Origin: Collinsella aerofaciens
Lineage (GTDB): Bacteria; Actinomycetota; Coriobacteriia; Coriobacteriales; Coriobacteriaceae
Direction of reading: 5' to 3'
Assembly: GCF_015555045.1 (NCBI RefSeq)
Contig: NZ_JADNJQ010000005.1
Span: 1-64,000 of the forward strand
DNA length: 64,000 bases
The notes below the pieces were generated by a model. The model did not search any database, was not told the DNA's origin, and saw only the letters and a list, made by a program, of their open reading frames with translations. Made by a program: the position numbers and the translations under genes. Positions 1 through 64,000 of the stretch are shown here, piece by piece; position 1 is the first letter of the stretch, and the number at the start of each line of letters is the position of its first letter.

Positions 1-2
1 GC

Positions 3-1400
3 CTCAAGGTCGTCGACCTCGCCGTCCACGGCGACTCGCGCGGCTGGTTCAAGGAGAACTGGCAGCGCGCCAAGATGACCGCCCTGGGCATCCCGGACCT
101 CCGCGTCGTCCAGAACAACATCTCCTACAACGACAGCCGCGGCGTCACCCGCGGCATCCACGCCGAGCCCTGGGACAAGTTCATCTCGGTGGCCCGCGGC
201 AGCGTATTCGGCGCCTGGGTGGACCTGCGCGAGGGCAGCGAGACCTTCGGCAAGGTGTTCACCTGCACGCTCGACCCGAGCAGGGCCATCTACGTCCCGC
301 GCGGCGTGGGCAACTCCTTCCAGGCCCTGGAGGACGGCACCGCCTACACCTACCTGGTGGACGCCCACTGGTCGCTCGAGCTCAAGAGGACCTACACCTT
401 CGTGAACCTCGCCGACCCCGAGCTCGCCATCGAGTGGCCGATCCCCCTCGACGAGGCCACCGTATCCGAGGCCGACCTCAACCACCCGTACCTCAAGGAC
501 GTCGTCCCCATGGCGCCGAAGCGCACCCTCGTTACCGGCTGCAACGGCCAGTTGGGCCATGCGGTCCGCGCGCTGGCGGAGGAGCGCGGCGTCGCCAAGG
601 ACTTCGACTTCTGCGACATCGACACCTTCGACATGTCCGACCCGGAGGCCTACTCCAAATACGACTGGTCGCTCTACGGCACCGTGATCAACTGCGGCGC
701 CTACACCGCCGTGGACAGGGCGGAGACCCCCGAGGGCCGTGTCATCGCCTGGAAGGCCAACGCGACCGGCCCGGCGCTTCTGGCCCGCACCTGCGCCGGG
801 CACGGGATCACCCTCGTCCACGTGTCCTCCGACTACGTCTTCGACGGCACCGCCGAGGTGCACGACGAGGACGAGCCCCTCAACCCGCTCTCCGTCTACG
901 GCCAGACCAAGGCGGCCGGCGACATCGCCGTGGCCGGCTGCCCGCGCCACTACATCATGCGCTCCAGCTGGGTCATCGGCGAGGGCCGCAACTTCGTCAA
1001 GACCATGAGGGCGCTCTCAGACCGCGTCGCCGACCCGGAGGACAAGCTGGAGCAGGTCACCGTCGTGGACGACCAGCTGGGACGCCTGACCTTCACGCGC
1101 GACATGGCGCAGGCCATCTTCCATGTGCTGGACGCGAAGGCCCCCTACGGTACCTACGACTGCACCGGCTCCGGTGCCGTGAGGAGCTGGGCGGATATCG
1201 CCCGCGCCGTCTTCGAGGCCGCCAACGGCAACGGCGACAGGGTCGTGCCGGTATCGACCGCCGACTACTACGCGAGCGCCGAGGGCCCCGTCGCCCCGCG
1301 CCCGGTCCACTCCGCGCTCGACCTGTCCAAGCTCGAGGCTGCCGGCTTCCACATGCCCGACTGGGAGGAAGAGCTGGGGGAGTACATCAAGACGCTCTAG
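3..1400 (+). CDS. dTDP-4-dehydrorhamnose 3,5-epimerase / reductase fusion (5' partial)
   Basis: The reading frame is open from base 3, so the true start lies left of the window. The first part is an RmlC-like cupin (RGIHAE; VDLREGSETFG; ending at the IEWP motif), and from about base 510 (MAPKRTLVTG) an RmlD-type short-chain reductase follows, with the NAD(P) motif TGCNGQLG and the YGQTK catalytic Tyr/Lys pair. Together they would catalyse the last two steps of dTDP-L-rhamnose synthesis in the cytoplasm. The usual epimerase AHGF histidine position reads GNSF and the TDYY tyrosine position reads VDAH, so the cupin half may have altered activity. The gene is followed by a strong hairpin and belongs with the surface-polysaccharide genes to its right. 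The fusion call is firm; full epimerase activity is not. Confidence 0.85.
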   Translation, partial: LKVVDLAVHGDSRGWFKENWQRAKMTALGIPDLRVVQNNISYNDSRGVTRGIHAEPWDKFISVARGSVFGAWVDLREGSETFGKVFTCTLDPSRAIYVPRGVGNSFQALEDGTAYTYLVDAHWSLELKRTYTFVNLADPELAIEWPIPLDEATVSEADLNHPYLKDVVPMAPKRTLVTGCNGQLGHAVRALAEERGVAKDFDFCDIDTFDMSDPEAYSKYDWSLYGTVINCGAYTAVDRAETPEGRVIAWKANATGPALLARTCAGHGITLVHVSSDYVFDGTAEVHDEDEPLNPLSVYGQTKAAGDIAVAGCPRHYIMRSSWVIGEGRNFVKTMRALSDRVADPEDKLEQVTVVDDQLGRLTFTRDMAQAIFHVLDAKAPYGTYDCTGSGAVRSWADIARAVFEAANGNGDRVVPVSTADYYASAEGPVAPRPVHSALDLSKLEAAGFHMPDWEEELGEYIKTL

Positions 1401-1422
1401 CCGCTATTAACTTTTCGAGAGT

Positions 1423-1452
1423 AAAAGCCGCCGCTTGTTAACGGCGGCTTTT
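1423..1452. terminator. Bidirectional intrinsic terminator
   Basis: An 11-base perfect stem (1423-1433 with 1442-1452, AAAAGCCGCCG) with an 8-base loop is flanked by A/T runs on both strands, so it can end the rhamnose gene on the plus strand and the yfhO-like gene on the minus strand. The minus-strand stop codon (1438-1440) lies inside the loop, so the last codons of that gene form half of the hairpin. Confidence 0.85.
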
Positions 1453-3849
1453 CTTATGCCTGGCGTATAGCCCCGCTGCAATAAGAGCGGCGGCGGTCGC
1501 CAGACTCACTGCAAGCCCCGCAAGGGCGCCCGGAGTCTTGTAAGTCATCACGATCCTATTCGCGCCTTTCTGCATGTTCAGGGACGACAAGCCCTTATCG
1601 GCGGCGGGCGTTAGTTCTGCGGCGGTTCCGTTTACCGTTACGTTCCAGCCCTCATCGTATGGAACGCTCAACAGCAGGTTGCCGTCATCCTTGGCGGTAT
1701 ACTCGCCTTCGATCCTTCCGTCTTCAAAAACCGTCGGAATAAACTCGCTCGTCTTAAGCTCGTTAATAATCTGATCAAAAACGTCCAGATTGAGGGCGTA
1801 AAAGACCGGCTCATTGTCTTGGGGCATGTCTGTATAGCCCTCTGCGACTCCGATTGACACCGTATGCTGGCTCGGGGCGTCCGATGCATCCGCAATCTGG
1901 CGGATATTATTGTCGAATCTCCAGGCCTCGTTTTCGATCGTTCGCTGGTCGATGGTAAGGGCGACGGGCCAATAACTGCCGGCGGTCGCATCTTTGTTGA
2001 TGTAGAGATACCCGATGGAGCTTGCCGGTACAGTGACGCTCCATTGCTTTAAGCTATCGCTATTCTCTGTGCTCGTGGCCTCGATCTTGGTATAGAGCTC
2101 GACCTCACGGCCTAGGATTTTGCTGTAGAGGTCGTTCTGCTTTTCGAAAGGGTTTTCGCTCTTCAGCGTGCTGTTTTTGATATCGCTTGAGGCCGCGATG
2201 CCAATGCTGAGCGCATAGGGGTTCTCGTACACCGCGCTTGTGGAGTCGGCCTGATTCGTCTTGGCTAAAACGTATCCTGCAGGCGCGTTTTCAGGAATGG
2301 CGTACTTGACTCCCAGTAGGGCATCGACGGCGAGAATGGGCTCGGCATAACGGGTCGAGAATTCGCCGACGCTGCTGTATCCAAGGGAATTGAGCAGTGC
2401 GATGGCCTGCGGGTTGTTGGCGGACGAATACGAAGACAACTGGTTGTACCCAAGCGCCAGGCCTTCGTTGAGGGCGGCGCTGTCGACGCGTGTGGTCGTG
2501 CGGTCAATGCGATAGAACGACGCCGAAGTCTGGTCTTGAATGGCCGTGATCGCGTCGGTTGCGGCGGCGACATAGGTGCTGTTGGCTTCTTCGGAATAGC
2601 CTGTGTACAGCTGATTCCACATTACATGGGCGTTGGCAAATAGTTCAATTGCCGTGAGTGCCAGGAGTGGCAGGATAATGGCTGGACAATGGGCTCGACG
2701 TAATGTTGACCACTCTTTGAGTTTCTGCAGCGCGTATCCTGCGGCCCACAGCGCAAAGAAGCTCAGCAAAAAAGCCGTGCGTGAGTAGAAGCCATTGGGA
2801 ACGCGCATGCCGCACCAGATATACTCGAGCGGGCTCAAAACGGAGCTTGCGACCAGGATTATCGTGACGACGAGTGTTGCGATGCGCGTCTTGATTGAAA
2901 CCGTGCGGTTAACCAGCAGGCTCGCCGCGAGCTGCATCATGATGATGCCACAATAGAACTGCGGTGTGCTTTCGTTGTTTACCCACATGCAGGGAAGAAA
3001 GCCCCTGATGAGCGACTTGAGGCTGGTTTTAAGCAGGGGGCCAAGTGCCAGAACGGGACCGCCCTTGGACATGGCAAGGATGGCCGGCAAAAAGGTCCAG
3101 GCGGACAGGAGCAGCCCAAGCGCGATGGCCCCGGCGAATCGTAGGGCCCGATCGAGCATGAGCTTCCAGCTAAATCCTTCTTCTGCAACATAATCGACAA
3201 ATTCGACCAATACGAAGATGCAGAGGAACAGGAGGCTGATGTAGGCCGTATACCAGCAGAACATGACATTGAGCGCCGTTGCGATGACGAGGCGGATCAT
3301 GCGCTGCTTGCGGATGAGCTCGTAACAACCGTAGGCGCAAACGGGAAGCAGAATCAGACAGTCGATCCAGAGCGGGTTGCGCAGGTTGCTGACGGTCCAG
3401 CTGCAAAACGTGAATGACGCGGAAAGCAGAAATGTCGCGGGTTTGGATAAGCCAAAGCGCTTTTGCACATACCAAGCGCTGCTAATGTGGATACAGCCAA
3501 GCTTGAGTGCGCTGATGACGAATACAAAGAGCGTCAGCTTGTCTGCGGGAAACAGCACGCAGAACAGGTTGAAGGGGCTGGCGAGGTAGTAGCTATATAG
3601 CCCCCATGTGTTCATACCGAGTCCCTGTGAGAAGGAATAGCGAAGGTTTGCCTCGCCTAAAAGGACGCGGCGAAACCACGCGAAGAAGTCGATGTATTGG
3701 TATTTGAGATCGTTGGTGAGAAACGAGTTGTCGCCAAAGGGGTAGACATGCCCCGCCGCTGCAAGTGCGACAAAAAGTGCGACGGAAAACGCAAAGCAGG
3801 CGGCGTAGAACGCCACATTCTTGAGCGTGTTGTTATTGGGCTGTGTCAT
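1438..3849 (-). CDS. yfhO: YfhO-family membrane glycosyltransferase-like protein
   Basis: This is an 803-residue polytopic membrane protein. It opens with a transmembrane segment, then an extracytoplasmic loop with the YfhO-type motif GDNSFLTNDLKYQY, many hydrophobic segments to about residue 430, a long soluble extracytoplasmic region, and a final membrane helix (AGLAVSLATAAALIAAGLYA) with a basic tail. YfhO proteins are GT-C-like enzymes; in Bacillus YfhO works with the GT2 enzyme CsbB to place sugars on lipoteichoic acid. Here the gene overlaps the upstream CsbB-like GT2 by 17 bases, which supports the same pairing. The polymer that is glycosylated is not shown by the sequence. Confidence 0.85.
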   Translation of the reverse strand: MTQPNNNTLKNVAFYAACFAFSVALFVALAAAGHVYPFGDNSFLTNDLKYQYIDFFAWFRRVLLGEANLRYSFSQGLGMNTWGLYSYYLASPFNLFCVLFPADKLTLFVFVISALKLGCIHISSAWYVQKRFGLSKPATFLLSASFTFCSWTVSNLRNPLWIDCLILLPVCAYGCYELIRKQRMIRLVIATALNVMFCWYTAYISLLFLCIFVLVEFVDYVAEEGFSWKLMLDRALRFAGAIALGLLLSAWTFLPAILAMSKGGPVLALGPLLKTSLKSLIRGFLPCMWVNNESTPQFYCGIIMMQLAASLLVNRTVSIKTRIATLVVTIILVASSVLSPLEYIWCGMRVPNGFYSRTAFLLSFFALWAAGYALQKLKEWSTLRRAHCPAIILPLLALTAIELFANAHVMWNQLYTGYSEEANSTYVAAATDAITAIQDQTSASFYRIDRTTTRVDSAALNEGLALGYNQLSSYSSANNPQAIALLNSLGYSSVGEFSTRYAEPILAVDALLGVKYAIPENAPAGYVLAKTNQADSTSAVYENPYALSIGIAASSDIKNSTLKSENPFEKQNDLYSKILGREVELYTKIEATSTENSDSLKQWSVTVPASSIGYLYINKDATAGSYWPVALTIDQRTIENEAWRFDNNIRQIADASDAPSQHTVSIGVAEGYTDMPQDNEPVFYALNLDVFDQIINELKTSEFIPTVFEDGRIEGEYTAKDDGNLLLSVPYDEGWNVTVNGTAAELTPAADKGLSSLNMQKGANRIVMTYKTPGALAGLAVSLATAAALIAAGLYARHKKSRR

Positions 3850-4801
3850 CAGATTCCTCGTTGGATTCTCGAATGATATAGATGGGGCGGCGCTTGGTCT
3901 CCAAGTAGGCTTTTGCTAGGTACTCGCCAATGATTCCCAGGCACAGGAGCTGCATGCCGCCAAACAGCGTAATGAGGCAGGCAAGGGAGGGCCATCCGCC
4001 TACGGGGTCGCCCCAAACAAGCGTTTTGACCAGGATGACGATGAATCCCAGGATAGCGATGAGACAGAAAACGATACCCGTGAGGGCGGCGAGGGAGAGC
4101 GGCGCCGTGGAAAACGCGACGATGCCGTCGATGGAATAGAGGAGCAGCGACCAAAAGCTCCATTTGGTCTCGCCGGCCACGCGGTTGACGTTTACGTAGG
4201 GGAGCCATTTGGTCTTGAAGCCGACCCAGCCGTAAATGCCCTTGGAGAATCGGTTGTATTCGCCCATGGAGATGATGGCGTTGACCATAGGTCGCTTCAT
4301 GAGCCTAAAATCGCGTGCTCCGTCGACGATGTCGGCCTTAGAAATGCGGTTGATGATCTTGTAGAACATACGGGCACAGAACGACCTGATGGGAGGCTCG
4401 CCTTCGCGGGTGGTCCTGCGTGTGGCGACGTTATCGTAGCTATCGGTCTGCAGGATCTCGTACATCTGCGGCAGGAGCGAGGGCGGATCCTGCATGTCGG
4501 CATCCATGGTGGCGACATAGTCGCCCTTTGCGTGCTGGAGTCCGGCGAGTAGTGCCGCCTCCTTGCCAAAGTTGCGCGAGAAAGAGTGCCAGTGGATGGC
4601 GTATGGATGCGCCGCCGCGGCCTCGGCTTTCATGACGGTGAGCGTTGCGTCTGCCGAGCCATCGTCGACGAGGACGGCTTCAAAGGAAATGCCGGGGTCT
4701 TGCTGGGTCATGATGCGAACGACGCCATCGAGCTCTTTGAGAAAGATCGGAAGTGATTCCTGCTCGTTGTAGCACGGCACGACGATGGAGATGAGCGGCA
4801 T
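3833..4801 (-). CDS. GT2 glycosyltransferase, CsbB/GtrB-like polyprenyl-phosphate sugar synthase
   Basis: A 322-residue GT2 enzyme with a GT-A fold N-terminus (VVPCYNEQESL), DDGS at 46-49 and the metal/donor motif MDADMQDPP at 99-107. Two transmembrane helices follow near the C-terminus (about 232-260 and 268-295). This architecture is that of GtrB/CsbB/DPM1 enzymes, which move a sugar from a nucleotide donor to undecaprenyl phosphate on the inner face of the membrane. An SD (GAGGT) precedes the ATG. It lies 6 bases after the other GT2 and overlaps the YfhO gene, so the lipid-linked sugar it makes is probably used by YfhO. The sugar itself cannot be read from the sequence. Confidence 0.85.
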   Translation of the reverse strand: MPLISIVVPCYNEQESLPIFLKELDGVVRIMTQQDPGISFEAVLVDDGSADATLTVMKAEAAAAHPYAIHWHSFSRNFGKEAALLAGLQHAKGDYVATMDADMQDPPSLLPQMYEILQTDSYDNVATRRTTREGEPPIRSFCARMFYKIINRISKADIVDGARDFRLMKRPMVNAIISMGEYNRFSKGIYGWVGFKTKWLPYVNVNRVAGETKWSFWSLLLYSIDGIVAFSTAPLSLAALTGIVFCLIAILGFIVILVKTLVWGDPVGGWPSLACLITLFGGMQLLCLGIIGEYLAKAYLETKRRPIYIIRESNEESDDTAQ

Positions 4802-4807
4802 GGTGGT

Positions 4808-5779
4808 TTACCTCACGCTTGGCTTGGAAGTGGGGTGGCCGAGCTGGTCGTCGTAGGCGTATTTGCTGTACACGTTGACCTCCCACTGCTTTTTTTCGAC
4901 CTTTGCCACGGAGTCGAGGATGAATCCGGTTGCGAGACTCAGGCCGCACAGGAACATAAACGAGGCGGCGAGCATGGCGGTGGGGAAGCGCGGGACGAGG
5001 CCGGTCTGGAAATACTCCACAACGATGGGCATGCCCAGGGCGAGGCCGATAAGCGCGAATAGGATTGCGACCAGGGTGAAGAACTTTAGCGGGCGGTAGT
5101 CCTTGAACAGCGTGCCGATCATCGCGACGACTTTAATGCCATCGCTGACAGTGTTGAGTTTGGACTCGGAGCCCTCGGGACGGTCGCGGTACTCGATGGG
5201 TACATCTTTGATGCGCCAGCGGTGGTCGACAGCGTGGATCGAGAGCTCGGTTTCGATCTGAAAGCCCTCGGAAAGCACTGGGAAGGTTTTAACGAACGGG
5301 CGGCTCATGGCGCGGTAGCCGGTCATGACGTCATCGAAGCTGTAGCCATAGATCCACTTGATCATGGCGCGGACCAGATTGTTGCCAAAGCCGTGGAAGG
5401 CGCGCTTGTTTTCCTCGGCGTAGGTGCCGTTTGAAAGGCGATCGCCTACGGTCATGTCGGCCGTACCGTTAAGGATGGGCTCGCAGAGGGCCTTGGCCGC
5501 CTCGGCGGGATAGGTGTCGTCGCCGTCGACCATCAGGTAGCAATCAGCGTCGATGTCGCGAAACATCTGGCGGCATACGTTGCCCTTTCCCTGACGGGGC
5601 TCAAAGCGGACCGTGGCGCCGTGCTCGGTGGCGATGCGTGAGGTATCGTCCGACGAGTTGTTGTCATAGACATAGACCGTCGCTTGCGGAAGCTCGCGGT
5701 GAAAGTCGTCGATGACTTTGCCGATCGTGGGCGCTTCGTTGTAGCAGGGGATGATGACGGCGATGGATTCAGAATTCAC
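4808..5779 (-). CDS. GT2 glycosyltransferase with two C-terminal membrane helices
   Basis: A 323-residue GT2 enzyme: IIPCYNEAPTIG at the N-terminus, DNNSSDD at 39-45, DGDDTYP at 85-91, and two membrane helices at about 235-260 and 265-290. The start is GTG, preceded by AAGGAG six bases away. It is the first gene of a three-gene minus-strand set (GT2, GT2, YfhO). It resembles DPM/ArnC-like family members and probably makes a second polyprenyl-phosphate sugar or modifies a lipid-linked precursor. A minus-strand TATACT (plus 5810-5815) is a possible -10. Its exact donor and acceptor are unknown. Confidence 0.8.
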   Translation of the reverse strand: MNSESIAVIIPCYNEAPTIGKVIDDFHRELPQATVYVYDNNSSDDTSRIATEHGATVRFEPRQGKGNVCRQMFRDIDADCYLMVDGDDTYPAEAAKALCEPILNGTADMTVGDRLSNGTYAEENKRAFHGFGNNLVRAMIKWIYGYSFDDVMTGYRAMSRPFVKTFPVLSEGFQIETELSIHAVDHRWRIKDVPIEYRDRPEGSESKLNTVSDGIKVVAMIGTLFKDYRPLKFFTLVAILFALIGLALGMPIVVEYFQTGLVPRFPTAMLAASFMFLCGLSLATGFILDSVAKVEKKQWEVNVYSKYAYDDQLGHPTSKPSVR

Positions 5780-5939
5780 TCAATGCTCCTTATACGTTCA
5801 ATCCTTGAAAGTATAGCCGTTTGGGCTTGGCATCCTAAGATGTGGGTTAGTTCTCCAGTTTTGTTGCGCGAATCGTTTGCATGGCCGTCGGGTCTATACT
5901 GTTCGTTTGTCAACGATTACGAGTAAAGGAGTTGCATCC

Positions 5940-6785
5940 GTGTCGGATCAGACAAAGCAACAAGAAACTCGCAGTCTGCCTGCGACGTTTGCTAAGAACG
6001 AATTTGAGAAGGACGCGTTTATCCTTCGTCAGCTGGTTACCAAGGATTTTAAGATCAAGTATCGCCGTAGCGTTCTGGGCGTCGCATGGTCGGTGCTCAA
6101 CCCGCTGCTGATGATGATCGTCATGGCCATCGTGTTCTCGACGATTTTTGCCCAGGGCCGCAATGGCTCGATTACGCCCGAGATGTACCCGCTGTATTTG
6201 ATCGTGGGTAACGTCACCTTTGCCGTCATGTCCGAGTCTACGAACCAGGCCCTGACGTCGATCGTGGGTGCTGCCCCGCTGCTCAAGAAGGTTAAGGTGC
6301 ACCGCTGGGTCTTCCCGGTGCAGAAGGTGCTCTTCTCGCTGGTCAACTTTGCCTTCTCGCTTGTCGCCGTCGCCATCGTTATGCTGTGGTTCCGCGTTAT
6401 GCCTTCTTGGCACCTGATTCTGCTGCCGGTCTGCCTGCTGCTGCTTATGTGCTTCTGCATGGGCCTGGGCATGATGCTCTCTGCCCTTACGGTTTTCTTC
6501 CGCGATGTCATGCATCTTTGGAGCGTCATCATTACGGCGTGGACTTACATCACGCCCATCTTTTGGACGACCGATTTTGTTGCGCAGATGCCCCATATTG
6601 TCCGTATCTTGGTATATGCGAACCCCATGTACAACTATCTGCAGTTTATGCGCGATATCTTCCTGTTCCAGACCACGCCTTCGCTTATGACGTTTGGCAT
6701 GTGCGTTGCTTGGGCGGTTCTTGCGCTTGCCATTGGCTATACCGTGTTCCATAAGTCCGAGCGTAAGTTCATCCTCTACATCTAA
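5940..6785 (+). CDS. Polysaccharide/teichoic-acid ABC exporter permease (Wzm/TagG type)
   Basis: An ABC-2 type permease of 281 residues with about six membrane helices. The region KDFKIKYRRSVLGVAWSVLN near residue 35 is the typical amphipathic start of Wzm/TagG/RfbA-type permeases. The GTG at 5940 is chosen because AAAGGAG (5925-5931) lies 8 bases upstream; the longer frame back to 5877 has no SD and would cover the likely promoter (TATACT at 5895-5900). It should form an exporter with the ATPase that follows 8 bases later, flipping or exporting a lipid-linked wall polymer made by nearby glycosyltransferases. Confidence 0.88.
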   Translation: MSDQTKQQETRSLPATFAKNEFEKDAFILRQLVTKDFKIKYRRSVLGVAWSVLNPLLMMIVMAIVFSTIFAQGRNGSITPEMYPLYLIVGNVTFAVMSESTNQALTSIVGAAPLLKKVKVHRWVFPVQKVLFSLVNFAFSLVAVAIVMLWFRVMPSWHLILLPVCLLLLMCFCMGLGMMLSALTVFFRDVMHLWSVIITAWTYITPIFWTTDFVAQMPHIVRILVYANPMYNYLQFMRDIFLFQTTPSLMTFGMCVAWAVLALAIGYTVFHKSERKFILYI

Positions 6786-6793
6786 GGAGTGCT

Positions 6794-7564
6794 GTGATGA
6801 CTGAATCTGTTGTTGATTACAGCGAGCAGCCTCTGGCTGTCGAGGTCGACGACGTCACCATGATCTTTAACATGGCGTCCGAGTCGCTGACCAACCTCAA
6901 GGAGTACTTTATCAAGCTTGCCAAACACGAACTGTTCTTTGAGGAGTTTAGGGCGCTCAAACATATCTCGTTTGATATACATCGCGGCGAGGTTGTAGGC
7001 CTTGTCGGCACCAACGGTTCCGGCAAATCTACGATGCTCAAGATTATTGCCGGCGTGCTTGAGCCCAGCGAGGGCAGCGTTAAGGTGCATGGCAACATTG
7101 CGCCCCTTATTGAGCTTGGCGCTGGATTTGACCCCGAGCTAACTGCCCGTGAGAACATTTATCTAAACGGCGCACTGCTCGGCTACACCAAGGAGTTCAT
7201 CGATGCCAACTTTGACGGCATTATTGAGTTCGCTGAGCTGCAGAACTTTGTCGATATGCCGCTTAAGAACTTCTCCTCGGGCATGGTGGCGCGTATCGCC
7301 TTTGCAATCGCGACGATTACCGAGCCCGATATTCTGATCGTTGACGAGACGCTGTCCGTCGGTGATGTGTTCTTCCAGCAGAAGTGCGAGGACCGCATCC
7401 AGCACTTTATTCAGAGCGGTGACGTGACGGTTCTGTTCGTTTCGCACTCTATGGAGCAGGTTGAGCGCATCTGCCAGCGTGCCGTTTGGATTGAGAAGGG
7501 TGACCTTCGCATGGACGGCCCGGTCGATGAGGTCTGCAAGGCGTATCGCGAGCAGTTCAACTAG
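6794..7564 (+). CDS. Polysaccharide ABC exporter ATPase (Wzt/TagH type)
   Basis: A 256-residue ABC ATPase. Walker A GTNGSGKST is at 72-80, the signature FSSGM at 160-164, Walker B ILIVDE at 180-185 and the switch histidine near 218. The N-terminal stretch with FNMASESLTNLKEY and the segment ELGAGFDPELTARENIY are typical of the Wzt/TagH/RfbB subfamily. It stops right after the ATPase core, so the C-terminal carbohydrate-binding domain of many Wzt proteins is absent. SD AAGGAG at 6784-6789 serves GTG 6794 or, with better spacing, ATG 6797. It is coupled to the permease upstream. Confidence 0.9.
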   Translation: MMTESVVDYSEQPLAVEVDDVTMIFNMASESLTNLKEYFIKLAKHELFFEEFRALKHISFDIHRGEVVGLVGTNGSGKSTMLKIIAGVLEPSEGSVKVHGNIAPLIELGAGFDPELTARENIYLNGALLGYTKEFIDANFDGIIEFAELQNFVDMPLKNFSSGMVARIAFAIATITEPDILIVDETLSVGDVFFQQKCEDRIQHFIQSGDVTVLFVSHSMEQVERICQRAVWIEKGDLRMDGPVDEVCKAYREQFN

Positions 7565-7566
7565 GT

Positions 7567-7572
7567 TATAAT
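7567..7572 (+). promoter_or_regulatory. Candidate -10 of tRNA-Arg(TCT)
   Basis: A perfect TATAAT lies 44 bases before the tRNA, straddling the end of the ABC ATPase gene. No good -35 is seen at 16-18 bases, so the call rests on the -10 only. Confidence 0.35.
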
Positions 7573-7616
7573 TACTTGCGCTTGGCCGAATTGTTTGGCT
7601 GGGCGTGCGGTTATTT

Positions 7617-7693
7617 GCTCCATTAGCTCAGTTGGATAGAGCAGGGGACTTCTAATCCCAAGGTCGACGGTTCGAATCCGCCATGGAGCACCA
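7617..7693 (+). tRNA. tRNA-Arg (anticodon TCT)
   Basis: A full cloverleaf can be folded: acceptor GCTCCAT with ATGGAGC, D-stem GCTC/GAGC, anticodon loop CTTCTAA giving anticodon TCT (codons AGA/AGG), T-loop TTCGAAT, discriminator A and an encoded CCA at 7691-7693. Two stem positions look mismatched (G-A at 27-43 and A-C in the T-stem). A rho-independent terminator follows directly. Confidence 0.93.
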
Positions 7694-7702
7694 ACGTTTA
7701 TT

Positions 7703-7734
7703 AAGCCCGGACCGCTAGGTGGTCCGGGCTTTTT
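7703..7734 (+). terminator. Intrinsic terminator after tRNA-Arg(TCT)
   Basis: An 11-base perfect stem AAGCCCGGACC (7703-7713 with 7721-7731), a 7-base loop, and a T run to 7734. Confidence 0.9.
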
Positions 7735-7740
7735 CACATG

Positions 7741-7969
7741 CCGGTGTTCTTTATTCTTGCCGAGTATACGTTTAGGCCGAAGCGGTGGTGCGAGCGTTCT
7801 GCGGGCAAGCCAGTCTGGCAATCTTTACGATCCATGCGGTCGATTGGTTTATTCCGTGGCAGACCATGCCTCTGCTTATGACGCTGCCAGCATCGTGGCT
7901 CTTCGCGTCAATCGTACGCTGCGCCTGCGATATTGGATTGGCGTACGTAATCAAGAAGGCGTAATAACG
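7741..7969. other. Intergenic stretch with no gene seen
   Basis: Between the two terminators I find no frame with an SD, no repeat and no RNA gene. Short open frames on both strands here cross the terminators or the tRNA and look random. Confidence 0.6.
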
Positions 7970-7998
7970 GCGGGGAGGACCAACTTGGCCCTCCCCGC
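7970..7998 (-). terminator. Hairpin ending the ATPase/DUF4869 module
   Basis: A 9-base stem (GCGGGGAGG 7970-7978 with CCTCCCCGC 7990-7998) lies 6 bases past the ATPase stop codon. The minus-strand tail CGTTATTACG is only moderately T-rich, so this is a likely but not ideal terminator. Confidence 0.6.
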
Positions 7999-8003
7999 TG
8001 TAT

Positions 8004-9005
8004 CTAGTCTGTCTTCAGGCACTCGGGTAAGACGTTTGCAACTGCATTCATCGCCTGCGGCCTTAGGTATTGCTCATTGAGTTTTGCTTTTTTGTAGGCA
8101 TAGCGAGTGTCTGCTGAGTATTTGACCAATACATCGGTAAAGAATCGCTCCCAGCTCAGGTAATCGCGGCTTTCGATATAGCTCGAAGGATCCTTGAGGA
8201 TTTTTGGAATGTCGTTACTGGGAATGAGGCCAGATTGCAGAAGTGTCCACTCAAATGATTCCGGGAGGAACAAGCGAACGTTCTTGTAAACGCGCTGTCC
8301 GAGCACCTTTTCGATGTAGGGACCAAACGCTGCGCCGTCTCCAATGGCAAGAACGTTTTGCTCGGGGCATTCGTGAATTGTCCGCTTTAGATTTGCTACG
8401 CCGGTGGCGGTATAGCAGGGGATCCCGAGCCGGTTGCAAAGAGCGTTGTAGAATTGATAGCCAGATTTGCTATCTTCGACAACTACGGCGTCGGGTACCT
8501 CGAATCCAACATTTAGATCCTGATACAGCATACTTGCCGTGTGGTCATATAGCGGCTTGGTCACCGAGTAGAAGCGTCTGTCGCTCTTGCGGCCATTGAT
8601 TGTTTTACTTGTCGTGTTGACTAACTTCAGGATCTCATCAACGCTGTAGGGGAGCTCGTTGGCATCGCGACGAGATATCAGAACATAATAGTTGGATGAT
8701 CCGTTGACGTCTTTGGCGAAGTCCTTTGAGTAGATAAACTCGTTGCCCTCATCTAGAAAGACGATTGAATCTTCGATGATCGACAGCTCGCGCTCCCAGC
8801 GTCTGCCGGAAAGCGTTTCGCAAGGCACGTCGCAGCTGAGCGTAACGCCGCTTTCCGGTCCTCGGTCGTTGTAGTCGCGAATCATCGAGATGAGCGTCGT
8901 TTTGCCCGTGCCGCTGTTGCCGCGTATAAAGGAAATATTGCGCTTAAACGTGAGTGTGTATTTGACCTTTGCACGCTCTACGACAACGGTATGCGTTCCC
9001 TTCAT
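8004..9005 (-). CDS. P-loop ATPase with a possible TOPRIM-like C-terminal half
   Basis: A 333-residue protein. The N-terminal half is a P-loop ATPase: FIRGNSGTGKTTLI with Walker A GNSGTGKTT at 29-37 and a Walker B-like IVFLDEGNEF at 81-90; the later SRRDANELPYSVDEIL may hold sensor residues. The second half has acidic motifs VVVEDSKSGYQF (E177) and LAIGDGAAFGPYIE (D223), arranged like a TOPRIM or OLD-type metal site, but this is inference. Its ATG shares one base with the stop of the upstream DUF4869-like gene (TAATG), so the two are translationally coupled. Sampled lines are 48% G+C, far below the aro genes next door, which suggests transfer. Function is unknown; a defence or stress-response role is possible. 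Confidence 0.75.
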   Translation of the reverse strand: MKGTHTVVVERAKVKYTLTFKRNISFIRGNSGTGKTTLISMIRDYNDRGPESGVTLSCDVPCETLSGRRWERELSIIEDSIVFLDEGNEFIYSKDFAKDVNGSSNYYVLISRRDANELPYSVDEILKLVNTTSKTINGRKSDRRFYSVTKPLYDHTASMLYQDLNVGFEVPDAVVVEDSKSGYQFYNALCNRLGIPCYTATGVANLKRTIHECPEQNVLAIGDGAAFGPYIEKVLGQRVYKNVRLFLPESFEWTLLQSGLIPSNDIPKILKDPSSYIESRDYLSWERFFTDVLVKYSADTRYAYKKAKLNEQYLRPQAMNAVANVLPECLKTD

Positions 9006-9454
9006 TACTCATCAACATCCAAAAAGTCATTCGTGGCACCGACAAACTCCTGCATGTTCCTGACGATGCGGCCGTCGTTATTGATACGAATCTCAAAACG
9101 CTTCCAGGGGAACTTCATGATGTGGTAAAGGGTTACCAGCACATCCTGTTCTTTGCCAATTTTGAGCAGCCAGCGGGCACAATTGTCTCCGCAGGTGGAT
9201 GCGTTGAACACCATGTTTGGGATATTGCGTACCAGCAGCAGCGTCTTAACGCCGCCGGACAGTTCGAGTGGAGTGATTGAGCCCAGCTGCTTGCTTACGA
9301 TGTTGTGGGGACCGATGAGCTCTGATCCGTCCACGCTTTTAATAATCTGTGCGGCCATAGGATCTTCGAACCATGAGTCCAAGTATGAGTTCCTAAAATA
9401 GGTTTCGGTATCGTAGATGGAACCGGGGTAATCTCCCAGATGGATGCTCAGCAT
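9005..9454 (-). CDS. DUF4869-like protein
   Basis: A 149-residue soluble protein starting MLSIHLGDYPGSIYDTE. I chose the ATG at 9454 because GGAG lies 7 bases upstream; the frame extends to 9544 but the extra part has no SD and covers a likely promoter and the aro terminator hairpin. Size and N-terminal pattern agree with my memory of DUF4869, a bacterial family of unknown function; I could not verify this by search. It contains the motifs IYDTETYF, LELSGGVKTLLL and a Cys pair in STCGDNCA. It overlaps the ATPase by one base, so the two proteins probably act together. Confidence 0.7.
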   Translation of the reverse strand: MLSIHLGDYPGSIYDTETYFRNSYLDSWFEDPMAAQIIKSVDGSELIGPHNIVSKQLGSITPLELSGGVKTLLLVRNIPNMVFNASTCGDNCARWLLKIGKEQDVLVTLYHIMKFPWKRFEIRINNDGRIVRNMQEFVGATNDFLDVDE

Positions 9455-9485
9455 GTGGGTCTCCAGACGTTGTGTGACTGCAACG

Positions 9486-9491
9486 ATTATA
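9486..9491 (-). promoter_or_regulatory. Candidate -10 of the ATPase/DUF4869 module
   Basis: On the minus strand a perfect TATAAT lies 31 bases before the ATG at 9454, directly downstream of the aro-operon terminator. No clear -35 is visible, as the expected place falls in that terminator stem. Confidence 0.45.
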
Positions 9492-9497
9492 TGCCAG

Positions 9498-9536
9498 TAA
9501 TAAAATGCCGGCAGCAGCGAGGTCGCTGCTGCCGGC
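9498..9536 (-). terminator. Terminator of the aro operon
   Basis: A perfect 14-base inverted repeat (9507-9520 with 9523-9536, GCCGGCAGCAGCGA) with a 2-base spacer is followed on the minus strand by ATTTTATTA. It lies 48 bases past the aroQ stop and insulates the accessory module from the aro operon. Confidence 0.85.
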
Positions 9537-9584
9537 GCTGGCATTATTAGCGTGTGAATCGCGTTGATGGATTTGCTCGCGAGG

Positions 9585-10022
9585 CTACTTTTCGAGATGC
9601 TCCCTCAGCAGCTCCAGCGCGTGAGCGTAGCCTTGGAGGCCCTCGCCGGTGATGGTGGCGAAGCAGGCTAGGCGTGCATAGCTCACCTGGCGGAAGTCCT
9701 CGCGGGTCTCGACGGCGCTGATGTGGACCTCGACGGCAGGGATGGCGACGGCCTTGAGGGCGTCGAGGATCGCGACGCTCGTATGCGTATAGGCGGCCGG
9801 GTTTATGACGATGCCGTCGACCTTGCCGTAGGCCTCCTGGATCTTGTCGACGATGCTGCCCTCGTGGTTAGACTGGAAGACCTCGACCTCGTCGAAGCCC
9901 TGTGCGGCGCCCGCTTTCTGGCAAATCTGGACCAGGCGGTCGTAGTTGTCGCTGCCGTAGATGCCCGGCTCGCGAATGCCGAGCATGTTGAGGTTGGGGC
10001 CGTTGATGACGAGTGCTTTCAT
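9585..10022 (-). CDS. aroQ: 3-dehydroquinate dehydratase, type II
   Basis: A 145-residue type II dehydroquinase, matching the family's length of about 145-150. It starts MKALVINGPNLNMLG and keeps the loop arginine and tyrosine of REPGIYGSDNY, the NPAAYTHTSVAILDAL segment, and the EVHISAVETREDFR region that binds substrate. It dehydrates 3-dehydroquinate to 3-dehydroshikimate and acts as a cytosolic dodecamer in known members. The ATG at 10022 follows AAAGGAAG; the longer frame has no SD. It is the last gene of the aro operon, separated from aroEK by 64 bases that contain a hairpin. Confidence 0.96.
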   Translation of the reverse strand: MKALVINGPNLNMLGIREPGIYGSDNYDRLVQICQKAGAAQGFDEVEVFQSNHEGSIVDKIQEAYGKVDGIVINPAAYTHTSVAILDALKAVAIPAVEVHISAVETREDFRQVSYARLACFATITGEGLQGYAHALELLREHLEK

Positions 10023-10047
10023 GGTTGCTTCCTTTGCGGTTGAAAAG

Positions 10048-10079
10048 CCAGCACAAAGGTGCCTGTCCCCTTTGTGCTG
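10048..10079. repeat. Intergenic hairpin between aroEK and aroQ
   Basis: A perfect 12-base inverted repeat (CCAGCACAAAGG 10048-10059 with CCTTTGTGCTGG 10068-10079) has an 8-base loop TGCCTGTC. On the minus strand it is followed by CTTTTC, so it could partly terminate before aroQ. It may also be an extragenic palindromic repeat, as the core GACAGGCACCTTTG has a weak relative near 51420. Confidence 0.65.
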
Positions 10080-10086
10080 GTTTTGG

Positions 10087-11337
10087 TTAAAGAGCGGGTG
10101 GGAGGGTGTCGAGGAGGGCATGGGCGGTGTTGGCGGCGCAGTCGCGTGAGTCGATGATGTAGTCGGCCCAGGCGCGGTAGCGCGGCATACGCTGTTCGGC
10201 CAGCTTATCGATGCCGTCGCGCGCGGTGATGGGGCGGCCCTTGTGGGCGAGTTCGTCGAGCTTGCGATTGAGCATCACGATCTGGCTGTTTTGGTGCAGC
10301 AGCGGGTAGTTCTCGTCGCGTGTGACCACGCCGCCGCCGGTGGAGAGCACCAAGCCGCTGCGCTTGGAGATGTCGGACAGAGCCACCGTCTCCTGCTCGC
10401 GGAAGGCCGCCTCGCCGCGCTCGACGATAAAGTCGGTGCAGGGCATGTCGAGGCGTTCCTCGAGGGCGCGGTCCAGGTCGATGTGCTCGCGACCCGTGAG
10501 CAGGGCAATCTGCTCACCCACGCGGGTCTTGCCCGAGCCCGGCATGCCGATCAGCGCGATGTTCTGTTCGCGGCGTGACAAGCGCTCCGTTACATCCAGG
10601 ATGCGCTTGCGCGGGGTGACCTGGCCGGTGTAGCGCTCAACAGCCTGTGCCGCTTGGGCCACGAGCATCAGCAGACCGCCGATGCAGGGGATACCGCGGC
10701 GCTCGGCCTCGAGCATGAGTCCCGTGCGGGCGGGGTTGTAGACAATGTCGATGACGCCCTCGAGCGCATCGAGCCCTTCGAGCGTGCAAGGCGCGTCGGG
10801 GCAATGGGGGAACATGCCGGCGGGCGTGCAGTTGACGAGCAGGGCGGCGTCGGATTGCTGCGCGATGTTGCCGTAGTTGACCTCGCTTGTGCGGCCCACG
10901 GGCACCACGGTGGCGCCCAGGTCGCCGAGTACCATGCTTGCCGTGGTGCCGGCGCCGCCGGTGGCTCCGAGCACGAGAGCCTTCTTGCCGGCAACCTCAA
11001 CCCCCAGCTCCTCGACCAGGCACTGAAAACCAAAGTAGTCGGTGTTGTCGCCGCGCAGGCGGCCGTCGGGCAGGCGCGTGATGGTGTTGACGTTGCCCAT
11101 GCGCTCGGCGAGCGGGCTCAGCTCGTCCAGGTAGTTCATGACGGCGCGTTTGTAGGGGATGGTCACGTTGGTGCCTTCCCATTCTTTACCCGTCATAAAG
11201 GCCGCGAGGTCCTCGGGCTCGCGCTCAAATCGCACGTAATCGAGCCCAGCGAGCTCTTTGTAGATGGTCGGGGTGTAGCTGTGGCCCAGCACGCGGCCCA
11301 GCACACCGTAGGGGCGGGTTGCGGCGGTATCGGTCAT
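10087..11337 (-). CDS. aroEK: Shikimate dehydrogenase / shikimate kinase fusion
   Basis: A 416-residue two-domain enzyme. Residues 1-250 are shikimate dehydrogenase: the substrate loop GHSYTPTIY, catalytic K63 (NVTIPYK) and D100 (GDNTD), and the NADP motif GATGGAG at 124-130. Residues 255-416 are shikimate kinase: Walker A GMPGSGKT at 264-271, HIDLDR, the FRE arginine near 313 and TGGG at 333-336. It would convert 3-dehydroshikimate to shikimate-3-phosphate in one polypeptide. It directly abuts pheA upstream with no gap. Both active sites look intact, so the fusion is likely bifunctional. Confidence 0.95.
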   Translation of the reverse strand: MTDTAATRPYGVLGRVLGHSYTPTIYKELAGLDYVRFEREPEDLAAFMTGKEWEGTNVTIPYKRAVMNYLDELSPLAERMGNVNTITRLPDGRLRGDNTDYFGFQCLVEELGVEVAGKKALVLGATGGAGTTASMVLGDLGATVVPVGRTSEVNYGNIAQQSDAALLVNCTPAGMFPHCPDAPCTLEGLDALEGVIDIVYNPARTGLMLEAERRGIPCIGGLLMLVAQAAQAVERYTGQVTPRKRILDVTERLSRREQNIALIGMPGSGKTRVGEQIALLTGREHIDLDRALEERLDMPCTDFIVERGEAAFREQETVALSDISKRSGLVLSTGGGVVTRDENYPLLHQNSQIVMLNRKLDELAHKGRPITARDGIDKLAEQRMPRYRAWADYIIDSRDCAANTAHALLDTLPPAL

Positions 11338-12483
11338 CTAGAGCACCTCCGTGTAGCTGCCAAAGTAGGTGAAGCTCTCGCACACGTCGTCGATGGAATC
11401 GAGCAGGTCGTCGAGGGCCTTGCTGCCAAAGGGGCAGTCCAGATCAAAGTAGAACATAAACTCAAAGTCGCGGCCGGGGATGGGGCGGCTCTCGAGCTTG
11501 ATGAGGTTGATGTTGAGTGCGTAGAAGCGCTCGAGCACGCGATAGAGGGCGCCCGGCTCGTTGGCCGTGGTGATCATGAGCGAGGTGCGATTAGCGCCGG
11601 GGTAGACGCGCGGCTCGCGGCTGATGACGACAAAGCGCGTGTAGTTGTTGTCCGAGTCTTGGATATTGGGATCCAGCACCTCGAGGCCATACAGCGTGGC
11701 ACAGCTGCGCGAGGCGATGGCGGCGACGTCGGTGCGCTCGGAGTTGGCGACCATCTCGGCCGACATGGCCGTGTTGGGGTACTTGGTGGCGTGCAGGCCG
11801 TGGGACTCGATAAAGCCGGCACACTGGGCAATGGCTTGGCCGTGGCTGTAGACCTCGCGTATGTCCGCGAGCTTGGTGCCGGGCTTGACGAGCAGGTTGT
11901 GGTCGATCTTGAGGCGCAGCGAACGCACGATATGGAAGTCGAACTGGGCGAGCAGGTCGTAGACGGCGTTGACCGAGCCGGCGGTGGAGTTCTCGATGGG
12001 CAGCACGCCAAACTCGCAGAAGCCGTCGCGCACAGCGCGCATAACGCCTTCGAAGGTCTCGAAAAACGCGATGTCGGGCACGTCGAAGAGCTTGCACGCG
12101 GCGATTTGACTGTAAGCGCCCTCAACGCCCTGGCAAGCGACGGTGGCAGTTTGAGGGAAGGGCGTGTCGGAGGCTGCAGCCGTGGCGTGGGCCTTTTGCG
12201 AGACGGTGATGCCCTTGAGTTCGTTGATGTAGCGCTGCTGCTCGGCCTTGCTCATGCTCATGAGGAGACGAAACAGGGTGATGGTCTGCGCCTCATAGCG
12301 CTCGGGCGCGCGGCTGGCGAGGTTGTTGAGTTTGGAGCGCTCGCGGGCGGGGTCGAAGACGGCCTTGCCCATCTCGATTTTTGACTTGGCGACCTCGGTG
12401 GCAATGTCCATGCGCTCGATAAAGCTGTTGAGGAGCGTGGTGTCGATGCCATCGATGGTCTGGCGGATGTCAGCAAGGTCCAT
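11338..12483 (-). CDS. pheA: Chorismate mutase / prephenate dehydratase (P-protein)
   Basis: A 381-residue P-protein. Residues 1-90 form an AroQ-type chorismate mutase helix domain (DIRQTIDGIDTTLLNSFIER), about 110-290 the prephenate dehydratase (GVEGAYS; VLPIENSTAGSV; NNYTRF), and about 300-375 an ACT domain with the phenylalanine-binding ESRP motif (KLESRPIPGRDFEFMFY). It turns chorismate to prephenate and then to phenylpyruvate, and the ACT domain implies feedback inhibition by Phe. It sits 39 bases after aroC and abuts aroEK. Confidence 0.96.
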   Translation of the reverse strand: MDLADIRQTIDGIDTTLLNSFIERMDIATEVAKSKIEMGKAVFDPARERSKLNNLASRAPERYEAQTITLFRLLMSMSKAEQQRYINELKGITVSQKAHATAAASDTPFPQTATVACQGVEGAYSQIAACKLFDVPDIAFFETFEGVMRAVRDGFCEFGVLPIENSTAGSVNAVYDLLAQFDFHIVRSLRLKIDHNLLVKPGTKLADIREVYSHGQAIAQCAGFIESHGLHATKYPNTAMSAEMVANSERTDVAAIASRSCATLYGLEVLDPNIQDSDNNYTRFVVISREPRVYPGANRTSLMITTANEPGALYRVLERFYALNINLIKLESRPIPGRDFEFMFYFDLDCPFGSKALDDLLDSIDDVCESFTYFGSYTEVL

Positions 12484-12522
12484 AGGGACCCCTTTCGTGA
12501 ATCATTGCCCGGGGTGGGCGGG

Positions 12523-13620
12523 TTAGCGCTGGGCGGCGTCCTCTAGGAGGGCGTCCCAAATCGCGAGGGCAGCGGCTGCTTCGGCTACGGGGACGGCTCG
12601 GGGGACGATGCAGGGGTCGTGGCGGCCGTGGACCGAGAGCTCGGCATTTTCCATGGCGTCCATGTCTACGGTCTGCTGCTCGCGGCCAATAGAGGGCGTC
12701 GGCTTTACGGCCATACGCCACATGACAGGCGCGCCGGTCGAAATACCGCCCAGGATGCCGCCGGCGTTATTGGACTCGACTTCGATCTCGCCGGTCTCGG
12801 CATCGATGCGATACGGATCGTTGTTCTCGCTGCCGCGCATGGCGGCCACGGCAAAGCCCATGCCAAACTCCACGCCCTTTACGGCGGGAATGCCAAACGC
12901 GATTTGCGCGATGCGGTTCTCGATGCCGTCGAACATGGGGTCGCCGATGCCCGCGGGAAGCCCGTAGATGCCGCACTCCACGATGCCGCCGATGCTGTCG
13001 AGTTCGTCGCGCGCGGCTAGGATCTCCTCGCGCATGCGGCCGGCTGCGGCGGCGTCAATGCACGGCAGATCGTTCGTAAGGATCGCCTTGCGGTCGGCCT
13101 CGCGATAGACTATGTCGTCCATCGGCAGGTCGGAGATGCCGCCGATCTGCGCCACATGCGCCATCACCCGAATGCCGCGGGCCTCGAGTGCCTGCAGCGC
13201 GATGCCGCCGGCGATGCATAGAGGGGCCGTCAGACGGCCGGAGAAGTGCCCGCCGCCGGCGACGTCGTGCATGTTGTGGTACTTCACACGCGCCGGAAAG
13301 TCTGCGTGCCCGGGGCGGGGCTTGCGGCGCAGCTCGGAATAGTCCTTGGAGCGCGTGTTGGTGTTCTCGATAATCGCGGCGATGGGCGCGCCGGTGGTAT
13401 GTTCATCGACAACACCGGCGATGATGTGGGCGGCGTCGGCCTCGCGGCGTTTGGTCGCGGTCTCGTCGCGACCGGGGGCGCGACGGTCGAGGAAGGCCTG
13501 CAGCTTCTCCTGGTCCACGGCGATGCCCGCCGGGATGCCATCGAGCGAGCAGCCGATAGCGGGGGAGTGCGATTGGCCGAAGATGCTCAGATGCAAGACA
13601 TTGCCAAAGGTCGAGGACAT
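12523..13620 (-). CDS. aroC: Chorismate synthase
   Basis: A 365-residue chorismate synthase, normal length for the family. It makes chorismate from EPSP using reduced FMN. Recognisable parts are the N-terminal FGQSHSPAIG (the GESHG signature in other bacteria), RPGHADF, the signature AGGHFSGRLTAPLCIAGGIA, and the late NNAGGILGGISTGAPV segment. The start ATG is one base from the aroA stop codon, so translation is probably coupled. The GQSHS variant of the first signature is worth noting but other key parts are present. Confidence 0.96.
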   Translation of the reverse strand: MSSTFGNVLHLSIFGQSHSPAIGCSLDGIPAGIAVDQEKLQAFLDRRAPGRDETATKRREADAAHIIAGVVDEHTTGAPIAAIIENTNTRSKDYSELRRKPRPGHADFPARVKYHNMHDVAGGGHFSGRLTAPLCIAGGIALQALEARGIRVMAHVAQIGGISDLPMDDIVYREADRKAILTNDLPCIDAAAAGRMREEILAARDELDSIGGIVECGIYGLPAGIGDPMFDGIENRIAQIAFGIPAVKGVEFGMGFAVAAMRGSENNDPYRIDAETGEIEVESNNAGGILGGISTGAPVMWRMAVKPTPSIGREQQTVDMDAMENAELSVHGRHDPCIVPRAVPVAEAAAALAIWDALLEDAAQR

Positions 13621-13621
13621 G

Positions 13622-14941
13622 CTATTCCTCCTCGAGCGTGACCTTGCCGCCCAGCAGACGGTAGTGGTCGAAGAAATCGGGATAGGACTTGTTGACGGCC
13701 TCGGCGCCGTGGATCACGACCTCGCCGGTGGCGCGGCTCGCGGCGATGGCGGCCATCATGGCGATGCGGTGGTCGTTGTGCGAATCGACCTCACCGCCGG
13801 TGAAGGCATCGACGCCCTTGATGATGAGGTCGTCGCCGGCAATGCGCACCTGCGCGCCCAGCGCGGTGAGCTCGCGGGTGGTGGTGGCCAGGCGGTCGGA
13901 TTCCTTGATACGCAGACGGGCGCAATCGCGGATGAACGTGCGGCCCTGAGCCAGCGAGGCCACGGCCGAGATAACGGGCACCAGGTCGGGGATGTCGTGG
14001 GCGCTCATCTCAAAGCCGGCGAGCTTGTCGGACTGCACGGTGGCGGCGTTGGTGGAGCGCACGATGCGGGCGCCAAAGCGCGAAAGCGCGGCAAGCACGT
14101 TGCGGTCGCCCTGCGCGGAGCTCAGCGACACGCCCTCCACGGTGATGGGGTCGGTGCCGATGGCGCCGGCGCACAGCCAAAAGGCGGCGTTGGACCAGTC
14201 TCCCTCGACGGCTACGCTGCCGGGCGTACGGTACGATCCGCTGTTTACGCGGAAGTTCGTGACCTCGGGCTGGCCGTCCTTGGCGGGGATACGTTCGACG
14301 TTGACCTCGACACCAAAGGCCTTCATGGCCTGGATGGTCAGGTTGATATAGGGGCGGCTCTCGATGAGGCCGGTCACTTGCACACAGGAGGGCTGGGCCA
14401 GTAGCGGGGCCGCCAGCAGCAGGCCGGAGATATACTGCGAGCTCACGTTGCCCGGAAGCACAAAGGTGCCCGGGCGCATGCGGCCGCTCGTCTTGAGCGG
14501 AAAACCGCCCAGACCCTGTAGGTCGCAGCCGGCGGCGATAATCTCGTCCGAGAGCGGGGACAGCGGGCGGGCGCCTAAGCGTCCCTGACCCACAAAAGTT
14601 GCTTCTGCGCCCAGCGCGCAGGCGACGGGCAACATAAAGCGCAGCGTGGAGCCACTCTCGCCGCAGTCGAGCGTGCCGCCGGCTAGGGCCTTGAGCAGGC
14701 CAAATTCAATGCTCTTCATGGTGGGGTGGACCTGGAAGCCGTCCTCGGCGGTCTCGATGCGAGCACCCAGGGCCGTAAGGCAACGCACCGTAGCCTCGAT
14801 GTCGGCGCAGGTGGTGTTACAGGCGACGTGCGTCTCGCCGTTGGCAAGCGCAGCGCAGATGATCAGGCGGTGCGCCATCGACTTGGACGCGATGGCGGGA
14901 ACGGTGCCCTTAAGCGGGGACGGGGTGATGCGGGCTAGCAT
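13622..14941 (-). CDS. aroA: 3-phosphoshikimate 1-carboxyvinyltransferase (EPSP synthase)
   Basis: A 439-residue EPSP synthase with two inside-out alpha/beta domains. Visible motifs are KSMAHRLIICAALA (PEP/S3P-binding Lys-Ser), LDCGESGSTLRFMLPV (the first family signature), SSQYISGLLLAAPLL, and the late RIKESDRLATTTREL and NDHRIAMMAA (the second signature). It condenses shikimate-3-phosphate with phosphoenolpyruvate. The gene overlaps the end of aroB by 7 bases and ends one base before aroC, so it is tightly coupled within the aro operon. Confidence 0.97.
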   Translation of the reverse strand: MLARITPSPLKGTVPAIASKSMAHRLIICAALANGETHVACNTTCADIEATVRCLTALGARIETAEDGFQVHPTMKSIEFGLLKALAGGTLDCGESGSTLRFMLPVACALGAEATFVGQGRLGARPLSPLSDEIIAAGCDLQGLGGFPLKTSGRMRPGTFVLPGNVSSQYISGLLLAAPLLAQPSCVQVTGLIESRPYINLTIQAMKAFGVEVNVERIPAKDGQPEVTNFRVNSGSYRTPGSVAVEGDWSNAAFWLCAGAIGTDPITVEGVSLSSAQGDRNVLAALSRFGARIVRSTNAATVQSDKLAGFEMSAHDIPDLVPVISAVASLAQGRTFIRDCARLRIKESDRLATTTRELTALGAQVRIAGDDLIIKGVDAFTGGEVDSHNDHRIAMMAAIAASRATGEVVIHGAEAVNKSYPDFFDHYRLLGGKVTLEEE

Positions 14942-16041
14942 GCGGATGCGTCTCCCTTCTGGCCGAGGCCCTCGGCAATGAGTTCGTGGAAAGTGGAAAG
15001 CGGCGTGCGGTCGATGCTGCAGCGGCCAATGCCGTGCGGAATCACCAGGTCGATGGTGTCGCCCGCGCGCTTCTTGTCGTGGAGCGCCTCGGCAAAGACG
15101 GCATCGGCGGAAAGCTCGCAGCGGGTCTTGAGGCCGTGGCGGGCGCAGAGTTCCTCAATACGACCGGGCAGTGCAGCATCGCAGACGCCGTGCAGGGCCG
15201 CGGCGCGCGTGATGATGCCCATGCCGATCGAAACGCAGTTGCCGTGTCCGAGCTCAAAGTGCTCGCAGGCCTCGACGGCGTGTCCGGCGCTGTGTCCAAA
15301 GTTGAGGAGCTTGCGCTGGTTGGTTTCGCGCTCGTCGGCGACGACCACGGCGCGCTTGATGTCGATATTGCGGGCGATGATGAGCGCTACGCGGGCCACA
15401 TCGCGGTTGAGCAGCTCCAGCGTGAGCGGGGTCTTCTCCAGCTCGGCGAAAAGCTCTGGGTCGGCGATCACGGCGTGCTTGACGACCTCGCCACAGCCGT
15501 CGGCGAACTGCTCGGGCGTGAGGGTGGCCAGGCACCCCACGTCGGCGATAACCACATTCGGCTGCCAAAAGGCTCCGGCGAGATTTTTGCCGGCAGCCAG
15601 GTCGATGGCGGTCTTGCCGCCCACCGACGAATCCACCATGGCGAGCAGGCTCGTCGGGATCTGCACAAACTTACAGCCGCGCATGTAGGTGGCGGCCACA
15701 AAGCCCGCCACGTCGCCCACGACGCCGCCGCCGAGTGCCACGATCACGTCGGAGCGCGAAAGCTCGTGCTCGGCCACAAACTCCAAAATGGCAACATAGG
15801 TTTCGGCGCGCTTATGGGCCTCGCCGGCCTCGAAGGTGCAGATGCTTACCTCGTAGCCAGACGCCTCCAGGCTCTGCTTAACGGGCATCTGGTAGAGCGG
15901 GCCCACGTTGGTGTCCGTTACGATGACGGCCTTGGCGCCGCCGGCAGTGGCGCGCACGAGCGGTCCCGCCTGCTCCAGCAAAAACGTGCCAACATGCACC
16001 TGGTAGGGGCGTGCAGTGTCGATATCGATGGTAATCGCCAT
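14935..16041 (-). CDS. aroB: 3-dehydroquinate synthase
   Basis: A 368-residue NAD- and metal-dependent enzyme that cyclises DAHP to 3-dehydroquinate. Visible are the dinucleotide region ALGGGVVGDVAGFVAATYMRG, the PTSLLAMVDSSVGGKTAID block, the metal-binding segment CGEVVKHAVI and the histidines of LNFGHSAGHAVEAC and ELGHGNCVSIGM. The length is normal. It lies 36 bases after tyrA and overlaps aroA by 7 bases. Confidence 0.97.
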   Translation of the reverse strand: MAITIDIDTARPYQVHVGTFLLEQAGPLVRATAGGAKAVIVTDTNVGPLYQMPVKQSLEASGYEVSICTFEAGEAHKRAETYVAILEFVAEHELSRSDVIVALGGGVVGDVAGFVAATYMRGCKFVQIPTSLLAMVDSSVGGKTAIDLAAGKNLAGAFWQPNVVIADVGCLATLTPEQFADGCGEVVKHAVIADPELFAELEKTPLTLELLNRDVARVALIIARNIDIKRAVVVADERETNQRKLLNFGHSAGHAVEACEHFELGHGNCVSIGMGIITRAAALHGVCDAALPGRIEELCARHGLKTRCELSADAVFAEALHDKKRAGDTIDLVIPHGIGRCSIDRTPLSTFHELIAEGLGQKGDASAC

Positions 16042-16077
16042 AAGCTTCGGTCCTTTCGACCTGGCGTGATAGGTGGT

Positions 16078-16992
16078 CTAGTGGGAGGCCTCGTCGTCGA
16101 GTGCGCGCTTAATGCGGTCGCCCTCGGCAAGGAGATTCTCCAGATAGCGCTGGTCGCGGTTCTTGAGCGCACGGCTGTAGGCGCCAAGCGACTCGATCAG
16201 GTGGTCGATCTCGAAGGCAAGCGCGTCGGCGTCGTCGATCATGAGCTCGGACCACATTTGCGGGTTGAGGTGCGCCACGCGGGTGAGATCGCGGTAGCTA
16301 CCGGCCGAAAAACCGTGGTGGACCTGGGCGGTCGGGCTCTTTACGTAGGCGTTGGACACCACGTGCGCAAGTTGGCTCGTGAAGGCGATGACGCGGTCGT
16401 GCTCGGCGGCGCTGGTCACGCTGAACTTGCCAAAGCCCAAGGGGCGCACCATCTCGCGCACCTGCCCCAAGAGCTCCAGCTTAAGGGCATCGTCTACCGC
16501 GGGCGGTACGAGCACCAGCGGGGCGCCCTGGAACAGGTCGGCACGAGAGTTAGCGTAGCCCGAGAACTGGGTGCCCGCCATGGGGTGCGCGCCCACAAAG
16601 TAAAAGCCGTGCTCGCGGGCAAGCTCAAAGGCGCGCTCGCACACGATGCCCTTGACGCCCACCGTGTCGATCACCACGGGGCCCATGATGGCGTCGGTAT
16701 CGGTGGCGTCGGCGAGTGCCTGGGCATGCGCCTTAAGCCATTCGATGCAGGCCTCGGGGTAGCAAGCCAGGACGATGATGTCGCATTCGCCGAGTGTCCT
16801 GTCGTTGAGCTCTCCGGCGACAGTGCCCATGCTGGCGGCCGTCATGACATCGTCATCGGGGTCCCAGGCCAGCACGCGGACGCCCGCCTGCGCATAGCCG
16901 CGGGCAAAGCTGCCGCCGATGAGGCCAAGGCCGACGATGCCGGCGCACTTGGGGCCACCCTGGTTAACGCGCGCGTTTCTCACCGTACCCAT
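16078..16992 (-). CDS. tyrA: Prephenate dehydrogenase
   Basis: A 304-residue TyrA-type enzyme that oxidises prephenate to 4-hydroxyphenylpyruvate for tyrosine. The NAD fold starts with GIVGLGLIGGSFARGYAQAG (about residues 19-38), with VVIDTVGVKG, FYFVGAHPMAGTQFSGYANS holding the conserved His, and a helical C-terminal domain with AFTSQLAHVVSNAY. No ACT domain follows, so feedback control by tyrosine through ACT is not expected. It lies 3 bases after aroF and 36 bases before aroB. Confidence 0.95.
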   Translation of the reverse strand: MGTVRNARVNQGGPKCAGIVGLGLIGGSFARGYAQAGVRVLAWDPDDDVMTAASMGTVAGELNDRTLGECDIIVLACYPEACIEWLKAHAQALADATDTDAIMGPVVIDTVGVKGIVCERAFELAREHGFYFVGAHPMAGTQFSGYANSRADLFQGAPLVLVPPAVDDALKLELLGQVREMVRPLGFGKFSVTSAAEHDRVIAFTSQLAHVVSNAYVKSPTAQVHHGFSAGSYRDLTRVAHLNPQMWSELMIDDADALAFEIDHLIESLGAYSRALKNRDQRYLENLLAEGDRIKRALDDEASH

Positions 16993-16995
16993 GGG

Positions 16996-18018
16996 CTACT
17001 CCATGGTCTCTTGGCAGACAACCTCGCGGATGGCTCGGATGCGGCGCATGGTGTCGTCGAACTGGTCGGGGGTGAGGGCCTGAGCGCCGTCGGACCAGGC
17101 ACGGCTCGGCTCGTCGTGGACCTCGATCTCCAGACCGTTGGCGCCGCAGGCGGTCGCCGCGAGCGCCATGGGCTCAACGTAGCGGGTGTAGCCGGTGGCG
17201 TGGCTGGGGTCGGCGACGACGGGCAGGTGCGACAGGTGGTGCAGCACCGGCACGGCGTTGAGGTCGAAGGTGTTGCGGGTGCGGGTCTCGAAGGTGCGGA
17301 TGCCGCGCTCGCACAGGATGACGTTGTCATTGCCCTCGCTCATGATGTACTCGGCTGCCATAAGCAGCTCGTCGATCGTGCCGGACATGCCGCGCTTAAG
17401 CAAGATCGGAGTCTGGGTCTTGCCGACCTCCTTGAGCAGGGGGAAGTTCTGGGCGTTGCGGGCGCCGATCTGCATGACGTCAATCTTTTTGTCCAAGAAG
17501 ACCTGCACGTCGCGTGGGTCCATGATCTCGGTGACGATCGGCATGTCGAGCTCGGCAGACGCCTCGCACAGCAGGTCGAGGCCGGCGGGGCCCATGCCCT
17601 GGTAGGCGTAGGGGGAGGTACGGGGCTTGTAGGCACCGCCGCGCAGCATCGTGGCGCCGGCGGCCTTCACGCGGCGTGCGATGCGAATGAGGTTTTCGCC
17701 TTCGACGGAGCAGGGACCGGCGATGACCTGGAACTGGTCGCCGCCGATCTTGACGCCGTGACCGCAGTCGATGACGGAGTCCTCGGGGTGGAACTTGCGG
17801 TTGGCGCGCTTGAACGGCTCCGAGACGCGCTGCACGCGCTCGACGACATCCATGGACTCGAGCAGGAACGGGTCGATCTTGGTCGTATCGCCCACCAGGC
17901 CGATAATCGTCTCATTCTCGCCGCGCGAGACATCGGTCTTCAGGCCCTTTTTCTCAATCCAGCTGACGATATGGCCGACGGCCTCGTCGCTGGCGCTCTG
18001 CTTTAAAATTGCAATCAT
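16996..18018 (-). CDS. aroF: 3-deoxy-7-phosphoheptulonate synthase (DAHP synthase, ferredoxin-like N-domain type)
   Basis: A 340-residue type I-beta DAHP synthase. Residues 1-75 form the small ferredoxin-like regulatory domain seen in Thermotoga-type enzymes; the rest is the TIM barrel with IAGPCSVE, LRGGAYKPRTSPY, LKRGMSGT and VADPSHATG. It condenses PEP and erythrose-4-phosphate, the committed step. I chose the ATG at 18018 (MIAILKQSAS); the frame extends upstream to a TTG at 18066 but that part overlaps the leader hairpin. It is the first gene of the operon, and the N-domain suggests feedback inhibition by an aromatic amino acid. Confidence 0.95.
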   Translation of the reverse strand: MIAILKQSASDEAVGHIVSWIEKKGLKTDVSRGENETIIGLVGDTTKIDPFLLESMDVVERVQRVSEPFKRANRKFHPEDSVIDCGHGVKIGGDQFQVIAGPCSVEGENLIRIARRVKAAGATMLRGGAYKPRTSPYAYQGMGPAGLDLLCEASAELDMPIVTEIMDPRDVQVFLDKKIDVMQIGARNAQNFPLLKEVGKTQTPILLKRGMSGTIDELLMAAEYIMSEGNDNVILCERGIRTFETRTRNTFDLNAVPVLHHLSHLPVVADPSHATGYTRYVEPMALAATACGANGLEIEVHDEPSRAWSDGAQALTPDQFDDTMRRIRAIREVVCQETME

Positions 18019-18051
18019 GGTGTGCCTCTCACCTCGATGGATAACTTTTGC

Positions 18052-18075
18052 AAAAACGGCCCGCAATGCGAGCCG
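18052..18075 (-). terminator. Terminator-like hairpin in the aro operon leader
   Basis: On the minus strand an 8-base stem (18068-18075 with 18057-18064, CGGCTCGC/GCGGGCCG with one T-G pair) and a 3-base loop are followed at once by five T residues. It sits 34 bases before the aroF start, so it is a candidate attenuator. TATAAA-like sequence lies just upstream (plus about 18097-18102). Confidence 0.55.
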
Positions 18076-18181
18076 TGTATATATGGTGCATGAGAGTTTA
18101 TACTATCTGACTCGCTTTTGCCTTCTAAAGTGGGCCGTTGCGCCGCGTCTTCCTCGGAATTGCAAAGCTTTTTCTTTTATT

Positions 18182-18211
18182 TTGATAGCCCGTGGTGCAC
18201 TTGGGTATAAT
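18182..18211 (+). promoter_or_regulatory. Promoter of tRNA-Arg(CCG)
   Basis: TTGATA (18182-18187), an 18-base spacer and a perfect TATAAT (18206-18211), ending 11 bases before the mature tRNA. This is a good sigma-70 type promoter. Confidence 0.75.
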
Positions 18212-18222
18212 GCCAAACGTTG

Positions 18223-18299
18223 GCCCTATTAGCTCAGGGGATTAGAGCGTCTGCCTCCGGAGCAGAAGGCCGTTGGTTCGAATCCAACATGGGGCACCA
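18223..18299 (+). tRNA. tRNA-Arg (anticodon CCG)
   Basis: Acceptor GCCCTAT with ATGGGGC (one T-G pair), D-stem GCTC/GAGC, anticodon stem TCTGC/GCAGA with loop CTCCGGA giving anticodon CCG (codon CGG), T-stem GTTGG/CCAAC with loop TTCGAAT, discriminator A and encoded CCA at 18297-18299. A terminator follows. Confidence 0.95.
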
Positions 18300-18310
18300 T
18301 CGAACGTAAG

Positions 18311-18345
18311 ACCGTCCGAACCTCGCATGGTCCGGGCGGTTTTTC
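18311..18345 (+). terminator. Intrinsic terminator after tRNA-Arg(CCG)
   Basis: ACCGTCCGAACC pairs imperfectly with GGTCCGGGCGGT (one wobble, one mismatch) and is followed by a T run at about 18341-18345. Confidence 0.75.
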
Positions 18346-18375
18346 TTATACCGACGCGACGTGATGGGACGTGGT

Positions 18376-21099
18376 ATGGCAGCAACGGATATCGAGCGCG
18401 GACTCTCGACCGCCGAGGTCGAGGAGCGCATCGCCGCCGGTAAGATCAACCGCAACATGGAGCTCAAGACCAAGTCGGTCAAAGAGCTCATCATCGAGAA
18501 CCTCTGCACGCTGTTCAATTTGATCAACGTGATCTTGGCGTTCCTGGTCATTTTGACCGGTTCGTTTAAGAACCTGACGTTCCTGTTTGTGGTGTTCCTC
18601 AATACCGCTATTGGCGTCATTCAATCCATGCGGTCCAAGAAGATGGTCGATAAGCTCACGCTGCTGACCTCTAAGAAGGCCATCGCGGTGCGCGACGGTG
18701 CCGAGGTGGAGCTCGACTTGGACCAGATCGTGCTCGACGACATCATCCGCCTGGGGCGCGGCGACCAGATTCCCGCTGACGCCGTGGTGGTTTCCGGCGA
18801 AGCGCTCGTGAACGAGAGCCTGCTGACGGGCGAGAGCGACCTTATTAAGAAGCAGCCCGGTTCCGAGCTCATGAGCGGCAGTTTTATCGACTCGGGCCTG
18901 CTGCGCGCTCGCGTGATCCATGTCGGCGCCGACAACTACGTGGCTAAGATCAATAACGAGGCCAAATACGTCAAAAAGGTCAATTCCGAGATCATGAACG
19001 TGCTTAACGCCATCGTGCGCTTTGCGAGCATCATCATGATCCCGCTCGGTTTGGCGTTGTTTGCCTCGAGTGTGAGCGAGCTGTGGGATGCCGCGGGAAC
19101 CCCGGGCGATAGCGCGCTTTCGTGGTGCTTCTCCGAGCTGTTGGCTGGTCATGTGCCTTCGTCGGCGCTGCTGTCCACGGTGGGCGCCCTGCTGGGTATG
19201 ATCCCGCAAGGCCTGGTGCTGCTGACTTCGTCGGTGCTCGCCATCGCCACGGTGCGCCTGGCCCGCCGCAAGGTGCTGGCACAGCAGCTCTACTGCATCG
19301 AGACACTCGCTCGCGTCGACGTGCTGTGCCTGGACAAGACGGGCACCATCACGTCGGGCCGTATGGAGGTCGAGGGCACGTATCCGCTGCCTGTTGAGGG
19401 TGTTGGCTTTGGCGTGGACTCGGACGAGGCGGCTGTTCCCATCGATACCACAGTGCTCGATTTTGCGCTGGCTAACGTGGCACGTGCGACTTCGGCCGAT
19501 GCCAACGAGACCTGCCAGGCGCTGCTCAACTATTACGCCGATCGCCCGGTCGAGGTGTCCGAGCCGCTGTCGGTCATTCCATTCTCGTCGTCTAAAAAAT
19601 GGAGCGGCGCGTCGTTTGCGCAGGGCTCCTACGTAATGGGCGCCGCGCAATTTGTGCTCTCTGATCGTGCGTTTGCCCAGGTCGAGAACCGTGTCGCCGA
19701 GCTTGCCGATACCTGCCGCGTGCTCGTGGTGGCGCGCGTGGACGGCTTTACGCCCGATGGGGATATGGTGGGCGAGGCCGAGCCCGTGGGATTTGTGACC
19801 ATCCGCGACGAGATTCGTACCTCGGCGGCCGAGACCATCGGCTACTTTAACGAGCAGGGCGTGACCCTCAACGTGATCAGCGGCGACGACCCGCGTACGG
19901 TGTCGTCGATCGCGCGCGTGGTGGGCGTGCCGGGGGCGGACGCTTATGTGGACGCCACGACGCTCGATACGCCGGCCAAGCTCGATGCCGCAGTGGACCG
20001 CTACCATGTCTTTGGTCGTGTGACCCCGCAGCAGAAGCGCGAGCTCGTGCAGGCGCTCAAGCGCCGCGAGCACACCGTGGCCATGACGGGCGACGGCGTC
20101 AACGACGTGCTGGCGCTCAAGGAGGCCGACTGCTCCGTCGCCATGGCGGCTGGCTCCGATGCCGCGCGCAACGTGGCCGAGATCGTACTCGTCGACAACG
20201 ATTTTGCCTCGATGCCCGCCGTGGTGGCCGAGGGCCGTCGCTCCATCAACAACCTGCAGCGTTCGGCCTCACTGTTCCTGACCAAGACGCTGTTCTCGAT
20301 GGGCCTGGCGGCGCTGTGTATCGCGCTGCCGCCGTACCCCTTCGAGCCCATCCAGATGACGCTCATTAACTTCTTCTGCATCGGCGCGCCGGGCTTTGTG
20401 TTGGGCCTGGAGCCCAACAATGCTCGTGTGAAGGGTGCGTTTTTGAGCAACGTACTCAAGCGTGCACTGCCGGCGTCGATTGCGGTCATTTTGGCTGCGG
20501 CGCTCGATATCTTTGTGGCGCGCGTGTTTGGCTTTAGCCAGCTCACGCTGTCTACGATGTGCCTGCTTACGTCGTGCGCGGCGAGCGTCAGCCTAATCTG
20601 GCGCATCTCGCAGCCTCTCACGCCCTTACGTGTGGTGCTCTTTGTGTTTGTAGTCGCCGGCATCCTGGTGGGCGTTATCGGATTCCCGGAGCTGCTGTCT
20701 ATTGCCAACCTGTCGATGGGCCAGATGGTTATCTTGGCTGTTATCGTGGTCTTTACCTGCTCGGTGTTCTTTAAGCTCGCCACGATGATGGATTCGCTCA
20801 AGCCGCGTCGTCGTCATGCCGCAACTGGTTTTGGCCGTGGTGTGCGCGTCCACCTGGGTCGCGGTGGCGGCAAGGCGAGCTCGACGGGTTCGACGGCCGA
20901 GCGTTTTGCCAAGCGCGTCGCCGCCGACATGGCGCAGCGCCGCGAAGATCGCACCGCTCGCGAGGCCGAGGCCCGCGCACTCGAGGGCGTGGCCCAGGCC
21001 CAGCCCAAGAAAAAGAAGAGTGCCGGAGCCAAGCGCTCTCGCGTGACCAAGTCCGCCCAAGGCATCAAGGTCTCGATGCCAAGCAAAAAGAAGAAGTAG
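18376..21099 (+). CDS. Cation-transporting P-type ATPase, CtpE-like
   Basis: A P-type ATPase of about 907 residues. The phosphorylation motif DKTGT is at about 320-324, the actuator motif TGES at 151-154, the hinge TGDGVND at 571-577, and the helix-4 motif reads GMIPQGLVLLTSS (PQGL where PEGL is usual). The pattern LARVDVLCLDKTGT resembles actinobacterial CtpE, linked to calcium uptake in mycobacteria; the ion here is inferred only. After the last membrane helix there is a basic tail of about 100 residues with runs of Lys. The start is uncertain: ATG 18376 has a weak GGGA; ATG 18364 and GTG 18361 have no SD. Confidence 0.88.
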   Translation: MAATDIERGLSTAEVEERIAAGKINRNMELKTKSVKELIIENLCTLFNLINVILAFLVILTGSFKNLTFLFVVFLNTAIGVIQSMRSKKMVDKLTLLTSKKAIAVRDGAEVELDLDQIVLDDIIRLGRGDQIPADAVVVSGEALVNESLLTGESDLIKKQPGSELMSGSFIDSGLLRARVIHVGADNYVAKINNEAKYVKKVNSEIMNVLNAIVRFASIIMIPLGLALFASSVSELWDAAGTPGDSALSWCFSELLAGHVPSSALLSTVGALLGMIPQGLVLLTSSVLAIATVRLARRKVLAQQLYCIETLARVDVLCLDKTGTITSGRMEVEGTYPLPVEGVGFGVDSDEAAVPIDTTVLDFALANVARATSADANETCQALLNYYADRPVEVSEPLSVIPFSSSKKWSGASFAQGSYVMGAAQFVLSDRAFAQVENRVAELADTCRVLVVARVDGFTPDGDMVGEAEPVGFVTIRDEIRTSAAETIGYFNEQGVTLNVISGDDPRTVSSIARVVGVPGADAYVDATTLDTPAKLDAAVDRYHVFGRVTPQQKRELVQALKRREHTVAMTGDGVNDVLALKEADCSVAMAAGSDAARNVAEIVLVDNDFASMPAVVAEGRRSINNLQRSASLFLTKTLFSMGLAALCIALPPYPFEPIQMTLINFFCIGAPGFVLGLEPNNARVKGAFLSNVLKRALPASIAVILAAALDIFVARVFGFSQLTLSTMCLLTSCAASVSLIWRISQPLTPLRVVLFVFVVAGILVGVIGFPELLSIANLSMGQMVILAVIVVFTCSVFFKLATMMDSLKPRRRHAATGFGRGVRVHLGRGGGKASSTGSTAERFAKRVAADMAQRREDRTAREAEARALEGVAQAQPKKKKSAGAKRSRVTKSAQGIKVSMPSKKKK

Positions 21100-21202
21100 C
21101 TACGCGCCCTGGCGATGTTGAATTGGTGCCTTGTTCCTGTGGGGCCGTGGCGATGTTATGCTCTATCCTCGATTGTTTGAATTGCTTCGAAAAGAGGATG
21201 CC

Positions 21203-22345
21203 GTGATCTGCCCGCATTGCCTTAAGACTATCGAGGACGGCGCCTCGTTCTGCCCCTACTGCAACGCCTATGTGGGTCCGGGCGATGGCCCCGAGCACAC
21301 CGAGTTCGTGTTCTGTGAGGGCTGCGGTGCCCGTCTTTCTCCGCATGATCGTACGTGCCCCAAATGCGGACGCCCCGCTCCGGGTATCCTCTCCGAGGAC
21401 GCGGCCGCATCCGACCTGGCAGCGGGCCGCACGGCGGGCTTTCCGCGCCTAACGCAAGAGCAGATCGATACCGAGGTGCCGCATGCGCCTGCCTCGGCTG
21501 CCGCGGTTCTTTCGGACGCCGCCGATCCTAACGAGACCTGCGTGCTGCCGGCTTTCGATAAGGATTTCGGTATTCCCAAGGTCGATATTCCCACGCCCGT
21601 TTCCCTGCATGACGATGCTCAAAAACCCAAGCGCAAAGTGCATCCCGACGAGGACGCCTATCACAAGCACAAGCGTCATATCCCCAAGCCGCTCATCGTC
21701 ATCGCGGTCCTTGCTGTCGTTTGTGGCGGTGCCTATTGGTTCGTGACGACCGATCCCATGGGTGTTATGCCCGGCTTCTATGACCAGTTTGGCCAGGCCG
21801 CGCAGACGACCTTCCCTACGCGCCAAAAGGGTGAGGCGACTGAGGACGATACCAAGCAGGACGATTCTGCCGAGGTGGTCCAGGAAGAAACCGTGCTCAC
21901 CGATGATCAGCTCTATACCAGGCTCGACGGTCTGTATCAGACCATCGTGTCCTACGGTGACGAGGACCAGATCGGCGAGGTCATCGATTCTTTTAACAAC
22001 GGCTATCTTCGAACGCCGCTGTCCACCCGTCAGGAGCTGTCGCAGAGTGCCTACGCCCTGCGCGACCAGATCAAAAAGACGCAAGATGAGCTCAACAACC
22101 TTAAGTATCAGGACGATACGGTCTATGCGGACGACATCGCCCACTTAAAGCAGCTTGCCGAGTGGATGTATGAGCGCGTCGACGTGATTTGCCAGAGCTG
22201 GGACATCTCGCTGGCCATTCCCGATGGCGAGTCGATGAGTTCCCACCAAAGCGAGATCCTGGCGCCCATCGCGCAGAGTGGCAACAGCGCGCTGAACCAG
22301 TACGACGCCAATGTGGGTTCCTGGAAGCCGCAGCAGCGTTCCTAA
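21203..22345 (+). CDS. Zinc-ribbon membrane protein of unknown function
   Basis: A 380-residue protein. The GTG at 21203 is chosen because AAGAGG lies 5 bases upstream and the first ribbon starts at once. Two zinc ribbons are seen: C3, C6, C17, C20 and C38, C41, C52, C55. A linker follows, then a basic stretch (HKHKRHIPK), one membrane helix at about 162-182 (PLIVIAVLAVVCGGAYWFV), and an extracytoplasmic part rich in Asp, Glu and Gln, probably helical. Such cytosol-ribbon/one-helix proteins are common in Coriobacteriia, without assigned function. The TPR protein two genes on has a similar single-helix layout. Confidence 0.75.
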   Translation: MICPHCLKTIEDGASFCPYCNAYVGPGDGPEHTEFVFCEGCGARLSPHDRTCPKCGRPAPGILSEDAAASDLAAGRTAGFPRLTQEQIDTEVPHAPASAAAVLSDAADPNETCVLPAFDKDFGIPKVDIPTPVSLHDDAQKPKRKVHPDEDAYHKHKRHIPKPLIVIAVLAVVCGGAYWFVTTDPMGVMPGFYDQFGQAAQTTFPTRQKGEATEDDTKQDDSAEVVQEETVLTDDQLYTRLDGLYQTIVSYGDEDQIGEVIDSFNNGYLRTPLSTRQELSQSAYALRDQIKKTQDELNNLKYQDDTVYADDIAHLKQLAEWMYERVDVICQSWDISLAIPDGESMSSHQSEILAPIAQSGNSALNQYDANVGSWKPQQRS

Positions 22346-22383
22346 AATTAGTTCGCCATAGTCGGCATAACCTACGTGCGCAA

Positions 22384-22413
22384 TTGATGTAAGCGCATGC
22401 TTATTGCTACAAT
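22384..22413 (+). promoter_or_regulatory. Promoter of the cyclophilin-TPR pair
   Basis: TTGATG (22384-22389), an 18-base spacer and an extended -10, TGC-TACAAT (22405-22413). It lies 40 bases before the cyclophilin ATG. Confidence 0.6.
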
Positions 22414-22452
22414 TCGTACAAATATGCTTTAAACGCACGAGGAAGGAACCAC

Positions 22453-22995
22453 ATGTTTGGTTTTAAGAAAGAGCTCTACACGCCTGAGTATCAGCTTGCC
22501 GGCGACGAGTGCGCCGTTATCGAGACGTCGAAGGGTACCATCAAGGTCAAGTTTGACGGCGAGGGCGCTCCCATTCATGTCGCGAACTTCTGCGAGCTTT
22601 CCACGATGGGTTTCTATGATGGCCTTAGGTTCCATCGCTATGTGCCCGGCTTTGTCATTCAGGGCGGCGACCCCAATACCCGCGATATGTCCGGCGCCGA
22701 CGTCGCTGCCGGTCTTGAGGGCCCCGACGGCATGCCCGGTACCGGTGGCCCCGGCTACTGCATCAAGGGCGAGTTTGCCACCAATCCGCGCAACAGCCAT
22801 GTCGATGGCGCCCTTGCCATGGCACGCTCCATGGATCCCGATTCCGCGGGTTCGCAGTTCTACTTCTGCTTGGGCGCCCAGCATAACCTCGATTCCGGTT
22901 ACACCGTCTTTGGTACCACGGTCGAGGGTCTCGATGTGATTTCGCAGCTGCGTGCCGGCGACGAGATCGTCCATGTCGAGATCGTTCACGAGTAA
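22453..22995 (+). CDS. Peptidyl-prolyl cis-trans isomerase, cyclophilin type
   Basis: A 180-residue single-domain cyclophilin. The active-site arginine is in LRFHRYVPGFVIQGGDP, and GSQFYFCLGAQHNLDSGYTVFG is the conserved core. There is no signal peptide, so it acts in the cytosol as a proline isomerase and folding helper. The ATG follows AGGAAGG. It has its own likely promoter, and the TPR gene starts 11 bases after its stop, so the two are probably co-transcribed. Confidence 0.93.
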   Translation: MFGFKKELYTPEYQLAGDECAVIETSKGTIKVKFDGEGAPIHVANFCELSTMGFYDGLRFHRYVPGFVIQGGDPNTRDMSGADVAAGLEGPDGMPGTGGPGYCIKGEFATNPRNSHVDGALAMARSMDPDSAGSQFYFCLGAQHNLDSGYTVFGTTVEGLDVISQLRAGDEIVHVEIVHE

Positions 22996-23006
22996 AGGGG
23001 ATTTCC

Positions 23007-24311
23007 TTGAATAGCCAGCTGATCCAACAGGGCCGTGCCGCTTACCGCGCGGGTGATTTTTCCGCTGCAGCCCAGATGCTTGGGGCGGCAAAAACTCCCG
23101 ATGAGATTATGGGCGAGGCCGATCACCTTCGTGGCAACGCCTTGATGCACCTGGGCATGTATGCCGAGGCCGCCGAGGCCTATGCCGCCGCCCTCAACGA
23201 CGGCACCTATGGCAAGTGCGGCGCGCTGCTCACCAACCGCGGCAAGGCACTCGCCGCCGTGGGCGACTACACGACGGCCGCTCAGGCGTTCTCTGCCGCT
23301 ACGCAGGACGCTTCTTATGCCACGCCGTTCAAGGCCTATCTGGGCCTGGGTAACGCGCTGTTCCAGTCGGGCGACTATGCCAACGCGGGTACTGCTTTCC
23401 GTCAGGCTGCCATCGACGGCGCCAATCCGGCTCCTGCCGCCGCACTCGGCGAGCTCGGTCGTTGCTTCATTAAGCTCGGCCGTCCGGCGGATGCCGTGGA
23501 GACCTACCGTACGGCTATCGACTTTGCCGGCCCCCGCGACGACACGCGTGCGCTCAACGCCGGCATGGGTCAGGCGCTTTCTGCCGCCGGCCGTCCCTCC
23601 GACGCACTCGACGCCTTTAACGCCGCTACTGCCGATGGTATCTACCAGCTCACCTCCGAGCAGGCCGATGAGCTTGCCCGCGTGCACGATTCGCTTGCCG
23701 CGCTGTCTGCCCAGACGGCTATGGCCACGGCTCCGGCGCCCGCGATGGACGTTCCTGCCGTCGATCCGCTCGATCCTACGGGCGCGACCGGTCAGTTTAT
23801 GCCCGATCCCTCGGACACCGGCTTCTTTACGCTGTCCGAGTCCGAGATGGTCCAGCAGGACCGTCAGGATCGTAAGCAGGCCAAGGTCCGTCGTCGCCAC
23901 CGCCACACGGGTCTCAAAGTTTTCATCGTGCTGCTTCTGCTCATTTTGATCGCCGTGGGCGGTCTGGGCTTTGCCTACACGCGCGGCTTTGGTTTCCCGT
24001 CCCAGGAGTCTGTCGTTTCCGATCTGTTCCAGGCTGCCGGCGACGGTGACACGGCAAAGGCCGAGTCTTGCCTGGCCTCGAGCCTGTCCGAGGACGCTAA
24101 GTCGATGATCATCTCCTCGATTCCGCAGGGTGCCACTGTGTCCGTCGAAGGCATGGATCAGTCCATGACCGAGACGACCGCTAAGGTGAAGGCATCGCTG
24201 TCCAAGGGCGGCGAGCAGGAGTACACCGTCAAATTCGTGCGCTCCGACAACCATATCGGCTGGGCCGTTTCCTCGCTCGATATGGATTTCTCGGCTGCTG
24301 ACAACCAGTAG
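23007..24311 (+). CDS. TPR-repeat protein with one membrane helix
   Basis: A 434-residue protein starting at TTG 23007 behind AAAGGGG. Residues 1-235 hold about six TPR-like helical pairs (for example QGRAAYRAGDFSAAAQML and LTNRGKALAAVGDYTTAAQA). A Pro/Ala-rich linker and a basic patch (KVRRRHRHTGLK) precede a membrane helix at about 302-325, followed by a compact C-terminal domain of about 110 residues that looks like the small extracytoplasmic DUF4878-type fold (inference). TPRs in the cytosol suggest a scaffold that links a cytosolic partner to the envelope. Its partner is not known. Confidence 0.75.
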   Translation: MNSQLIQQGRAAYRAGDFSAAAQMLGAAKTPDEIMGEADHLRGNALMHLGMYAEAAEAYAAALNDGTYGKCGALLTNRGKALAAVGDYTTAAQAFSAATQDASYATPFKAYLGLGNALFQSGDYANAGTAFRQAAIDGANPAPAAALGELGRCFIKLGRPADAVETYRTAIDFAGPRDDTRALNAGMGQALSAAGRPSDALDAFNAATADGIYQLTSEQADELARVHDSLAALSAQTAMATAPAPAMDVPAVDPLDPTGATGQFMPDPSDTGFFTLSESEMVQQDRQDRKQAKVRRRHRHTGLKVFIVLLLLILIAVGGLGFAYTRGFGFPSQESVVSDLFQAAGDGDTAKAESCLASSLSEDAKSMIISSIPQGATVSVEGMDQSMTETTAKVKASLSKGGEQEYTVKFVRSDNHIGWAVSSLDMDFSAADNQ

Positions 24312-24333
24312 TGACCTTATGGGATTTAGCTTT

Positions 24334-24366
24334 GCCCGGCGCTTCACCGCAAGTGAGGTGCCGGGC
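24334..24366. repeat. Intergenic hairpin before mreB
   Basis: GCCCGGC (24334-24340) and GCCGGGC (24360-24366) pair perfectly and the inner bases TCAC/GTGA extend the stem. There is no T run, so it may be a weak terminator for the TPR gene or a structured leader element. Confidence 0.4.
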
Positions 24367-24426
24367 TTGCGCTAGTATGATGAGCTAGTAGTTTTCCAGC
24401 AATCATCCAACACATCAGGAGTTGCG

Positions 24427-25470
24427 TTGTTTTCTTTGATGGATATGTTCTTCGGTAGCTATGCGGGCGATCTTGCCATCGACCTCGGCACCGCCAATAC
24501 GCTTGTCTCCGTGCGCGGCAAGGGCATCGTCATTCGCGAGCCCTCTGTAGTCGCCATCGACAAGAACGACGAGCGCATCCTGGCGGTCGGTATCGAGGCA
24601 AAGCGCATGCTCGGCCGTACGCCCGGCAACATCGTGGCCGTTCGTCCCCTGAAGGACGGCGTCATCGCCGACTTCGATGTTACAGAGGCTATGCTTCGCT
24701 ACTTTATCGACAAGGCGTCCGAGAAGCGCTATCCGTGGACCCCGCGTCCGCGCGTTGTCGTCTGCGTTCCCTCCGGTGTCACGTCGGTCGAGAAGCGTGC
24801 CGTCTTTGAGGCCACGATCCAGGCCGGCGCTCGCCAGGCCTATCTGATCGAAGAGCCTATGGCCGCCGCTATCGGCGCCGATCTGCCCGTCGAGGAACCC
24901 ACCGGCTCCATGGTCATCGACATCGGTGGCGGTACCACCGAGGTTGCCGTTATCGCTATGGGTGGCATCGTCGTCTCGCAGTCCATCCGTATTGCCGGCG
25001 ACGAGTTCGATCAGGCCATCCTCACGCACGTTCGTGATGCCTACAACTTGGCCATCGGCGAGCGTACGGCAGAGGACATCAAGATCAAGGTCGGCTCCGC
25101 CGTGCCGCTCAAGGACGAGCTCGACGTCGAGGTCAACGGCCGCGACGTGATCACCGGTCTGCCCAAGACCGTGCGCATCGAGAGCGAGGAGATTCGTCGC
25201 GCGCTCAACAAGCCGCTCGACGAGATGGCCAAGGCCGTCAAGGACGCACTCGACGCTACGCCTCCCGATCTTGCCTCGGACCTTATGTACTACGGTATTT
25301 TGCTGACTGGTGGCGGCGCGCTGCTGCGCGGTCTCGACGTGCGCCTGCGCGATGAGACCGGTGTTTCGGTCAACGTCAGCCCCACGGCGCTCGATAACGT
25401 CGTTAACGGCTGTGCCCGCGTGCTCGAGGCCAATGCGTTTGATGGCGGCTTCGTCCAGACCAATGCTTAA
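24427..25470 (+). CDS. mreB: Rod shape-determining protein MreB
   Basis: A 347-residue actin-like ATPase that forms membrane-bound filaments guiding lateral wall synthesis. The phosphate-1 motif IDLGTANTLV is at 18-27, phosphate-2 DIGGGTTEV from 165, and the adenosine motif LTGGGALLRGLD near 293. The start is TTG at 24427 with AGGAG 5 bases upstream; the N-terminus MFSLMDMFFGSY is hydrophobic and probably binds the membrane. It is the first gene of mreB-mreC-mreD-pbp2-rodA. Confidence 0.96.
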   Translation: MFSLMDMFFGSYAGDLAIDLGTANTLVSVRGKGIVIREPSVVAIDKNDERILAVGIEAKRMLGRTPGNIVAVRPLKDGVIADFDVTEAMLRYFIDKASEKRYPWTPRPRVVVCVPSGVTSVEKRAVFEATIQAGARQAYLIEEPMAAAIGADLPVEEPTGSMVIDIGGGTTEVAVIAMGGIVVSQSIRIAGDEFDQAILTHVRDAYNLAIGERTAEDIKIKVGSAVPLKDELDVEVNGRDVITGLPKTVRIESEEIRRALNKPLDEMAKAVKDALDATPPDLASDLMYYGILLTGGGALLRGLDVRLRDETGVSVNVSPTALDNVVNGCARVLEANAFDGGFVQTNA

Positions 25471-25491
25471 TTTCCAAAAGGTGGATTCCAT

Positions 25492-26490
25492 TTGGCACGA
25501 TCTTCGGGTTTCTCCACAAATCTGAATACCAAGCGACAATCAACGGGTATGCGCCCGTTGATTGTTTTCAGCCTGATTTCGGTGTTGCTGCTCACGTTTT
25601 ACATCCGCGAGGGCGAGGCAGGACCGATTCATGCCGTGCGTTCGGGCGTGACGACGATTACCTCGCCGGTGCGCTTTGTGGGCTCGGCTGTGGCGGCCCC
25701 CTTCAATGCGATCGGCAACGTGTTCTCTAACCTTACGGCGTCGCAGGACACGCTCGACGAGCTTAAGAAGCAAAACGAGGAGCTGACCTCTAAGGTTGCT
25801 GAGCTCTCCGAGGCTCAAAAGACCGCCGAGCGTCTGGAGGGGCTGGTCGGCCTGCAGTCGACCTACAACCTCAAATCGACCGCTGCTCGTATCGTTGGTG
25901 CCTCGGGCGATGCCTGGACCTCGACCGTAACCATCGACAAGGGCTCTGCCGACGGCCTTACCATCAACATGCCCGTGACGAGTTCTGCCGGTGTTATCGG
26001 TCAGATTATCGAGGTATCGGCCAAGACCTCTACCGTGCGCCTTATTGGCGACGAGAACTCGGGTGTGTCCGCCATGGTACAGGACACGCGCGCCCAGGGC
26101 ATGCTGCAGGGTCAGGCTGACGGCACGCTGCGTCTTGAGTACGTGAGCGTCGACTCCGATGTTAAGGTTGGCGACATCATCGTGACCTCGGGCATTGGCG
26201 GTGTATTCCCCAAGGGTCTACCGCTCGGCACCGTCTCGTCGGTTGAGAAGTCGGCAAACGACGTGTACTACACCATTGTGGTGCGCGCTCAGACCACGGC
26301 CGAGAACAACGAGGAAGTGCTGGTCATCACCTCGCTGACCGACGAACAGTCGGCTTCGGATGAGGACGTGAGCACCGCTAATAGCACGCCGCAGGGAACG
26401 TCGCGCGACGCTGCGACCAAGACGAAGGACGAGAGTTCGGATGACAGTTCCGACGCGTCCGAGACGACCGATTCCGGCTCGAGCGAATAG
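25492..26490 (+). CDS. mreC: Rod shape-determining protein MreC
   Basis: A 332-residue MreC: one N-terminal membrane helix (PLIVFSLISVLLLTFYI, about residues 23-39), a coiled coil at about 75-115 (LDELKKQNEELTSKVAEL), the double beta-barrel domain with ARIVGASGDAWTSTVTIDKG and GVFPKGLPLGTV, and a Ser/Asp-rich tail. It is an extracytoplasmic scaffold that activates PBP2-RodA. The start is TTG at 25492 with AAGGTGG upstream. It lies 21 bases after mreB. Confidence 0.94.
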   Translation: MARSSGFSTNLNTKRQSTGMRPLIVFSLISVLLLTFYIREGEAGPIHAVRSGVTTITSPVRFVGSAVAAPFNAIGNVFSNLTASQDTLDELKKQNEELTSKVAELSEAQKTAERLEGLVGLQSTYNLKSTAARIVGASGDAWTSTVTIDKGSADGLTINMPVTSSAGVIGQIIEVSAKTSTVRLIGDENSGVSAMVQDTRAQGMLQGQADGTLRLEYVSVDSDVKVGDIIVTSGIGGVFPKGLPLGTVSSVEKSANDVYYTIVVRAQTTAENNEEVLVITSLTDEQSASDEDVSTANSTPQGTSRDAATKTKDESSDDSSDASETTDSGSSE

Positions 26491-26501
26491 GGGGCATGTC
26501 C

Positions 26502-27068
26502 ATGGATCTACACGAGCAGGGGATGAGCTCCCGTACGTTTGTAATCGCCGCCATCGTGTGCGTGCTGCTGCAGGCAGGCCTGGCACCGCAGATCTCCATT
26601 GCGGGCGGTCGCGTCAACTTCATGATTATCCTGGTGTGCCTAAGCGTGTTCTCGGGCGACCCGACCCGTGCCGTCGTGTGCGGTTTTTGCAGCGGCTTGT
26701 TCTATGACCTGTCCGCTGCCGTGCCGGTGGGCGTTATGTCGCTCCTGCTGACCGTGGGTTCTTTTGCCCTGGTGCACAGCGCCGTCGGTCAGACGGGCGG
26801 TACCCCGAGTGCGCGCGGCATCACTGTGGGCGCCTTCGCGCTCGTCATTAATGTGATCTACAGCATCATCTTGCTGTTTATGGGTTTGGAGACGAGCTTT
26901 GTCGTGGCGATCTTCGGCCATGCGCTGCCGTCCTCGATCCTGACGGGTCTGGTTGCCATTCCGTTTTTGATGTCCGGCGTCGTGCCGCAGTCCGGCTATG
27001 GATTCTCCGCACGTGGCGGACGCCAGACGGGTATGCGCTTTAAGCCCAAGACCCGCAAGCTCAAATAG
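26502..27068 (+). CDS. mreD: Rod shape-determining protein MreD
   Basis: A 188-residue integral membrane protein with about five or six helices, fitting MreD in size and position. The segment NFMIILVCLSVFSGD and GFCSGLFYDLSAAVPVG match the family's loop between helices. The ATG at 26502 has better spacing from AGGGGGC than the ATG at 26496. It lies between mreC and the PBP2 gene. Confidence 0.9.
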   Translation: MDLHEQGMSSRTFVIAAIVCVLLQAGLAPQISIAGGRVNFMIILVCLSVFSGDPTRAVVCGFCSGLFYDLSAAVPVGVMSLLLTVGSFALVHSAVGQTGGTPSARGITVGAFALVINVIYSIILLFMGLETSFVVAIFGHALPSSILTGLVAIPFLMSGVVPQSGYGFSARGGRQTGMRFKPKTRKLK

Positions 27069-27081
27069 GGGAGGCCCGTAG

Positions 27082-29151
27082 ATGTCTTCCCAGATGACGG
27101 TTATTATCGCCGGTATCGTGCTGGTTGTGGCCATCGTGGTCGCGCTGGTCATCATGCGTCGAGGCGATTCCCGTTTTACCTACGATACACAGCATGGAAC
27201 GGCCCCGCGCGCCACCGAGGGCGAGGGCAATACCGCGGCGACCGCCTTTAAGGGCCGCTTTTCCATCCTCACCACGGGTGTGGGCGCGATGTTTGCGGCA
27301 CTTGCCGTCAAGCTGTGGGGCATGCAGATGGTCTCGTCGGACTATTACGAGAAGCAGGCCAATAGTAATCAGACTCGCACCGTTACCACACCCGCTGTGC
27401 GCGGCCGCATCCTCGACCGCAATGGCGTGGCGCTTGTCCAGAACCGTCCCTCACTTGCTGTCGTGGCCTACCGCGACCTTGCCGAGGATGAGGTTCTGGT
27501 TCGCCATCTTGCCAACGTGCTTGGAATGCCTTATGTGGCGGTCCTTCGCAATATTCAGGACAATACAGAGGGCGCTCAGAGCCTGCATACCATCGCGACG
27601 GACGTCCGTCGCTCCACGGTTGCCTATATCAAGGAACACGCCGGCGAGTTCCCGGGCGTCAAGATTGCCGAGCGTACCGAGCGCCAGTATCCATACGGCG
27701 AGACGGCATGCCATATCTTGGGCTATACCGGCACCATTACCTCCGAGCAGCTCGAGGCCCAGAATAAGAAAACCTCTGGCGATGATGATGCTTCTGCTGG
27801 CAAGATTACGTACCAGTCGGGCGATATCGTGGGCCAGGCGGGCGTTGAGAGCTACTACGAAAACCTGCTGCAGGGTATTCGTGGCGAGCAGACCGTCAAG
27901 GTCGATGCCTCGGGCAATGTGACCGGTCAGGCCGGCGCCGTACCCGCAAAGGCCGGCTCTGACATTAAGCTCACGCTCGACCTTAAGATCCAACAGGCCT
28001 GTGAGGCGGCACTGGCGAGCGCTATCGAGCTTGCCAAGACCACTGGCTACAGCAATGCCGGTAACGGCGCCGTGGTGTGTCTCGATCCCAACAATGGCGA
28101 GATCCTGGGCATGGCGAGCGAGCCCAAGTTCGATCCGTCCGTCTTTATCGGCGGCGTCTCAAATGACGTGTGGACCGAGCTCAATGATGACAAGGGTTCG
28201 CACCCGCTGCTCAACCGCGCCATTAGCGGACAGTACATGTCGGCCTCGACCATCAAGCCGCTCTCGGCGCTGGCCGGTCTTGAGTTTGGAACCTACACTT
28301 CAACGCAGACAACCAACTGCACGGGCTATTGGACGGGCCTGGGCAAGGCTTGGGGCAAGCGCTGCTGGCTGACGTCTGGCCACGGCACCATGACGCTGCA
28401 GTCGGGTATCGCCAACTCGTGCGACCCCGTCTTCTACGACATGGGCAAGGCGTTCTTTTATGACGAGCAACATCCCGAGGGCCTGCAGGAGGTCTTTCGT
28501 CGCTGGGGTCTAGGCAAGACCTGCGGTATCGATCTGCCGAGTGAGGGCGCGGGCCGTATTCCCGATGCCGAGTGGAAAGAGTCGTACTTCACCGACGCAT
28601 CTGCCGAGGACCGCAAGTGGAATGCCGGCGATATGACCAACATTGCCATCGGTCAGGGTGACATCCTGGTGACGCCCCTGCAGATGGCGTGCGCCTATAT
28701 GGGTCTTGCCAACGGCGGCAAACAGTACGTGCCTCACGTGTTTTTGTCTGCCGTGTCGCGCGATGGCGACGGCGATGCCTATAAGTACAACGGCAAGGGC
28801 AAGAAGAAGCGCCTGGAGGCCAAGATCAACAGCGATTCGGATTTGGCTCTTGTTCGCAACGGCATGCACGACGTGATTTACACGGCATCGACGTCCCTGG
28901 CGGCTCACTTTGGCACCCTGACGCCCCAGGTATACGGCAAGTCGGGCACGGGCGAGAAAAGCGGCGAGGACGAATACGCGTGGTTCTGCGCCTATGCACC
29001 GGCCGATGATCCCAAGTATGTCATCGCTACTGTCCTGGAGCAGGGCGGCGGCGGCTCAGATACCGCGATGCATGTCGTGCGCGACGTGCTCGGTGTGATT
29101 TATGACGAGCCCGATACCTCTTCGGCCTCGGGCGATTCTTCGGTTCGATAG
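27082..29151 (+). CDS. mrdA: Penicillin-binding protein 2 (elongasome transpeptidase)
   Basis: A 689-residue class B PBP that cross-links peptidoglycan with RodA. The transpeptidase motifs are S389-T-I-K (SxxK), S446-C-D (SxD, as in PBP2) and KSGTG from K620. The dimerisation domain with RGRILDRNGVALVQNRPSL is at about 112-130. Unusually, there are two hydrophobic segments at the N-terminus: 5-25 (MTVIIAGIVLVVAIVVALVI) and about 57-78 (ILTTGVGAMFAALAVKLWG). The second is the usual PBP2 anchor, so the first is an extra helix with a 30-residue linker. SD GGGGAGG precedes the ATG. Confidence 0.94.
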   Translation: MSSQMTVIIAGIVLVVAIVVALVIMRRGDSRFTYDTQHGTAPRATEGEGNTAATAFKGRFSILTTGVGAMFAALAVKLWGMQMVSSDYYEKQANSNQTRTVTTPAVRGRILDRNGVALVQNRPSLAVVAYRDLAEDEVLVRHLANVLGMPYVAVLRNIQDNTEGAQSLHTIATDVRRSTVAYIKEHAGEFPGVKIAERTERQYPYGETACHILGYTGTITSEQLEAQNKKTSGDDDASAGKITYQSGDIVGQAGVESYYENLLQGIRGEQTVKVDASGNVTGQAGAVPAKAGSDIKLTLDLKIQQACEAALASAIELAKTTGYSNAGNGAVVCLDPNNGEILGMASEPKFDPSVFIGGVSNDVWTELNDDKGSHPLLNRAISGQYMSASTIKPLSALAGLEFGTYTSTQTTNCTGYWTGLGKAWGKRCWLTSGHGTMTLQSGIANSCDPVFYDMGKAFFYDEQHPEGLQEVFRRWGLGKTCGIDLPSEGAGRIPDAEWKESYFTDASAEDRKWNAGDMTNIAIGQGDILVTPLQMACAYMGLANGGKQYVPHVFLSAVSRDGDGDAYKYNGKGKKKRLEAKINSDSDLALVRNGMHDVIYTASTSLAAHFGTLTPQVYGKSGTGEKSGEDEYAWFCAYAPADDPKYVIATVLEQGGGGSDTAMHVVRDVLGVIYDEPDTSSASGDSSVR

Positions 29152-29160
29152 GAGGTTGCG

Positions 29161-30387
29161 ATGGATTTTTCTCCGGCGGATCTGTTCCGTTCAACCAAGA
29201 CCGGCTCTCGCAGCAGCCTGGACCGCGTCAACAAGCAACTTTCGGCCTCGCGCGGCACGTTTCGCCAAAAGGTGCATATCGGTGTGCTCGTGGCTACTGT
29301 GGCGCTCGTCGCCTACGGTGCCATCATCATCTGGTCGGCTTCGCAGTTTAAGGCCGATGCCTCGTTCTCACGCCATCTGCTGGGAATTGGCATCGGAGCG
29401 GTGCTGGCGGTGCTGGTCTGGCGTACCGATCTGCGCGGTATTTCCAATTTCTCGACGGCGTTGCTCGCCATCGACCTGATCGTGATCCTCTCGCCCAAGA
29501 TTCCGGGTCTGTCCTATACGGGCGGTCTGGGCATGACGGGCTGGATCAAGATTCCCGGTATCGGCTTGACATTCCAGCCGGTTGAGCTTGCCAAGCTCAT
29601 CACCATCTTCTTTATTGCTACGCTTGGATCGCAGTATAACGGCCGCATCGATACCGTTCGCGACTACGTCAAGCTCTGCGGCATGCTGTCCATTCCGTTT
29701 TTGGCCGTCGTCGCCATGGGCGACCTGGGCTCGGGCCTGGTCGTGCTGGTTTCGGGCGCCATCGTCATTTGTATGAGCGGTGCACGCCGCGAATGGGTGC
29801 TGTCGACCCTGGCCCTGCTCGTGGGCCTGGTGGCCCTCGTCCTGGCGCTCGATTCGGTCTTTGATTCGTTGCTCGGCCACGATGTGCTCATCAAGCAGTA
29901 TCAGATGAACCGTCTGACGGTCTTTATCGACCCCGATAATGCCGATTCGGACGATGCCTACAACCTGCAGCAGTCGCTTATCGCTGTTGGCTCGGGCGGC
30001 TTCTTTGGTAAGGGTTTGGGCCATGCGACGCAGTCTGCCGGCGGCTTTCTGCCCGAGTTTCATACCGATTTCGTCTTCGCCTTTTTGTCCGAGACCTTTG
30101 GCTTCTGCGGCTCCTTTTTGCTGCTGTGCTTGTACGTGCTGCTCATCTTCTCGACGATCCGCGTTGCCTTTAAGTGCGAGTCTCTGTTCCTACGCTTATC
30201 ATGCGTAGGTATCGTTGGCATGTGGGCGTTCCAGACCTTCGAAAACATCGGCATGTGCATCGGCGTGATGCCGATTACCGGTATTCCGCTCCCATTTATT
30301 AGCTTCGGTTCGTCTTCGATGATGATTCAGCTGCTGACGGTGGGTATCGTACAATCCATATGGCGGCATCGTTCGGGCGCCGCGTAA
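29161..30387 (+). CDS. rodA: Peptidoglycan glycosyltransferase RodA
   Basis: A 408-residue SEDS protein with about ten membrane helices. It polymerises lipid II with PBP2, whose gene ends 9 bases upstream. Key parts are FQPVELAKLITIFF, the large loop with YQMNRLTVFIDPDNADSDDA and QQSLIAVGSGGFFGKG holding the functionally important Asp region, LPEFHTDFVFA, and the end GIPLPFISFGSSSM. The N-terminal 40 residues are cytosolic and basic. The ATG follows GGAGG. Confidence 0.95.
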   Translation: MDFSPADLFRSTKTGSRSSLDRVNKQLSASRGTFRQKVHIGVLVATVALVAYGAIIIWSASQFKADASFSRHLLGIGIGAVLAVLVWRTDLRGISNFSTALLAIDLIVILSPKIPGLSYTGGLGMTGWIKIPGIGLTFQPVELAKLITIFFIATLGSQYNGRIDTVRDYVKLCGMLSIPFLAVVAMGDLGSGLVVLVSGAIVICMSGARREWVLSTLALLVGLVALVLALDSVFDSLLGHDVLIKQYQMNRLTVFIDPDNADSDDAYNLQQSLIAVGSGGFFGKGLGHATQSAGGFLPEFHTDFVFAFLSETFGFCGSFLLLCLYVLLIFSTIRVAFKCESLFLRLSCVGIVGMWAFQTFENIGMCIGVMPITGIPLPFISFGSSSMMIQLLTVGIVQSIWRHRSGAA

Positions 30388-30404
30388 CGCTGGAGGGGTT
30401 TGCC

Positions 30405-31334
30405 ATGAAAATTCCCGTAGATAAGCTGACCCGCGCTTTTAAGATGGGCGCGTCCGTTAAGAAGGATTCCGATACACCTGTGCGCGTCTCGGTCTATCTG
30501 GATTCGTCCGCCTCGCGCTTTCTGGCCGAGACGGTGCGTGACGCCTTTGTGCCGCAGACGACCTCGGGCATTGTGCGCGTCGAGCGTCTGGGGGAGGAGC
30601 GAATTGCTCCAAAGACCGATACCGATGTGGTGCTGGTGCTCTCGTGTGGTTCCGACCGCTTGGAGAGTGCCGTGCAGGAGCTCGTGATCGCCGGCGCGCC
30701 CGTGTGCGTGCTTGCCGAGTCTGCTGTGGAGGTGCCGTTTATCGAGGAGTCCACGCCCATGCTTGGCGTGGTAGCGGCAACCGATAAGACGTATCTGCTC
30801 GAGACGCTTGCCCGCTGGATTCTCGATCGCACCGACAAGGAAACGGCTTTTGCGGCGAACTTTGCCTTCATGCGCATCGCGGCCGCCAATCGTATCATCA
30901 CCTCGTGTGCGCTCACCAATATGGCGACCGGTGCACTGGTGTTTTTGCCGGGCGCCGATTATCCCGTTATGGCGCTGGCGCAGGTGGGCATGCTCTTTGA
31001 GCTCGCTGCCGTCTTTGGATGCGGCATTAAGCCTGAGCGCGGCTACGAGGTCGCGGGCGTGCTTGCCGGCGGTCTTGTGATCCGCGCGGTCACCCGCGCG
31101 CTCGTCAAACAGACGCCGCATATTGGGTTTGCCGTCAAGGCGCTCACTGCTGCCGCGGGCACCTACGGCATGGGCCGTGCGCTTGTTTCGCTCTACGAGC
31201 GCGATGTCGACTACAGCCGTGCCAACGAGGTGGTCACTGCCACGTTCTCCCGCGTTCGCGATCTGGTGACCACGGTCGCGGGCGCTACCCGTCCTATGGC
31301 GTCCTACCAAGACGCATCCGATCTCGCTGCTTAG
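30405..31334 (+). CDS. DUF697-like protein downstream of rodA
   Basis: A 309-residue protein; the ATG at 30405 is chosen because GGAGGGG lies just upstream. Residues 30-130 look like a Rossmann-like alpha/beta domain (VVLVLSCGSDRLESAV; VCVLAESAVEVPFIEES). The second half has the pattern FLPGADYPVMALAQVGMLFEL, as in DUF697 proteins, where this part is an amphipathic or membrane-associated domain often joined to Era-like GTPases. No GTPase motifs (GxxxxGKS) are present here. Its place right after rodA suggests a link to cell-wall growth, but this is inference. Confidence 0.65.
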   Translation: MKIPVDKLTRAFKMGASVKKDSDTPVRVSVYLDSSASRFLAETVRDAFVPQTTSGIVRVERLGEERIAPKTDTDVVLVLSCGSDRLESAVQELVIAGAPVCVLAESAVEVPFIEESTPMLGVVAATDKTYLLETLARWILDRTDKETAFAANFAFMRIAAANRIITSCALTNMATGALVFLPGADYPVMALAQVGMLFELAAVFGCGIKPERGYEVAGVLAGGLVIRAVTRALVKQTPHIGFAVKALTAAAGTYGMGRALVSLYERDVDYSRANEVVTATFSRVRDLVTTVAGATRPMASYQDASDLAA

Positions 31335-31344
31335 GGGTTTTCCG

Positions 31345-33222
31345 TTGCGCGTTGCATACCAAGACTGTTTTCATTTAATTGAGCCGTTGCTCGCCAAGGT
31401 CGAGAAGCCGAGCCGCTATATCGATCACGAGTGGGGCACGCTTTCCAAGGCCGATGCCGACTACCGTTGCTGCCTGATCTATCCGGATGTGTACGAGGTC
31501 GGTCTGCCCAACCAGGGCATCGCCATCCTCTACAACATCCTTAACCAGGCCGAGGGCATCTCCTGCGAGCGCGGCTATGTGCCGTGGCCCGATATGGGCG
31601 ACGCCATGCGCGAGGCGGGTATTCCGCTGCTATCGCTCGAGGGTGCAGCGCCGGTCGCTTCGTTTGATATCGTCGGTCTGCATGTGCCGCACGAGATGGC
31701 GGTGACGAACTTCCTCGAGGCTTTGGACCTCGCTGGCATTCCGCTGTTAGCGGCCGACCGAGGTGAAGACGACCCAATCATCATCGCCGGCGGTCCCTCG
31801 GTGTACAACCCCGAGCCGTACGCGGCCTTCTTCGATGCCATCCTCATCGGTGAGGGCGAGGAATCGCTGCTCGAGACCTGCCAGCTGCATCGCCGCCTGC
31901 GTGACGAAGGGGTCCCGCGCGCGCAGATTGTTGAGCAGCTTGCATCCATTGCCGGCAACTACGTGCCGTCGCTCTATGAGGTTCGTCACGACGAGCCCTG
32001 CTCGCCGCATGGCTACACCGTGCCGCGTGAAGGCAAGGATGCGCCTACTGTGGTCTACAAACGCGTCGTCGAGGATTTCGGCGCCACGAATCCGCTGTCG
32101 CAGTCGTGCGTACCCTATGCGCAGCTAGTCCACGACCGCCTGTCTATCGAGATCCTGCGCGGCTGCGCCCGCGGCTGTCGTTTTTGCCAGGCCGGCATGA
32201 CGTATCGCCCGGTGCGCGAGCGCTCGGCCGACCAGATCGTCTCGTCGGTGATTCAGGGTCTGGAAAAGACCGGCTATGACGAGGTGTCGCTGACCTCGCT
32301 CTCCACGACCGACCACTCCTGCATTCGCGACGTGCTCGGCAGGCTCAACCGTCGCCTGGAGGATACGGGTATTCGCGTGTCTATTCCGTCGCAGCGCCTG
32401 GATTCGTTTGGCGTGGATATGGCCGAGTCGGTCGCCGGCGAAAAGAAGGGCGGCCTGACGTTCGCGCCCGAGGCCGGCAGCCAGCGCATGCGCGACATCA
32501 TTAACAAGAACGTGACCGAGGAGGACTTGGACCGTGCGGCCAAGGCGGCCTTCGAGGCCGGCTGGAACCGTATGAAGCTCTACTTTATGATGGGCCTTCC
32601 CGGTGAGCGCGACGAGGACATCGTGGCCATCGCCAATCTGGCCGATCACGTGCTGGAGCTCGGTCGTTCCGTGGTGCCCAAGGCTCGTCGCGGCTCGATC
32701 TCGGTGTCCATCTCGGTTTCGGTCTTTATCCCCAAGGCTGCCACGCCGTTCCAGTGGTGCCCGCAGCTCGACTACGACGACGTCAAGCGTCGCCAGAAGC
32801 TGCTTATCACGAGCGTTCGCAACCGTGCCGTCCGCGTGCATTACCACGATGCCGAGACTTCGCTCATCGAGGCCGCGCTGTCCCGCGCCGGTCGCGACAT
32901 GACGCCCGTCATCATCGATGCTTGGCGCTCGGGCTCTCGCTTTGACGCCTGGGTAGAGCATTTCTCGCTCGATAACTGGAAGGAGGCTGCTGCCAAAAAC
33001 GGCATCGACCTCAATGAGCTCGTGCACCTGCCCTACGAGTTGGACTGGCGCCTGCCGTGGGAGCACGTGAGCCCCGGCTGCACGCGCGGCTTCCTCGAGC
33101 GCGAGTACCGTCGCTCGCTCGAGGGCGTCACGACTCCCGACTGTACCCGCACGTCGTGCACCGGCTGCGGGATCTGCCCCACGCTCCACGCCAAGAATGT
33201 ATTGATGGGTGATCGCGCATGA
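31345..33222 (+). CDS. B12-binding-fold radical SAM protein (TIGR03960 type)
   Basis: A 625-residue radical SAM protein. The N-terminal 180 residues have a cobalamin-binding-like fold (YPDVYEVGLPNQGIAILYN), then the cluster motif C274-x3-C278-x2-C281 in RGCARGCRFCQAGM, and a TIM barrel with LTSLSTTDHSCI, FAPEAGSQRMRDIINK and KLYFMMGLPGE. The C-terminus has four extra cysteines (C600, C605, C608, C611). The start is TTG at 31345. It overlaps the next gene by 4 bases (ATGA). The substrate is unknown; tRNA or other RNA modification has been guessed from its position next to ribosomal genes. Confidence 0.85.
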   Translation: MRVAYQDCFHLIEPLLAKVEKPSRYIDHEWGTLSKADADYRCCLIYPDVYEVGLPNQGIAILYNILNQAEGISCERGYVPWPDMGDAMREAGIPLLSLEGAAPVASFDIVGLHVPHEMAVTNFLEALDLAGIPLLAADRGEDDPIIIAGGPSVYNPEPYAAFFDAILIGEGEESLLETCQLHRRLRDEGVPRAQIVEQLASIAGNYVPSLYEVRHDEPCSPHGYTVPREGKDAPTVVYKRVVEDFGATNPLSQSCVPYAQLVHDRLSIEILRGCARGCRFCQAGMTYRPVRERSADQIVSSVIQGLEKTGYDEVSLTSLSTTDHSCIRDVLGRLNRRLEDTGIRVSIPSQRLDSFGVDMAESVAGEKKGGLTFAPEAGSQRMRDIINKNVTEEDLDRAAKAAFEAGWNRMKLYFMMGLPGERDEDIVAIANLADHVLELGRSVVPKARRGSISVSISVSVFIPKAATPFQWCPQLDYDDVKRRQKLLITSVRNRAVRVHYHDAETSLIEAALSRAGRDMTPVIIDAWRSGSRFDAWVEHFSLDNWKEAAAKNGIDLNELVHLPYELDWRLPWEHVSPGCTRGFLEREYRRSLEGVTTPDCTRTSCTGCGICPTLHAKNVLMGDRA

Positions 33223-34031
33223 GTGAGCGCCTGACCGACAACTCCTCGCTCTTTAGGCTTCGTGTTCGCTATGGCAAGCGCGATCGCCTTAAGTACCTGG
33301 GCCATCTCGAAGTAATCCATACCATTGAGCGCATCGTGCGCCGTGCGGGACTTCCCTATGCCGTCACGCAGGGCTTCTCTCCGCACATGCGCGTGGGCTT
33401 CTCTTCGGCGCTGCCGGTGGGTACGTCGTCGACCTGCGAGTGGTATGACCTGTTTATGACCGAGTTCGTGGCGCTCGACGAGGCGTTTGGGCGCCTGGCT
33501 GCGGCGTCTCCGGCCGATCTGGCGCCCATCGAGGCGGCGTACATCGACGTGCGCACGCCGGCGTTGACGGCGCAGCTCACGCGCCTGTCGTATCGCATCG
33601 ACCTGCACTTGGATCCCGAGGCGCCCGTAAGCGCCGACGAGGTGCGTCGTGCGATCGACACGCTGCGCGCGGGCCACGGCATCGACTACGCGCGCGGCAA
33701 AAAGAGCAAGCGCTTGGATTTGGATCACACGCTCGTGGGCTATGAGCTCACGGCGGGGGAGCGCCCAGACCATTTGGTGCTCATGCTCGACACCCATGCC
33801 GACAACGAGGGCTCCATGCGTCCGGAAATTTTGCTTTCTGCTGCTGATGTTTTGTTGCAGGGCTTGACCCCGGGCGTGGATGCACCTATTGTTTCCACCG
33901 GTATGCAAGACCTCGTGACCATCTGCTCCTACGATGTCGAGCGTCAGAATCAAGCATGCGAGGACGACGAGGGCCGACTCGTCAGCCCCATACCTGTGCG
34001 AACTTGTGGATTTGCTCCACATACTCGTTGA
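33219..34031 (+). CDS. Radical SAM-linked protein (TIGR03936/DUF2344)
   Basis: A 270-residue protein of the family that occurs fused to or next to TIGR03960-type radical SAM proteins. It starts FRLRVRYGKRDRLKYLGHLE, followed by GFSPHMRVGFSSALPVGTSS, both typical. It overlaps the radical SAM gene by ATGA and so is translationally coupled. The family resembles the RNA-binding part of some tRNA enzymes, so it may present the substrate to the radical SAM partner; this is inference. The last 30 residues have low similarity to the family core and pass the rplU -35 (34028-34033). Confidence 0.85.
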   Translation: MSERLTDNSSLFRLRVRYGKRDRLKYLGHLEVIHTIERIVRRAGLPYAVTQGFSPHMRVGFSSALPVGTSSTCEWYDLFMTEFVALDEAFGRLAAASPADLAPIEAAYIDVRTPALTAQLTRLSYRIDLHLDPEAPVSADEVRRAIDTLRAGHGIDYARGKKSKRLDLDHTLVGYELTAGERPDHLVLMLDTHADNEGSMRPEILLSAADVLLQGLTPGVDAPIVSTGMQDLVTICSYDVERQNQACEDDEGRLVSPIPVRTCGFAPHTR

Positions 34032-34056
34032 CGGGGGTATTTTCGCCTGCTACTAT
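34028..34056 (+). promoter_or_regulatory. Promoter of rplU-rpmA
   Basis: TTGACG (34028-34033), a 17-base spacer and an extended -10, TGC-TACTAT (34048-34056). The leader would be only about 36 bases, too short for a large ribosomal-protein leader. Confidence 0.78.
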
Positions 34057-34098
34057 ATTCGGCTGTTGCACTAACTGATGCATGAAGGGCAAGTAAAC

Positions 34099-34473
34099 AT
34101 GTACGCAATCGTTAACACGGGCGGCAAGCAGTACAAGGTCGCCACCGACGATGTCATCACCGTCGAGAAGATCGAGGGCAATGAGGGCGACAAGGTCACC
34201 CTGCCGGTTATCTTCCTCAACGATGGTAAGAAGATCGTCACCGATCCCGACAAGCTGGCCAAGGCCAAGGTTACCGCTCAGATCGTTGAGCAGTTCAAGG
34301 GCGAGAAGCAGCTGGTCTTCAAGTTCCACAAGCGCAAGCGCTATCGTCGTCTGAAGGGTCACCGTCAGCAGCTCACCAAGCTGAAGATCGTGAAGGTTCA
34401 GGCTACCTCCCGCGCCAAGAAGGCTGTCAAGGCAGAGGCTGAGGCTGTTGCCGAGGCTCCCGTCGCCGAGTAG
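34099..34473 (+). CDS. rplU: 50S ribosomal protein L21
   Basis: A 124-residue L21. It begins MYAIVNTGGKQYKV; residues 75-103 hold the conserved basic segment FKFHKRKRYRRLKGHRQQ that binds 23S rRNA. The ATG at 34099 is chosen by family alignment and AAGGG upstream. An Ala/Glu/Lys-rich tail of about 20 residues extends past the usual end. It is followed by rpmA, the standard order. Confidence 0.97.
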   Translation: MYAIVNTGGKQYKVATDDVITVEKIEGNEGDKVTLPVIFLNDGKKIVTDPDKLAKAKVTAQIVEQFKGEKQLVFKFHKRKRYRRLKGHRQQLTKLKIVKVQATSRAKKAVKAEAEAVAEAPVAE

Positions 34474-34506
34474 ATTACACTCGTAACGAAAGAGTAGGTA
34501 TACACA

Positions 34507-34764
34507 ATGGCACACAAAAAAGGACTCGGTTCCTCCCGTAATGGCCGTGACTCCCGCGGTCAGCGCCTTGGCACGAAGCGCTATGCCGGCCAGACGGTAA
34601 CCACGGGCACGATTCTCGTCCGTCAGCACGGCACGCACATCCACCCGGGTGAGAACGTTGGCCGTGGTAAGGACGACACGCTGTTCGCGCTGGTCGACGG
34701 TACCGTTGAGTTCCACAAGGGTATCAAGCACAGGGTCAGCGTACGCCCGCTCGCGAACGCGTAA
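34507..34764 (+). CDS. rpmA: 50S ribosomal protein L27
   Basis: An 85-residue L27 with the typical start [16 protein letters not shown] and the segments [20 protein letters not shown]. The N-terminus reaches the peptidyl transferase centre. No Firmicutes-type cleavable N-terminal extension is present, so it resembles the Gram-negative and actinobacterial form. It is co-transcribed with rplU and followed by a terminator. Confidence 0.97.
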
Positions 34765-34789
34765 TTCACCCTTCATAGAGCACATATGT

Positions 34790-34833
34790 GGGAGGCACTT
34801 GAGTTTTAGGATTCAAGGGTCTCCCTCTTTTTT
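34790..34833 (+). terminator. Terminator after rpmA
   Basis: GGGAG (34790-34794) and CTCCC (34821-34825) close an imperfect stem that also pairs CTTGA with TCAAG, followed by TCTTTTTT. It ends 17 bases before the obgE TTG, so the obgE SD lies directly after the T run. Confidence 0.8.
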
Positions 34834-34837
34834 GTAG

Positions 34838-36316
<1,479 letters not shown>

Positions 36317-36319
36317 GCC

Positions 36320-36997
36320 ATGTCGCTGCGCGGTGGAATCGGTCTGCCCGAGCTTCCTCTAGAGGACGGGCAGGAGTTTAGGCTCGGCATTATGGGTGGC
36401 ACCTTTGATCCCATCCATTACGGGCACCTGGTGACCGCCGAGCAGGCGCGCGAGTCGCTCGACTTGGACGCTGTGCTCTTTATGCCGGCGGGTTCTCCTG
36501 CCTTTAAGCTTGACAAGCCGGTGACGCCTGCCGAGGACCGTTATGCCATGACGGTCCTCGCCACCGCCGCGAACCCGGCTTTTTTGGCGAGCCGGTTCGA
36601 GATCGACCGCCCGGGCGTAACCTATACGGCCGATACGCTTCATGCCCTTCGCGACTTTTACCCGCCGCAGGTAAAGCTCTACTTTATTACGGGCGCCGAC
36701 GCGATCATCGATATCGTGACCTGGCATGATGCCGAACGAATCGCTGAGCTTGCTACCTTTATTGCGGCGACACGACCGGGCTTTGATATCGATACGGCGC
36801 GTGCCCGAATCAAAGAGTCGGGGCTGCCGTTCGACGTGCGCTATATTCAGATTCCAGCGTTGGCGATCAGCTCGACGAACATTCGTAAGCGAGTTGCCCG
36901 CGGTATGAGCGTGCGCTATCTTACGAGCGAGTCCGTGCTCGGCTACATTCGCAAACGCAGGCTATATGCCGATTTGGGCCAAGAAGATTTTGAGTGA
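36320..36997 (+). CDS. nadD: Nicotinate-nucleotide adenylyltransferase
   Basis: A 225-residue NadD that makes deamido-NAD from NaMN and ATP. The nucleotidyltransferase motif GGTFDPIHYGHL is at about 26-37 and ISSTNIRKRV near the C-terminus. An extra N-terminal segment of about 20 residues (MSLRGGIGLPELPLEDGQEF) precedes the fold. It starts 3 bases after obgE. Confidence 0.95.
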   Translation: MSLRGGIGLPELPLEDGQEFRLGIMGGTFDPIHYGHLVTAEQARESLDLDAVLFMPAGSPAFKLDKPVTPAEDRYAMTVLATAANPAFLASRFEIDRPGVTYTADTLHALRDFYPPQVKLYFITGADAIIDIVTWHDAERIAELATFIAATRPGFDIDTARARIKESGLPFDVRYIQIPALAISSTNIRKRVARGMSVRYLTSESVLGYIRKRRLYADLGQEDFE

Positions 36998-37009
36998 TGG
37001 GGGTCTACG

Positions 37010-37618
37010 TTGTCGGTAGAGGATCAGTTTGAGGGCGATGAGCGCGCGCTGCTCAAGCGCATTCAAGAGCTGCTTGATGTTCGCATGAAGGATAAGCGCA
37101 AGCGCTATGTGCATTCGCTGGGTGTTGCCGAGACCGCACTTCATCTGGCCGAGGTCTACGGCGTTGACCGCTTTGATGCCGCTGCCGCCGGCCTGATCCA
37201 TGACTGGGACAAAGTGCTCTCCGACGATGAGCTGGTCACGCGCGCTCTGCATTACGGCATTAAGATTGCCGGCTCTCCTTCCGCCGCGACGCCGCTTTTG
37301 CATGGCCCTGTTGCCGCCTATGAACTTCCGCAGCTTTTTCCCGAGCTGTCGCCGGCGGTCTTTCAGGCTGTCGACCGTCACACCGTGGGCGCTTGCGACA
37401 TGACGCCGCTCGATATGGTGGTCTTTGTGGCTGATGCCATCGAACCCAACCGCCACGGCGATTATGCCCATGCGCTGCGCAAGATGGTGGGGGAGTCGAC
37501 GCTCGATGAGTTGTTCTTCTCCTGTTTTGCGCAGGGTCTGGTCTATGTGATCCAGTCCGGGCGCTATCTTTATCCCACGGCTATTACGATTTACAACCAT
37601 TACGCCCAGCTGCGCTAG
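37010..37618 (+). CDS. yqeK: HD-domain hydrolase YqeK-like (Ap4A hydrolase)
   Basis: A 202-residue HD-domain protein. HSLGVAETALHLAEVYG supplies the first histidine and AAGLIHDWDKV the HD pair; VDRHTVGACDMTPLDMVVFVADAIEPNR completes the metal-site pattern of YqeK. YqeK enzymes split diadenosine tetraphosphate symmetrically. The start is TTG at 37010. Its place between nadD and rsfS is the standard bacterial order. Confidence 0.92.
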   Translation: MSVEDQFEGDERALLKRIQELLDVRMKDKRKRYVHSLGVAETALHLAEVYGVDRFDAAAAGLIHDWDKVLSDDELVTRALHYGIKIAGSPSAATPLLHGPVAAYELPQLFPELSPAVFQAVDRHTVGACDMTPLDMVVFVADAIEPNRHGDYAHALRKMVGESTLDELFFSCFAQGLVYVIQSGRYLYPTAITIYNHYAQLR

Positions 37619-37645
37619 CTCGGGCTGTCTAGAAAGAGGTATTCC

Positions 37646-38101
37646 ATGGCCGACGAGACCATGACCGACGAGCAGATTCTTGAAGGCGTGGAGCACAAGA
37701 GTTTCGTTGCCACGTCCGACCGCACTGCCGCCTCGCTGTCCGCGAGCGGTGTCGCTGCCGAGGATGTCGCCCGCGCCGCCGCGCAGGCCGCCTACGACAA
37801 GAAGGGCGAGGACGTTCAGGTGCTCGACCTGACCGAGCTTTCCGACGTATGTGACTACTTTGTGCTTGCCACCGGTACCAACAACCGTCAGGTCGATTCT
37901 ATCGTCGACGAGATCGAGGAGAAGGTCGCCGAGGCTTGCGGCGAGCATCCGTTCTCCATCGAGGGCCGCGAGCAGAAGACCTGGATGCTCATGGACTATG
38001 GTTCGGTTGTCGTCCACGTCTTCACTCCCGAAGCCCGCGACTTCTACCGCCTCGAGAAACTCTGGGGAGACGCCCCCCAGCTCCCCCTCAACCTCCTCTA
38101 A
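37646..38101 (+). CDS. rsfS: Ribosomal silencing factor RsfS
   Basis: A 151-residue protein of the Iojap/RsfS family, which binds L14 and blocks subunit joining when nutrients are short. The core is DVQVLDLTELSDVCDYFVLA, TGTNNRQVDSIVDEIEEKV, and the WMLMDYGSVVVHVF sheet. The N-terminus has about 45 extra residues. The stop codon overlaps the first base of the left 35-base palindromic element. Confidence 0.95.
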   Translation: MADETMTDEQILEGVEHKSFVATSDRTAASLSASGVAAEDVARAAAQAAYDKKGEDVQVLDLTELSDVCDYFVLATGTNNRQVDSIVDEIEEKVAEACGEHPFSIEGREQKTWMLMDYGSVVVHVFTPEARDFYRLEKLWGDAPQLPLNLL

Positions 38102-38135
38102 ATGATTTTTCTGGGACGGGGATAAAATAATCATT
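38101..38135 (+). repeat. REP-like palindromic element, left copy
   Basis: A 35-base unit with ends AATGATT and AATCATT and a core GGACGGGGAT. It matches the reverse complement of the unit at 38987-39021 at 29 of 35 positions with no gap. Confidence 0.8.
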
Positions 38136-38145
38136 GCTACCGTTT

Positions 38146-38184
38146 GCCGAACCGCTCACCTTTGTTGGGCGGTTCGGCCTTTTT
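38146..38184 (+). terminator. Terminator between rsfS and the RAYT gene
   Basis: A perfect 10-base stem GCCGAACCGC (38146-38155) with GCGGTTCGGC (38169-38178), then CTTTTTC. It would end the obgE-nadD-yqeK-rsfS transcript, after the left palindromic unit. Confidence 0.88.
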
Positions 38185-38238
38185 CTTCCTTTCCTTTTGT
38201 ATGCTGTGACTACTGCATCCTTGGAAGGGAGGGTTTCG

Positions 38239-38979
38239 ATGACTCGTGTTGCCCGTGCGTTGTCCGAACTCGGCCATTATCACGTCATGCTCAAGGGCTG
38301 TGCTGGTCAGCTGATCTTCGAAGACGATGACGATCGCCTTTATTTTCTCAATCTATTGAACAGACGATTTACGTCCGCTCATATTCGTCTTCTTGCCTGG
38401 TGCCTCATGGACAATCATGTTCACCTGCTATTTGATGATCTCGATAATCAGATGAGCGTTGCTATGCATGCGATTGATACGGCATATGCGAAACACTTCA
38501 ATCAAAAAACCGGCCGCCGCGGACCGGTGTTCCAGGAACGATTCAAGAGTGTGATCATTTCTGACGACAAACAGCTGCTCCGTTGCGTCCGATACATACA
38601 CGACAATCCTGCAAAAGCAGGTATTTCTTCTGCTCCTCTGTATCGCTGGAGCAGCTTCCATGAGTATTTCTCTCATCCCGAAATTTGTGATTGTGAAGGT
38701 ATTCTCAATCTGTTTGGGGGTACGGAAGCGTTTTATCTTTCGAGTACCGACGGCAAGCCTAATCCCTATTTTATGCCCGAAGGTAAGCATATCTCCGATA
38801 TGGATGCGCTGGAAGTTGCCCGGGCTCTTTTGGCTCCGCATGAGCCTTATCAGCTTAAAACTTTGCCGAAATCAGAGCGAAATCGTCTTCTGGCAGTGTT
38901 GAGGCATCGGGGGTTTACGATTGACCAGATTTCGCGTCTGACGGGAATTGGGACCAATATCATTCAAAGGGCGAAATGA
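38239..38979 (+). CDS. REP-associated tyrosine transposase (RAYT, Y1/HUH family)
   Basis: A 246-residue transposase-like protein. The ATG at 38239 is chosen because GGGAGGG lies just upstream; the frame extends to 38134 but crosses a terminator. The HUH motif is N-H60-V-H62 in LMDNHVHLLF, and Y83 in IDTAYAKHFN is the likely catalytic tyrosine; GPVFQERFKSV and CVRYIHDNPAKAG are typical of the family. The C-terminus has a helix-turn-helix-like end (ISRLTGIGTNIIQ). RAYTs nick single-stranded palindromes; here two 35-base palindromes flank the gene. Confidence 0.9.
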   Translation: MTRVARALSELGHYHVMLKGCAGQLIFEDDDDRLYFLNLLNRRFTSAHIRLLAWCLMDNHVHLLFDDLDNQMSVAMHAIDTAYAKHFNQKTGRRGPVFQERFKSVIISDDKQLLRCVRYIHDNPAKAGISSAPLYRWSSFHEYFSHPEICDCEGILNLFGGTEAFYLSSTDGKPNPYFMPEGKHISDMDALEVARALLAPHEPYQLKTLPKSERNRLLAVLRHRGFTIDQISRLTGIGTNIIQRAK

Positions 38980-38986
38980 CGCTCCA

Positions 38987-39021
38987 AATGATTAAAAAAT
39001 CCCCGTCCTAGAATAATCATT
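38987..39021 (-). repeat. REP-like palindromic element, right copy (inverted)
   Basis: A 35-base unit with the same AATGATT and AATCATT ends; its complement carries the GGACGGGGAT core. It starts 8 bases after the RAYT stop codon, and the dinB stop lies 34 bases beyond it. Confidence 0.8.
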
Positions 39022-39054
39022 CGCAGCTGCCCGCCTTTCTTTTTGCTTAAGGGG

Positions 39055-40308
39055 CTAATCGTTGAAGCGGGATTGGCGGCCGAAGGATAGGGCGGTGTCG
39101 CCGAATTTGTCTCGGACGGCGTCGATGGCGACGGAGAGGTCGCGTCGGTCGCTGGATTGGGCCCCGCGGTCATCGACTTCGCAGAACAGGTCAGTCTGGA
39201 TGCCGCCCTGATGGTCAAAGTCGCTCATGCCGATGCCTGCTAAGCGCACGTGCATTCCTTCCTGCCAGATGTTGTCGAGCAGTTCGAGTGCAACCGCCAC
39301 GAAGATGTTCTCATCGTCGGTTGGATGAGGCAGCCGGCGCTGTGCCGTACGCCCGCTTCCATACGAATACTTGAGCTTGAGCGTTACCGTGGCACCCGTC
39401 AGCCCCTGACGGCGCAGACGGCGTCCCACCGACTCACCCAGCAGCGCAATCGCCGCCTCAATATCCCCACGCTCAGTCAAATCTTTCGCAAAGGTGCGTT
39501 CATTACTGACCGACTTGACCTCACGCTCCTCATCGAGACTCGTGACTTCGGAGATTTCGAGTCCCAGCGCACGCTGGCGCATGCGTTCGCCGTTGACGCC
39601 AAAAATAGAGGCCAAGGTGGATTCCGGTGCACGTGATAGCTCGCCGAGGGTGTAGATGCGCATGCGGCGCAGTCGCTCCTCGGCCGAGCGCCCGATGCCG
39701 CTCATGGCAGATACCGGCAGCGCGGCCAAAAAGCGCTGCTCGGTTCCGGGGCGCACGATGGTCAGCCCAAACGGCTTATCCCGCTCGCTTGCGATCTTTG
39801 CGACCGTCTTGTTGCAGCCCACGCCAATGGAGCACGTCACTCCCAGCGCTGCCACGCGGTCGCTTATACGCCGCGCAACCAGCAGCGGGTCTTCGGGCGC
39901 AAAGCGACCCGGTGTGATATCGATAAAGGCTTCGTCGATGGATACGCGCTCAACGCGCGGGGTCTCGTCGGCGAGAATCGCCATGACCTGCGCGCTCACC
40001 TCGCGGTAGCGATCAAAGTGCCCGTGCGTCCAAATGGCTTGCGGGCACAAGCGCCGCGCCTCGGCCGAGGCCATGGCAGAGTGCACGCCAAAGCGACGCG
40101 CCTCATACGAACACGTGGACACGACGCCACGCGAATCGGCATTGCCACCCACGATGAGCGGCTTTCCGCGCCATTCGGGATGGTCGAGCATCTCCACGCT
40201 CGCAAAAAACGCATCGAGGTCCATGAGGCCCACCGCCGGACCCGTCCAGGGAGGCGGCGTGACGCCCATGGCATCCTCATAACCGTATGTATGTTCGCGT
40301 CTTTCCAT
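39055..40308 (-). CDS. dinB: DNA polymerase IV
   Basis: A 417-residue Y-family polymerase that copies across damaged bases. It has LMDLDAFFASVEM with the first metal Asp, VSIDEAFID with the catalytic Asp-Glu, the YEARRFGVHSAM finger segment, and a little-finger domain from about residue 260. The N-terminus has about 25 extra residues. No clear LexA-type site was identified upstream. It converges on the RAYT block. Confidence 0.94.
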   Translation of the reverse strand: MERREHTYGYEDAMGVTPPPWTGPAVGLMDLDAFFASVEMLDHPEWRGKPLIVGGNADSRGVVSTCSYEARRFGVHSAMASAEARRLCPQAIWTHGHFDRYREVSAQVMAILADETPRVERVSIDEAFIDITPGRFAPEDPLLVARRISDRVAALGVTCSIGVGCNKTVAKIASERDKPFGLTIVRPGTEQRFLAALPVSAMSGIGRSAEERLRRMRIYTLGELSRAPESTLASIFGVNGERMRQRALGLEISEVTSLDEEREVKSVSNERTFAKDLTERGDIEAAIALLGESVGRRLRRQGLTGATVTLKLKYSYGSGRTAQRRLPHPTDDENIFVAVALELLDNIWQEGMHVRLAGIGMSDFDHQGGIQTDLFCEVDDRGAQSSDRRDLSVAIDAVRDKFGDTALSFGRQSRFND

Positions 40309-40424
40309 GTCATGAGTATACCGCGCAGCTCATGTGGGGTGCGTGTATGTGCTTGCAAATCCCGAATTCTTGTCTAAGATATGGATTTGCCCTCGACTAC
40401 ACCGAAGAAGTTGGTCTCACGGAC

Positions 40425-40453
40425 TTCACCTGCCCGCGTCGATGGCGTATTAT
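40425..40453 (+). promoter_or_regulatory. Candidate promoter of the rpsP operon
   Basis: TTCACC (40425-40430), a 17-base spacer and TATTAT (40448-40453), 56 bases before the rpsP start. The -35 is weak. The rest of 40309-40509 shows no gene. Confidence 0.4.
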
Positions 40454-40509
40454 GTTCAACTGTTTGTTTGTAGTTGCAGCCTAAAGCTGCTTGGTTGGAG
40501 GAGTTTCCT

Positions 40510-40851
40510 TTGGCAGTCAAGATTCGCCTTGCTCGTCACGGCGCTAAGAAGCGTCCGTACTACCGTGTCGTCGTCGCCGATTCCCGCGCCCCGCGTGACG
40601 GTCGTATCATCGAGGAGGTTGGCCGCTACAACCCGATGACCGCCCCCAAGACCATCAACCTCGACCTCGAGAAGATCGCCGACTGGCAGTCAAAGGGCGC
40701 TCAGCTCACCGACGCCGTCGCCGCTCTGGTCAAGGCCGCCAACGAGGGCGAGAAGACCGAGACCGTCGTCAAGAAGTCCAAGAAGCAGCTCGCCAAAGAG
40801 GTCGAGGCCGCTAAGGCTGCCGCTGAGGCCGCTGAGGGTGCCGAGGAGTAA
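40510..40851 (+). CDS. rpsP: 30S ribosomal protein S16
   Basis: A 113-residue S16 starting [20 protein letters not shown] after the first two residues. The start is TTG at 40510 with GGAGGAG 6 bases upstream; no ATG or GTG fits the family N-terminus. The last 30 residues are Lys/Ala/Glu-rich and extend beyond the common length of about 80-90. It leads rpsP-khpA-rimM-trmD-lepB, close to the usual bacterial order. Confidence 0.96.
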
Positions 40852-40854
40852 ATC

Positions 40855-41139
40855 GTGCCTGAGGTTGACGCTGCACAGCTCGAGGGTGAGGCAATGCTCT
40901 CAGATCGCATCGCCGATCTCGTCGAATATCTCGTTGTTCAGATCGTCGACGACCCGGATTCCGTGAGCCTTGAGGTCATCGATGGTGACGACGCCTCTAC
41001 GATTGAGGTTTCGGTCGCCGAGGATGATGTCGCTAAGGTCATCGGCCGTCGTGGCCGTACCATCAAGGCCATTCGCACGCTCGCCCGTGCACTGGCCGCT
41101 CGCCTCGACACTGCTGTCGAGGTAGAGGTTCTGGGCTAG
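40855..41139 (+). CDS. khpA: KH-domain RNA-binding protein KhpA
   Basis: A small KH protein of 94 residues from GTG 40855 (SD GAGGAG 6 bases upstream) or 81 residues from ATG 40894, the latter closer to usual KhpA length. The KH loop is VIGRRGRTIKAIRTLARA (GRRG). KhpA binds small RNAs and, in some Gram-positives, affects cell division and wall growth. It begins 3 bases after rpsP and is followed at once by rimM, the typical context. Confidence 0.92.
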   Translation: MPEVDAAQLEGEAMLSDRIADLVEYLVVQIVDDPDSVSLEVIDGDDASTIEVSVAEDDVAKVIGRRGRTIKAIRTLARALAARLDTAVEVEVLG

Positions 41140-41143
41140 GACC

Positions 41144-41665
41144 TTGAGGTCCCAGTACAAAAACATCGCCCGTGTGGTCAAGCCGCACGGAAGGAAGGGG
41201 GAGGTCCTCGCGCAGCCGCTGCGGGGGCTTCCTTCTGTATTAGAGCCGGGTATGCGCGTCGCCCTGACGCCGCCGGCGCTCAAGCGCGACCGCTTTTGCA
41301 CGGTCGTGTCCGTCACCGATACGGGCGATGGCGATCTGGTCTCGTTTGAGGGCATTGACGACTTGACGGCCGCCGAGGGCATCACGGGATGCTACGTGCT
41401 GGCAAATCGTGACGACTTTGAGCTCGATTCGCTCGACGCTGCCTATACCGACCTGATGGGTCGCGAGGTGGTCGACGAGCGCTTCGGTTCGCTCGGTACG
41501 ATCGTCGAGATCATGTCGACGCCCGCCAACGATGTTTGGGTTGTCGAGGGTGATCGGTACGGCGAGGTGCTGATTCCCGTGATCGAGCAGGTCGTGCTCG
41601 ATCTTCCCGACACAGGAACAATTTCCGTCCACGTTATGGACGGCCTGATCGATATGGACAAGTAG
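41144..41665 (+). CDS. rimM: Ribosome maturation factor RimM
   Basis: A 173-residue RimM that helps 30S maturation by binding S19. The N-terminal barrel has ARVVKPHGRKGEVLAQPLRG and the C-terminal PRC barrel has YTDLMGREVVDE and EVLIPVIEQVV. The start is TTG at 41144, with a short gap of 4 bases to khpA. Its SD is weak (CTAGG), which fits coupling to khpA. Confidence 0.94.
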   Translation: MRSQYKNIARVVKPHGRKGEVLAQPLRGLPSVLEPGMRVALTPPALKRDRFCTVVSVTDTGDGDLVSFEGIDDLTAAEGITGCYVLANRDDFELDSLDAAYTDLMGREVVDERFGSLGTIVEIMSTPANDVWVVEGDRYGEVLIPVIEQVVLDLPDTGTISVHVMDGLIDMDK

Positions 41666-41675
41666 GGAGGACAAC

Positions 41676-42434
41676 ATGCTGATCGAGACCCTTTCGGTCT
41701 TTCCCGAGATGTTTGAGCCCGTCATGTCCACATCGATCTTGGGCCGCGCCCGCAAGGCCGGCCTTTTTGATTTTAAGGCGTATAACCTGCGCGACTGGAC
41801 GCACGACCGCCATCGTACCGTCGATGACGAGCCGTACGGCGGCGGGCAGGGCATGCTCATGAAGGTCGAGCCTATCGCCGAGGCCATCGAGGCCATTAGC
41901 GCAGAGGGTCCCAAGCCCACTGTGGTGTTCTTTACCCCCTGTGGCGAGCCCTTTACGCAGCATGTGGCCGAGCGCCTGCTCAAAAGTGAGCGCCTGCTGT
42001 TTGTGTGCAGTCGCTACGAGGGCGTCGACGAGCGCGCGTATGCGTATGCCGATGAGCGTCTGTCGATCGGCGACTACGTGCTTACGGGCGGCGAGCTTCC
42101 CGCTATGGTCGTTGCCGATGCCGTCGTACGCCTGATTCCCGGCGCCCTGGGCGACGAGATGAGCAACGTCGACGAGTCGTTCTCGACCGCCGAGGACGGA
42201 GGACTGCTCGAGTACGCGCAGTACACCCGTCCTGCCGAGTTCAACGGCGAGGGCGTGCCGCCGGTGCTCGTGAGTGGCGATCATGCCAAGGTCGATGCCT
42301 GGCGTCGCAAGAACGCCATCGAGCGCACCTGCCGCTGGCGTCCCGATCTGATCGAGACGGCGCGCCTTACGCCCCAGGAGCGCGCTTACGCGCAGGAGAT
42401 TTTGGACGCTGCGTATTCGCAGAGCGAGGAGTGA
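41676..42434 (+). CDS. trmD: tRNA (guanine-37-N1) methyltransferase
   Basis: A 252-residue SPOUT methyltransferase that makes m1G37 in tRNAs reading codons starting with C, which prevents frameshifts. Trefoil-knot motifs are seen: DDEPYGGGQGMLMK, CSRYEGVDERA and IGDYVLTGGELPAMV. It ends with the tRNA-binding domain. SD and ATG lie 10 bases after rimM. Confidence 0.96.
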   Translation: MLIETLSVFPEMFEPVMSTSILGRARKAGLFDFKAYNLRDWTHDRHRTVDDEPYGGGQGMLMKVEPIAEAIEAISAEGPKPTVVFFTPCGEPFTQHVAERLLKSERLLFVCSRYEGVDERAYAYADERLSIGDYVLTGGELPAMVVADAVVRLIPGALGDEMSNVDESFSTAEDGGLLEYAQYTRPAEFNGEGVPPVLVSGDHAKVDAWRRKNAIERTCRWRPDLIETARLTPQERAYAQEILDAAYSQSEE

Positions 42435-42436
42435 GA

Positions 42437-43000
42437 ATGGTTCCATCGCAGCATTCCGCGTTGAGGGGCGCTTTTGAGTGGATCGCGGTCATCGCGATCG
42501 CGCTCGTGGCCACCTTCTTGATTCGCTCGTTTGTGGTCGAGCCCTTTGTGGTGCCCACCGGCTCCATGGAGTCCACGATCGAGATTGGCGACCAGATCCT
42601 GGCACAAAAGGTGAGCCTCGAGCTCGGTCAGCCCGTCAAGCAGGGTGATATCGTGGTGTTTCACAACCCCGATGGCACCTCCGAGCATGATGTTCTTGTC
42701 AAGCGTGTTATTGCCACGGCCGGCCAGACGGTCGACCTGCAGGATGGCAAGGTGGTCGTTGACGGCCAAGCGCTCGACGAGGACTATACGACGGGCATGA
42801 GCTGGCCGCTTTCGGTCCAAGCGCCCGGCGCTCAGGTAAGCTATCCCTACACGGTTCCCAACGGGTGCGTGTGGGTGATGGGCGACAATCGCGAAAACTC
42901 TGCCGACTCACGTTATTTTGGTCCCGTCGATCGCTCTGATTTGATCGCAGTGGCGCTTGTGCGCTACTGGCCGTTCAACCGCATCGGCGCTATCGACTAA
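42437..43000 (+). CDS. lepB: Signal peptidase I
   Basis: A 187-residue signal peptidase. One N-terminal membrane helix (about 13-31) is followed by the catalytic Ser43 in VVPTGSMEST and Lys89 in VLVKRVIA; GDNRENSADSRYFGPV is the late signature. It cuts signal peptides on the outer side of the membrane. The ATG at 42437 has SD GAGGAG at 5 bases and lies 2 bases after the trmD stop. Confidence 0.95.
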   Translation: MVPSQHSALRGAFEWIAVIAIALVATFLIRSFVVEPFVVPTGSMESTIEIGDQILAQKVSLELGQPVKQGDIVVFHNPDGTSEHDVLVKRVIATAGQTVDLQDGKVVVDGQALDEDYTTGMSWPLSVQAPGAQVSYPYTVPNGCVWVMGDNRENSADSRYFGPVDRSDLIAVALVRYWPFNRIGAID

Positions 43001-43059
43001 AAACCGCTATAGTACAGTACCTAACCGTGTAATCGTTTCGACGAGGGGATATTAGAGGC

Positions 43060-43971
43060 ATGAACGCTTCATCGCTTTCCTTCCAAGACATCATCCTGCG
43101 CCTCCAGCAGTACTGGGGCGAGCAGGGCTGCGTCATCATGCAGCCCTATGACTCCGAGGTCGGTGCCGGTACCTTCCATACCGCGACCACGCTGCGCTCG
43201 CTCGGTCCCGCCGAGTGGCGCACCTGCTATGCACAGCCCTGCCGCCGTCCCGCCGACGGCCGCTACGGCGAGAACCCCAACCGCATGCAGCACTACTATC
43301 AGTTCCAGGTGCTCATCAAGCCCTCGCCGGTCAACGCCCAGGAGCTCTACCTGGGTTCGCTGGCCGCCATTGGCCTGGACCCCAACGACCATGACGTCCG
43401 CTTTGTCGAGGACGACTGGGAGAGCCCGACGCTCGGCGCCTGGGGCCTTGGCTGGGAGGTCTGGCTCAATGGCATGGAGGTCACGCAGTTTACGTACTTC
43501 CAGCAGGTGGGCGGCATCGAGGTCGACCCCGTGCCCGTCGAGATCACCTACGGCCTGGAGCGTATCGCCATGTACGCCCAGGGCGTTAACTCGGTCTACG
43601 ACCTGGTGTGGAGCTACCTGCCCGATGGCACGCCCATGACCTATGGCGACGTGTTCCTCGAGAACGAGCGCGAGTTCAGTGCCTATAACTTTGAGGTCGC
43701 CAACGTCGAGATGATGCGTCAGAAGTTTGACGACTACGAGGCCGAGTGCCATTCCTGCCTGGAGCGCAAGCTGCCGCTGCCGGCATATGACTGCGTCATG
43801 AAGTGCAGCCACGCTTTCAACCTGCTCGATGCTCGCGGCGCCCTGTCCGCGGTCGAGCGTGCCAACTACATCCTGCGCGTCCGCGCCGTCGCCAAGGCGT
43901 GCTGCGAGGCCTACATGGCCGAGGTCGCCGGAGTCAACGAGAATGCCGATCAGGAAGGCGAGGTGGCGTAA
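43060..43971 (+). CDS. glyQ: Glycine--tRNA ligase alpha subunit
   Basis: A 303-residue alpha chain of the bacterial heterotetrameric (alpha2 beta2) GlyRS. It starts with [20 protein letters not shown] and has [33 protein letters not shown] and [10 protein letters not shown], all family marks. It carries the catalytic core for glycine adenylation. TATAGT at 43008-43013 is a possible -10. The leader is too short for a T-box. Confidence 0.97.
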
Positions 43972-43974
43972 GCC

Positions 43975-46071
43975 ATGGCAGACGCTAAGGATTTCCTGTT
44001 TGAGATCGGTACGGAAGAAATGCCCTCCGCACCGCTGAACAATGCCGTCAAGCAGCTTGGCACCATGATCGCCAAGGGTCTCGACGAGGCCGGTCTGGCC
44101 CACGGCGAGGTCCGTGTGATCTCGAGCCCGCGCCGCCTGGCTGCGCTCGTTGCCGACGTCGCCACCGCGACCGACGAGGTTCACGAGGTCAAGCGCGGCC
44201 CCGCGGCCAACATCGCCTTCGATGCCGACGGTAACGCCACCAAGGCCGCCCAGGGCTTCGCCCGCAAGTGCGGTGTGGCTGCCGAGGATCTGGTCCGTCG
44301 CGAGGACACCGACGGCCGTGAGTACGTCTTTGCCGAGAAGAACATCCCTTCCGCCCCGGCCACCCCGATCCTGACGGCCCTGTGCGAGAAGACTATCGCT
44401 GGCCTGCAGTGGCCCAACTACCGCTCTCAGCGCTGGGGTCACGAGCATGCGACCTTTGTTCGTCCGGTCCGCTGGATCTGCTGCCTTCTGGGCGAGGACG
44501 TTGTGCCCGTGTCGTTTGCCGACGTGACGAGTGGCAACACCACGCGTGGTCATCGCGTGCTTGGCCCTGGCGACCATGTGGTTGCCAGCCCCGCCGTCTA
44601 CGAGCAGGTGCTCGAGGACGCCGGTGTGCTTTCTGCCGAGCGTCGTCGTGAGGCCATCCTCGCCGGTATCGCCGAGGTCGAGGCTGCCCGTCCCGGCTGC
44701 CATGTCGATACGCCCAAGAAGGTCTTTGAGGAGGTCATTAACCTCTGCGAGTGGCCGACGGTGCTCGTCGGTACCTTCGATGAGGAGTTTCTCAAGGTCC
44801 CGCACGAGATTATCTGCGAGTCCATGCTCACCAACCAGCGCTACTTCCCGATCTATGACGGCGAGGGCAAGCTCACGCGTGAGTTCGTGGTCGTTTCCAA
44901 CAGCAAGCCCGAGAATGCCGAGCGCGTGATTGACGGCAACGAGCGCGTCGTGCGCGCCCGTCTGGACGACGCCAAGTTCTTCTACGAGGAGGACCTGAAG
45001 ATCTCCCTCGACGAGTTCCGCGAGCGTCTGGCCAAGGTCGCCTTCCAGGAGAAGCTCGGTAGCGTGCTCGCCAAGTCCGAGCGCATTGAGCAACTCGCGC
45101 TTGCCATCGCTCGCGAGGCCCATCTGGGCGCCCACCTGGCCGCCGACGCTGCTCGCGCCGCGCACCTGTGCAAGGCCGACCTGGTGTCTAACGCCGTCGT
45201 CGAGTTTACGAGCCAGCAGGGCGTGATGGGCGGTTATTACGCGACCGCGATGGGGGAGAACGACGAGGTCGCCCACGCCATTCGCGATCACTATCGTCCC
45301 CGCTTTGCCGGTGACGAGCTGCCCGAGGGCACCGCTGGCTGCATCGTGGCCTGTGCCGACAAGCTCGATACCATTGCCGGTATCTTTGCCATCGGCGAGC
45401 CCCCGACCGGCTCCTCCGACCCCTATGCGCTGCGTCGTGCCGCTATCGGCATCATCAACATCCTGCGCGACCGTCTGCCGATCGACCCCACGTCGCTTAT
45501 CGACTTCGCCCTCGAGCTCTATGGCGAGCAGGGCATTGAGTTCGACGCCGCCGAGGTCGCCCAGCAGGTTCGTGACTTCTTCCATGGCCGCCTGGTGAGC
45601 ATGGCCCGCGACGAAAAGATCCCGGCCGATACCGTTGCCGCCGTCTCCGCGGTGCACATCATCGCTCCGTCCGTCTTCTTCGCCCGCTGCGCCGCCCTCG
45701 ACGAGGCCCGCAAGAACGACGCCGAGACGTTCGACAACCTTGCGACCGCCTATGCTCGCGCCGCGCATATCTCCAAGCCCGAGCTGGGCGTGGAGTACGA
45801 CCGCAGCCTGATGGGCGAGGTCGAGCTTGCGCTCGCCGACGCCTCCGAGGCTGCTCAGACCGCTGTCGATGCCGCCCTTGCTACCGAGGATTATCCGGCC
45901 GCATTTGCTGCCCTCGCCGCCCTGCGCGCGCCCATCGACCGTTTCTTCGACGAGGTCATGGTCATGGACAAGGACGAGCAGCTCCGCGATAATCGCCTTA
46001 AGCTGCTCAACCGCTTCGAGGCCGTTTTCTCCGGCATCGCCAACATCGGTGAGCTTGCTCGTAAAAAGTAA
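43975..46071 (+). CDS. glyS: Glycine--tRNA ligase beta subunit
   Basis: A 698-residue beta chain that binds tRNA-Gly and completes GlyRS with GlyQ, encoded 3 bases upstream. It begins DFLFEIGTEEMPSAPL, a family mark, and has RSQRWGHEHATFVRPVRW, an HD-like region with HYRPRFAGDELP, and an anticodon-binding-like C-terminal helical region. Length is normal for the subunit. Confidence 0.97.
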   Translation: MADAKDFLFEIGTEEMPSAPLNNAVKQLGTMIAKGLDEAGLAHGEVRVISSPRRLAALVADVATATDEVHEVKRGPAANIAFDADGNATKAAQGFARKCGVAAEDLVRREDTDGREYVFAEKNIPSAPATPILTALCEKTIAGLQWPNYRSQRWGHEHATFVRPVRWICCLLGEDVVPVSFADVTSGNTTRGHRVLGPGDHVVASPAVYEQVLEDAGVLSAERRREAILAGIAEVEAARPGCHVDTPKKVFEEVINLCEWPTVLVGTFDEEFLKVPHEIICESMLTNQRYFPIYDGEGKLTREFVVVSNSKPENAERVIDGNERVVRARLDDAKFFYEEDLKISLDEFRERLAKVAFQEKLGSVLAKSERIEQLALAIAREAHLGAHLAADAARAAHLCKADLVSNAVVEFTSQQGVMGGYYATAMGENDEVAHAIRDHYRPRFAGDELPEGTAGCIVACADKLDTIAGIFAIGEPPTGSSDPYALRRAAIGIINILRDRLPIDPTSLIDFALELYGEQGIEFDAAEVAQQVRDFFHGRLVSMARDEKIPADTVAAVSAVHIIAPSVFFARCAALDEARKNDAETFDNLATAYARAAHISKPELGVEYDRSLMGEVELALADASEAAQTAVDAALATEDYPAAFAALAALRAPIDRFFDEVMVMDKDEQLRDNRLKLLNRFEAVFSGIANIGELARKK

Positions 46072-46105
46072 GCCAGCCTGCGCGTAAGCGCAAAAGGAGC
46101 CCCGC

Positions 46106-46972
46106 ATGGATTGCCCGGTCACCGCTCGTCCCACCGTTATCGTTATCTCCGACTCGCTCGGTGATACCGCTTGTGAGGTGGTGCTTGCGGCGTCCGGGCA
46201 ATTTGATGAAGGGGCTTTTCGTTTGTTGCGCCTGCCCAAGGTGACCTCGGTGGAGCAGGTGGAGTCGTTTGTGGGCCCGCGCGTCGATGCCGACCATCGC
46301 GATATTGCCGTGTTTCACACCATTGTCGATCCGGCGCTTCGCGCCCGCGTGCTCGATTACCTGGGCATGCTGCATATCCGTTCGGTCGACCTGATCGGTC
46401 CGACGCTCGCCGTGCTATCGTCGCTCATCGGTGTGCCGCCCAAAGGCGTCGCGGGCGTGATTCACAGGACCGATGACCGCTATTTCCATCGTATCGAGGC
46501 CATGGAATATTTCGTTGAGCACGATGACGGGCGCGGTTGCGACGATTTGTCGGGTGCCGATATCGTGCTGCTGGGCGTATCGCGCACGTCCAAGACGCCG
46601 CTGTCGATGTATCTGGCTTATCAGGGCTACAAGGTTGCCAATGTTCCGTTGGCCCATGGCATGGAGCCGCCGAAGTCGATTTACGAGGTCGACCCGATGC
46701 GCCTGTTCGGCCTGATTTCGACCGTCGATGTGATTTCCGAAATTCGCGATAGCCGCTTGGGCGATGACTACGCTCGTGCCGTTGCCGGCTCCTATGCCGA
46801 GCCCGAGAGCGTGCGCAGCGAGCTTGAGGAAGCTCGTGCCCTCATGAAACGCCTAGGCTGCTTTGTGGTGCGTACCGACGGCAAGGCCATCGAGGAAAGC
46901 GCTGCCGAGATCATTAGCCACTTGGAGGAAATCCAAGAAGCTCGCGCCCGCCGAGCCACCAGCCGCGCCTAA
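46106..46972 (+). CDS. ppsR: Pyruvate phosphate dikinase regulatory protein
   Basis: A 288-residue DUF299 protein, a bifunctional ADP-dependent kinase and Pi-dependent pyrophosphorylase that switches PPDK off and on by acting on a residue next to its catalytic histidine. The P-loop GVSRTSKTPLSMYLA is at about 155-169. It starts IVISDSLGDTACEV, as usual. SD AAAAGGAG precedes the ATG. The target ppdK follows 250 bases later. Confidence 0.94.
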   Translation: MDCPVTARPTVIVISDSLGDTACEVVLAASGQFDEGAFRLLRLPKVTSVEQVESFVGPRVDADHRDIAVFHTIVDPALRARVLDYLGMLHIRSVDLIGPTLAVLSSLIGVPPKGVAGVIHRTDDRYFHRIEAMEYFVEHDDGRGCDDLSGADIVLLGVSRTSKTPLSMYLAYQGYKVANVPLAHGMEPPKSIYEVDPMRLFGLISTVDVISEIRDSRLGDDYARAVAGSYAEPESVRSELEEARALMKRLGCFVVRTDGKAIEESAAEIISHLEEIQEARARRATSRA

Positions 46973-47222
46973 TATTAGTAGCATTTTGATAAAGCGATTT
47001 AGCAAAAACATCGCATCTGACCTGCTTTTTTATTGTAGTGGTATCTTCATAAGGTAACCAACTTTACCTACCGTTTACCGCCAGTTTTAGCACGTTTACC
47101 AAACCGCGTATCCTCTGCTCAAGCCCGTTCAAATCCGGCCGTATAGTTCCCTCACGGCCCGCATCCGGCGGGTCGATTCGTTACCACGGTCGTGCGCGTA
47201 AGCGCATGGAAGGGGAAGTATC
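46973..47222 (+). other. Intergenic leader of ppdK
   Basis: Two hundred and fifty bases without a gene. GGCCGT (47136-47141) and ACGGCC (47153-47158) form a short stem, and GCGCGTAAGCGC-type stems precede the SD. No convincing promoter or terminator was recognised. Confidence 0.4.
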
Positions 47223-49973
47223 GTGAGCGATTGCAAGAGGGTTTACCGTTTTGGTACCGACGCCCAGGGCACCTGTGTCACCGAGGGCGACAAGTCCATG
47301 AACTTCGTGCTTGGCGGCAAAGGCGCTAACCTTGCCGAGATGAGCCGTATCGGCCTGCCGGTTCCCGGTGGCTTTACTATTACCTGCCAGACTTGCGTCG
47401 AGTACTCCGGTGCCGGCAACGTGTGGCCCGAGGGTGCACTCGATGAGATCGTTGCTGCCGAGGCGGACCTCGAGGCCCGCTGCGGCAAGAAGCTCGGCGA
47501 CGCCTCCGATCCGCTGCTCGTGTCGGTTCGTTCGGGCGCTCCGTTCTCCATGCCCGGCATGATGGACACGGTCCTCAACTTAGGCCTCAACGACGACTCC
47601 GTTCAGGGGCTCATCGCCCAGACGCAAAATCCGCGTTTTGCTTGGGATAGCTACCGCCGCTTTATTCAGATGTTCTCCAACGTCGTTATGGGCGTTGACG
47701 CCGACCTGTTCGAGAACGCCCTGACCCAGGCCCGCCTGGTCGCCGGTGTTCGCGTCGATTCCGAGCTTTCGGCCGAGGACCTTCAGGAGCTTGTCGAGAC
47801 CTTTAAGGGCATCTTCTCCGAAAACGTCGATGCCTCCCTGTATCCCGAGCTCGAGGTCGCTGACGGCAAGCCCGTTTTCCCGCACGACCCGGAGCTTCAG
47901 CTACGCCTTGCAATCCAGGCCGTCTTTGGCAGCTGGATGAACGAGCGTGCCTGCATCTACCGCAAGCAGCATGGCATTTCCGACGACCTCGGCACCGCCG
48001 TCAACGTACAGGCCATGGCCTTTGGCAACAAGGGCGAGACCTCTGCGACGGGCGTCGCCTTTACGCGTAATCCGGCCGACGGCACCAAGGAGTTCTACGG
48101 TGACTTTTTGGTCAACGCCCAGGGCGAGGACGTCGTCGCCGGTATCCGCAACACCGAGCCCATCGCCGACCTCAAGGCCACCCCGGGCCTCGAGTCTGCA
48201 GGTGAGGAGCTCGAGCGCGTGTTCCTGACGCTCGAGGACCATTACCGCGATATGTGCGATATCGAGTTCACCATCGAGCAGGGTAAGCTCTGGATGCTCC
48301 AGACACGCGTGGGTAAACGCACTGCCACCGCCGCCCTGCGCATCGCCATCGAAATGGTCGAGGAAGGCCTGATCACCCGCGAAGAGGCCGTGAGCCGTAT
48401 CGATCCCGCGCAACTCGACCAGCTCCTGCACCCGCAGTTTGACGCTTCCAAGAGGTACGAGGCGCTGGCCAGCGGTCTGAACGCCAGCCCCGGTGCCGCC
48501 GTGGGTGAGGTTGTGTTCTCGAGTGATGACGCCGTCGCGCGCGCCAACGAGGGCCACAAGGTCATTCTGGTTCGTTGGGAGACCAACCCCGACGACCTGA
48601 AGGGTATGGTTGCCGCCGAGGGCATTCTGACCAGCCATGGTGGCAAGACGAGCCACGCCGCCGTTATCGCCCGTGGCATGGGTACTCCCTGCGTCTGCGG
48701 TGTCGAGCGTTTCCATATTGACGCGGCCGAGAAGGTCGTGCGTATCGAGGGCAGCGATCGCGTGCTGCACGAGGGCGACATCATCTCCATCGACGGCACT
48801 CAGGGCATCGTTGTCGATGGCGCTGTCGATTTGGTCTCCGCCGAGCTCACCGGCGACCTGGACACCATCCTGTCTTGGGCAGACGAGATTCGCCTGGAAG
48901 AGGCCGACGGTCACGCCAACCACGTGCGCGTCAACGCCGACAACCCCGAGGATGCCGAGCTCGCGCTCGAGTTTGGCGCCGAGGCCATCGGTCTGTGCCG
49001 CACCGAGCACATGTTCCTGGGCGATCGCAAGAACATTATCCAGAGTTTCATCCTGTCCGACGACGAGGCCGTGAAGCAGCAGGCCCTGGCCGATCTGCTC
49101 AAGGTCCAGACTGAGGACTTCCTGTCCATGTTCAAGACCATGTCCGGCCGCGATGTGGTCGTTCGCCTGCTCGATCCGCCGCTTCATGAGTTCCTAGATA
49201 ATCCTCGCGAGCTCGAGGTCGCCATCACCAAGAAGGAGGCCGCCGGCGCCAGCGAGGAAGAGCTCGCCGCCCTGCGTGCCCGCCTGCGCCGCATCGACGG
49301 CATGGTCGAGTCCAACCCGATGCTCGGCCTGCGCGGCGTGCGCCTGTCCGTCGTCTTCGGTGACCTGCCGCTCATGCAGGTCCGTGCCGTGGCAACGGCT
49401 GCCGCCCGCCTTATCAAGGAAGGCGTCGACCCGCGTCCCGAGATTATGGTCCCGCTCGTTTCCATTACGGCCGAGCACGTTCAGACCCGCGAGGTCATTG
49501 AGCGCGTGATCGCCGAGGTCTCCGCCGAGGAGGGCGTTGAGCTCAACATTCCCGTGGGCACGATGCTCGAGCTGCCGCGCGCCTGCATGGTCGCTGACGA
49601 GATTGCACAGCACGCCGACTTCTTCTGCTTTGGCACCAACGATCTTACGCAGACGACTTTCGGTTTCTCGCGTGACGACGCCGAGGCCAAGTTCATTCCG
49701 CTGTACATGCACAAGAAGATCTTGAAGGATAACCCCTTCGAGACCATCGACTCGGCGGTGCTGGAGCTCGTGCGCATGGCCGTCGAGAAGGGCCGCGCCA
49801 CCAACCCCGACATGCACTTTGGCGTGTGCGGCGAGCACGGCGGCGACCCTAAGTCCATCAAGGGCCTGTTTAACGTGGCCGATGTTGACTACGTGTCCTG
49901 CTCGCCCTACCGCGTGCCCCTCGCACGCCTGGCTGCCGCCCAGGCCAAGCTCGAGGCCAAGCGTTCCGCCTAA
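47223..49973 (+). CDS. ppdK: Pyruvate, phosphate dikinase
   Basis: A 916-residue enzyme that interconverts pyruvate, ATP and Pi with PEP, AMP and PPi. It has the ATP-grasp N-domain (VLGGKGANLAEMSRIGLPVP), the swivel domain with catalytic His478 in GGKTSHAAVIARG, and the PEP-binding barrel with GLCRTEHMF and a late GVCGEHGGDP holding the catalytic Cys. It starts at GTG 47223 with a GGGG-rich SD. In fermenting anaerobes PPDK works in glycolysis or gluconeogenesis with PPi; PEP also feeds the aro pathway. The Thr before H478 is the likely target of the regulatory protein upstream. Confidence 0.97.
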   Translation: MSDCKRVYRFGTDAQGTCVTEGDKSMNFVLGGKGANLAEMSRIGLPVPGGFTITCQTCVEYSGAGNVWPEGALDEIVAAEADLEARCGKKLGDASDPLLVSVRSGAPFSMPGMMDTVLNLGLNDDSVQGLIAQTQNPRFAWDSYRRFIQMFSNVVMGVDADLFENALTQARLVAGVRVDSELSAEDLQELVETFKGIFSENVDASLYPELEVADGKPVFPHDPELQLRLAIQAVFGSWMNERACIYRKQHGISDDLGTAVNVQAMAFGNKGETSATGVAFTRNPADGTKEFYGDFLVNAQGEDVVAGIRNTEPIADLKATPGLESAGEELERVFLTLEDHYRDMCDIEFTIEQGKLWMLQTRVGKRTATAALRIAIEMVEEGLITREEAVSRIDPAQLDQLLHPQFDASKRYEALASGLNASPGAAVGEVVFSSDDAVARANEGHKVILVRWETNPDDLKGMVAAEGILTSHGGKTSHAAVIARGMGTPCVCGVERFHIDAAEKVVRIEGSDRVLHEGDIISIDGTQGIVVDGAVDLVSAELTGDLDTILSWADEIRLEEADGHANHVRVNADNPEDAELALEFGAEAIGLCRTEHMFLGDRKNIIQSFILSDDEAVKQQALADLLKVQTEDFLSMFKTMSGRDVVVRLLDPPLHEFLDNPRELEVAITKKEAAGASEEELAALRARLRRIDGMVESNPMLGLRGVRLSVVFGDLPLMQVRAVATAAARLIKEGVDPRPEIMVPLVSITAEHVQTREVIERVIAEVSAEEGVELNIPVGTMLELPRACMVADEIAQHADFFCFGTNDLTQTTFGFSRDDAEAKFIPLYMHKKILKDNPFETIDSAVLELVRMAVEKGRATNPDMHFGVCGEHGGDPKSIKGLFNVADVDYVSCSPYRVPLARLAAAQAKLEAKRSA

Positions 49974-50011
49974 CGTTTTGGGTTTAGACGCCTAGCGTAG
50001 CCCCCTTCATG

Positions 50012-50039
50012 CCGCCCGTCTCATTCGTGAGACGGGCGG
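50012..50039 (+). terminator. Hairpin after ppdK
   Basis: A perfect 12-base stem (CCGCCCGTCTCA 50012-50023 with 50028-50039) with a TTCG tetraloop, then TTATC. The T tract is short, so termination may be partial. Confidence 0.7.
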
Positions 50040-50085
50040 TTATCATGTGCGGGTTTTGTCTTTTTGTCTGCGTAAAAAATTGTTC

Positions 50086-50113
50086 TTGCAGCAGAAACCC
50101 GCGCGTGTATACT
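50086..50113 (+). promoter_or_regulatory. Promoter of rplS
   Basis: TTGCAG (50086-50091), a 16-base spacer and TATACT (50108-50113), 70 bases before the rplS ATG. Confidence 0.7.
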
Positions 50114-50134
50114 CGAATACGTTTGTTCAACTAC

Positions 50135-50158
50135 GTGCCGGCCAAGGTGGTACGGCAC
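50135..50158 (+). promoter_or_regulatory. Candidate L19 leader hairpin
   Basis: GTGCCG (50135-50140) pairs with CGGCAC (50153-50158) in the rplS leader, between the promoter and the SD. It could be an autogenous L19 leader, as known in other phyla, but no specific motif was recognised. Confidence 0.3.
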
Positions 50159-50182
50159 CTCTAGAAGAGTAAGGAATTGCAC

Positions 50183-50524
50183 ATGGATTACATCCGCGCA
50201 ATCGAGCGTCAGCAGATCCGCGAGGACATTCCTCAGGTTCGCGTCGCCGACAACGTCAAGGTTCACTACCGCATTAAGGAAGGCGACCGCGAGCGCATCC
50301 AGGTCTTCCAGGGCGACGTCATCCGCATGGCCGGCGCCGGTGCCCGCGAGACCTTCACCGTCCGTAAGATGTCCTTCGGTGTCGGTGTTGAGCGTACCTT
50401 CCCGCTTCACAGCCCCAAGATCGCCAAGCTCGAGGTCGTTCGTCATGGTCGCGTCCGTCGCGCCAAGCTGTACTACCTCCGCGACAAGGTGGGCAAGGCT
50501 GCTCGCATCCCCGAGAAGCGCTAA
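50183..50524 (+). CDS. rplS: 50S ribosomal protein L19
   Basis: A 113-residue L19 with the [18 protein letters not shown] and [15 protein letters not shown] segments, normal length. The ATG at 50183 has AAGGA 7 bases upstream. It is transcribed alone here, between its own promoter and terminator, and is separated from the rpsP-trmD operon with which it is joined in many bacteria. Confidence 0.97.
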
Positions 50525-50558
50525 GAAGATCGCAGCGTCTGTCCACTCGTTTGGACAC

Positions 50559-50588
50559 AAGGGTCACCTTCGGGTGGCCCTTCTTTTT
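50559..50588 (+). terminator. Terminator after rplS
   Basis: A 10-base stem AAGGGTCACC (50559-50568) with GGTGGCCCTT (50573-50582; one T-G pair), a TTCG tetraloop, then CTTTTTAT. Confidence 0.9.
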
Positions 50589-50617
50589 ATCTGATTTGCA
50601 TGCAAGGAGGGCCTGGT

Positions 50618-51406
50618 ATGGCCAACATGACGAGCTCGGTTTCGGCATCGCAGGTTGCCGGTGAGTTGGCGAGCGCTACGTTTGAGGAGATTCCCGCCCT
50701 CGTGGAGCATTATCGCGAGGACCCGCGCCAGCAGGTGATCAAGGCTTGCGAGCGTGCTCTTAAGCGCCATGCCAAGGAGCTTGCCGAGCGCGAGCGCGTC
50801 AATGACATGTACGAGCTTATGCATGAGCTTGGCGGCGATGGGGTGGTCGTTGGTGTCGACGAGGTGGGCCGTGGCTCGGTAGCGGGTCCCTTAACCGTGT
50901 GTGCCGTGTGCCTTCCCATGGAACCGCGCGTCTGGGGTATCAACGATTCCAAAAAGCTCACGCCCGCGCGCCGCGAGTTGCTCTCAGTGAAGATTGCCGA
51001 GGTGGCGACGGCGATCGGTTTTTGCCATATCGCGCCTAAGGATATCGATGAGATGGGCATGGCCCGCGCAATCCGCGCTGCCGTTGTGGGCGCCGTGGCC
51101 GATACGGGGCTCGAGCCCGACTGCGTCCTCATGGACGGTAACCCCTTGGGCGCCGTTCCCAACGAGCGCGATGTGGTGAAGGGCGATGCCGAGATCGCCT
51201 GCATCGCCGCGGCATCCATCATGGCCAAGGTCACGCGTGACGAGATGATGGTCGAGTACGACGCCGAGTACCCCGAGTACCATCTGGCCGAGTCGAAGGG
51301 CTATGCGAGCCCCGAGCACATCGAGGCCATTCGCAAACATGGACTTTGTCCGCTGCACCGCGTGAGCTTTTGCGGAAACTTTCTGCAGACTGAGCGCCTT
51401 TTCTAG
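50618..51406 (+). CDS. rnhB: Ribonuclease HII
   Basis: A 262-residue RNase HII that removes ribonucleotides from DNA. The catalytic D81-E82 sit in GVDEVGRGSVAGP; MDGNPLG and MAKVTRDEMM supply later active-site residues. The ATG at 50618 has AAGGAGGG upstream. About 75 N-terminal residues precede the domain, longer than in E. coli, helical and Glu/Arg-rich, as in the Bacillus-type long form. Confidence 0.94.
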   Translation: MANMTSSVSASQVAGELASATFEEIPALVEHYREDPRQQVIKACERALKRHAKELAERERVNDMYELMHELGGDGVVVGVDEVGRGSVAGPLTVCAVCLPMEPRVWGINDSKKLTPARRELLSVKIAEVATAIGFCHIAPKDIDEMGMARAIRAAVVGAVADTGLEPDCVLMDGNPLGAVPNERDVVKGDAEIACIAAASIMAKVTRDEMMVEYDAEYPEYHLAESKGYASPEHIEAIRKHGLCPLHRVSFCGNFLQTERLF

Positions 51407-51455
51407 GTCAATTGTGGAGACAGGGACCTCTGGGGTTTTATAAACCTGCTGGTAG

Positions 51456-51498
51456 CGGGCCGTATGCAACACCATTGCTGCGTACGGCCCGTTTTTTT
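51456..51498 (+). terminator. Terminator after rnhB
   Basis: CGGGCCGTA (51456-51464) pairs with TACGGCCCG (51483-51491), with more pairing inside, then a run of seven T. Confidence 0.9.
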
Positions 51499-51596
51499 GA
51501 CGGCATTTGGTCAGCTTTTGGTTTGCTTCCGGTACTTACCCGCATGAAAGGTGCTCTCATCATCGGGGCAATGCAGTGTGCGGGAAAGGAGACCCC

Positions 51597-52082
51597 ATGA
51601 GTGCCGCAAGCAAAAAGAGTAAGACGCAGCAGCTCAAGGAGTGTTGGGAAAACGGCAAGCTCGACTGCGGGGCGATGACGCCCGAGTTTATCAAGGGACT
51701 CAGTCCTCGCGAGCTGGGCATGCTGGGCGAGCTGATCACCATCAACTACTTTAACGAGCGCGGCTACACCTTGCTGGAGCAGGGTTATCGTTGCACCGAG
51801 GGCGAGGCCGACCTGGTGCTGCTCGATGAGCTCGACGATGTCGTGGTGATGGCCGAGGTCAAGACCAGACGCGTTGCGCTGGATTGCAGCACGCGGGTCT
51901 TTCCCGAGGAGGCCGTGGACGCCCAAAAGCAACGTCGCTACCGCCGCATCGCAAGTTGCTATCTCATGGAGCATTATCCGCTCAAGGCGATTCGCTTCGA
52001 TGCCGTGGGCGTTACCATTCGCGGCGGGCATATCGCCGAGATCGAGCACCAGTACAACGCGTTCGATTGGCAGGTGTCGTGA
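51597..52082 (+). CDS. yraN: YraN/UPF0102 family nuclease-like protein
   Basis: A 161-residue member of UPF0102. The PD-(D/E)XK-like residues are visible: E45 in GELI, D72 in TEGEADLV and E87-V-K89 in AEVKTR. It has an N-terminal extension of about 40 residues. Its cellular role is not settled; the fold suggests a Holliday-junction-type nuclease. It is next to rnhB and overlaps the comM-like gene by one base (TGATG), a very common context. Confidence 0.9.
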   Translation: MSAASKKSKTQQLKECWENGKLDCGAMTPEFIKGLSPRELGMLGELITINYFNERGYTLLEQGYRCTEGEADLVLLDELDDVVVMAEVKTRRVALDCSTRVFPEEAVDAQKQRRYRRIASCYLMEHYPLKAIRFDAVGVTIRGGHIAEIEHQYNAFDWQVS

Positions 52083-53605
52083 TGGCGTTCGAGACGTTTG
52101 CCGTTCACGCGGCCTGCATCCGCGGCGTCGAGGCGATTCCCGTCACGGTCGAGGTCTCGCTTGCCGGCGGCGTTCCGGGCATCCAGATGCTCGGCATACC
52201 GAGTATGGAGGTGATGGAGTCGCGCGGTCGTATTCGCTGCGCGATGCGCTCGGCCGGCTTTGAGATCCCGCGCTCGGGCATTACGGTCAATCTGGCGCCC
52301 GGCGATATCCGCAAGACCGGTAGCGGCTTTGATCTGCCCATCGCCATCGCGGTATTGGCGGCCGATGGGCAGATTCCCCGCGACAACCTCGATCGTTGTC
52401 TTATCGCTGGTGAGCTTGGCTTGGACGGTACGGTGCTTCCTGTCAAGGGCGAGGTGGCGTTTCAGTTATTGGCGCGTGATTTGGGGCTGTCCTTTATCGC
52501 CGGCAGGTCAGACCAGCATGTGCCACTCGCGGGCGTGGATTGCGGATTCATCGATCATTTGTCTCAGCTTGCTCATGGTATGGGCGATGCCGCGCGGCAC
52601 TACTTGGATTCCGAGGGCGTCGAGGCGACCTTTGAGCCTGAGCTCGACTATGCCGACGTGCTGGGGCAGGAAGTCGCTAAACGCGGCATGGCGCTTGCGG
52701 CGGCAGGAGAACTCGGCTTGCTCATGATCGGGTCTCCGGGATCGGGCAAGACGATGCTCGCACGCCGTATGACCGGCATCCTGCCCGAGCTTTCCGTTGA
52801 GGATCAGCAGGAGGCACTGTGCATCCATTCGGTTTTGGGTGAGAACATTGATGGCTTGTTGGCGGGGCACCGCCCCTTCCGCAGTCCCCACCACAGTATT
52901 TCGACCGCAGGCCTTATCGGCGGCGGGCGCCCGGTGCACCCGGGTGAGATCAGCCTTGCTCATGGCGGCGTGCTCTTTTTGGACGAGCTTGCCGAGTTTC
53001 CCACTGGCGTGCTGCAGACGCTGCGTCAGCCCATCGAGCGCGGCTACGTGAGGATCGTACGCGTCGACGGGGCTTTTACCTTCCCGTCGCGCTTTCAGCT
53101 GCTGGCTGCGAGCAATCCCTGCCCCTGCGGCTTTTTGGGCGATCGCGAGGTGCCGTGTCGCTGCTCGGCGGCGATGGTCGAGCGCTATCGGTCTAAACTG
53201 CGCGGTCCTTTGGCCGACCGTATCGACATGATGATCGATGTGACCCGTCCCGACCCTCAAGTGATTATCGAGGGTGCGGAGGGCATGTCGTCGGCCGAGT
53301 TACGTGACTACGTTGTGCGCGGTCGCGCCTTTCGCGCTTGGCGCGAATCCCGCATGGACGATGCGGATGCCGAGGCCGAGGATGACGAGACACGGTCCAT
53401 TGACGGCGTCGTTTCGACCTTTGAGCTCGATGATGCGGCGGAGAAGTGTGTGCTCGGCCTGTCGAAGCGCACGCATCTCACAGGGCGTGGCATCGTGCGC
53501 CTTGTTCGCATTGCGCGCACGATCGCAGATGTCGCCGAGAGCGAGCAGGTGACGCAGGACCACGTGCTCGAGGCGGCGATGTACCAGGGAAGGAGGGACC
53601 AATGA
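52082..53605 (+). CDS. comM: YifB/ComM-type Mg-chelatase-like AAA+ ATPase
   Basis: A 507-residue protein: an N-terminal Lon-protease-like domain (VPGIQMLGIPSMEVMESRGR) and an AAA+ core with Walker A G217-SPGSGKT, Walker B VLFLDELAEF and the NPCPCGF finger. In naturally competent bacteria ComM is a helicase for branch migration during transformation. With dprA next to it the pair suggests uptake DNA processing. The ATG at 52082 shares one base with the yraN stop; it ends with a 4-base overlap with dprA (ATGA). Confidence 0.93.
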   Translation: MAFETFAVHAACIRGVEAIPVTVEVSLAGGVPGIQMLGIPSMEVMESRGRIRCAMRSAGFEIPRSGITVNLAPGDIRKTGSGFDLPIAIAVLAADGQIPRDNLDRCLIAGELGLDGTVLPVKGEVAFQLLARDLGLSFIAGRSDQHVPLAGVDCGFIDHLSQLAHGMGDAARHYLDSEGVEATFEPELDYADVLGQEVAKRGMALAAAGELGLLMIGSPGSGKTMLARRMTGILPELSVEDQQEALCIHSVLGENIDGLLAGHRPFRSPHHSISTAGLIGGGRPVHPGEISLAHGGVLFLDELAEFPTGVLQTLRQPIERGYVRIVRVDGAFTFPSRFQLLAASNPCPCGFLGDREVPCRCSAAMVERYRSKLRGPLADRIDMMIDVTRPDPQVIIEGAEGMSSAELRDYVVRGRAFRAWRESRMDDADAEAEDDETRSIDGVVSTFELDDAAEKCVLGLSKRTHLTGRGIVRLVRIARTIADVAESEQVTQDHVLEAAMYQGRRDQ

Positions 53606-54537
53606 TGGCTGAGGGGACCTTCGAGCTGCATCCAGGTGACGCGTTGTATCCCGAGACCGTTTTGGAGCTTTCTGATGTACCTCAGACGCTCTATGTGCGC
53701 GGCAACCCCGAGGCGCTTTCGACGCCCGCGCTCTCCATCATCGGTGCGCGAAAGGCCTCGCCGTATGGTCTTGCCGTGGCAGAGCTTGCGGCGAAGGTGG
53801 CGGTTGAGGCGGGAGTGACGGTAGTTTCGGGCGGTGCGGTCGGTTGTGACCAGGCCTCGGGTTGGGCTGCGGTCAACGCCGGCGGCAAACACGTTGTGGT
53901 GCTGGGGACGGGCGCCGACGTGGTCTACCCGCGTTCGAGCGCGGGGCTGATTACGCGCACGCTTGATACGAGTGGCGCGGTCGTGTCGATCTCTCCGTGG
54001 GGCATGGGTCCGCGCAAGTTCGCCTTTCCGCGCCGCAATCGCGTAATCGCGGCCCTGTCGCAAGCCCTCTTTGTATCCGAGGCGGGTATGCCTTCTGGGA
54101 CGTTTTCCACAGCCGAGGCTGCTATGGATTTGGGGCGCGAACTTCTTGCCGTGCCGGGGTCGATCCTATCGCCCGAGTCGCGTGGCACGAATTACCTCAT
54201 TGCGAACGGTGCCTGCTGCATCGTCGACGAGGAATCTATCGAGATGGCTATCTCACGCATCTACGGAACCCTGCGCTACTCGCGCCCCGATGCTCCCGGC
54301 ATTGCCGACCTGGATCCAACGCAGCAGACCGTGATGCATGCGCTCATCGCCTCTCCGCTCAAGGTCGACGACATCGCGGCGCTCGTCTCGCTCGATGCTG
54401 TCGGCGTACTCAAACTCTTGGGTTCGCTTGAACTCGAGGGTCTTATCGAGCGCATGATGGATGGAAGGTATGCGCCCTCCAAGTTTGCCCTTCACGCCCA
54501 GACACCCTTCGGTCACAATGGAAAACGTGTCAATTAG
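53602..54537 (+). CDS. dprA: DNA processing protein DprA
   Basis: A 311-residue Rossmann-fold protein that loads RecA on incoming single-stranded DNA. Marks are IIGARKASPYGLAVAE, TVVSGGAVGCDQASG (where GIDxxAH is usual), VVVLGTGADVVYP and FPRRNRVIAALS. The N-terminal SAM domain of many DprA proteins is missing or very short. The C-terminus has a small winged-helix-like domain. SD AAGGAGGG serves ATG 53602 or 53605. It overlaps the comM-like gene. Confidence 0.93.
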   Translation: MMAEGTFELHPGDALYPETVLELSDVPQTLYVRGNPEALSTPALSIIGARKASPYGLAVAELAAKVAVEAGVTVVSGGAVGCDQASGWAAVNAGGKHVVVLGTGADVVYPRSSAGLITRTLDTSGAVVSISPWGMGPRKFAFPRRNRVIAALSQALFVSEAGMPSGTFSTAEAAMDLGRELLAVPGSILSPESRGTNYLIANGACCIVDEESIEMAISRIYGTLRYSRPDAPGIADLDPTQQTVMHALIASPLKVDDIAALVSLDAVGVLKLLGSLELEGLIERMMDGRYAPSKFALHAQTPFGHNGKRVN

Positions 54538-54551
54538 AAAGGTGTTTGCAG

Positions 54552-55889
54552 ATGCAGTTCGATCAGGTGACAGTTATCGGTGGCGGTCTGGCGGGTTCGG
54601 AGTGCGCGATCCAGCTGGCAGATCGCGGTTTTGCCGTAAAGCTGTGCGAGATGCGCCCCCAGGTGAGCTCCCCGGCTCACCATACCGATCACCTGGCAGA
54701 GCTCGTCTGCTCGAATTCGTTTAAGTCGACCCGTCCGGATTCCGCGGCTGGTTTGCTGAAGGCCGAGCTTGAGCGCATGGGTTCAGTCCTGCTCGATTGC
54801 GCCCATCGCGCGGCTGTTCCCGCCGGTGGCGCCTTGGCGGTCGACCGCGTCAAGTTTTCCGAGCTTGTCGAGGCCGAGGTTGCCGCTCGTCCCAATATCG
54901 AGGTCGTGCACGGTGAGGTCACACAGATTCCCGAGGGTCACGTGGTCATTGCCGCGGGCCCGCTGTGTTCACCGGCGCTGAGCGAAGAGGTTATGAAGCT
55001 CGTCGGTGGCGATGCCCTGGCATTCTTTGATGCGGCGGCGCCGATCGTCGATGCCTCCACGCTCGATATGGACGTGCTGTTCTCGCAGTCGCGCTACGAG
55101 GAGCAGGGGAGCGGCGACTATCTCAACGCTTCGCTCAACAAGGAGGAGTACGAGGCCTTTATCGAGGCGCTTACCACGGCCGACCGCGTGGTGCTCAAAG
55201 ACTTTGAGGGCGGCGATCTGTTCCAAGCCTGCCAGCCTGCCGAGGAAGTTGCGCGCACCGGCAAGGACGCCATTCGCTTTGGCGCCATGAAGCCCGTCGG
55301 CCTCACCGACCCGCGTACCGGACGTCGCCCTTGGGCGGCGATTCAGCTGCGTGCCGAGAACAAGGAGAAGACCGCCTATAACCTGGTGGGCTTCCAGACC
55401 AACTTGACCTTTGGCGAGCAGAAGCGCGTCTTCCATATGGTGCCGGGCCTGGAGAACGCTGAGTTCTTCCGCTACGGTGTCATGCACCGCAATACCTTTG
55501 TCGACGCCCCTCACGTGCTCGATAGCACCTTTGCCGTGCCCGGTACCGGCGTGCGCCTGGCCGGTCAGATCACCGGCACCGAGGGGTACATGGAAGCCGT
55601 GGCGACAGGTCTGCTCGCGGCGCTCAACACCTATGCCGAGGCTATCGGTGCCGCGGGCGTCGAGTTGCCGCGTGTGGGCGCCCTGGGTGCGCTCGTGGGC
55701 TATGCGACCGATCCTGCCACCGTGGGCTATCAACCCATGCATGTCAACTTTGGACTGGTGCCGCCGCTCGAGGACGGTAAGCGCCGCAGCAAGCGCGACC
55801 GCTACCAGGCCTATGCGGACCGTGCACTCGAGGCCCTTGATGCCTATCTGGCCACTCGCCCCGATCTGTTTGGAGGCGACCGGTCATAG
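54552..55889 (+). CDS. trmFO: Methylenetetrahydrofolate--tRNA-(uracil-5-)-methyltransferase
   Basis: A 445-residue flavoprotein that makes m5U54 in the T-loop of tRNA with methylenetetrahydrofolate. The FAD motif VIGGGLAGSECAIQLA is at about 8-23, and HHTDHLAELVCSNSFKS follows, typical of the family. The ATG at 54552 is preferred over TTG 54546 because of spacing from AAAGGTG. Its TAG stop overlaps the apparent ATA start of the next gene. Confidence 0.95.
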   Translation: MQFDQVTVIGGGLAGSECAIQLADRGFAVKLCEMRPQVSSPAHHTDHLAELVCSNSFKSTRPDSAAGLLKAELERMGSVLLDCAHRAAVPAGGALAVDRVKFSELVEAEVAARPNIEVVHGEVTQIPEGHVVIAAGPLCSPALSEEVMKLVGGDALAFFDAAAPIVDASTLDMDVLFSQSRYEEQGSGDYLNASLNKEEYEAFIEALTTADRVVLKDFEGGDLFQACQPAEEVARTGKDAIRFGAMKPVGLTDPRTGRRPWAAIQLRAENKEKTAYNLVGFQTNLTFGEQKRVFHMVPGLENAEFFRYGVMHRNTFVDAPHVLDSTFAVPGTGVRLAGQITGTEGYMEAVATGLLAALNTYAEAIGAAGVELPRVGALGALVGYATDPATVGYQPMHVNFGLVPPLEDGKRRSKRDRYQAYADRALEALDAYLATRPDLFGGDRS

Positions 55890-56806
55890 TTTTTGACCTG
55901 TACGACACCGTCGACTCGTTTATCGCCTACATCGCACGTGTCGAGGGTCTTTCTCCCAACACGGTGACGGCCTATGGCTCGCGGTTGGAGCGCTTTGCTG
56001 CCTGGTGCGAGCGCGAGGACGTCGACGCTCGCGCCGCCGACGTGCGGACCGTTCGCTCCTATTTGGCCGAGCTGTCGCGTGGCCAGGTGGCGGCTCGGAC
56101 CCTTGCGGCACACCTGTCTGCCATTCGCTCACTCTATCGGTGGATGGCTGCCGAGGGAATCGTTGAGGGCGATGCGGTCTCGGCGATTTCCTCGCCCAAG
56201 CTCCCGCGCGATTTGCCCGGTGTGCTGACGTCCCAACAGGTGGAGGCGCTCCTCAAAGCCCCCGATACCTCAACACCCTCGGGACTGCGCGATGCGGCGA
56301 TGCTCGAGTTGCTCTATGCCTCGGGTGCTCGTATCTCTGAGCTCGCAGCACTCAATGTGGAGTCCATCGCTTGGTCCGAGCGCACGCTGCGCCTGTGGGG
56401 CAAGGGAAGCAAGGAGCGCATCGTTCCTCTGTATCGTCGTGCGCTCGATGTGACGCGTCTCTATATTGAAGAGGGGAGGCCGGAGTTGCTCGCTCGGGCA
56501 AAGCGCCGCGACCTCGCTACTGGGCCGCATCCGCTGCTTATATCGGCGCGCGGCAATCGCATGAGCGCCGCGATGCTCCGGCGGAGGTTCCATACGCTGG
56601 CGACGCTCGCCGGCATTCCGGCCGACATCGCCCCGCATGCGATGCGCCATACCTTTGCGACCGACTTGCTCGAGGGCGGTGCGGACCTGCGCTCGGTTCA
56701 AGAGCTGCTAGGTCATGCGAGCCTGTCCACGACGCAGATCTACACGCATCTCACACCCGATCGGCTTAAGCGGGCTGTGGCTCAAGCCCATCCCCGCGGC
56801 GAATAG
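55886..56806 (+). CDS. xerC: Tyrosine recombinase XerC/XerD with apparent ATA start
   Basis: A tyrosine recombinase of about 306 residues that resolves chromosome dimers at dif. The SAM-like N-domain has DSFIAYIARVEGLSPNTV; the catalytic residues are R (ASGARISEL), K (GKGSKERIV), H-R (HAMRHTF), H (LLGHASLS) and Y (QIYTHL). The first ATG/GTG/TTG in frame is GTG 55964, which would cut the conserved first helix. The frame is open back to 55841. GGAGG at 55872-55876 lies 9 bases before ATA 55886, which overlaps the trmFO stop as ATAG. XerC versus XerD cannot be told with confidence. Confidence 0.85.
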   Translation: MVFDLYDTVDSFIAYIARVEGLSPNTVTAYGSRLERFAAWCEREDVDARAADVRTVRSYLAELSRGQVAARTLAAHLSAIRSLYRWMAAEGIVEGDAVSAISSPKLPRDLPGVLTSQQVEALLKAPDTSTPSGLRDAAMLELLYASGARISELAALNVESIAWSERTLRLWGKGSKERIVPLYRRALDVTRLYIEEGRPELLARAKRRDLATGPHPLLISARGNRMSAAMLRRRFHTLATLAGIPADIAPHAMRHTFATDLLEGGADLRSVQELLGHASLSTTQIYTHLTPDRLKRAVAQAHPRGE

Positions 56807-56855
56807 TGGCTGGCACGTCCCGCGCCGCACTCAGGTGTGTGGTTTTGATTGCGGG

Positions 56856-56884
56856 TTGGCAGGAAGAGGCATTCCTGCTATCAT
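56856..56884 (+). promoter_or_regulatory. Promoter of rpsB-tsf
   Basis: TTGGCA (56856-56861), a 17-base spacer and an extended -10, TGC-TATCAT (56876-56884). Confidence 0.78.
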
Positions 56885-57025
56885 TCATCGGGTTGCTTCA
56901 CGGCAACATGTTTTTATCACGCACGCGCGGCTACTTCATACCGTGGTGCCCGGGCTTTGGTAGCACATGTCCGGGTTGGTTTTGGAGGATGACCCCGCGC
57001 GGAGGCAAACCACAGGAGGTTTAAC
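56885..57025 (+). promoter_or_regulatory. Structured rpsB leader
   Basis: About 135 bases of leader with a GTTGC/GCAAC hairpin near 56892-56907 and a long-range pairing of GCGCGG (56925-56930) with CCGCGC (56995-57000). Autogenous rpsB leaders are known in several phyla; this one is a candidate only. Confidence 0.4.
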
Positions 57026-57754
57026 ATGGCTACCAAGATTAATATCCGCACCCTGCTCGAGGCCGGCTGCCACTTCGGTCACCAGACCCGTCGCTGGAAC
57101 CCCAAGATGAAGCCGTTCATCTTCGGTGAGCGCAACGGCATCTACATCCTCGACCTCAAGCAGACCATTCTCGACGCCGACCAGGCCTACACCTTCGTCA
57201 AGAACGTCGCCAAGGGTGGCAACGTGCTGTTCGTCGGCACCAAGAAGCAGGCTCAGGAGGCCGTCAAGAACGCTGCTGAGCGCGCCAACATGCCCTACAT
57301 CAACCAGCGTTGGCTCGGCGGTATGCTGACCAACTTCGTCACCATCCGCTCCCGCATCAACCGCATGGAGGAGCTCGAGGCCATGGTCGAGGACGGCCGC
57401 ATGGCTGTTCTGCCCAAGAAGGAGCAGGCTGTTCTCGGCAAGGAGCTCACCAAGCTCCAGACCAACCTCGGTGGCGCTCGCGACATGAAGGGTCTGCCCC
57501 AGGCTCTCTTCGTCATCGACACCAAGCGCGAGGAGAACGCCATCAAGGAGGCTCAGCGCCTGAACATCCCCGTCGTCGCTCTGATCGACACCAACTCCGA
57601 TCCCGACGAGGTCGAGTACGGCATCCCCTGCAACGATGACGCTATCTCCGCTGTCACCCTTATGTGCGAGCTCATGGCTGACGCCTGCCTCGCTGGCTCC
57701 GGCAAGGAGCAGGTCTCCGAGGCCGAGATGGCCGCTGAGCCCAAGGCCGAGTAA
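57026..57754 (+). CDS. rpsB: 30S ribosomal protein S2
   Basis: A 242-residue S2 that begins with [20 protein letters not shown] and contains [17 protein letters not shown] and [12 protein letters not shown], all family marks. SD AGGAGG precedes the ATG. It has its own promoter and a leader of about 135 bases, and is followed by tsf, the universal order. Confidence 0.98.
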
Positions 57755-57799
57755 ATCAGTCTTAGTTAATTCTTTTTCATCTCTTTGAAAGGAACCACA

Positions 57800-58669
57800 A
57801 TGGCCCAGATTACCGCCGCTATGGTCAAGCAGCTCCGCGAGATGACCGACTCCCCGATGATGGAGTGCAAGAAGGCTCTCGTCGAGGCTGACGGCGACAT
57901 GGACGCCGCTGTCGACGTTCTGCGTAAGAACGGCCTTGCCAAGGCTGCCAAGAAGGCTGGCCGTGAGACCAACGAGGGCGCTGTCGCCGCGTTCGTCTCC
58001 GAGGATGGCAAGACCGGCGCTCTGCTCGAGCTCTCCTGCGAGACCGACTTCGTTGGCTCCAACGCCAAGTTCACCGGCTTTGCTTCCAAGGTCGCTGAGG
58101 TTGTCGCTACCACCGAGCCTGCTGACGTCGACGCTCTGCTCGAGAAGCCGATGGGCGAGGAGACCGTTTCCTCCGAGCTCACCGAGATGATTCACATCAT
58201 GGGCGAGAACATGAAGATCTCCCGCTTCGCTGCCCGCAAGGCCGAGAACGGCGCGCTCGCTTCTTACATCCACATGGGTGGTAAGATCGGCGTCCTCGTC
58301 GAGTTCGCTTTCGAGAAGGCCGAGACCGCTCAGGCTGAGTCCTTCAAGACCTTCGCTCACGACGTTGCCCTTCAGGTTGCCGCCGTCGCCCCGATCTGCG
58401 CTACCCGCGATCAGGTTCCGGCCGAGACCGTCGAGCACGAGAAGCAGATCTACATGGCCCAGGCTGCCGAGTCCGGCAAGCCCGAGGCTATCCAGGAGAA
58501 GATGGCTGTCGGCCGTCTGGAGAAGTTCTACAAGCAGTCCGTGCTCACCGAGCAGGAGTTCATCAAGGACAGCTCCCTCACCATCAAGAAGTACGCTGAG
58601 CAGGTCTCCAAGGAGCTCGGCGACACCATTACCGTCGTTGCCTTTGACCGTCTGGTCCGTGGCGAGTAA
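57800..58669 (+). CDS. tsf: Elongation factor Ts
   Basis: A 289-residue nucleotide-exchange factor for EF-Tu. It starts with a UBA-like domain (AAMVKQLREMTDSPMMECKK), then the conserved SCETDFVGSN and the core dimer-like subdomains. The ATG at 57800 follows AAAGGAA. It lies 45 bases after rpsB and is followed by a strong terminator. Confidence 0.98.
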   Translation: MAQITAAMVKQLREMTDSPMMECKKALVEADGDMDAAVDVLRKNGLAKAAKKAGRETNEGAVAAFVSEDGKTGALLELSCETDFVGSNAKFTGFASKVAEVVATTEPADVDALLEKPMGEETVSSELTEMIHIMGENMKISRFAARKAENGALASYIHMGGKIGVLVEFAFEKAETAQAESFKTFAHDVALQVAAVAPICATRDQVPAETVEHEKQIYMAQAAESGKPEAIQEKMAVGRLEKFYKQSVLTEQEFIKDSSLTIKKYAEQVSKELGDTITVVAFDRLVRGE

Positions 58670-58692
58670 ATAAGCTCTTGTAGCTGGTAATG

Positions 58693-58727
58693 AGCAGGCT
58701 GTGGGTTTTACTCACAGCCTGCTTTTT
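58693..58727 (+). terminator. Terminator after tsf
   Basis: A perfect 11-base stem AGCAGGCTGTG (58693-58703) with CACAGCCTGCT (58713-58723), then TTTT. The next gene, pyrH, then needs its own promoter (TATCAT at 58752-58757 is a possible -10). Confidence 0.93.
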
Positions 58728-58786
58728 CATGGCTCTTATCAGAGCCTTTGATATCATATTGAGAGTCTAATTAAAGGAGGATCGCT

Positions 58787-59509
58787 TTGTCCGACATCCG
58801 ATATAAACGCGTGCTTCTTAAGCTTTCTGGCGAAGCACTGATGGGCGACGGCCAATATGGCATCGACCCCAAGGTTACCGACCATCTTGCCAAGCAGGTC
58901 AAGGAGCTGCTCGCCGTTGGCCATGAGGTCGGCGTCGTTGTCGGCGGCGGTAATATTTTCCGCGGCATGGCCGGCGCTGCCGGTGGCATGGAGCGTGCTC
59001 AGGCCGACTACATGGGCATGCTGGCAACCGTTATGAACGCGCTCGCCCTGCAGGATGCCTTCGAGCACAACGATGTTCCCTGCCGCGTTATGAGCGCTAT
59101 CCAGATGAACGAGATCTGCGAGCCCTATATTCGCCGTCGCGCCATCAACCACCTTTCCAAGGGCAACGTTGTTATTTTTGCCGCCGGTTCGGGCAATCCG
59201 TACTTTACGACCGACACCGCCGCGGCTCTTCGTGCGTGCGAGATCGGCGCCGAGATTCTGATTAAAGCCACCAAGGTTGACGGCATCTACGACAAGGATC
59301 CCGTCAAGTGCGCCGATGCCGTCCGTTTTGACAAGATTACCTATCACGAGGTTCTCGTCCGCGGTCTGCAGGTTATGGATTCCACGGCTACGGCACTGTG
59401 CCAGGATAACCGTATGCCGATTTTGGTCCTCAACATCGATGGCGAGGACACCGTCAAGCGCGCGCTTTCGGGTGAGCCCGTCGGCACGCTCGTCTATCAG
59501 GAGGATTAA
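58787..59509 (+). CDS. pyrH: Uridylate kinase
   Basis: A 240-residue UMP kinase of the amino-acid-kinase fold: [30 protein letters not shown] and the late [12 protein letters not shown]. It makes UDP. The start is TTG at 58787 with AAAGGAGG 6 bases upstream. It heads the pyrH-frr-uppS-cdsA-dxr-rseP operon. Confidence 0.97.
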
Positions 59510-59511
59510 GC

Positions 59512-60048
59512 ATGGCAGAGAACATCACCGCCCACATGGACAAGTCGCTCGAGTCCCTCAAGCACAGCTTCTCCAAGGTTCGCACGGGTCGCGCCAACGC
59601 TAACATTCTGTCCGACATTTCGGTCGATTACTACGGTGTTCCCACGCCGGTTACCCAGGTTGCCGCCGTTAAGACTCCCGAGGCTCACATGCTGCTCATC
59701 GAGCCCTGGGACAAGGCACTCGTCAATGCAATTGTGAAGGCTATCAGCGCTTCCGATCTGGGCATTACTCCCAACTCTGACGGTACCGTCGTGCGCCTTC
59801 CGTTCCCGGCTCCCACCGAGGAGCGTCGTCGCGAGCTCGTCAAGGAGTGCCGCGAGTATGCCGAGCAGGCCAAGGTTTCCATTCGCAACATCCGTCGTGA
59901 CTTTAACAACAAGCTTGAGCGCGACGAAGAGCTCACCGAGGACGATGTCCGTCGCGAGCAGGCCAAGGTCCAGAAGCATACCGATGAGTATGTTGCCAAG
60001 GTCGAGGAGCTTCTGAAGGAAAAAGAAGCCGAGGTCATGGAGATCTAA
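59512..60048 (+). CDS. frr: Ribosome recycling factor
   Basis: A 178-residue RRF that, with EF-G, splits post-termination ribosomes. It has SFSKVRTGRANANILSDI, the VDYYGVPTPVTQVAA hinge and the long helical C-terminus. It starts 2 bases after pyrH; the pair is conserved in nearly all bacteria. Confidence 0.98.
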   Translation: MAENITAHMDKSLESLKHSFSKVRTGRANANILSDISVDYYGVPTPVTQVAAVKTPEAHMLLIEPWDKALVNAIVKAISASDLGITPNSDGTVVRLPFPAPTEERRRELVKECREYAEQAKVSIRNIRRDFNNKLERDEELTEDDVRREQAKVQKHTDEYVAKVEELLKEKEAEVMEI

Positions 60049-60049
60049 G

Positions 60050-60844
60050 GTGCAATACGACGAGAACAAACTGGTCGAGTACTTTGCCGACGCCCCTGCG
60101 GGCGTCGGTTTTTCCGACCTTGACCTCAATAAGATTCCGCATCATATTTCGTGCATCATGGACGGTAACGGTCGTTGGGCCACGGCGCGCGGTCTTGCCC
60201 GCACCGAGGGCCACAAGGCAGGTATCGTCTCCCTGCGCGAGATTATTACCGCATGCGTGCGCTTGGGCGTCGACGTCCTTTCGGCCTATGCGTTTTCCAC
60301 CGAAAACTGGAATCGTCCGCAGCACGAGGTCAACGTTTTGATGCATTTGTTTGCCAAGACGTTTATCGATGAGCTGCCGCTGCTTAAGCGCGAAAACGTG
60401 CGCGTTGTCTTTTTGGGCGATATTTCCGCACTGCCCAAGAAGACCCGCGATGTCTTTGAGCGAGGTCTTGCCGAGTGTGCCGACCACACCGGCATGACGC
60501 TGGCGCTTGCCGTCAACTATGGCGCCCGTGCCGAGATCACCCGTGCTGTCCGTCAGATCGCGCTCGATGCCGCCGCTGGAAAGATCGATCCCGTCGCTAT
60601 CGACGATGATATGGTTGCTACGCATCTGTACACCGCCGGATTGCCCGATCCGGAGCTTGTGATTCGCACCTCCGGCGAGCTTCGTCTTTCGAACTATCTG
60701 CTGTGGCAGGTTGCCTATTCTGAGTTTTATGTCACCAATACCTATTGGCCCGACTTTGATCGTTGGGGTCTTGTCAACGCCATTTTGGCCTATCAGGGCC
60801 GCGACCGTAGGTTTGGTGGACTGAGCAAGACCGAGGAGGCTTAA
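60050..60844 (+). CDS. uppS: Isoprenyl (undecaprenyl) diphosphate synthase
   Basis: A 264-residue cis-prenyltransferase making the C55 lipid carrier for the cell wall. The catalytic Asp is in CIMDGNGRWA; SAYAFSTENWNRP and RTSGELRLSNYLLWQ are later family marks. GTG 60050 starts one base after the frr stop, with GGAG upstream. Its product would feed the RodA/PBP2 and polysaccharide systems in this window. Confidence 0.96.
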   Translation: MQYDENKLVEYFADAPAGVGFSDLDLNKIPHHISCIMDGNGRWATARGLARTEGHKAGIVSLREIITACVRLGVDVLSAYAFSTENWNRPQHEVNVLMHLFAKTFIDELPLLKRENVRVVFLGDISALPKKTRDVFERGLAECADHTGMTLALAVNYGARAEITRAVRQIALDAAAGKIDPVAIDDDMVATHLYTAGLPDPELVIRTSGELRLSNYLLWQVAYSEFYVTNTYWPDFDRWGLVNAILAYQGRDRRFGGLSKTEEA

Positions 60845-60846
60845 TC

Positions 60847-61746
60847 GTGTCCGATCGTCCCAAGGCATCTGCTCCCAAGACGCCTGCGCGCAAAGCTACC
60901 ACTGTGGGAGCGCCTGCAGCGAAGAGCGGCAGCGGTTCGTGGCTGGCGGGCTTTATTACCCGTGCCGCCGCCGGTATCGTCTACGCCGTTGTCTTTATCC
61001 TGTGCCTGGTTTTGGGTATCGTGCCCACGGCCATCTTCGTCTCTGTCATGAGTGGCCTGTGCTGCTATGAGTTTTTCCGCATGACGAGGCTCGATGGCAA
61101 GGTGGCAAATGAGCGCCTGGGTATCGCTGCCGCCGTGCTCTTTCCGCTCTCGGCGCTGGGCGACTCGCTGCTGTTGAACGCCCTGCTTTTTGCCCTGATG
61201 CTTGCGGTGGGCATTTGGTACGTCTGGTCTTCGCGTACCCGCATATCCGATGTAGCTGTGACGCTCATGGGCCCCATTTACACCGGTTTTATGCTGTCGG
61301 CCATCGTGCTACTGCGCGATGCCGTGCCCGGTTTTGCCGGCGCCCTACTTTCGGTGGGTGTTTGCGCGTCTCTCTGGGTCTCCGATTCGTTTGCCTACAT
61401 TGTGGGCAGCCGTATCGGCAAGCACAAGATGGTTCCCAAGATCTCTCCCAAAAAGAGCTGGGAGGGTTTTGTCGGCGGCATCCTGGGCTCGGTTTTGATT
61501 TGGCTCATTCTGTGGGTGACGCACTTCTACAAGCTCAGCCTGCCCTATGCGCTGCTGTGCGGCGTGGTCGTGTCCATTTTGGGCGTTATCGGCGACCTTA
61601 TCGAGTCGCGCATCAAGCGTGGCGTGGGCGTCAAGGATTCCGGCAACCTTATCCCGGGCCATGGCGGCATGCTCGACCGTAGCGACTCGCTTATCTTTGG
61701 CTGCATTACCGCGCAGCTGCTTTTGATGATCGGAGGCGTGCTGTAA
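60847..61746 (+). CDS. cdsA: Phosphatidate cytidylyltransferase
   Basis: A 299-residue membrane enzyme making CDP-diacylglycerol. About seven membrane helices follow a basic N-terminal segment of about 35 residues. The signature near the end is GDLIESRIKRGVGVKDSGN followed by PGHGGMLDRSDS, which holds the metal and substrate residues. GTG 60847 has GAGGAGG upstream, and the stop overlaps the dxr ATG by one base (TAATG). Confidence 0.95.
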   Translation: MSDRPKASAPKTPARKATTVGAPAAKSGSGSWLAGFITRAAAGIVYAVVFILCLVLGIVPTAIFVSVMSGLCCYEFFRMTRLDGKVANERLGIAAAVLFPLSALGDSLLLNALLFALMLAVGIWYVWSSRTRISDVAVTLMGPIYTGFMLSAIVLLRDAVPGFAGALLSVGVCASLWVSDSFAYIVGSRIGKHKMVPKISPKKSWEGFVGGILGSVLIWLILWVTHFYKLSLPYALLCGVVVSILGVIGDLIESRIKRGVGVKDSGNLIPGHGGMLDRSDSLIFGCITAQLLLMIGGVL

Positions 61747-62933
61747 TGTCATTCCAGACGACGTATGGTCCCGATGGACGCCTTCGCGTTGCCATCCTGG
61801 GTTGTACGGGCTCTATCGGCACACAGGCACTCGATGTATGCCGTCAGCATGCCGATCGACTGCAGGTGACAGCGCTGTCCGTTAACTCCAGCACTTCGGA
61901 GCTCGTTGCCGCCACTCGCGAGTTCTCGGTTCCGGCCGTTGCCGTGGCCGACACCACCCACGGTGCGGACGCTGTACTGCAGGAGCTGCCCGAGGGCACC
62001 GAGCTCGGTGTTGGCGCGCAGGCGGTTTGTGAGCTCGCACGTCGCGATGACGTCGACTGTGTCCTTGTCGCCATTGTGGGCGCTGCCGGGCTCGAAGCGA
62101 GCCATGCGGCCCTCACCTCGAATAAGCGTCTTGCCCTCGCCAATAAGGAGTCGCTCGTCGTTGGCGGTGACCTGCTGATGCCGTTGGCGCAGCCGGGTCA
62201 GCTCATTCCGGTCGACTCCGAGCACTCCGCCATCTACCAGTGCTATCTGGGTGAGAATCCGCGCGAGGCTCACTGCATTTGGCTCACTTGCTCGGGTGGT
62301 CCGTTCTTTGGCCGTACCCGCGACGAGCTCAATCGCGTGACACGTGCCGATGCACTGGCACATCCCACGTGGGCCATGGGGGCCAAGATCACCATTGACT
62401 CCGCTACTCTTATGAACAAGGGCCTGGAGCGTATCGAGGCGATGCATCTGTTCGGTTGCGACCTCGACTTTATCAACGTGGTCGTGCAGCGTCAGTCCAA
62501 GATTCACTCTATGGTCGAGTTTGCCGACGGCTCCGTGATGGCGCATCTCGGTGCGTCCGACATGCGCATTCCCATCCAGTTTGCCTTTTCGTATCCCGAG
62601 CGCTGGGATACTCCGGCGCCGCGAATCGATTTTCGTGATTTGGGGCAGCTTACCTTCGACGCTGCCGATATGGACACGTTCCGCTGCCTGGCGCTGGCCG
62701 AGCGTGCCGGCAAGACGGGCGGCACCATGCCGTGCGTGCTGAATGCCGCCAACGAAGTTGCCGTCGATGCCTTCCTGCACGATGCCTGTACCTTTACCGA
62801 TATCGATCGCATCGTTGAGTCCTGCATGGATGTACACGATGTGCAGACGGTTGCATCCTTTGAGCAGCTTCGCGATATCGATACGTGGGCTCGTGCCAAG
62901 GCCGCCGAGGTGCTTGCTGCAACCCGCTCTTAA
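61746..62933 (+). CDS. dxr: 1-deoxy-D-xylulose 5-phosphate reductoisomerase
   Basis: A 395-residue enzyme of the MEP isoprenoid pathway. The NADPH motif GCTGSIGTQALDV is at about 19-31, and NKESLVVGG and PVDSEHSAIYQC hold the metal and substrate residues. It provides isoprenoid precursors that lead to the UppS product. It overlaps cdsA by one base. Confidence 0.97.
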   Translation: MSFQTTYGPDGRLRVAILGCTGSIGTQALDVCRQHADRLQVTALSVNSSTSELVAATREFSVPAVAVADTTHGADAVLQELPEGTELGVGAQAVCELARRDDVDCVLVAIVGAAGLEASHAALTSNKRLALANKESLVVGGDLLMPLAQPGQLIPVDSEHSAIYQCYLGENPREAHCIWLTCSGGPFFGRTRDELNRVTRADALAHPTWAMGAKITIDSATLMNKGLERIEAMHLFGCDLDFINVVVQRQSKIHSMVEFADGSVMAHLGASDMRIPIQFAFSYPERWDTPAPRIDFRDLGQLTFDAADMDTFRCLALAERAGKTGGTMPCVLNAANEVAVDAFLHDACTFTDIDRIVESCMDVHDVQTVASFEQLRDIDTWARAKAAEVLAATRS

Positions 62934-62956
62934 TCGTAAGGATTGCTTTTCGTTTT

Positions 62957-64000
62957 ATGGATACTGTTCTGAGCGTTCTTTCCTCGGTCTTTTGGGGCCT
63001 TTTGATGCTATCCGTCCTCGTGTTTCTGCATGAGGGCGGCCACTTTTTGGCGGCCCGTGCGTGCGGCGTGCGCGTCACCGAGTTTTTCTTGGGCCTGCCG
63101 TGCCGCTTTGACATTCATCATACGTCGCGTCGCATTGGTACCAAGTTTGGCGTGACGCCGCTGCTGCTGGGTGGTTATGCCGCTATCTGCGGTATGGACC
63201 CGACCGATGTCTCGTGCGCTGATCGCGTGCTCGCGGCTATCTACCGTCATGGTCGTGTGACCGTGGCCGACCTTGCCGCCGAGCTCGTGCTTTCCGAGGA
63301 GGATGTGCTCGAGGCTTGTGCCCTGTTGCTGGGCTGGGGCTCCATCGCACCCTGGTATGAGGAAGGGGAGAAGCCCTCGCCGGGCTACTATCCCACCAAG
63401 TATCAGACGCTGCCTCGAGACGCTGCGGGTTACACCACCTTTGACGGCCGCCGGTTCGATCGAGAGCATGCGACTGCCGAGGGCGATGTGTGGGAGCTGC
63501 CGTGCGGCGAAGCCGAGTTTCTTGCGCAAGAGCGTTCGCATACCTATCTGGGCCAGGGTTTTCTCAAGCGCGCCTTTATGCTGCTCGCGGGCATTCTCGT
63601 CAATATCCTGACGGGCTTTTTGCTGCTTATGAGCATCTACTCTATTGCGGGTGTCACCGTGCCGATGGATACCAACGTGATCGGTCAGGTTGACGAGGGG
63701 TCTATTGCCGCCAAGGCGGGTATCGAGGGCGGCGACGCGATCCTTTCGGTTGACGGAGTATCGTGCTCTACCTGGATGGACGTTTACGATGCCATCGGCA
63801 AGGCTGCCGGTAAGGACGATATCGCCATTGAGTATGAGCGCGACGGCAAGCAGCATTCGACCTCGGTTGCGCTCAAAGAGGATGAGCGCCTAGGTGTGTA
63901 TGCCTCTACGCAGGTGGTCCGTTTAGACCTCTTCACGTCGGCTCGCCTGTCTTTCTCCTATGTCGTGCAGACAGCGGAGGGCGTGATGCGCCTACTCCAG
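62957..64000 (+). CDS. rseP: RIP metalloprotease RseP/RasP with an unusual insertion (3' partial)
   Basis: The frame is open from ATG 62957 to the window edge (348 residues seen). The site-2 protease motif HEGGH is at 25-29 in the first membrane helix and LLGGY at 70-74. A PDZ domain lies at about 238-310 (GQVDEGSIAAKAGIEGGDAIL). The second core helix, AGILVNILTG, comes only at 211, so roughly 95-100 residues more than usual lie between them. Residues 89-131 of this insertion look like a winged helix. The usual LDG motif would be beyond the window. The family cuts membrane proteins such as anti-sigma factors and signal-peptide remnants. Confidence 0.93.
   Translation, partial: MDTVLSVLSSVFWGLLMLSVLVFLHEGGHFLAARACGVRVTEFFLGLPCRFDIHHTSRRIGTKFGVTPLLLGGYAAICGMDPTDVSCADRVLAAIYRHGRVTVADLAAELVLSEEDVLEACALLLGWGSIAPWYEEGEKPSPGYYPTKYQTLPRDAAGYTTFDGRRFDREHATAEGDVWELPCGEAEFLAQERSHTYLGQGFLKRAFMLLAGILVNILTGFLLLMSIYSIAGVTVPMDTNVIGQVDEGSIAAKAGIEGGDAILSVDGVSCSTWMDVYDAIGKAAGKDDIAIEYERDGKQHSTSVALKEDERLGVYASTQVVRLDLFTSARLSFSYVVQTAEGVMRLLQ

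Follow-up and report, generated by a model that had tools for sequence, protein, structure and literature searches.

The described systems that come closest to the locus analysed here are PARIS, the OLD family (including GajA of Gabija and P2 Old), and the PtuA ATPases of Septu and retrons. In PARIS, the ABC protein AriA is complete in a single chain. PtuA is itself an ATP-binding protein, and its partner is an HNH nuclease. The metal ligands of TOPRIM domains sit after the first and third strands of the domain. AriB of PARIS cleaves tRNA, acting as a two-metal TOPRIM ribonuclease (PMC12409363). In Ts OLD, the TOPRIM metal ligands are E377, D431, D433, D381, S478, and E480, and killing by P2 Old requires both of its domains (PMC7049728). 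ABC ATPases, those of the OLD type included, use their signature and D-loop in trans, on the nucleotide of the partner (PMC7049728).

We analysed a two-gene locus of Collinsella aerofaciens that encodes a P-loop ATPase with a TOPRIM-like C-terminal half and a protein of the Pfam family DUF4869. We put the probability at roughly 0.55 that the two genes are a mobile effector-antidote module based on a split ABC ATPase, possibly with an anti-phage role.

The gene pair and its occurrence

The window referred to below is the whole stretch of DNA that was analysed (64,000 nucleotides, contig NZ_JADNJQ010000005.1); the features of the locus are collected in Table 1. A preliminary description of this DNA had reported an overlapping gene pair with a TATAAT upstream on the same strand, a hairpin at each border, a low G+C content, and a position between a tRNA-Arg and a core operon. 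Both open reading frames were found, with the shared base, and the module does lie between the tRNA-Arg and the aro genes. The TATAAT is present as well, and a search upstream of the pair for a -35 partner found none. The G+C content is 0.502 for the module and 0.606 for the 64-kb window, in which 0.4% of 1450-base windows are equally low. The two border hairpins also exist; however, the one on the side of the aro genes is better read as the aroQ terminator, which probably separates the aro operon from the module. The inverted repeat behind the ATPase gene is the probable terminator of the module. An alternative upstream start of the DUF4869 reading frame is located at 9544, and the homologues favour the ATG at 9454. 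Integration at the tRNA-Arg was considered and rejected: no tRNA-end repeat flanks the module, and no integrase adjoins it.

Table 1. Features of the module and its surroundings, in window coordinates.
Feature	Position	Strand	Description
DUF4869 gene	9005-9454	minus	149 aa; open reading frame found at these positions; PF16163 match
ATPase gene with TOPRIM-like half	8004-9005	minus	333 aa; open reading frame found at these positions
TAATG	9003-9007	minus	DUF4869 stop and ATPase start overlap at base 9005
GGAG, ribosome-binding-site-like	9461-9464	minus	6 nt 5' of the DUF4869 ATG; read from the sequence
TATAAT	9486-9491	minus	upstream of the gene pair
Hairpin with T-rich tail ATTTTATTAC	9507-9536	minus	probably aroQ terminator
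Inverted repeat, 17-nt arms, 88%	7967-8001	minus	directly 3' of the ATPase stop codon
tRNA-Arg(tct)	7617-7693		
aro genes	9585-14941		assigned by translation and by comparison with the syntenic operon as annotated in C. aerofaciens
Stretch missing at the empty site in ten relatives	7735-9585	not applicable	site comparison

A relative of the ATPase is present in 20 of 45 genomes of the genus Collinsella, and DUF4869 in 22 of the 45; the closest named relatives are from Collinsella sp., at 94-95% identity. We compared the site in 30 genomes. Five contain the full module, ten are empty, three carry DUF4869 without the ATPase, six have another gene instead, judged from its sequence to encode a UDP-galactopyranose mutase, and six are too divergent to judge. 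At the empty sites of the ten relatives, the counterparts of window positions 7734 and 9586 are about 64 bases apart. The interval from tRNA-Arg to aroQ (window 7694-8003; loci L140, L142, and L149-L152) is variable, being empty or holding either the module or the UDP-galactopyranose mutase gene. Two records labelled as plasmids, NZ_OY725717 and NZ_CP143948 (L043 and L042), may in fact be parts of a chromosome: their contents include the aro operon, or proS and genes for sporulation.

Among 125 genera in a class-wide sample of 298 Coriobacteriia genomes, 7 contain DUF4869. At a higher level, the pair is found in gut Bacillota, Coriobacteriia, and Treponema. A scan of a genome contig collection returned 80 loci, from Coriobacteriia, many Lachnospiraceae and Oscillospiraceae, Erysipelotrichaceae, Selenomonas, and Treponema. 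DUF4869 adjoins the ATPase on the same strand in all 80 fetched loci, and is the upstream gene in nearly all of them. In the tree, a second Collinsella lineage nests in a Ruminococcus group (100/98), and Treponema sequences are found at two places; this branching pattern fits horizontal transfer. The preliminary description had named two outcomes that would speak against a defence or toxin-like system, namely a pair that is universal and syntenic in the genus without a link to islands, and a second half whose predicted fold has no TOPRIM-like sheet. We found neither: the pair is patchy and its site is often empty, and the fold of the second half is described below.

Alternatively, the pair could serve housekeeping or regulation, for instance in DNA repair or in the control of surface polysaccharides, and the TOPRIM-like part would then be no nuclease. 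The Collinsella site does fall in a variable surface-polysaccharide region, the P-loop half matches MutS as well as ABC proteins, and DUF4869 persists without its partner. However, the patchy distribution, the empty sites, the several gene lineages within one genus, and the frequent loss of the ATPase all argue against such a role, as does the lack of a consistent third gene: none was found to recur beside the 80 loci of the two-gene version. We regard this explanation as quite improbable.

Predicted folds and complementary motifs

Structure prediction for the ATPase gave a model with a pLDDT of 89.0 and a pTM of 0.84. Residues 1-160 form a P-loop/ABC-type core, with Walker A at 29-36 (GNSGTGKT) and D85 and E86 in Walker B (IVFLDE), and the model is without a helical subdomain between the two motifs. 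In a fold search, residues 2-160 matched the ATPase cores of ABC and MutS proteins with Z values of about 7-9. Residues 170-331 are TOPRIM-like and include E177, D178, D223, E249, E252, and K306. Alignments were built for 71 ATPases and 68 DUF4869 proteins; a motif census showed that Walker A and Walker B, which had been described as intact, and also E177 and D223 are each kept in 70 or 71 of the 71 ATPases.

The fusion of a P-loop domain to a TOPRIM-like half with acidic residues, a possibility raised in the preliminary description, agrees with the model. Residues 170-331 match the TOPRIM domain of the OLD protein from B. pseudomallei (6nk8; 136 residues aligned, 3.8 A) with a Z of 7.6, a value that falls in the range of common folds and, being just under 8, may reflect a common arrangement. 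E177 stands directly after the first strand of this half (173-176) and D223 after the third (217-221). Both in the fused and in the separate TOPRIM-like versions, E177, D178, D223, E252, E286, and K306 show little or no variation, and the second aspartate of the DxD motif is replaced by Ala225. Scans of pooled members gave no TOPRIM family match for the ATPase, and its scans against Pfam, NCBIfam, PADLOC, and PHROGs gave generic P-loop matches alone. A profile search of solved structures returned no near relative of the module proteins and none for the TOPRIM-like part, and a search of the viral fold library yielded nothing useful. We conclude from the model that the C-terminal half is likely a TOPRIM domain, and do not state this more firmly because of Ala225 in DxD, the absence of a sequence match, and the Z value just under 8.

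The partner is a DUF4869 protein, as had been proposed: its match to PF16163 (161 bits, E 1.6e-47; curated cut-off 28.9 bits) is far beyond chance. The structure predicted with AlphaFold (pLDDT 93.5, pTM 0.89) has best Foldseek matches that are nearly all ABC-type (ABCB6, PtuA, cohesin SMC, MsbA, and AriA), none of them with an E-value below 1e-3. The VIA matches are also ABC-type (SMC, Rad50, RecN, ABCE1, AriA, and retron ATPases), with low Z values of 3.7-5.2; in these alignments, which start at DUF4869 residue 1, that residue falls on the strand ahead of the P-loop. In a blind profile-profile alignment of DUF4869 with ABC transporter domains collected for this analysis, the signature was the only part that aligned (LGSITPLELSGGVK / LAERTPHDLSGGEK, Prob 69%, P 4e-5), in a match that spans just 14 columns. 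Unrelated control profiles gave Prob values below 1%, and the DUF4869 profile had no match to AAA_21-type ATPases (Prob 0.4%). Scans of pooled members returned no ABC family match for DUF4869.

The ABC motifs are divided between the two proteins. Walker A (GxxxxGK[ST]) is present in 71/71 ATPases versus 0/68 DUF4869 proteins. The signature is found at DUF4869 residues 65-70 as LSGGVK, with LSxGxK in 67 of the 68 proteins, and at its expected position in 0 of 71 ATPases; the ATPases do contain 15 LSxG-like strings, all of them off the signature position and 14 within the TOPRIM-like half. Alignment by eye placed three further features in DUF4869: Asn84, which is invariant and lies near the Walker B position; a D-loop-like CGDN at 88-91; and a conserved H111. 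Since the signature and the D-loop act in trans, DUF4869 and the P-loop protein could together build exactly one composite ATP site. We call DUF4869 a degenerate subunit, and not an ABC ATPase by itself, because Walker A is missing from all 68 proteins; judging from the models and motifs, it is most likely the signature-bearing half of an ABC ATPase and not a mere add-on. The odds are in our view slightly better than even that an ABC ATPase has been split in two polypeptides through complementary motif loss, and that these form an obligate heterodimer whose single composite ATP site gates a TOPRIM effector. Among open-access journal papers, we found none that names the DUF4869 family, and a text search there for an ABC ATPase split in this way returned nothing relevant.

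Among other ARRANGEMENTS, a divergent three-gene version with overlapping or adjoining genes occurs in Lachnospiraceae (operons at loci L194, L195, L198, L203, L204, and L205). Its genes encode a TOPRIM-like protein (223-246 aa), a P-loop protein (about 140 aa), and a DUF4869-like protein whose signature reads LS[SAT]GCKT. Walker A is found in 11/11 of these P-loop proteins and 0/10 of the DUF4869-like proteins, and the signature in 10/10 DUF4869-like proteins and 0/11 P-loop proteins. The separate TOPRIM-like family has no meaningful Pfam match. The TOPRIM gene has shrunk to about 40 codons at one locus (L199) and is absent from another (L200), and the other two genes are kept in both; at two further loci (L201 and L202), tblastn shows the TOPRIM gene to be present. 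Upstream of the L200 genes, a 211-aa protein without a Pfam match is encoded (L200:2729-3361), which is possibly a replaced effector. A single open reading frame of 307 aa (L206:2749-3669) joins the P-loop half directly to DUF4869, without a TOPRIM part. Taken together, these arrangements show three modules that can be separated, of which the two halves of the ABC ATPase belong to each other. Two other loci (L209 and L210) hold divergent two-gene versions in which the ATPase-TOPRIM protein is longer; in L210 the gene order is inverted.

Gene decay, selection, and the proposed mechanism

We surveyed 397 Lachnospiraceae genomes, some of them drafts, with all matches paired and five candidates scored per genome. 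Full-length DUF4869 genes free of stops number 79; the ATPase gene next to them is intact in 42 cases, broken in 26, and not detected in 11. The reverse case, an intact ATPase without an intact DUF4869, was found 0 times among the candidates scored in these genomes, and in the Coriobacteriia sample 35 of 35 intact ATPases are accompanied by DUF4869. If lesions fell according to gene length (0.69 for the ATPase), finding all 26 in the ATPase would have a P of about 7e-5, a value to be read with the events not all being independent. Of about 18 mapped ATPase deletions or truncations, about 14 start at residue 141 or later, and most lesions lie in the second half. Errors of assembly could account for some of the broken ATPases. 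One derived deletion junction is common to the three Collinsella genomes that lack the ATPase.

An orphan DUF4869 was compared between two genomes (G019 and G036). The dN is 0.031 and the dS is 0.701; the ratio of 0.04 points to strong purifying selection, and no ATPase relative was found anywhere in the G036 assembly. One-sided decay and the selection on orphans together argue that DUF4869 is useful alone and that its partner is not retained without it. One genome of Schaedlerella arabinosiphila (G304) has eight DUF4869 matches, several of which adjoin truncated ATPases. Lone DUF4869 genes of a second family occur in Collinsella (L159-L162, in G007, G032, G025, and G001); they have no ATPase remnant and adjoin uncharacterised and transposase-like reading frames.

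This decay pattern, read from the gene sequences, fits an antidote and a harmful effector, and not an obligate activator. With DUF4869 as the activator, the two halves would assemble upon a trigger only and switch the TOPRIM nuclease on, as in ATP-driven dimerisation of ABC proteins. The complementary motifs do imply that both proteins are required for ATP hydrolysis, and the trans action of signature and D-loop in OLD-type and other ABC ATPases (PMC7049728) also speaks for such assembly. However, an ATPase that is inert without DUF4869 should sometimes persist alone, and there are no such cases against up to 37 of the reverse; the strong purifying selection on the orphan DUF4869 also counts against an activator. 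We therefore consider this reading doubtful. The toxin-like character suggested in the preliminary description gains genetic support because gene decay is one-sided, and the pair is likely an undescribed toxin-antidote or phage-defence module.

We propose the following mechanism for an effector-antidote module. The 333-aa protein would supply the ATP-binding half, with Walker A and B, and its C-terminal TOPRIM-like domain would be the harmful effector. DUF4869 would be the partner ABC subunit, which has lost ATP binding and offers its signature and D-loop-like segment in trans. In the resting state, DUF4869 would be docked on this P-loop half, presumably together with ATP, and would keep the TOPRIM domain silent. 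The most plausible triggers would be infection by a phage or a disturbance of the complex; the TOPRIM domain, once freed or activated, would cut RNA or DNA and stop growth.

The same split-ABC mechanism could instead belong to a toxin-antitoxin module that is purely selfish: it would stabilise its own locus and play no part against phages. Consistent with this, the pair is an overlapping two-gene unit with the candidate antidote first, and orphan copies of this candidate antidote exist. The neighbouring genes are mostly housekeeping or surface genes: the nearest neighbours include type I specificity, JetD, MADS, and PD-T4-6 genes, but most are ordinary, and defence genes are a minority. A scan of a viral contig collection gave 387 pattern matches and confirmed no relative; five matches in a phage collection come from faecal contigs of unconfirmed phage origin and are weak evidence for carriage by phage. 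On the other hand, the ABC plus TOPRIM-like architecture resembles that of the anti-phage systems OLD, Gabija, and PARIS, and some copies adjoin Wadjet, type I restriction, or other defence-type genes. We consider a purely selfish role less likely than not.

If the effector-antidote reading is true, the uncharacterised family DUF4869 gains a fold and a mechanism, and gut bacteria a new ABC-TOPRIM effector module, possibly an anti-phage one. Nature would also have provided, in this pair, a clear example of an ABC ATPase in two complementary pieces, in which the roles of Walker A and signature are separable by genetics. Lone DUF4869 genes under strong selection would be candidate orphan antidotes or anti-defence immunity genes.

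Comparison with known systems

Type II toxin-antitoxin systems share with this module the overlapping pair, the candidate antidote in first position, and orphan antidotes kept by selection. They differ in that the candidate antidote here is ABC-like and not DNA-binding, and the candidate toxin has an ATP-binding domain. PtuA chains from Septu and retrons are among the best fold matches of DUF4869; however, DUF4869 is without Walker A.

The OLD family (GajA and P2 Old) has an N-terminal ABC-type ATPase followed by TOPRIM, an order that the present protein would share if its C-terminal half, which matches 6nk8 by fold, is a TOPRIM domain. The protein described here is much shorter, with 333 aa versus about 586 for P2 Old (CDS 31620-33380). 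It also lacks the helical signature subdomain, whereas a signature-like motif is found in the separate DUF4869 partner. No reading frame for a UvrD-like helicase, as in GajB of Gabija, lies beside the pair in the window, and no helicase recurs near the 80 loci.

PARIS, with its ABC protein paired with the AriB tRNase, would by analogy be the nearest working parallel. In both, an ABC-type ATPase would control a TOPRIM effector, and the DUF4869 model matches AriA (8v46, Z 4.2). In a PADLOC scan with the PARIS families, AriA was matched at E 0.052, over the P-loop only, which is no match at the family level, and AriB was not among the matches listed. In contrast to PARIS, the ABC function appears here to be shared by two proteins, and the TOPRIM-like domain is fused to the ATP-binding half. 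We do not class the module as PARIS, OLD, or Gabija because defining features of these systems were looked for and not found: family matches to AriA and AriB, a complete ABC domain with its helical subdomain in one chain, and a GajB gene next to the pair. ABC-TOPRIM systems are already known; the new element is the ABC ATPase divided into complementary halves.
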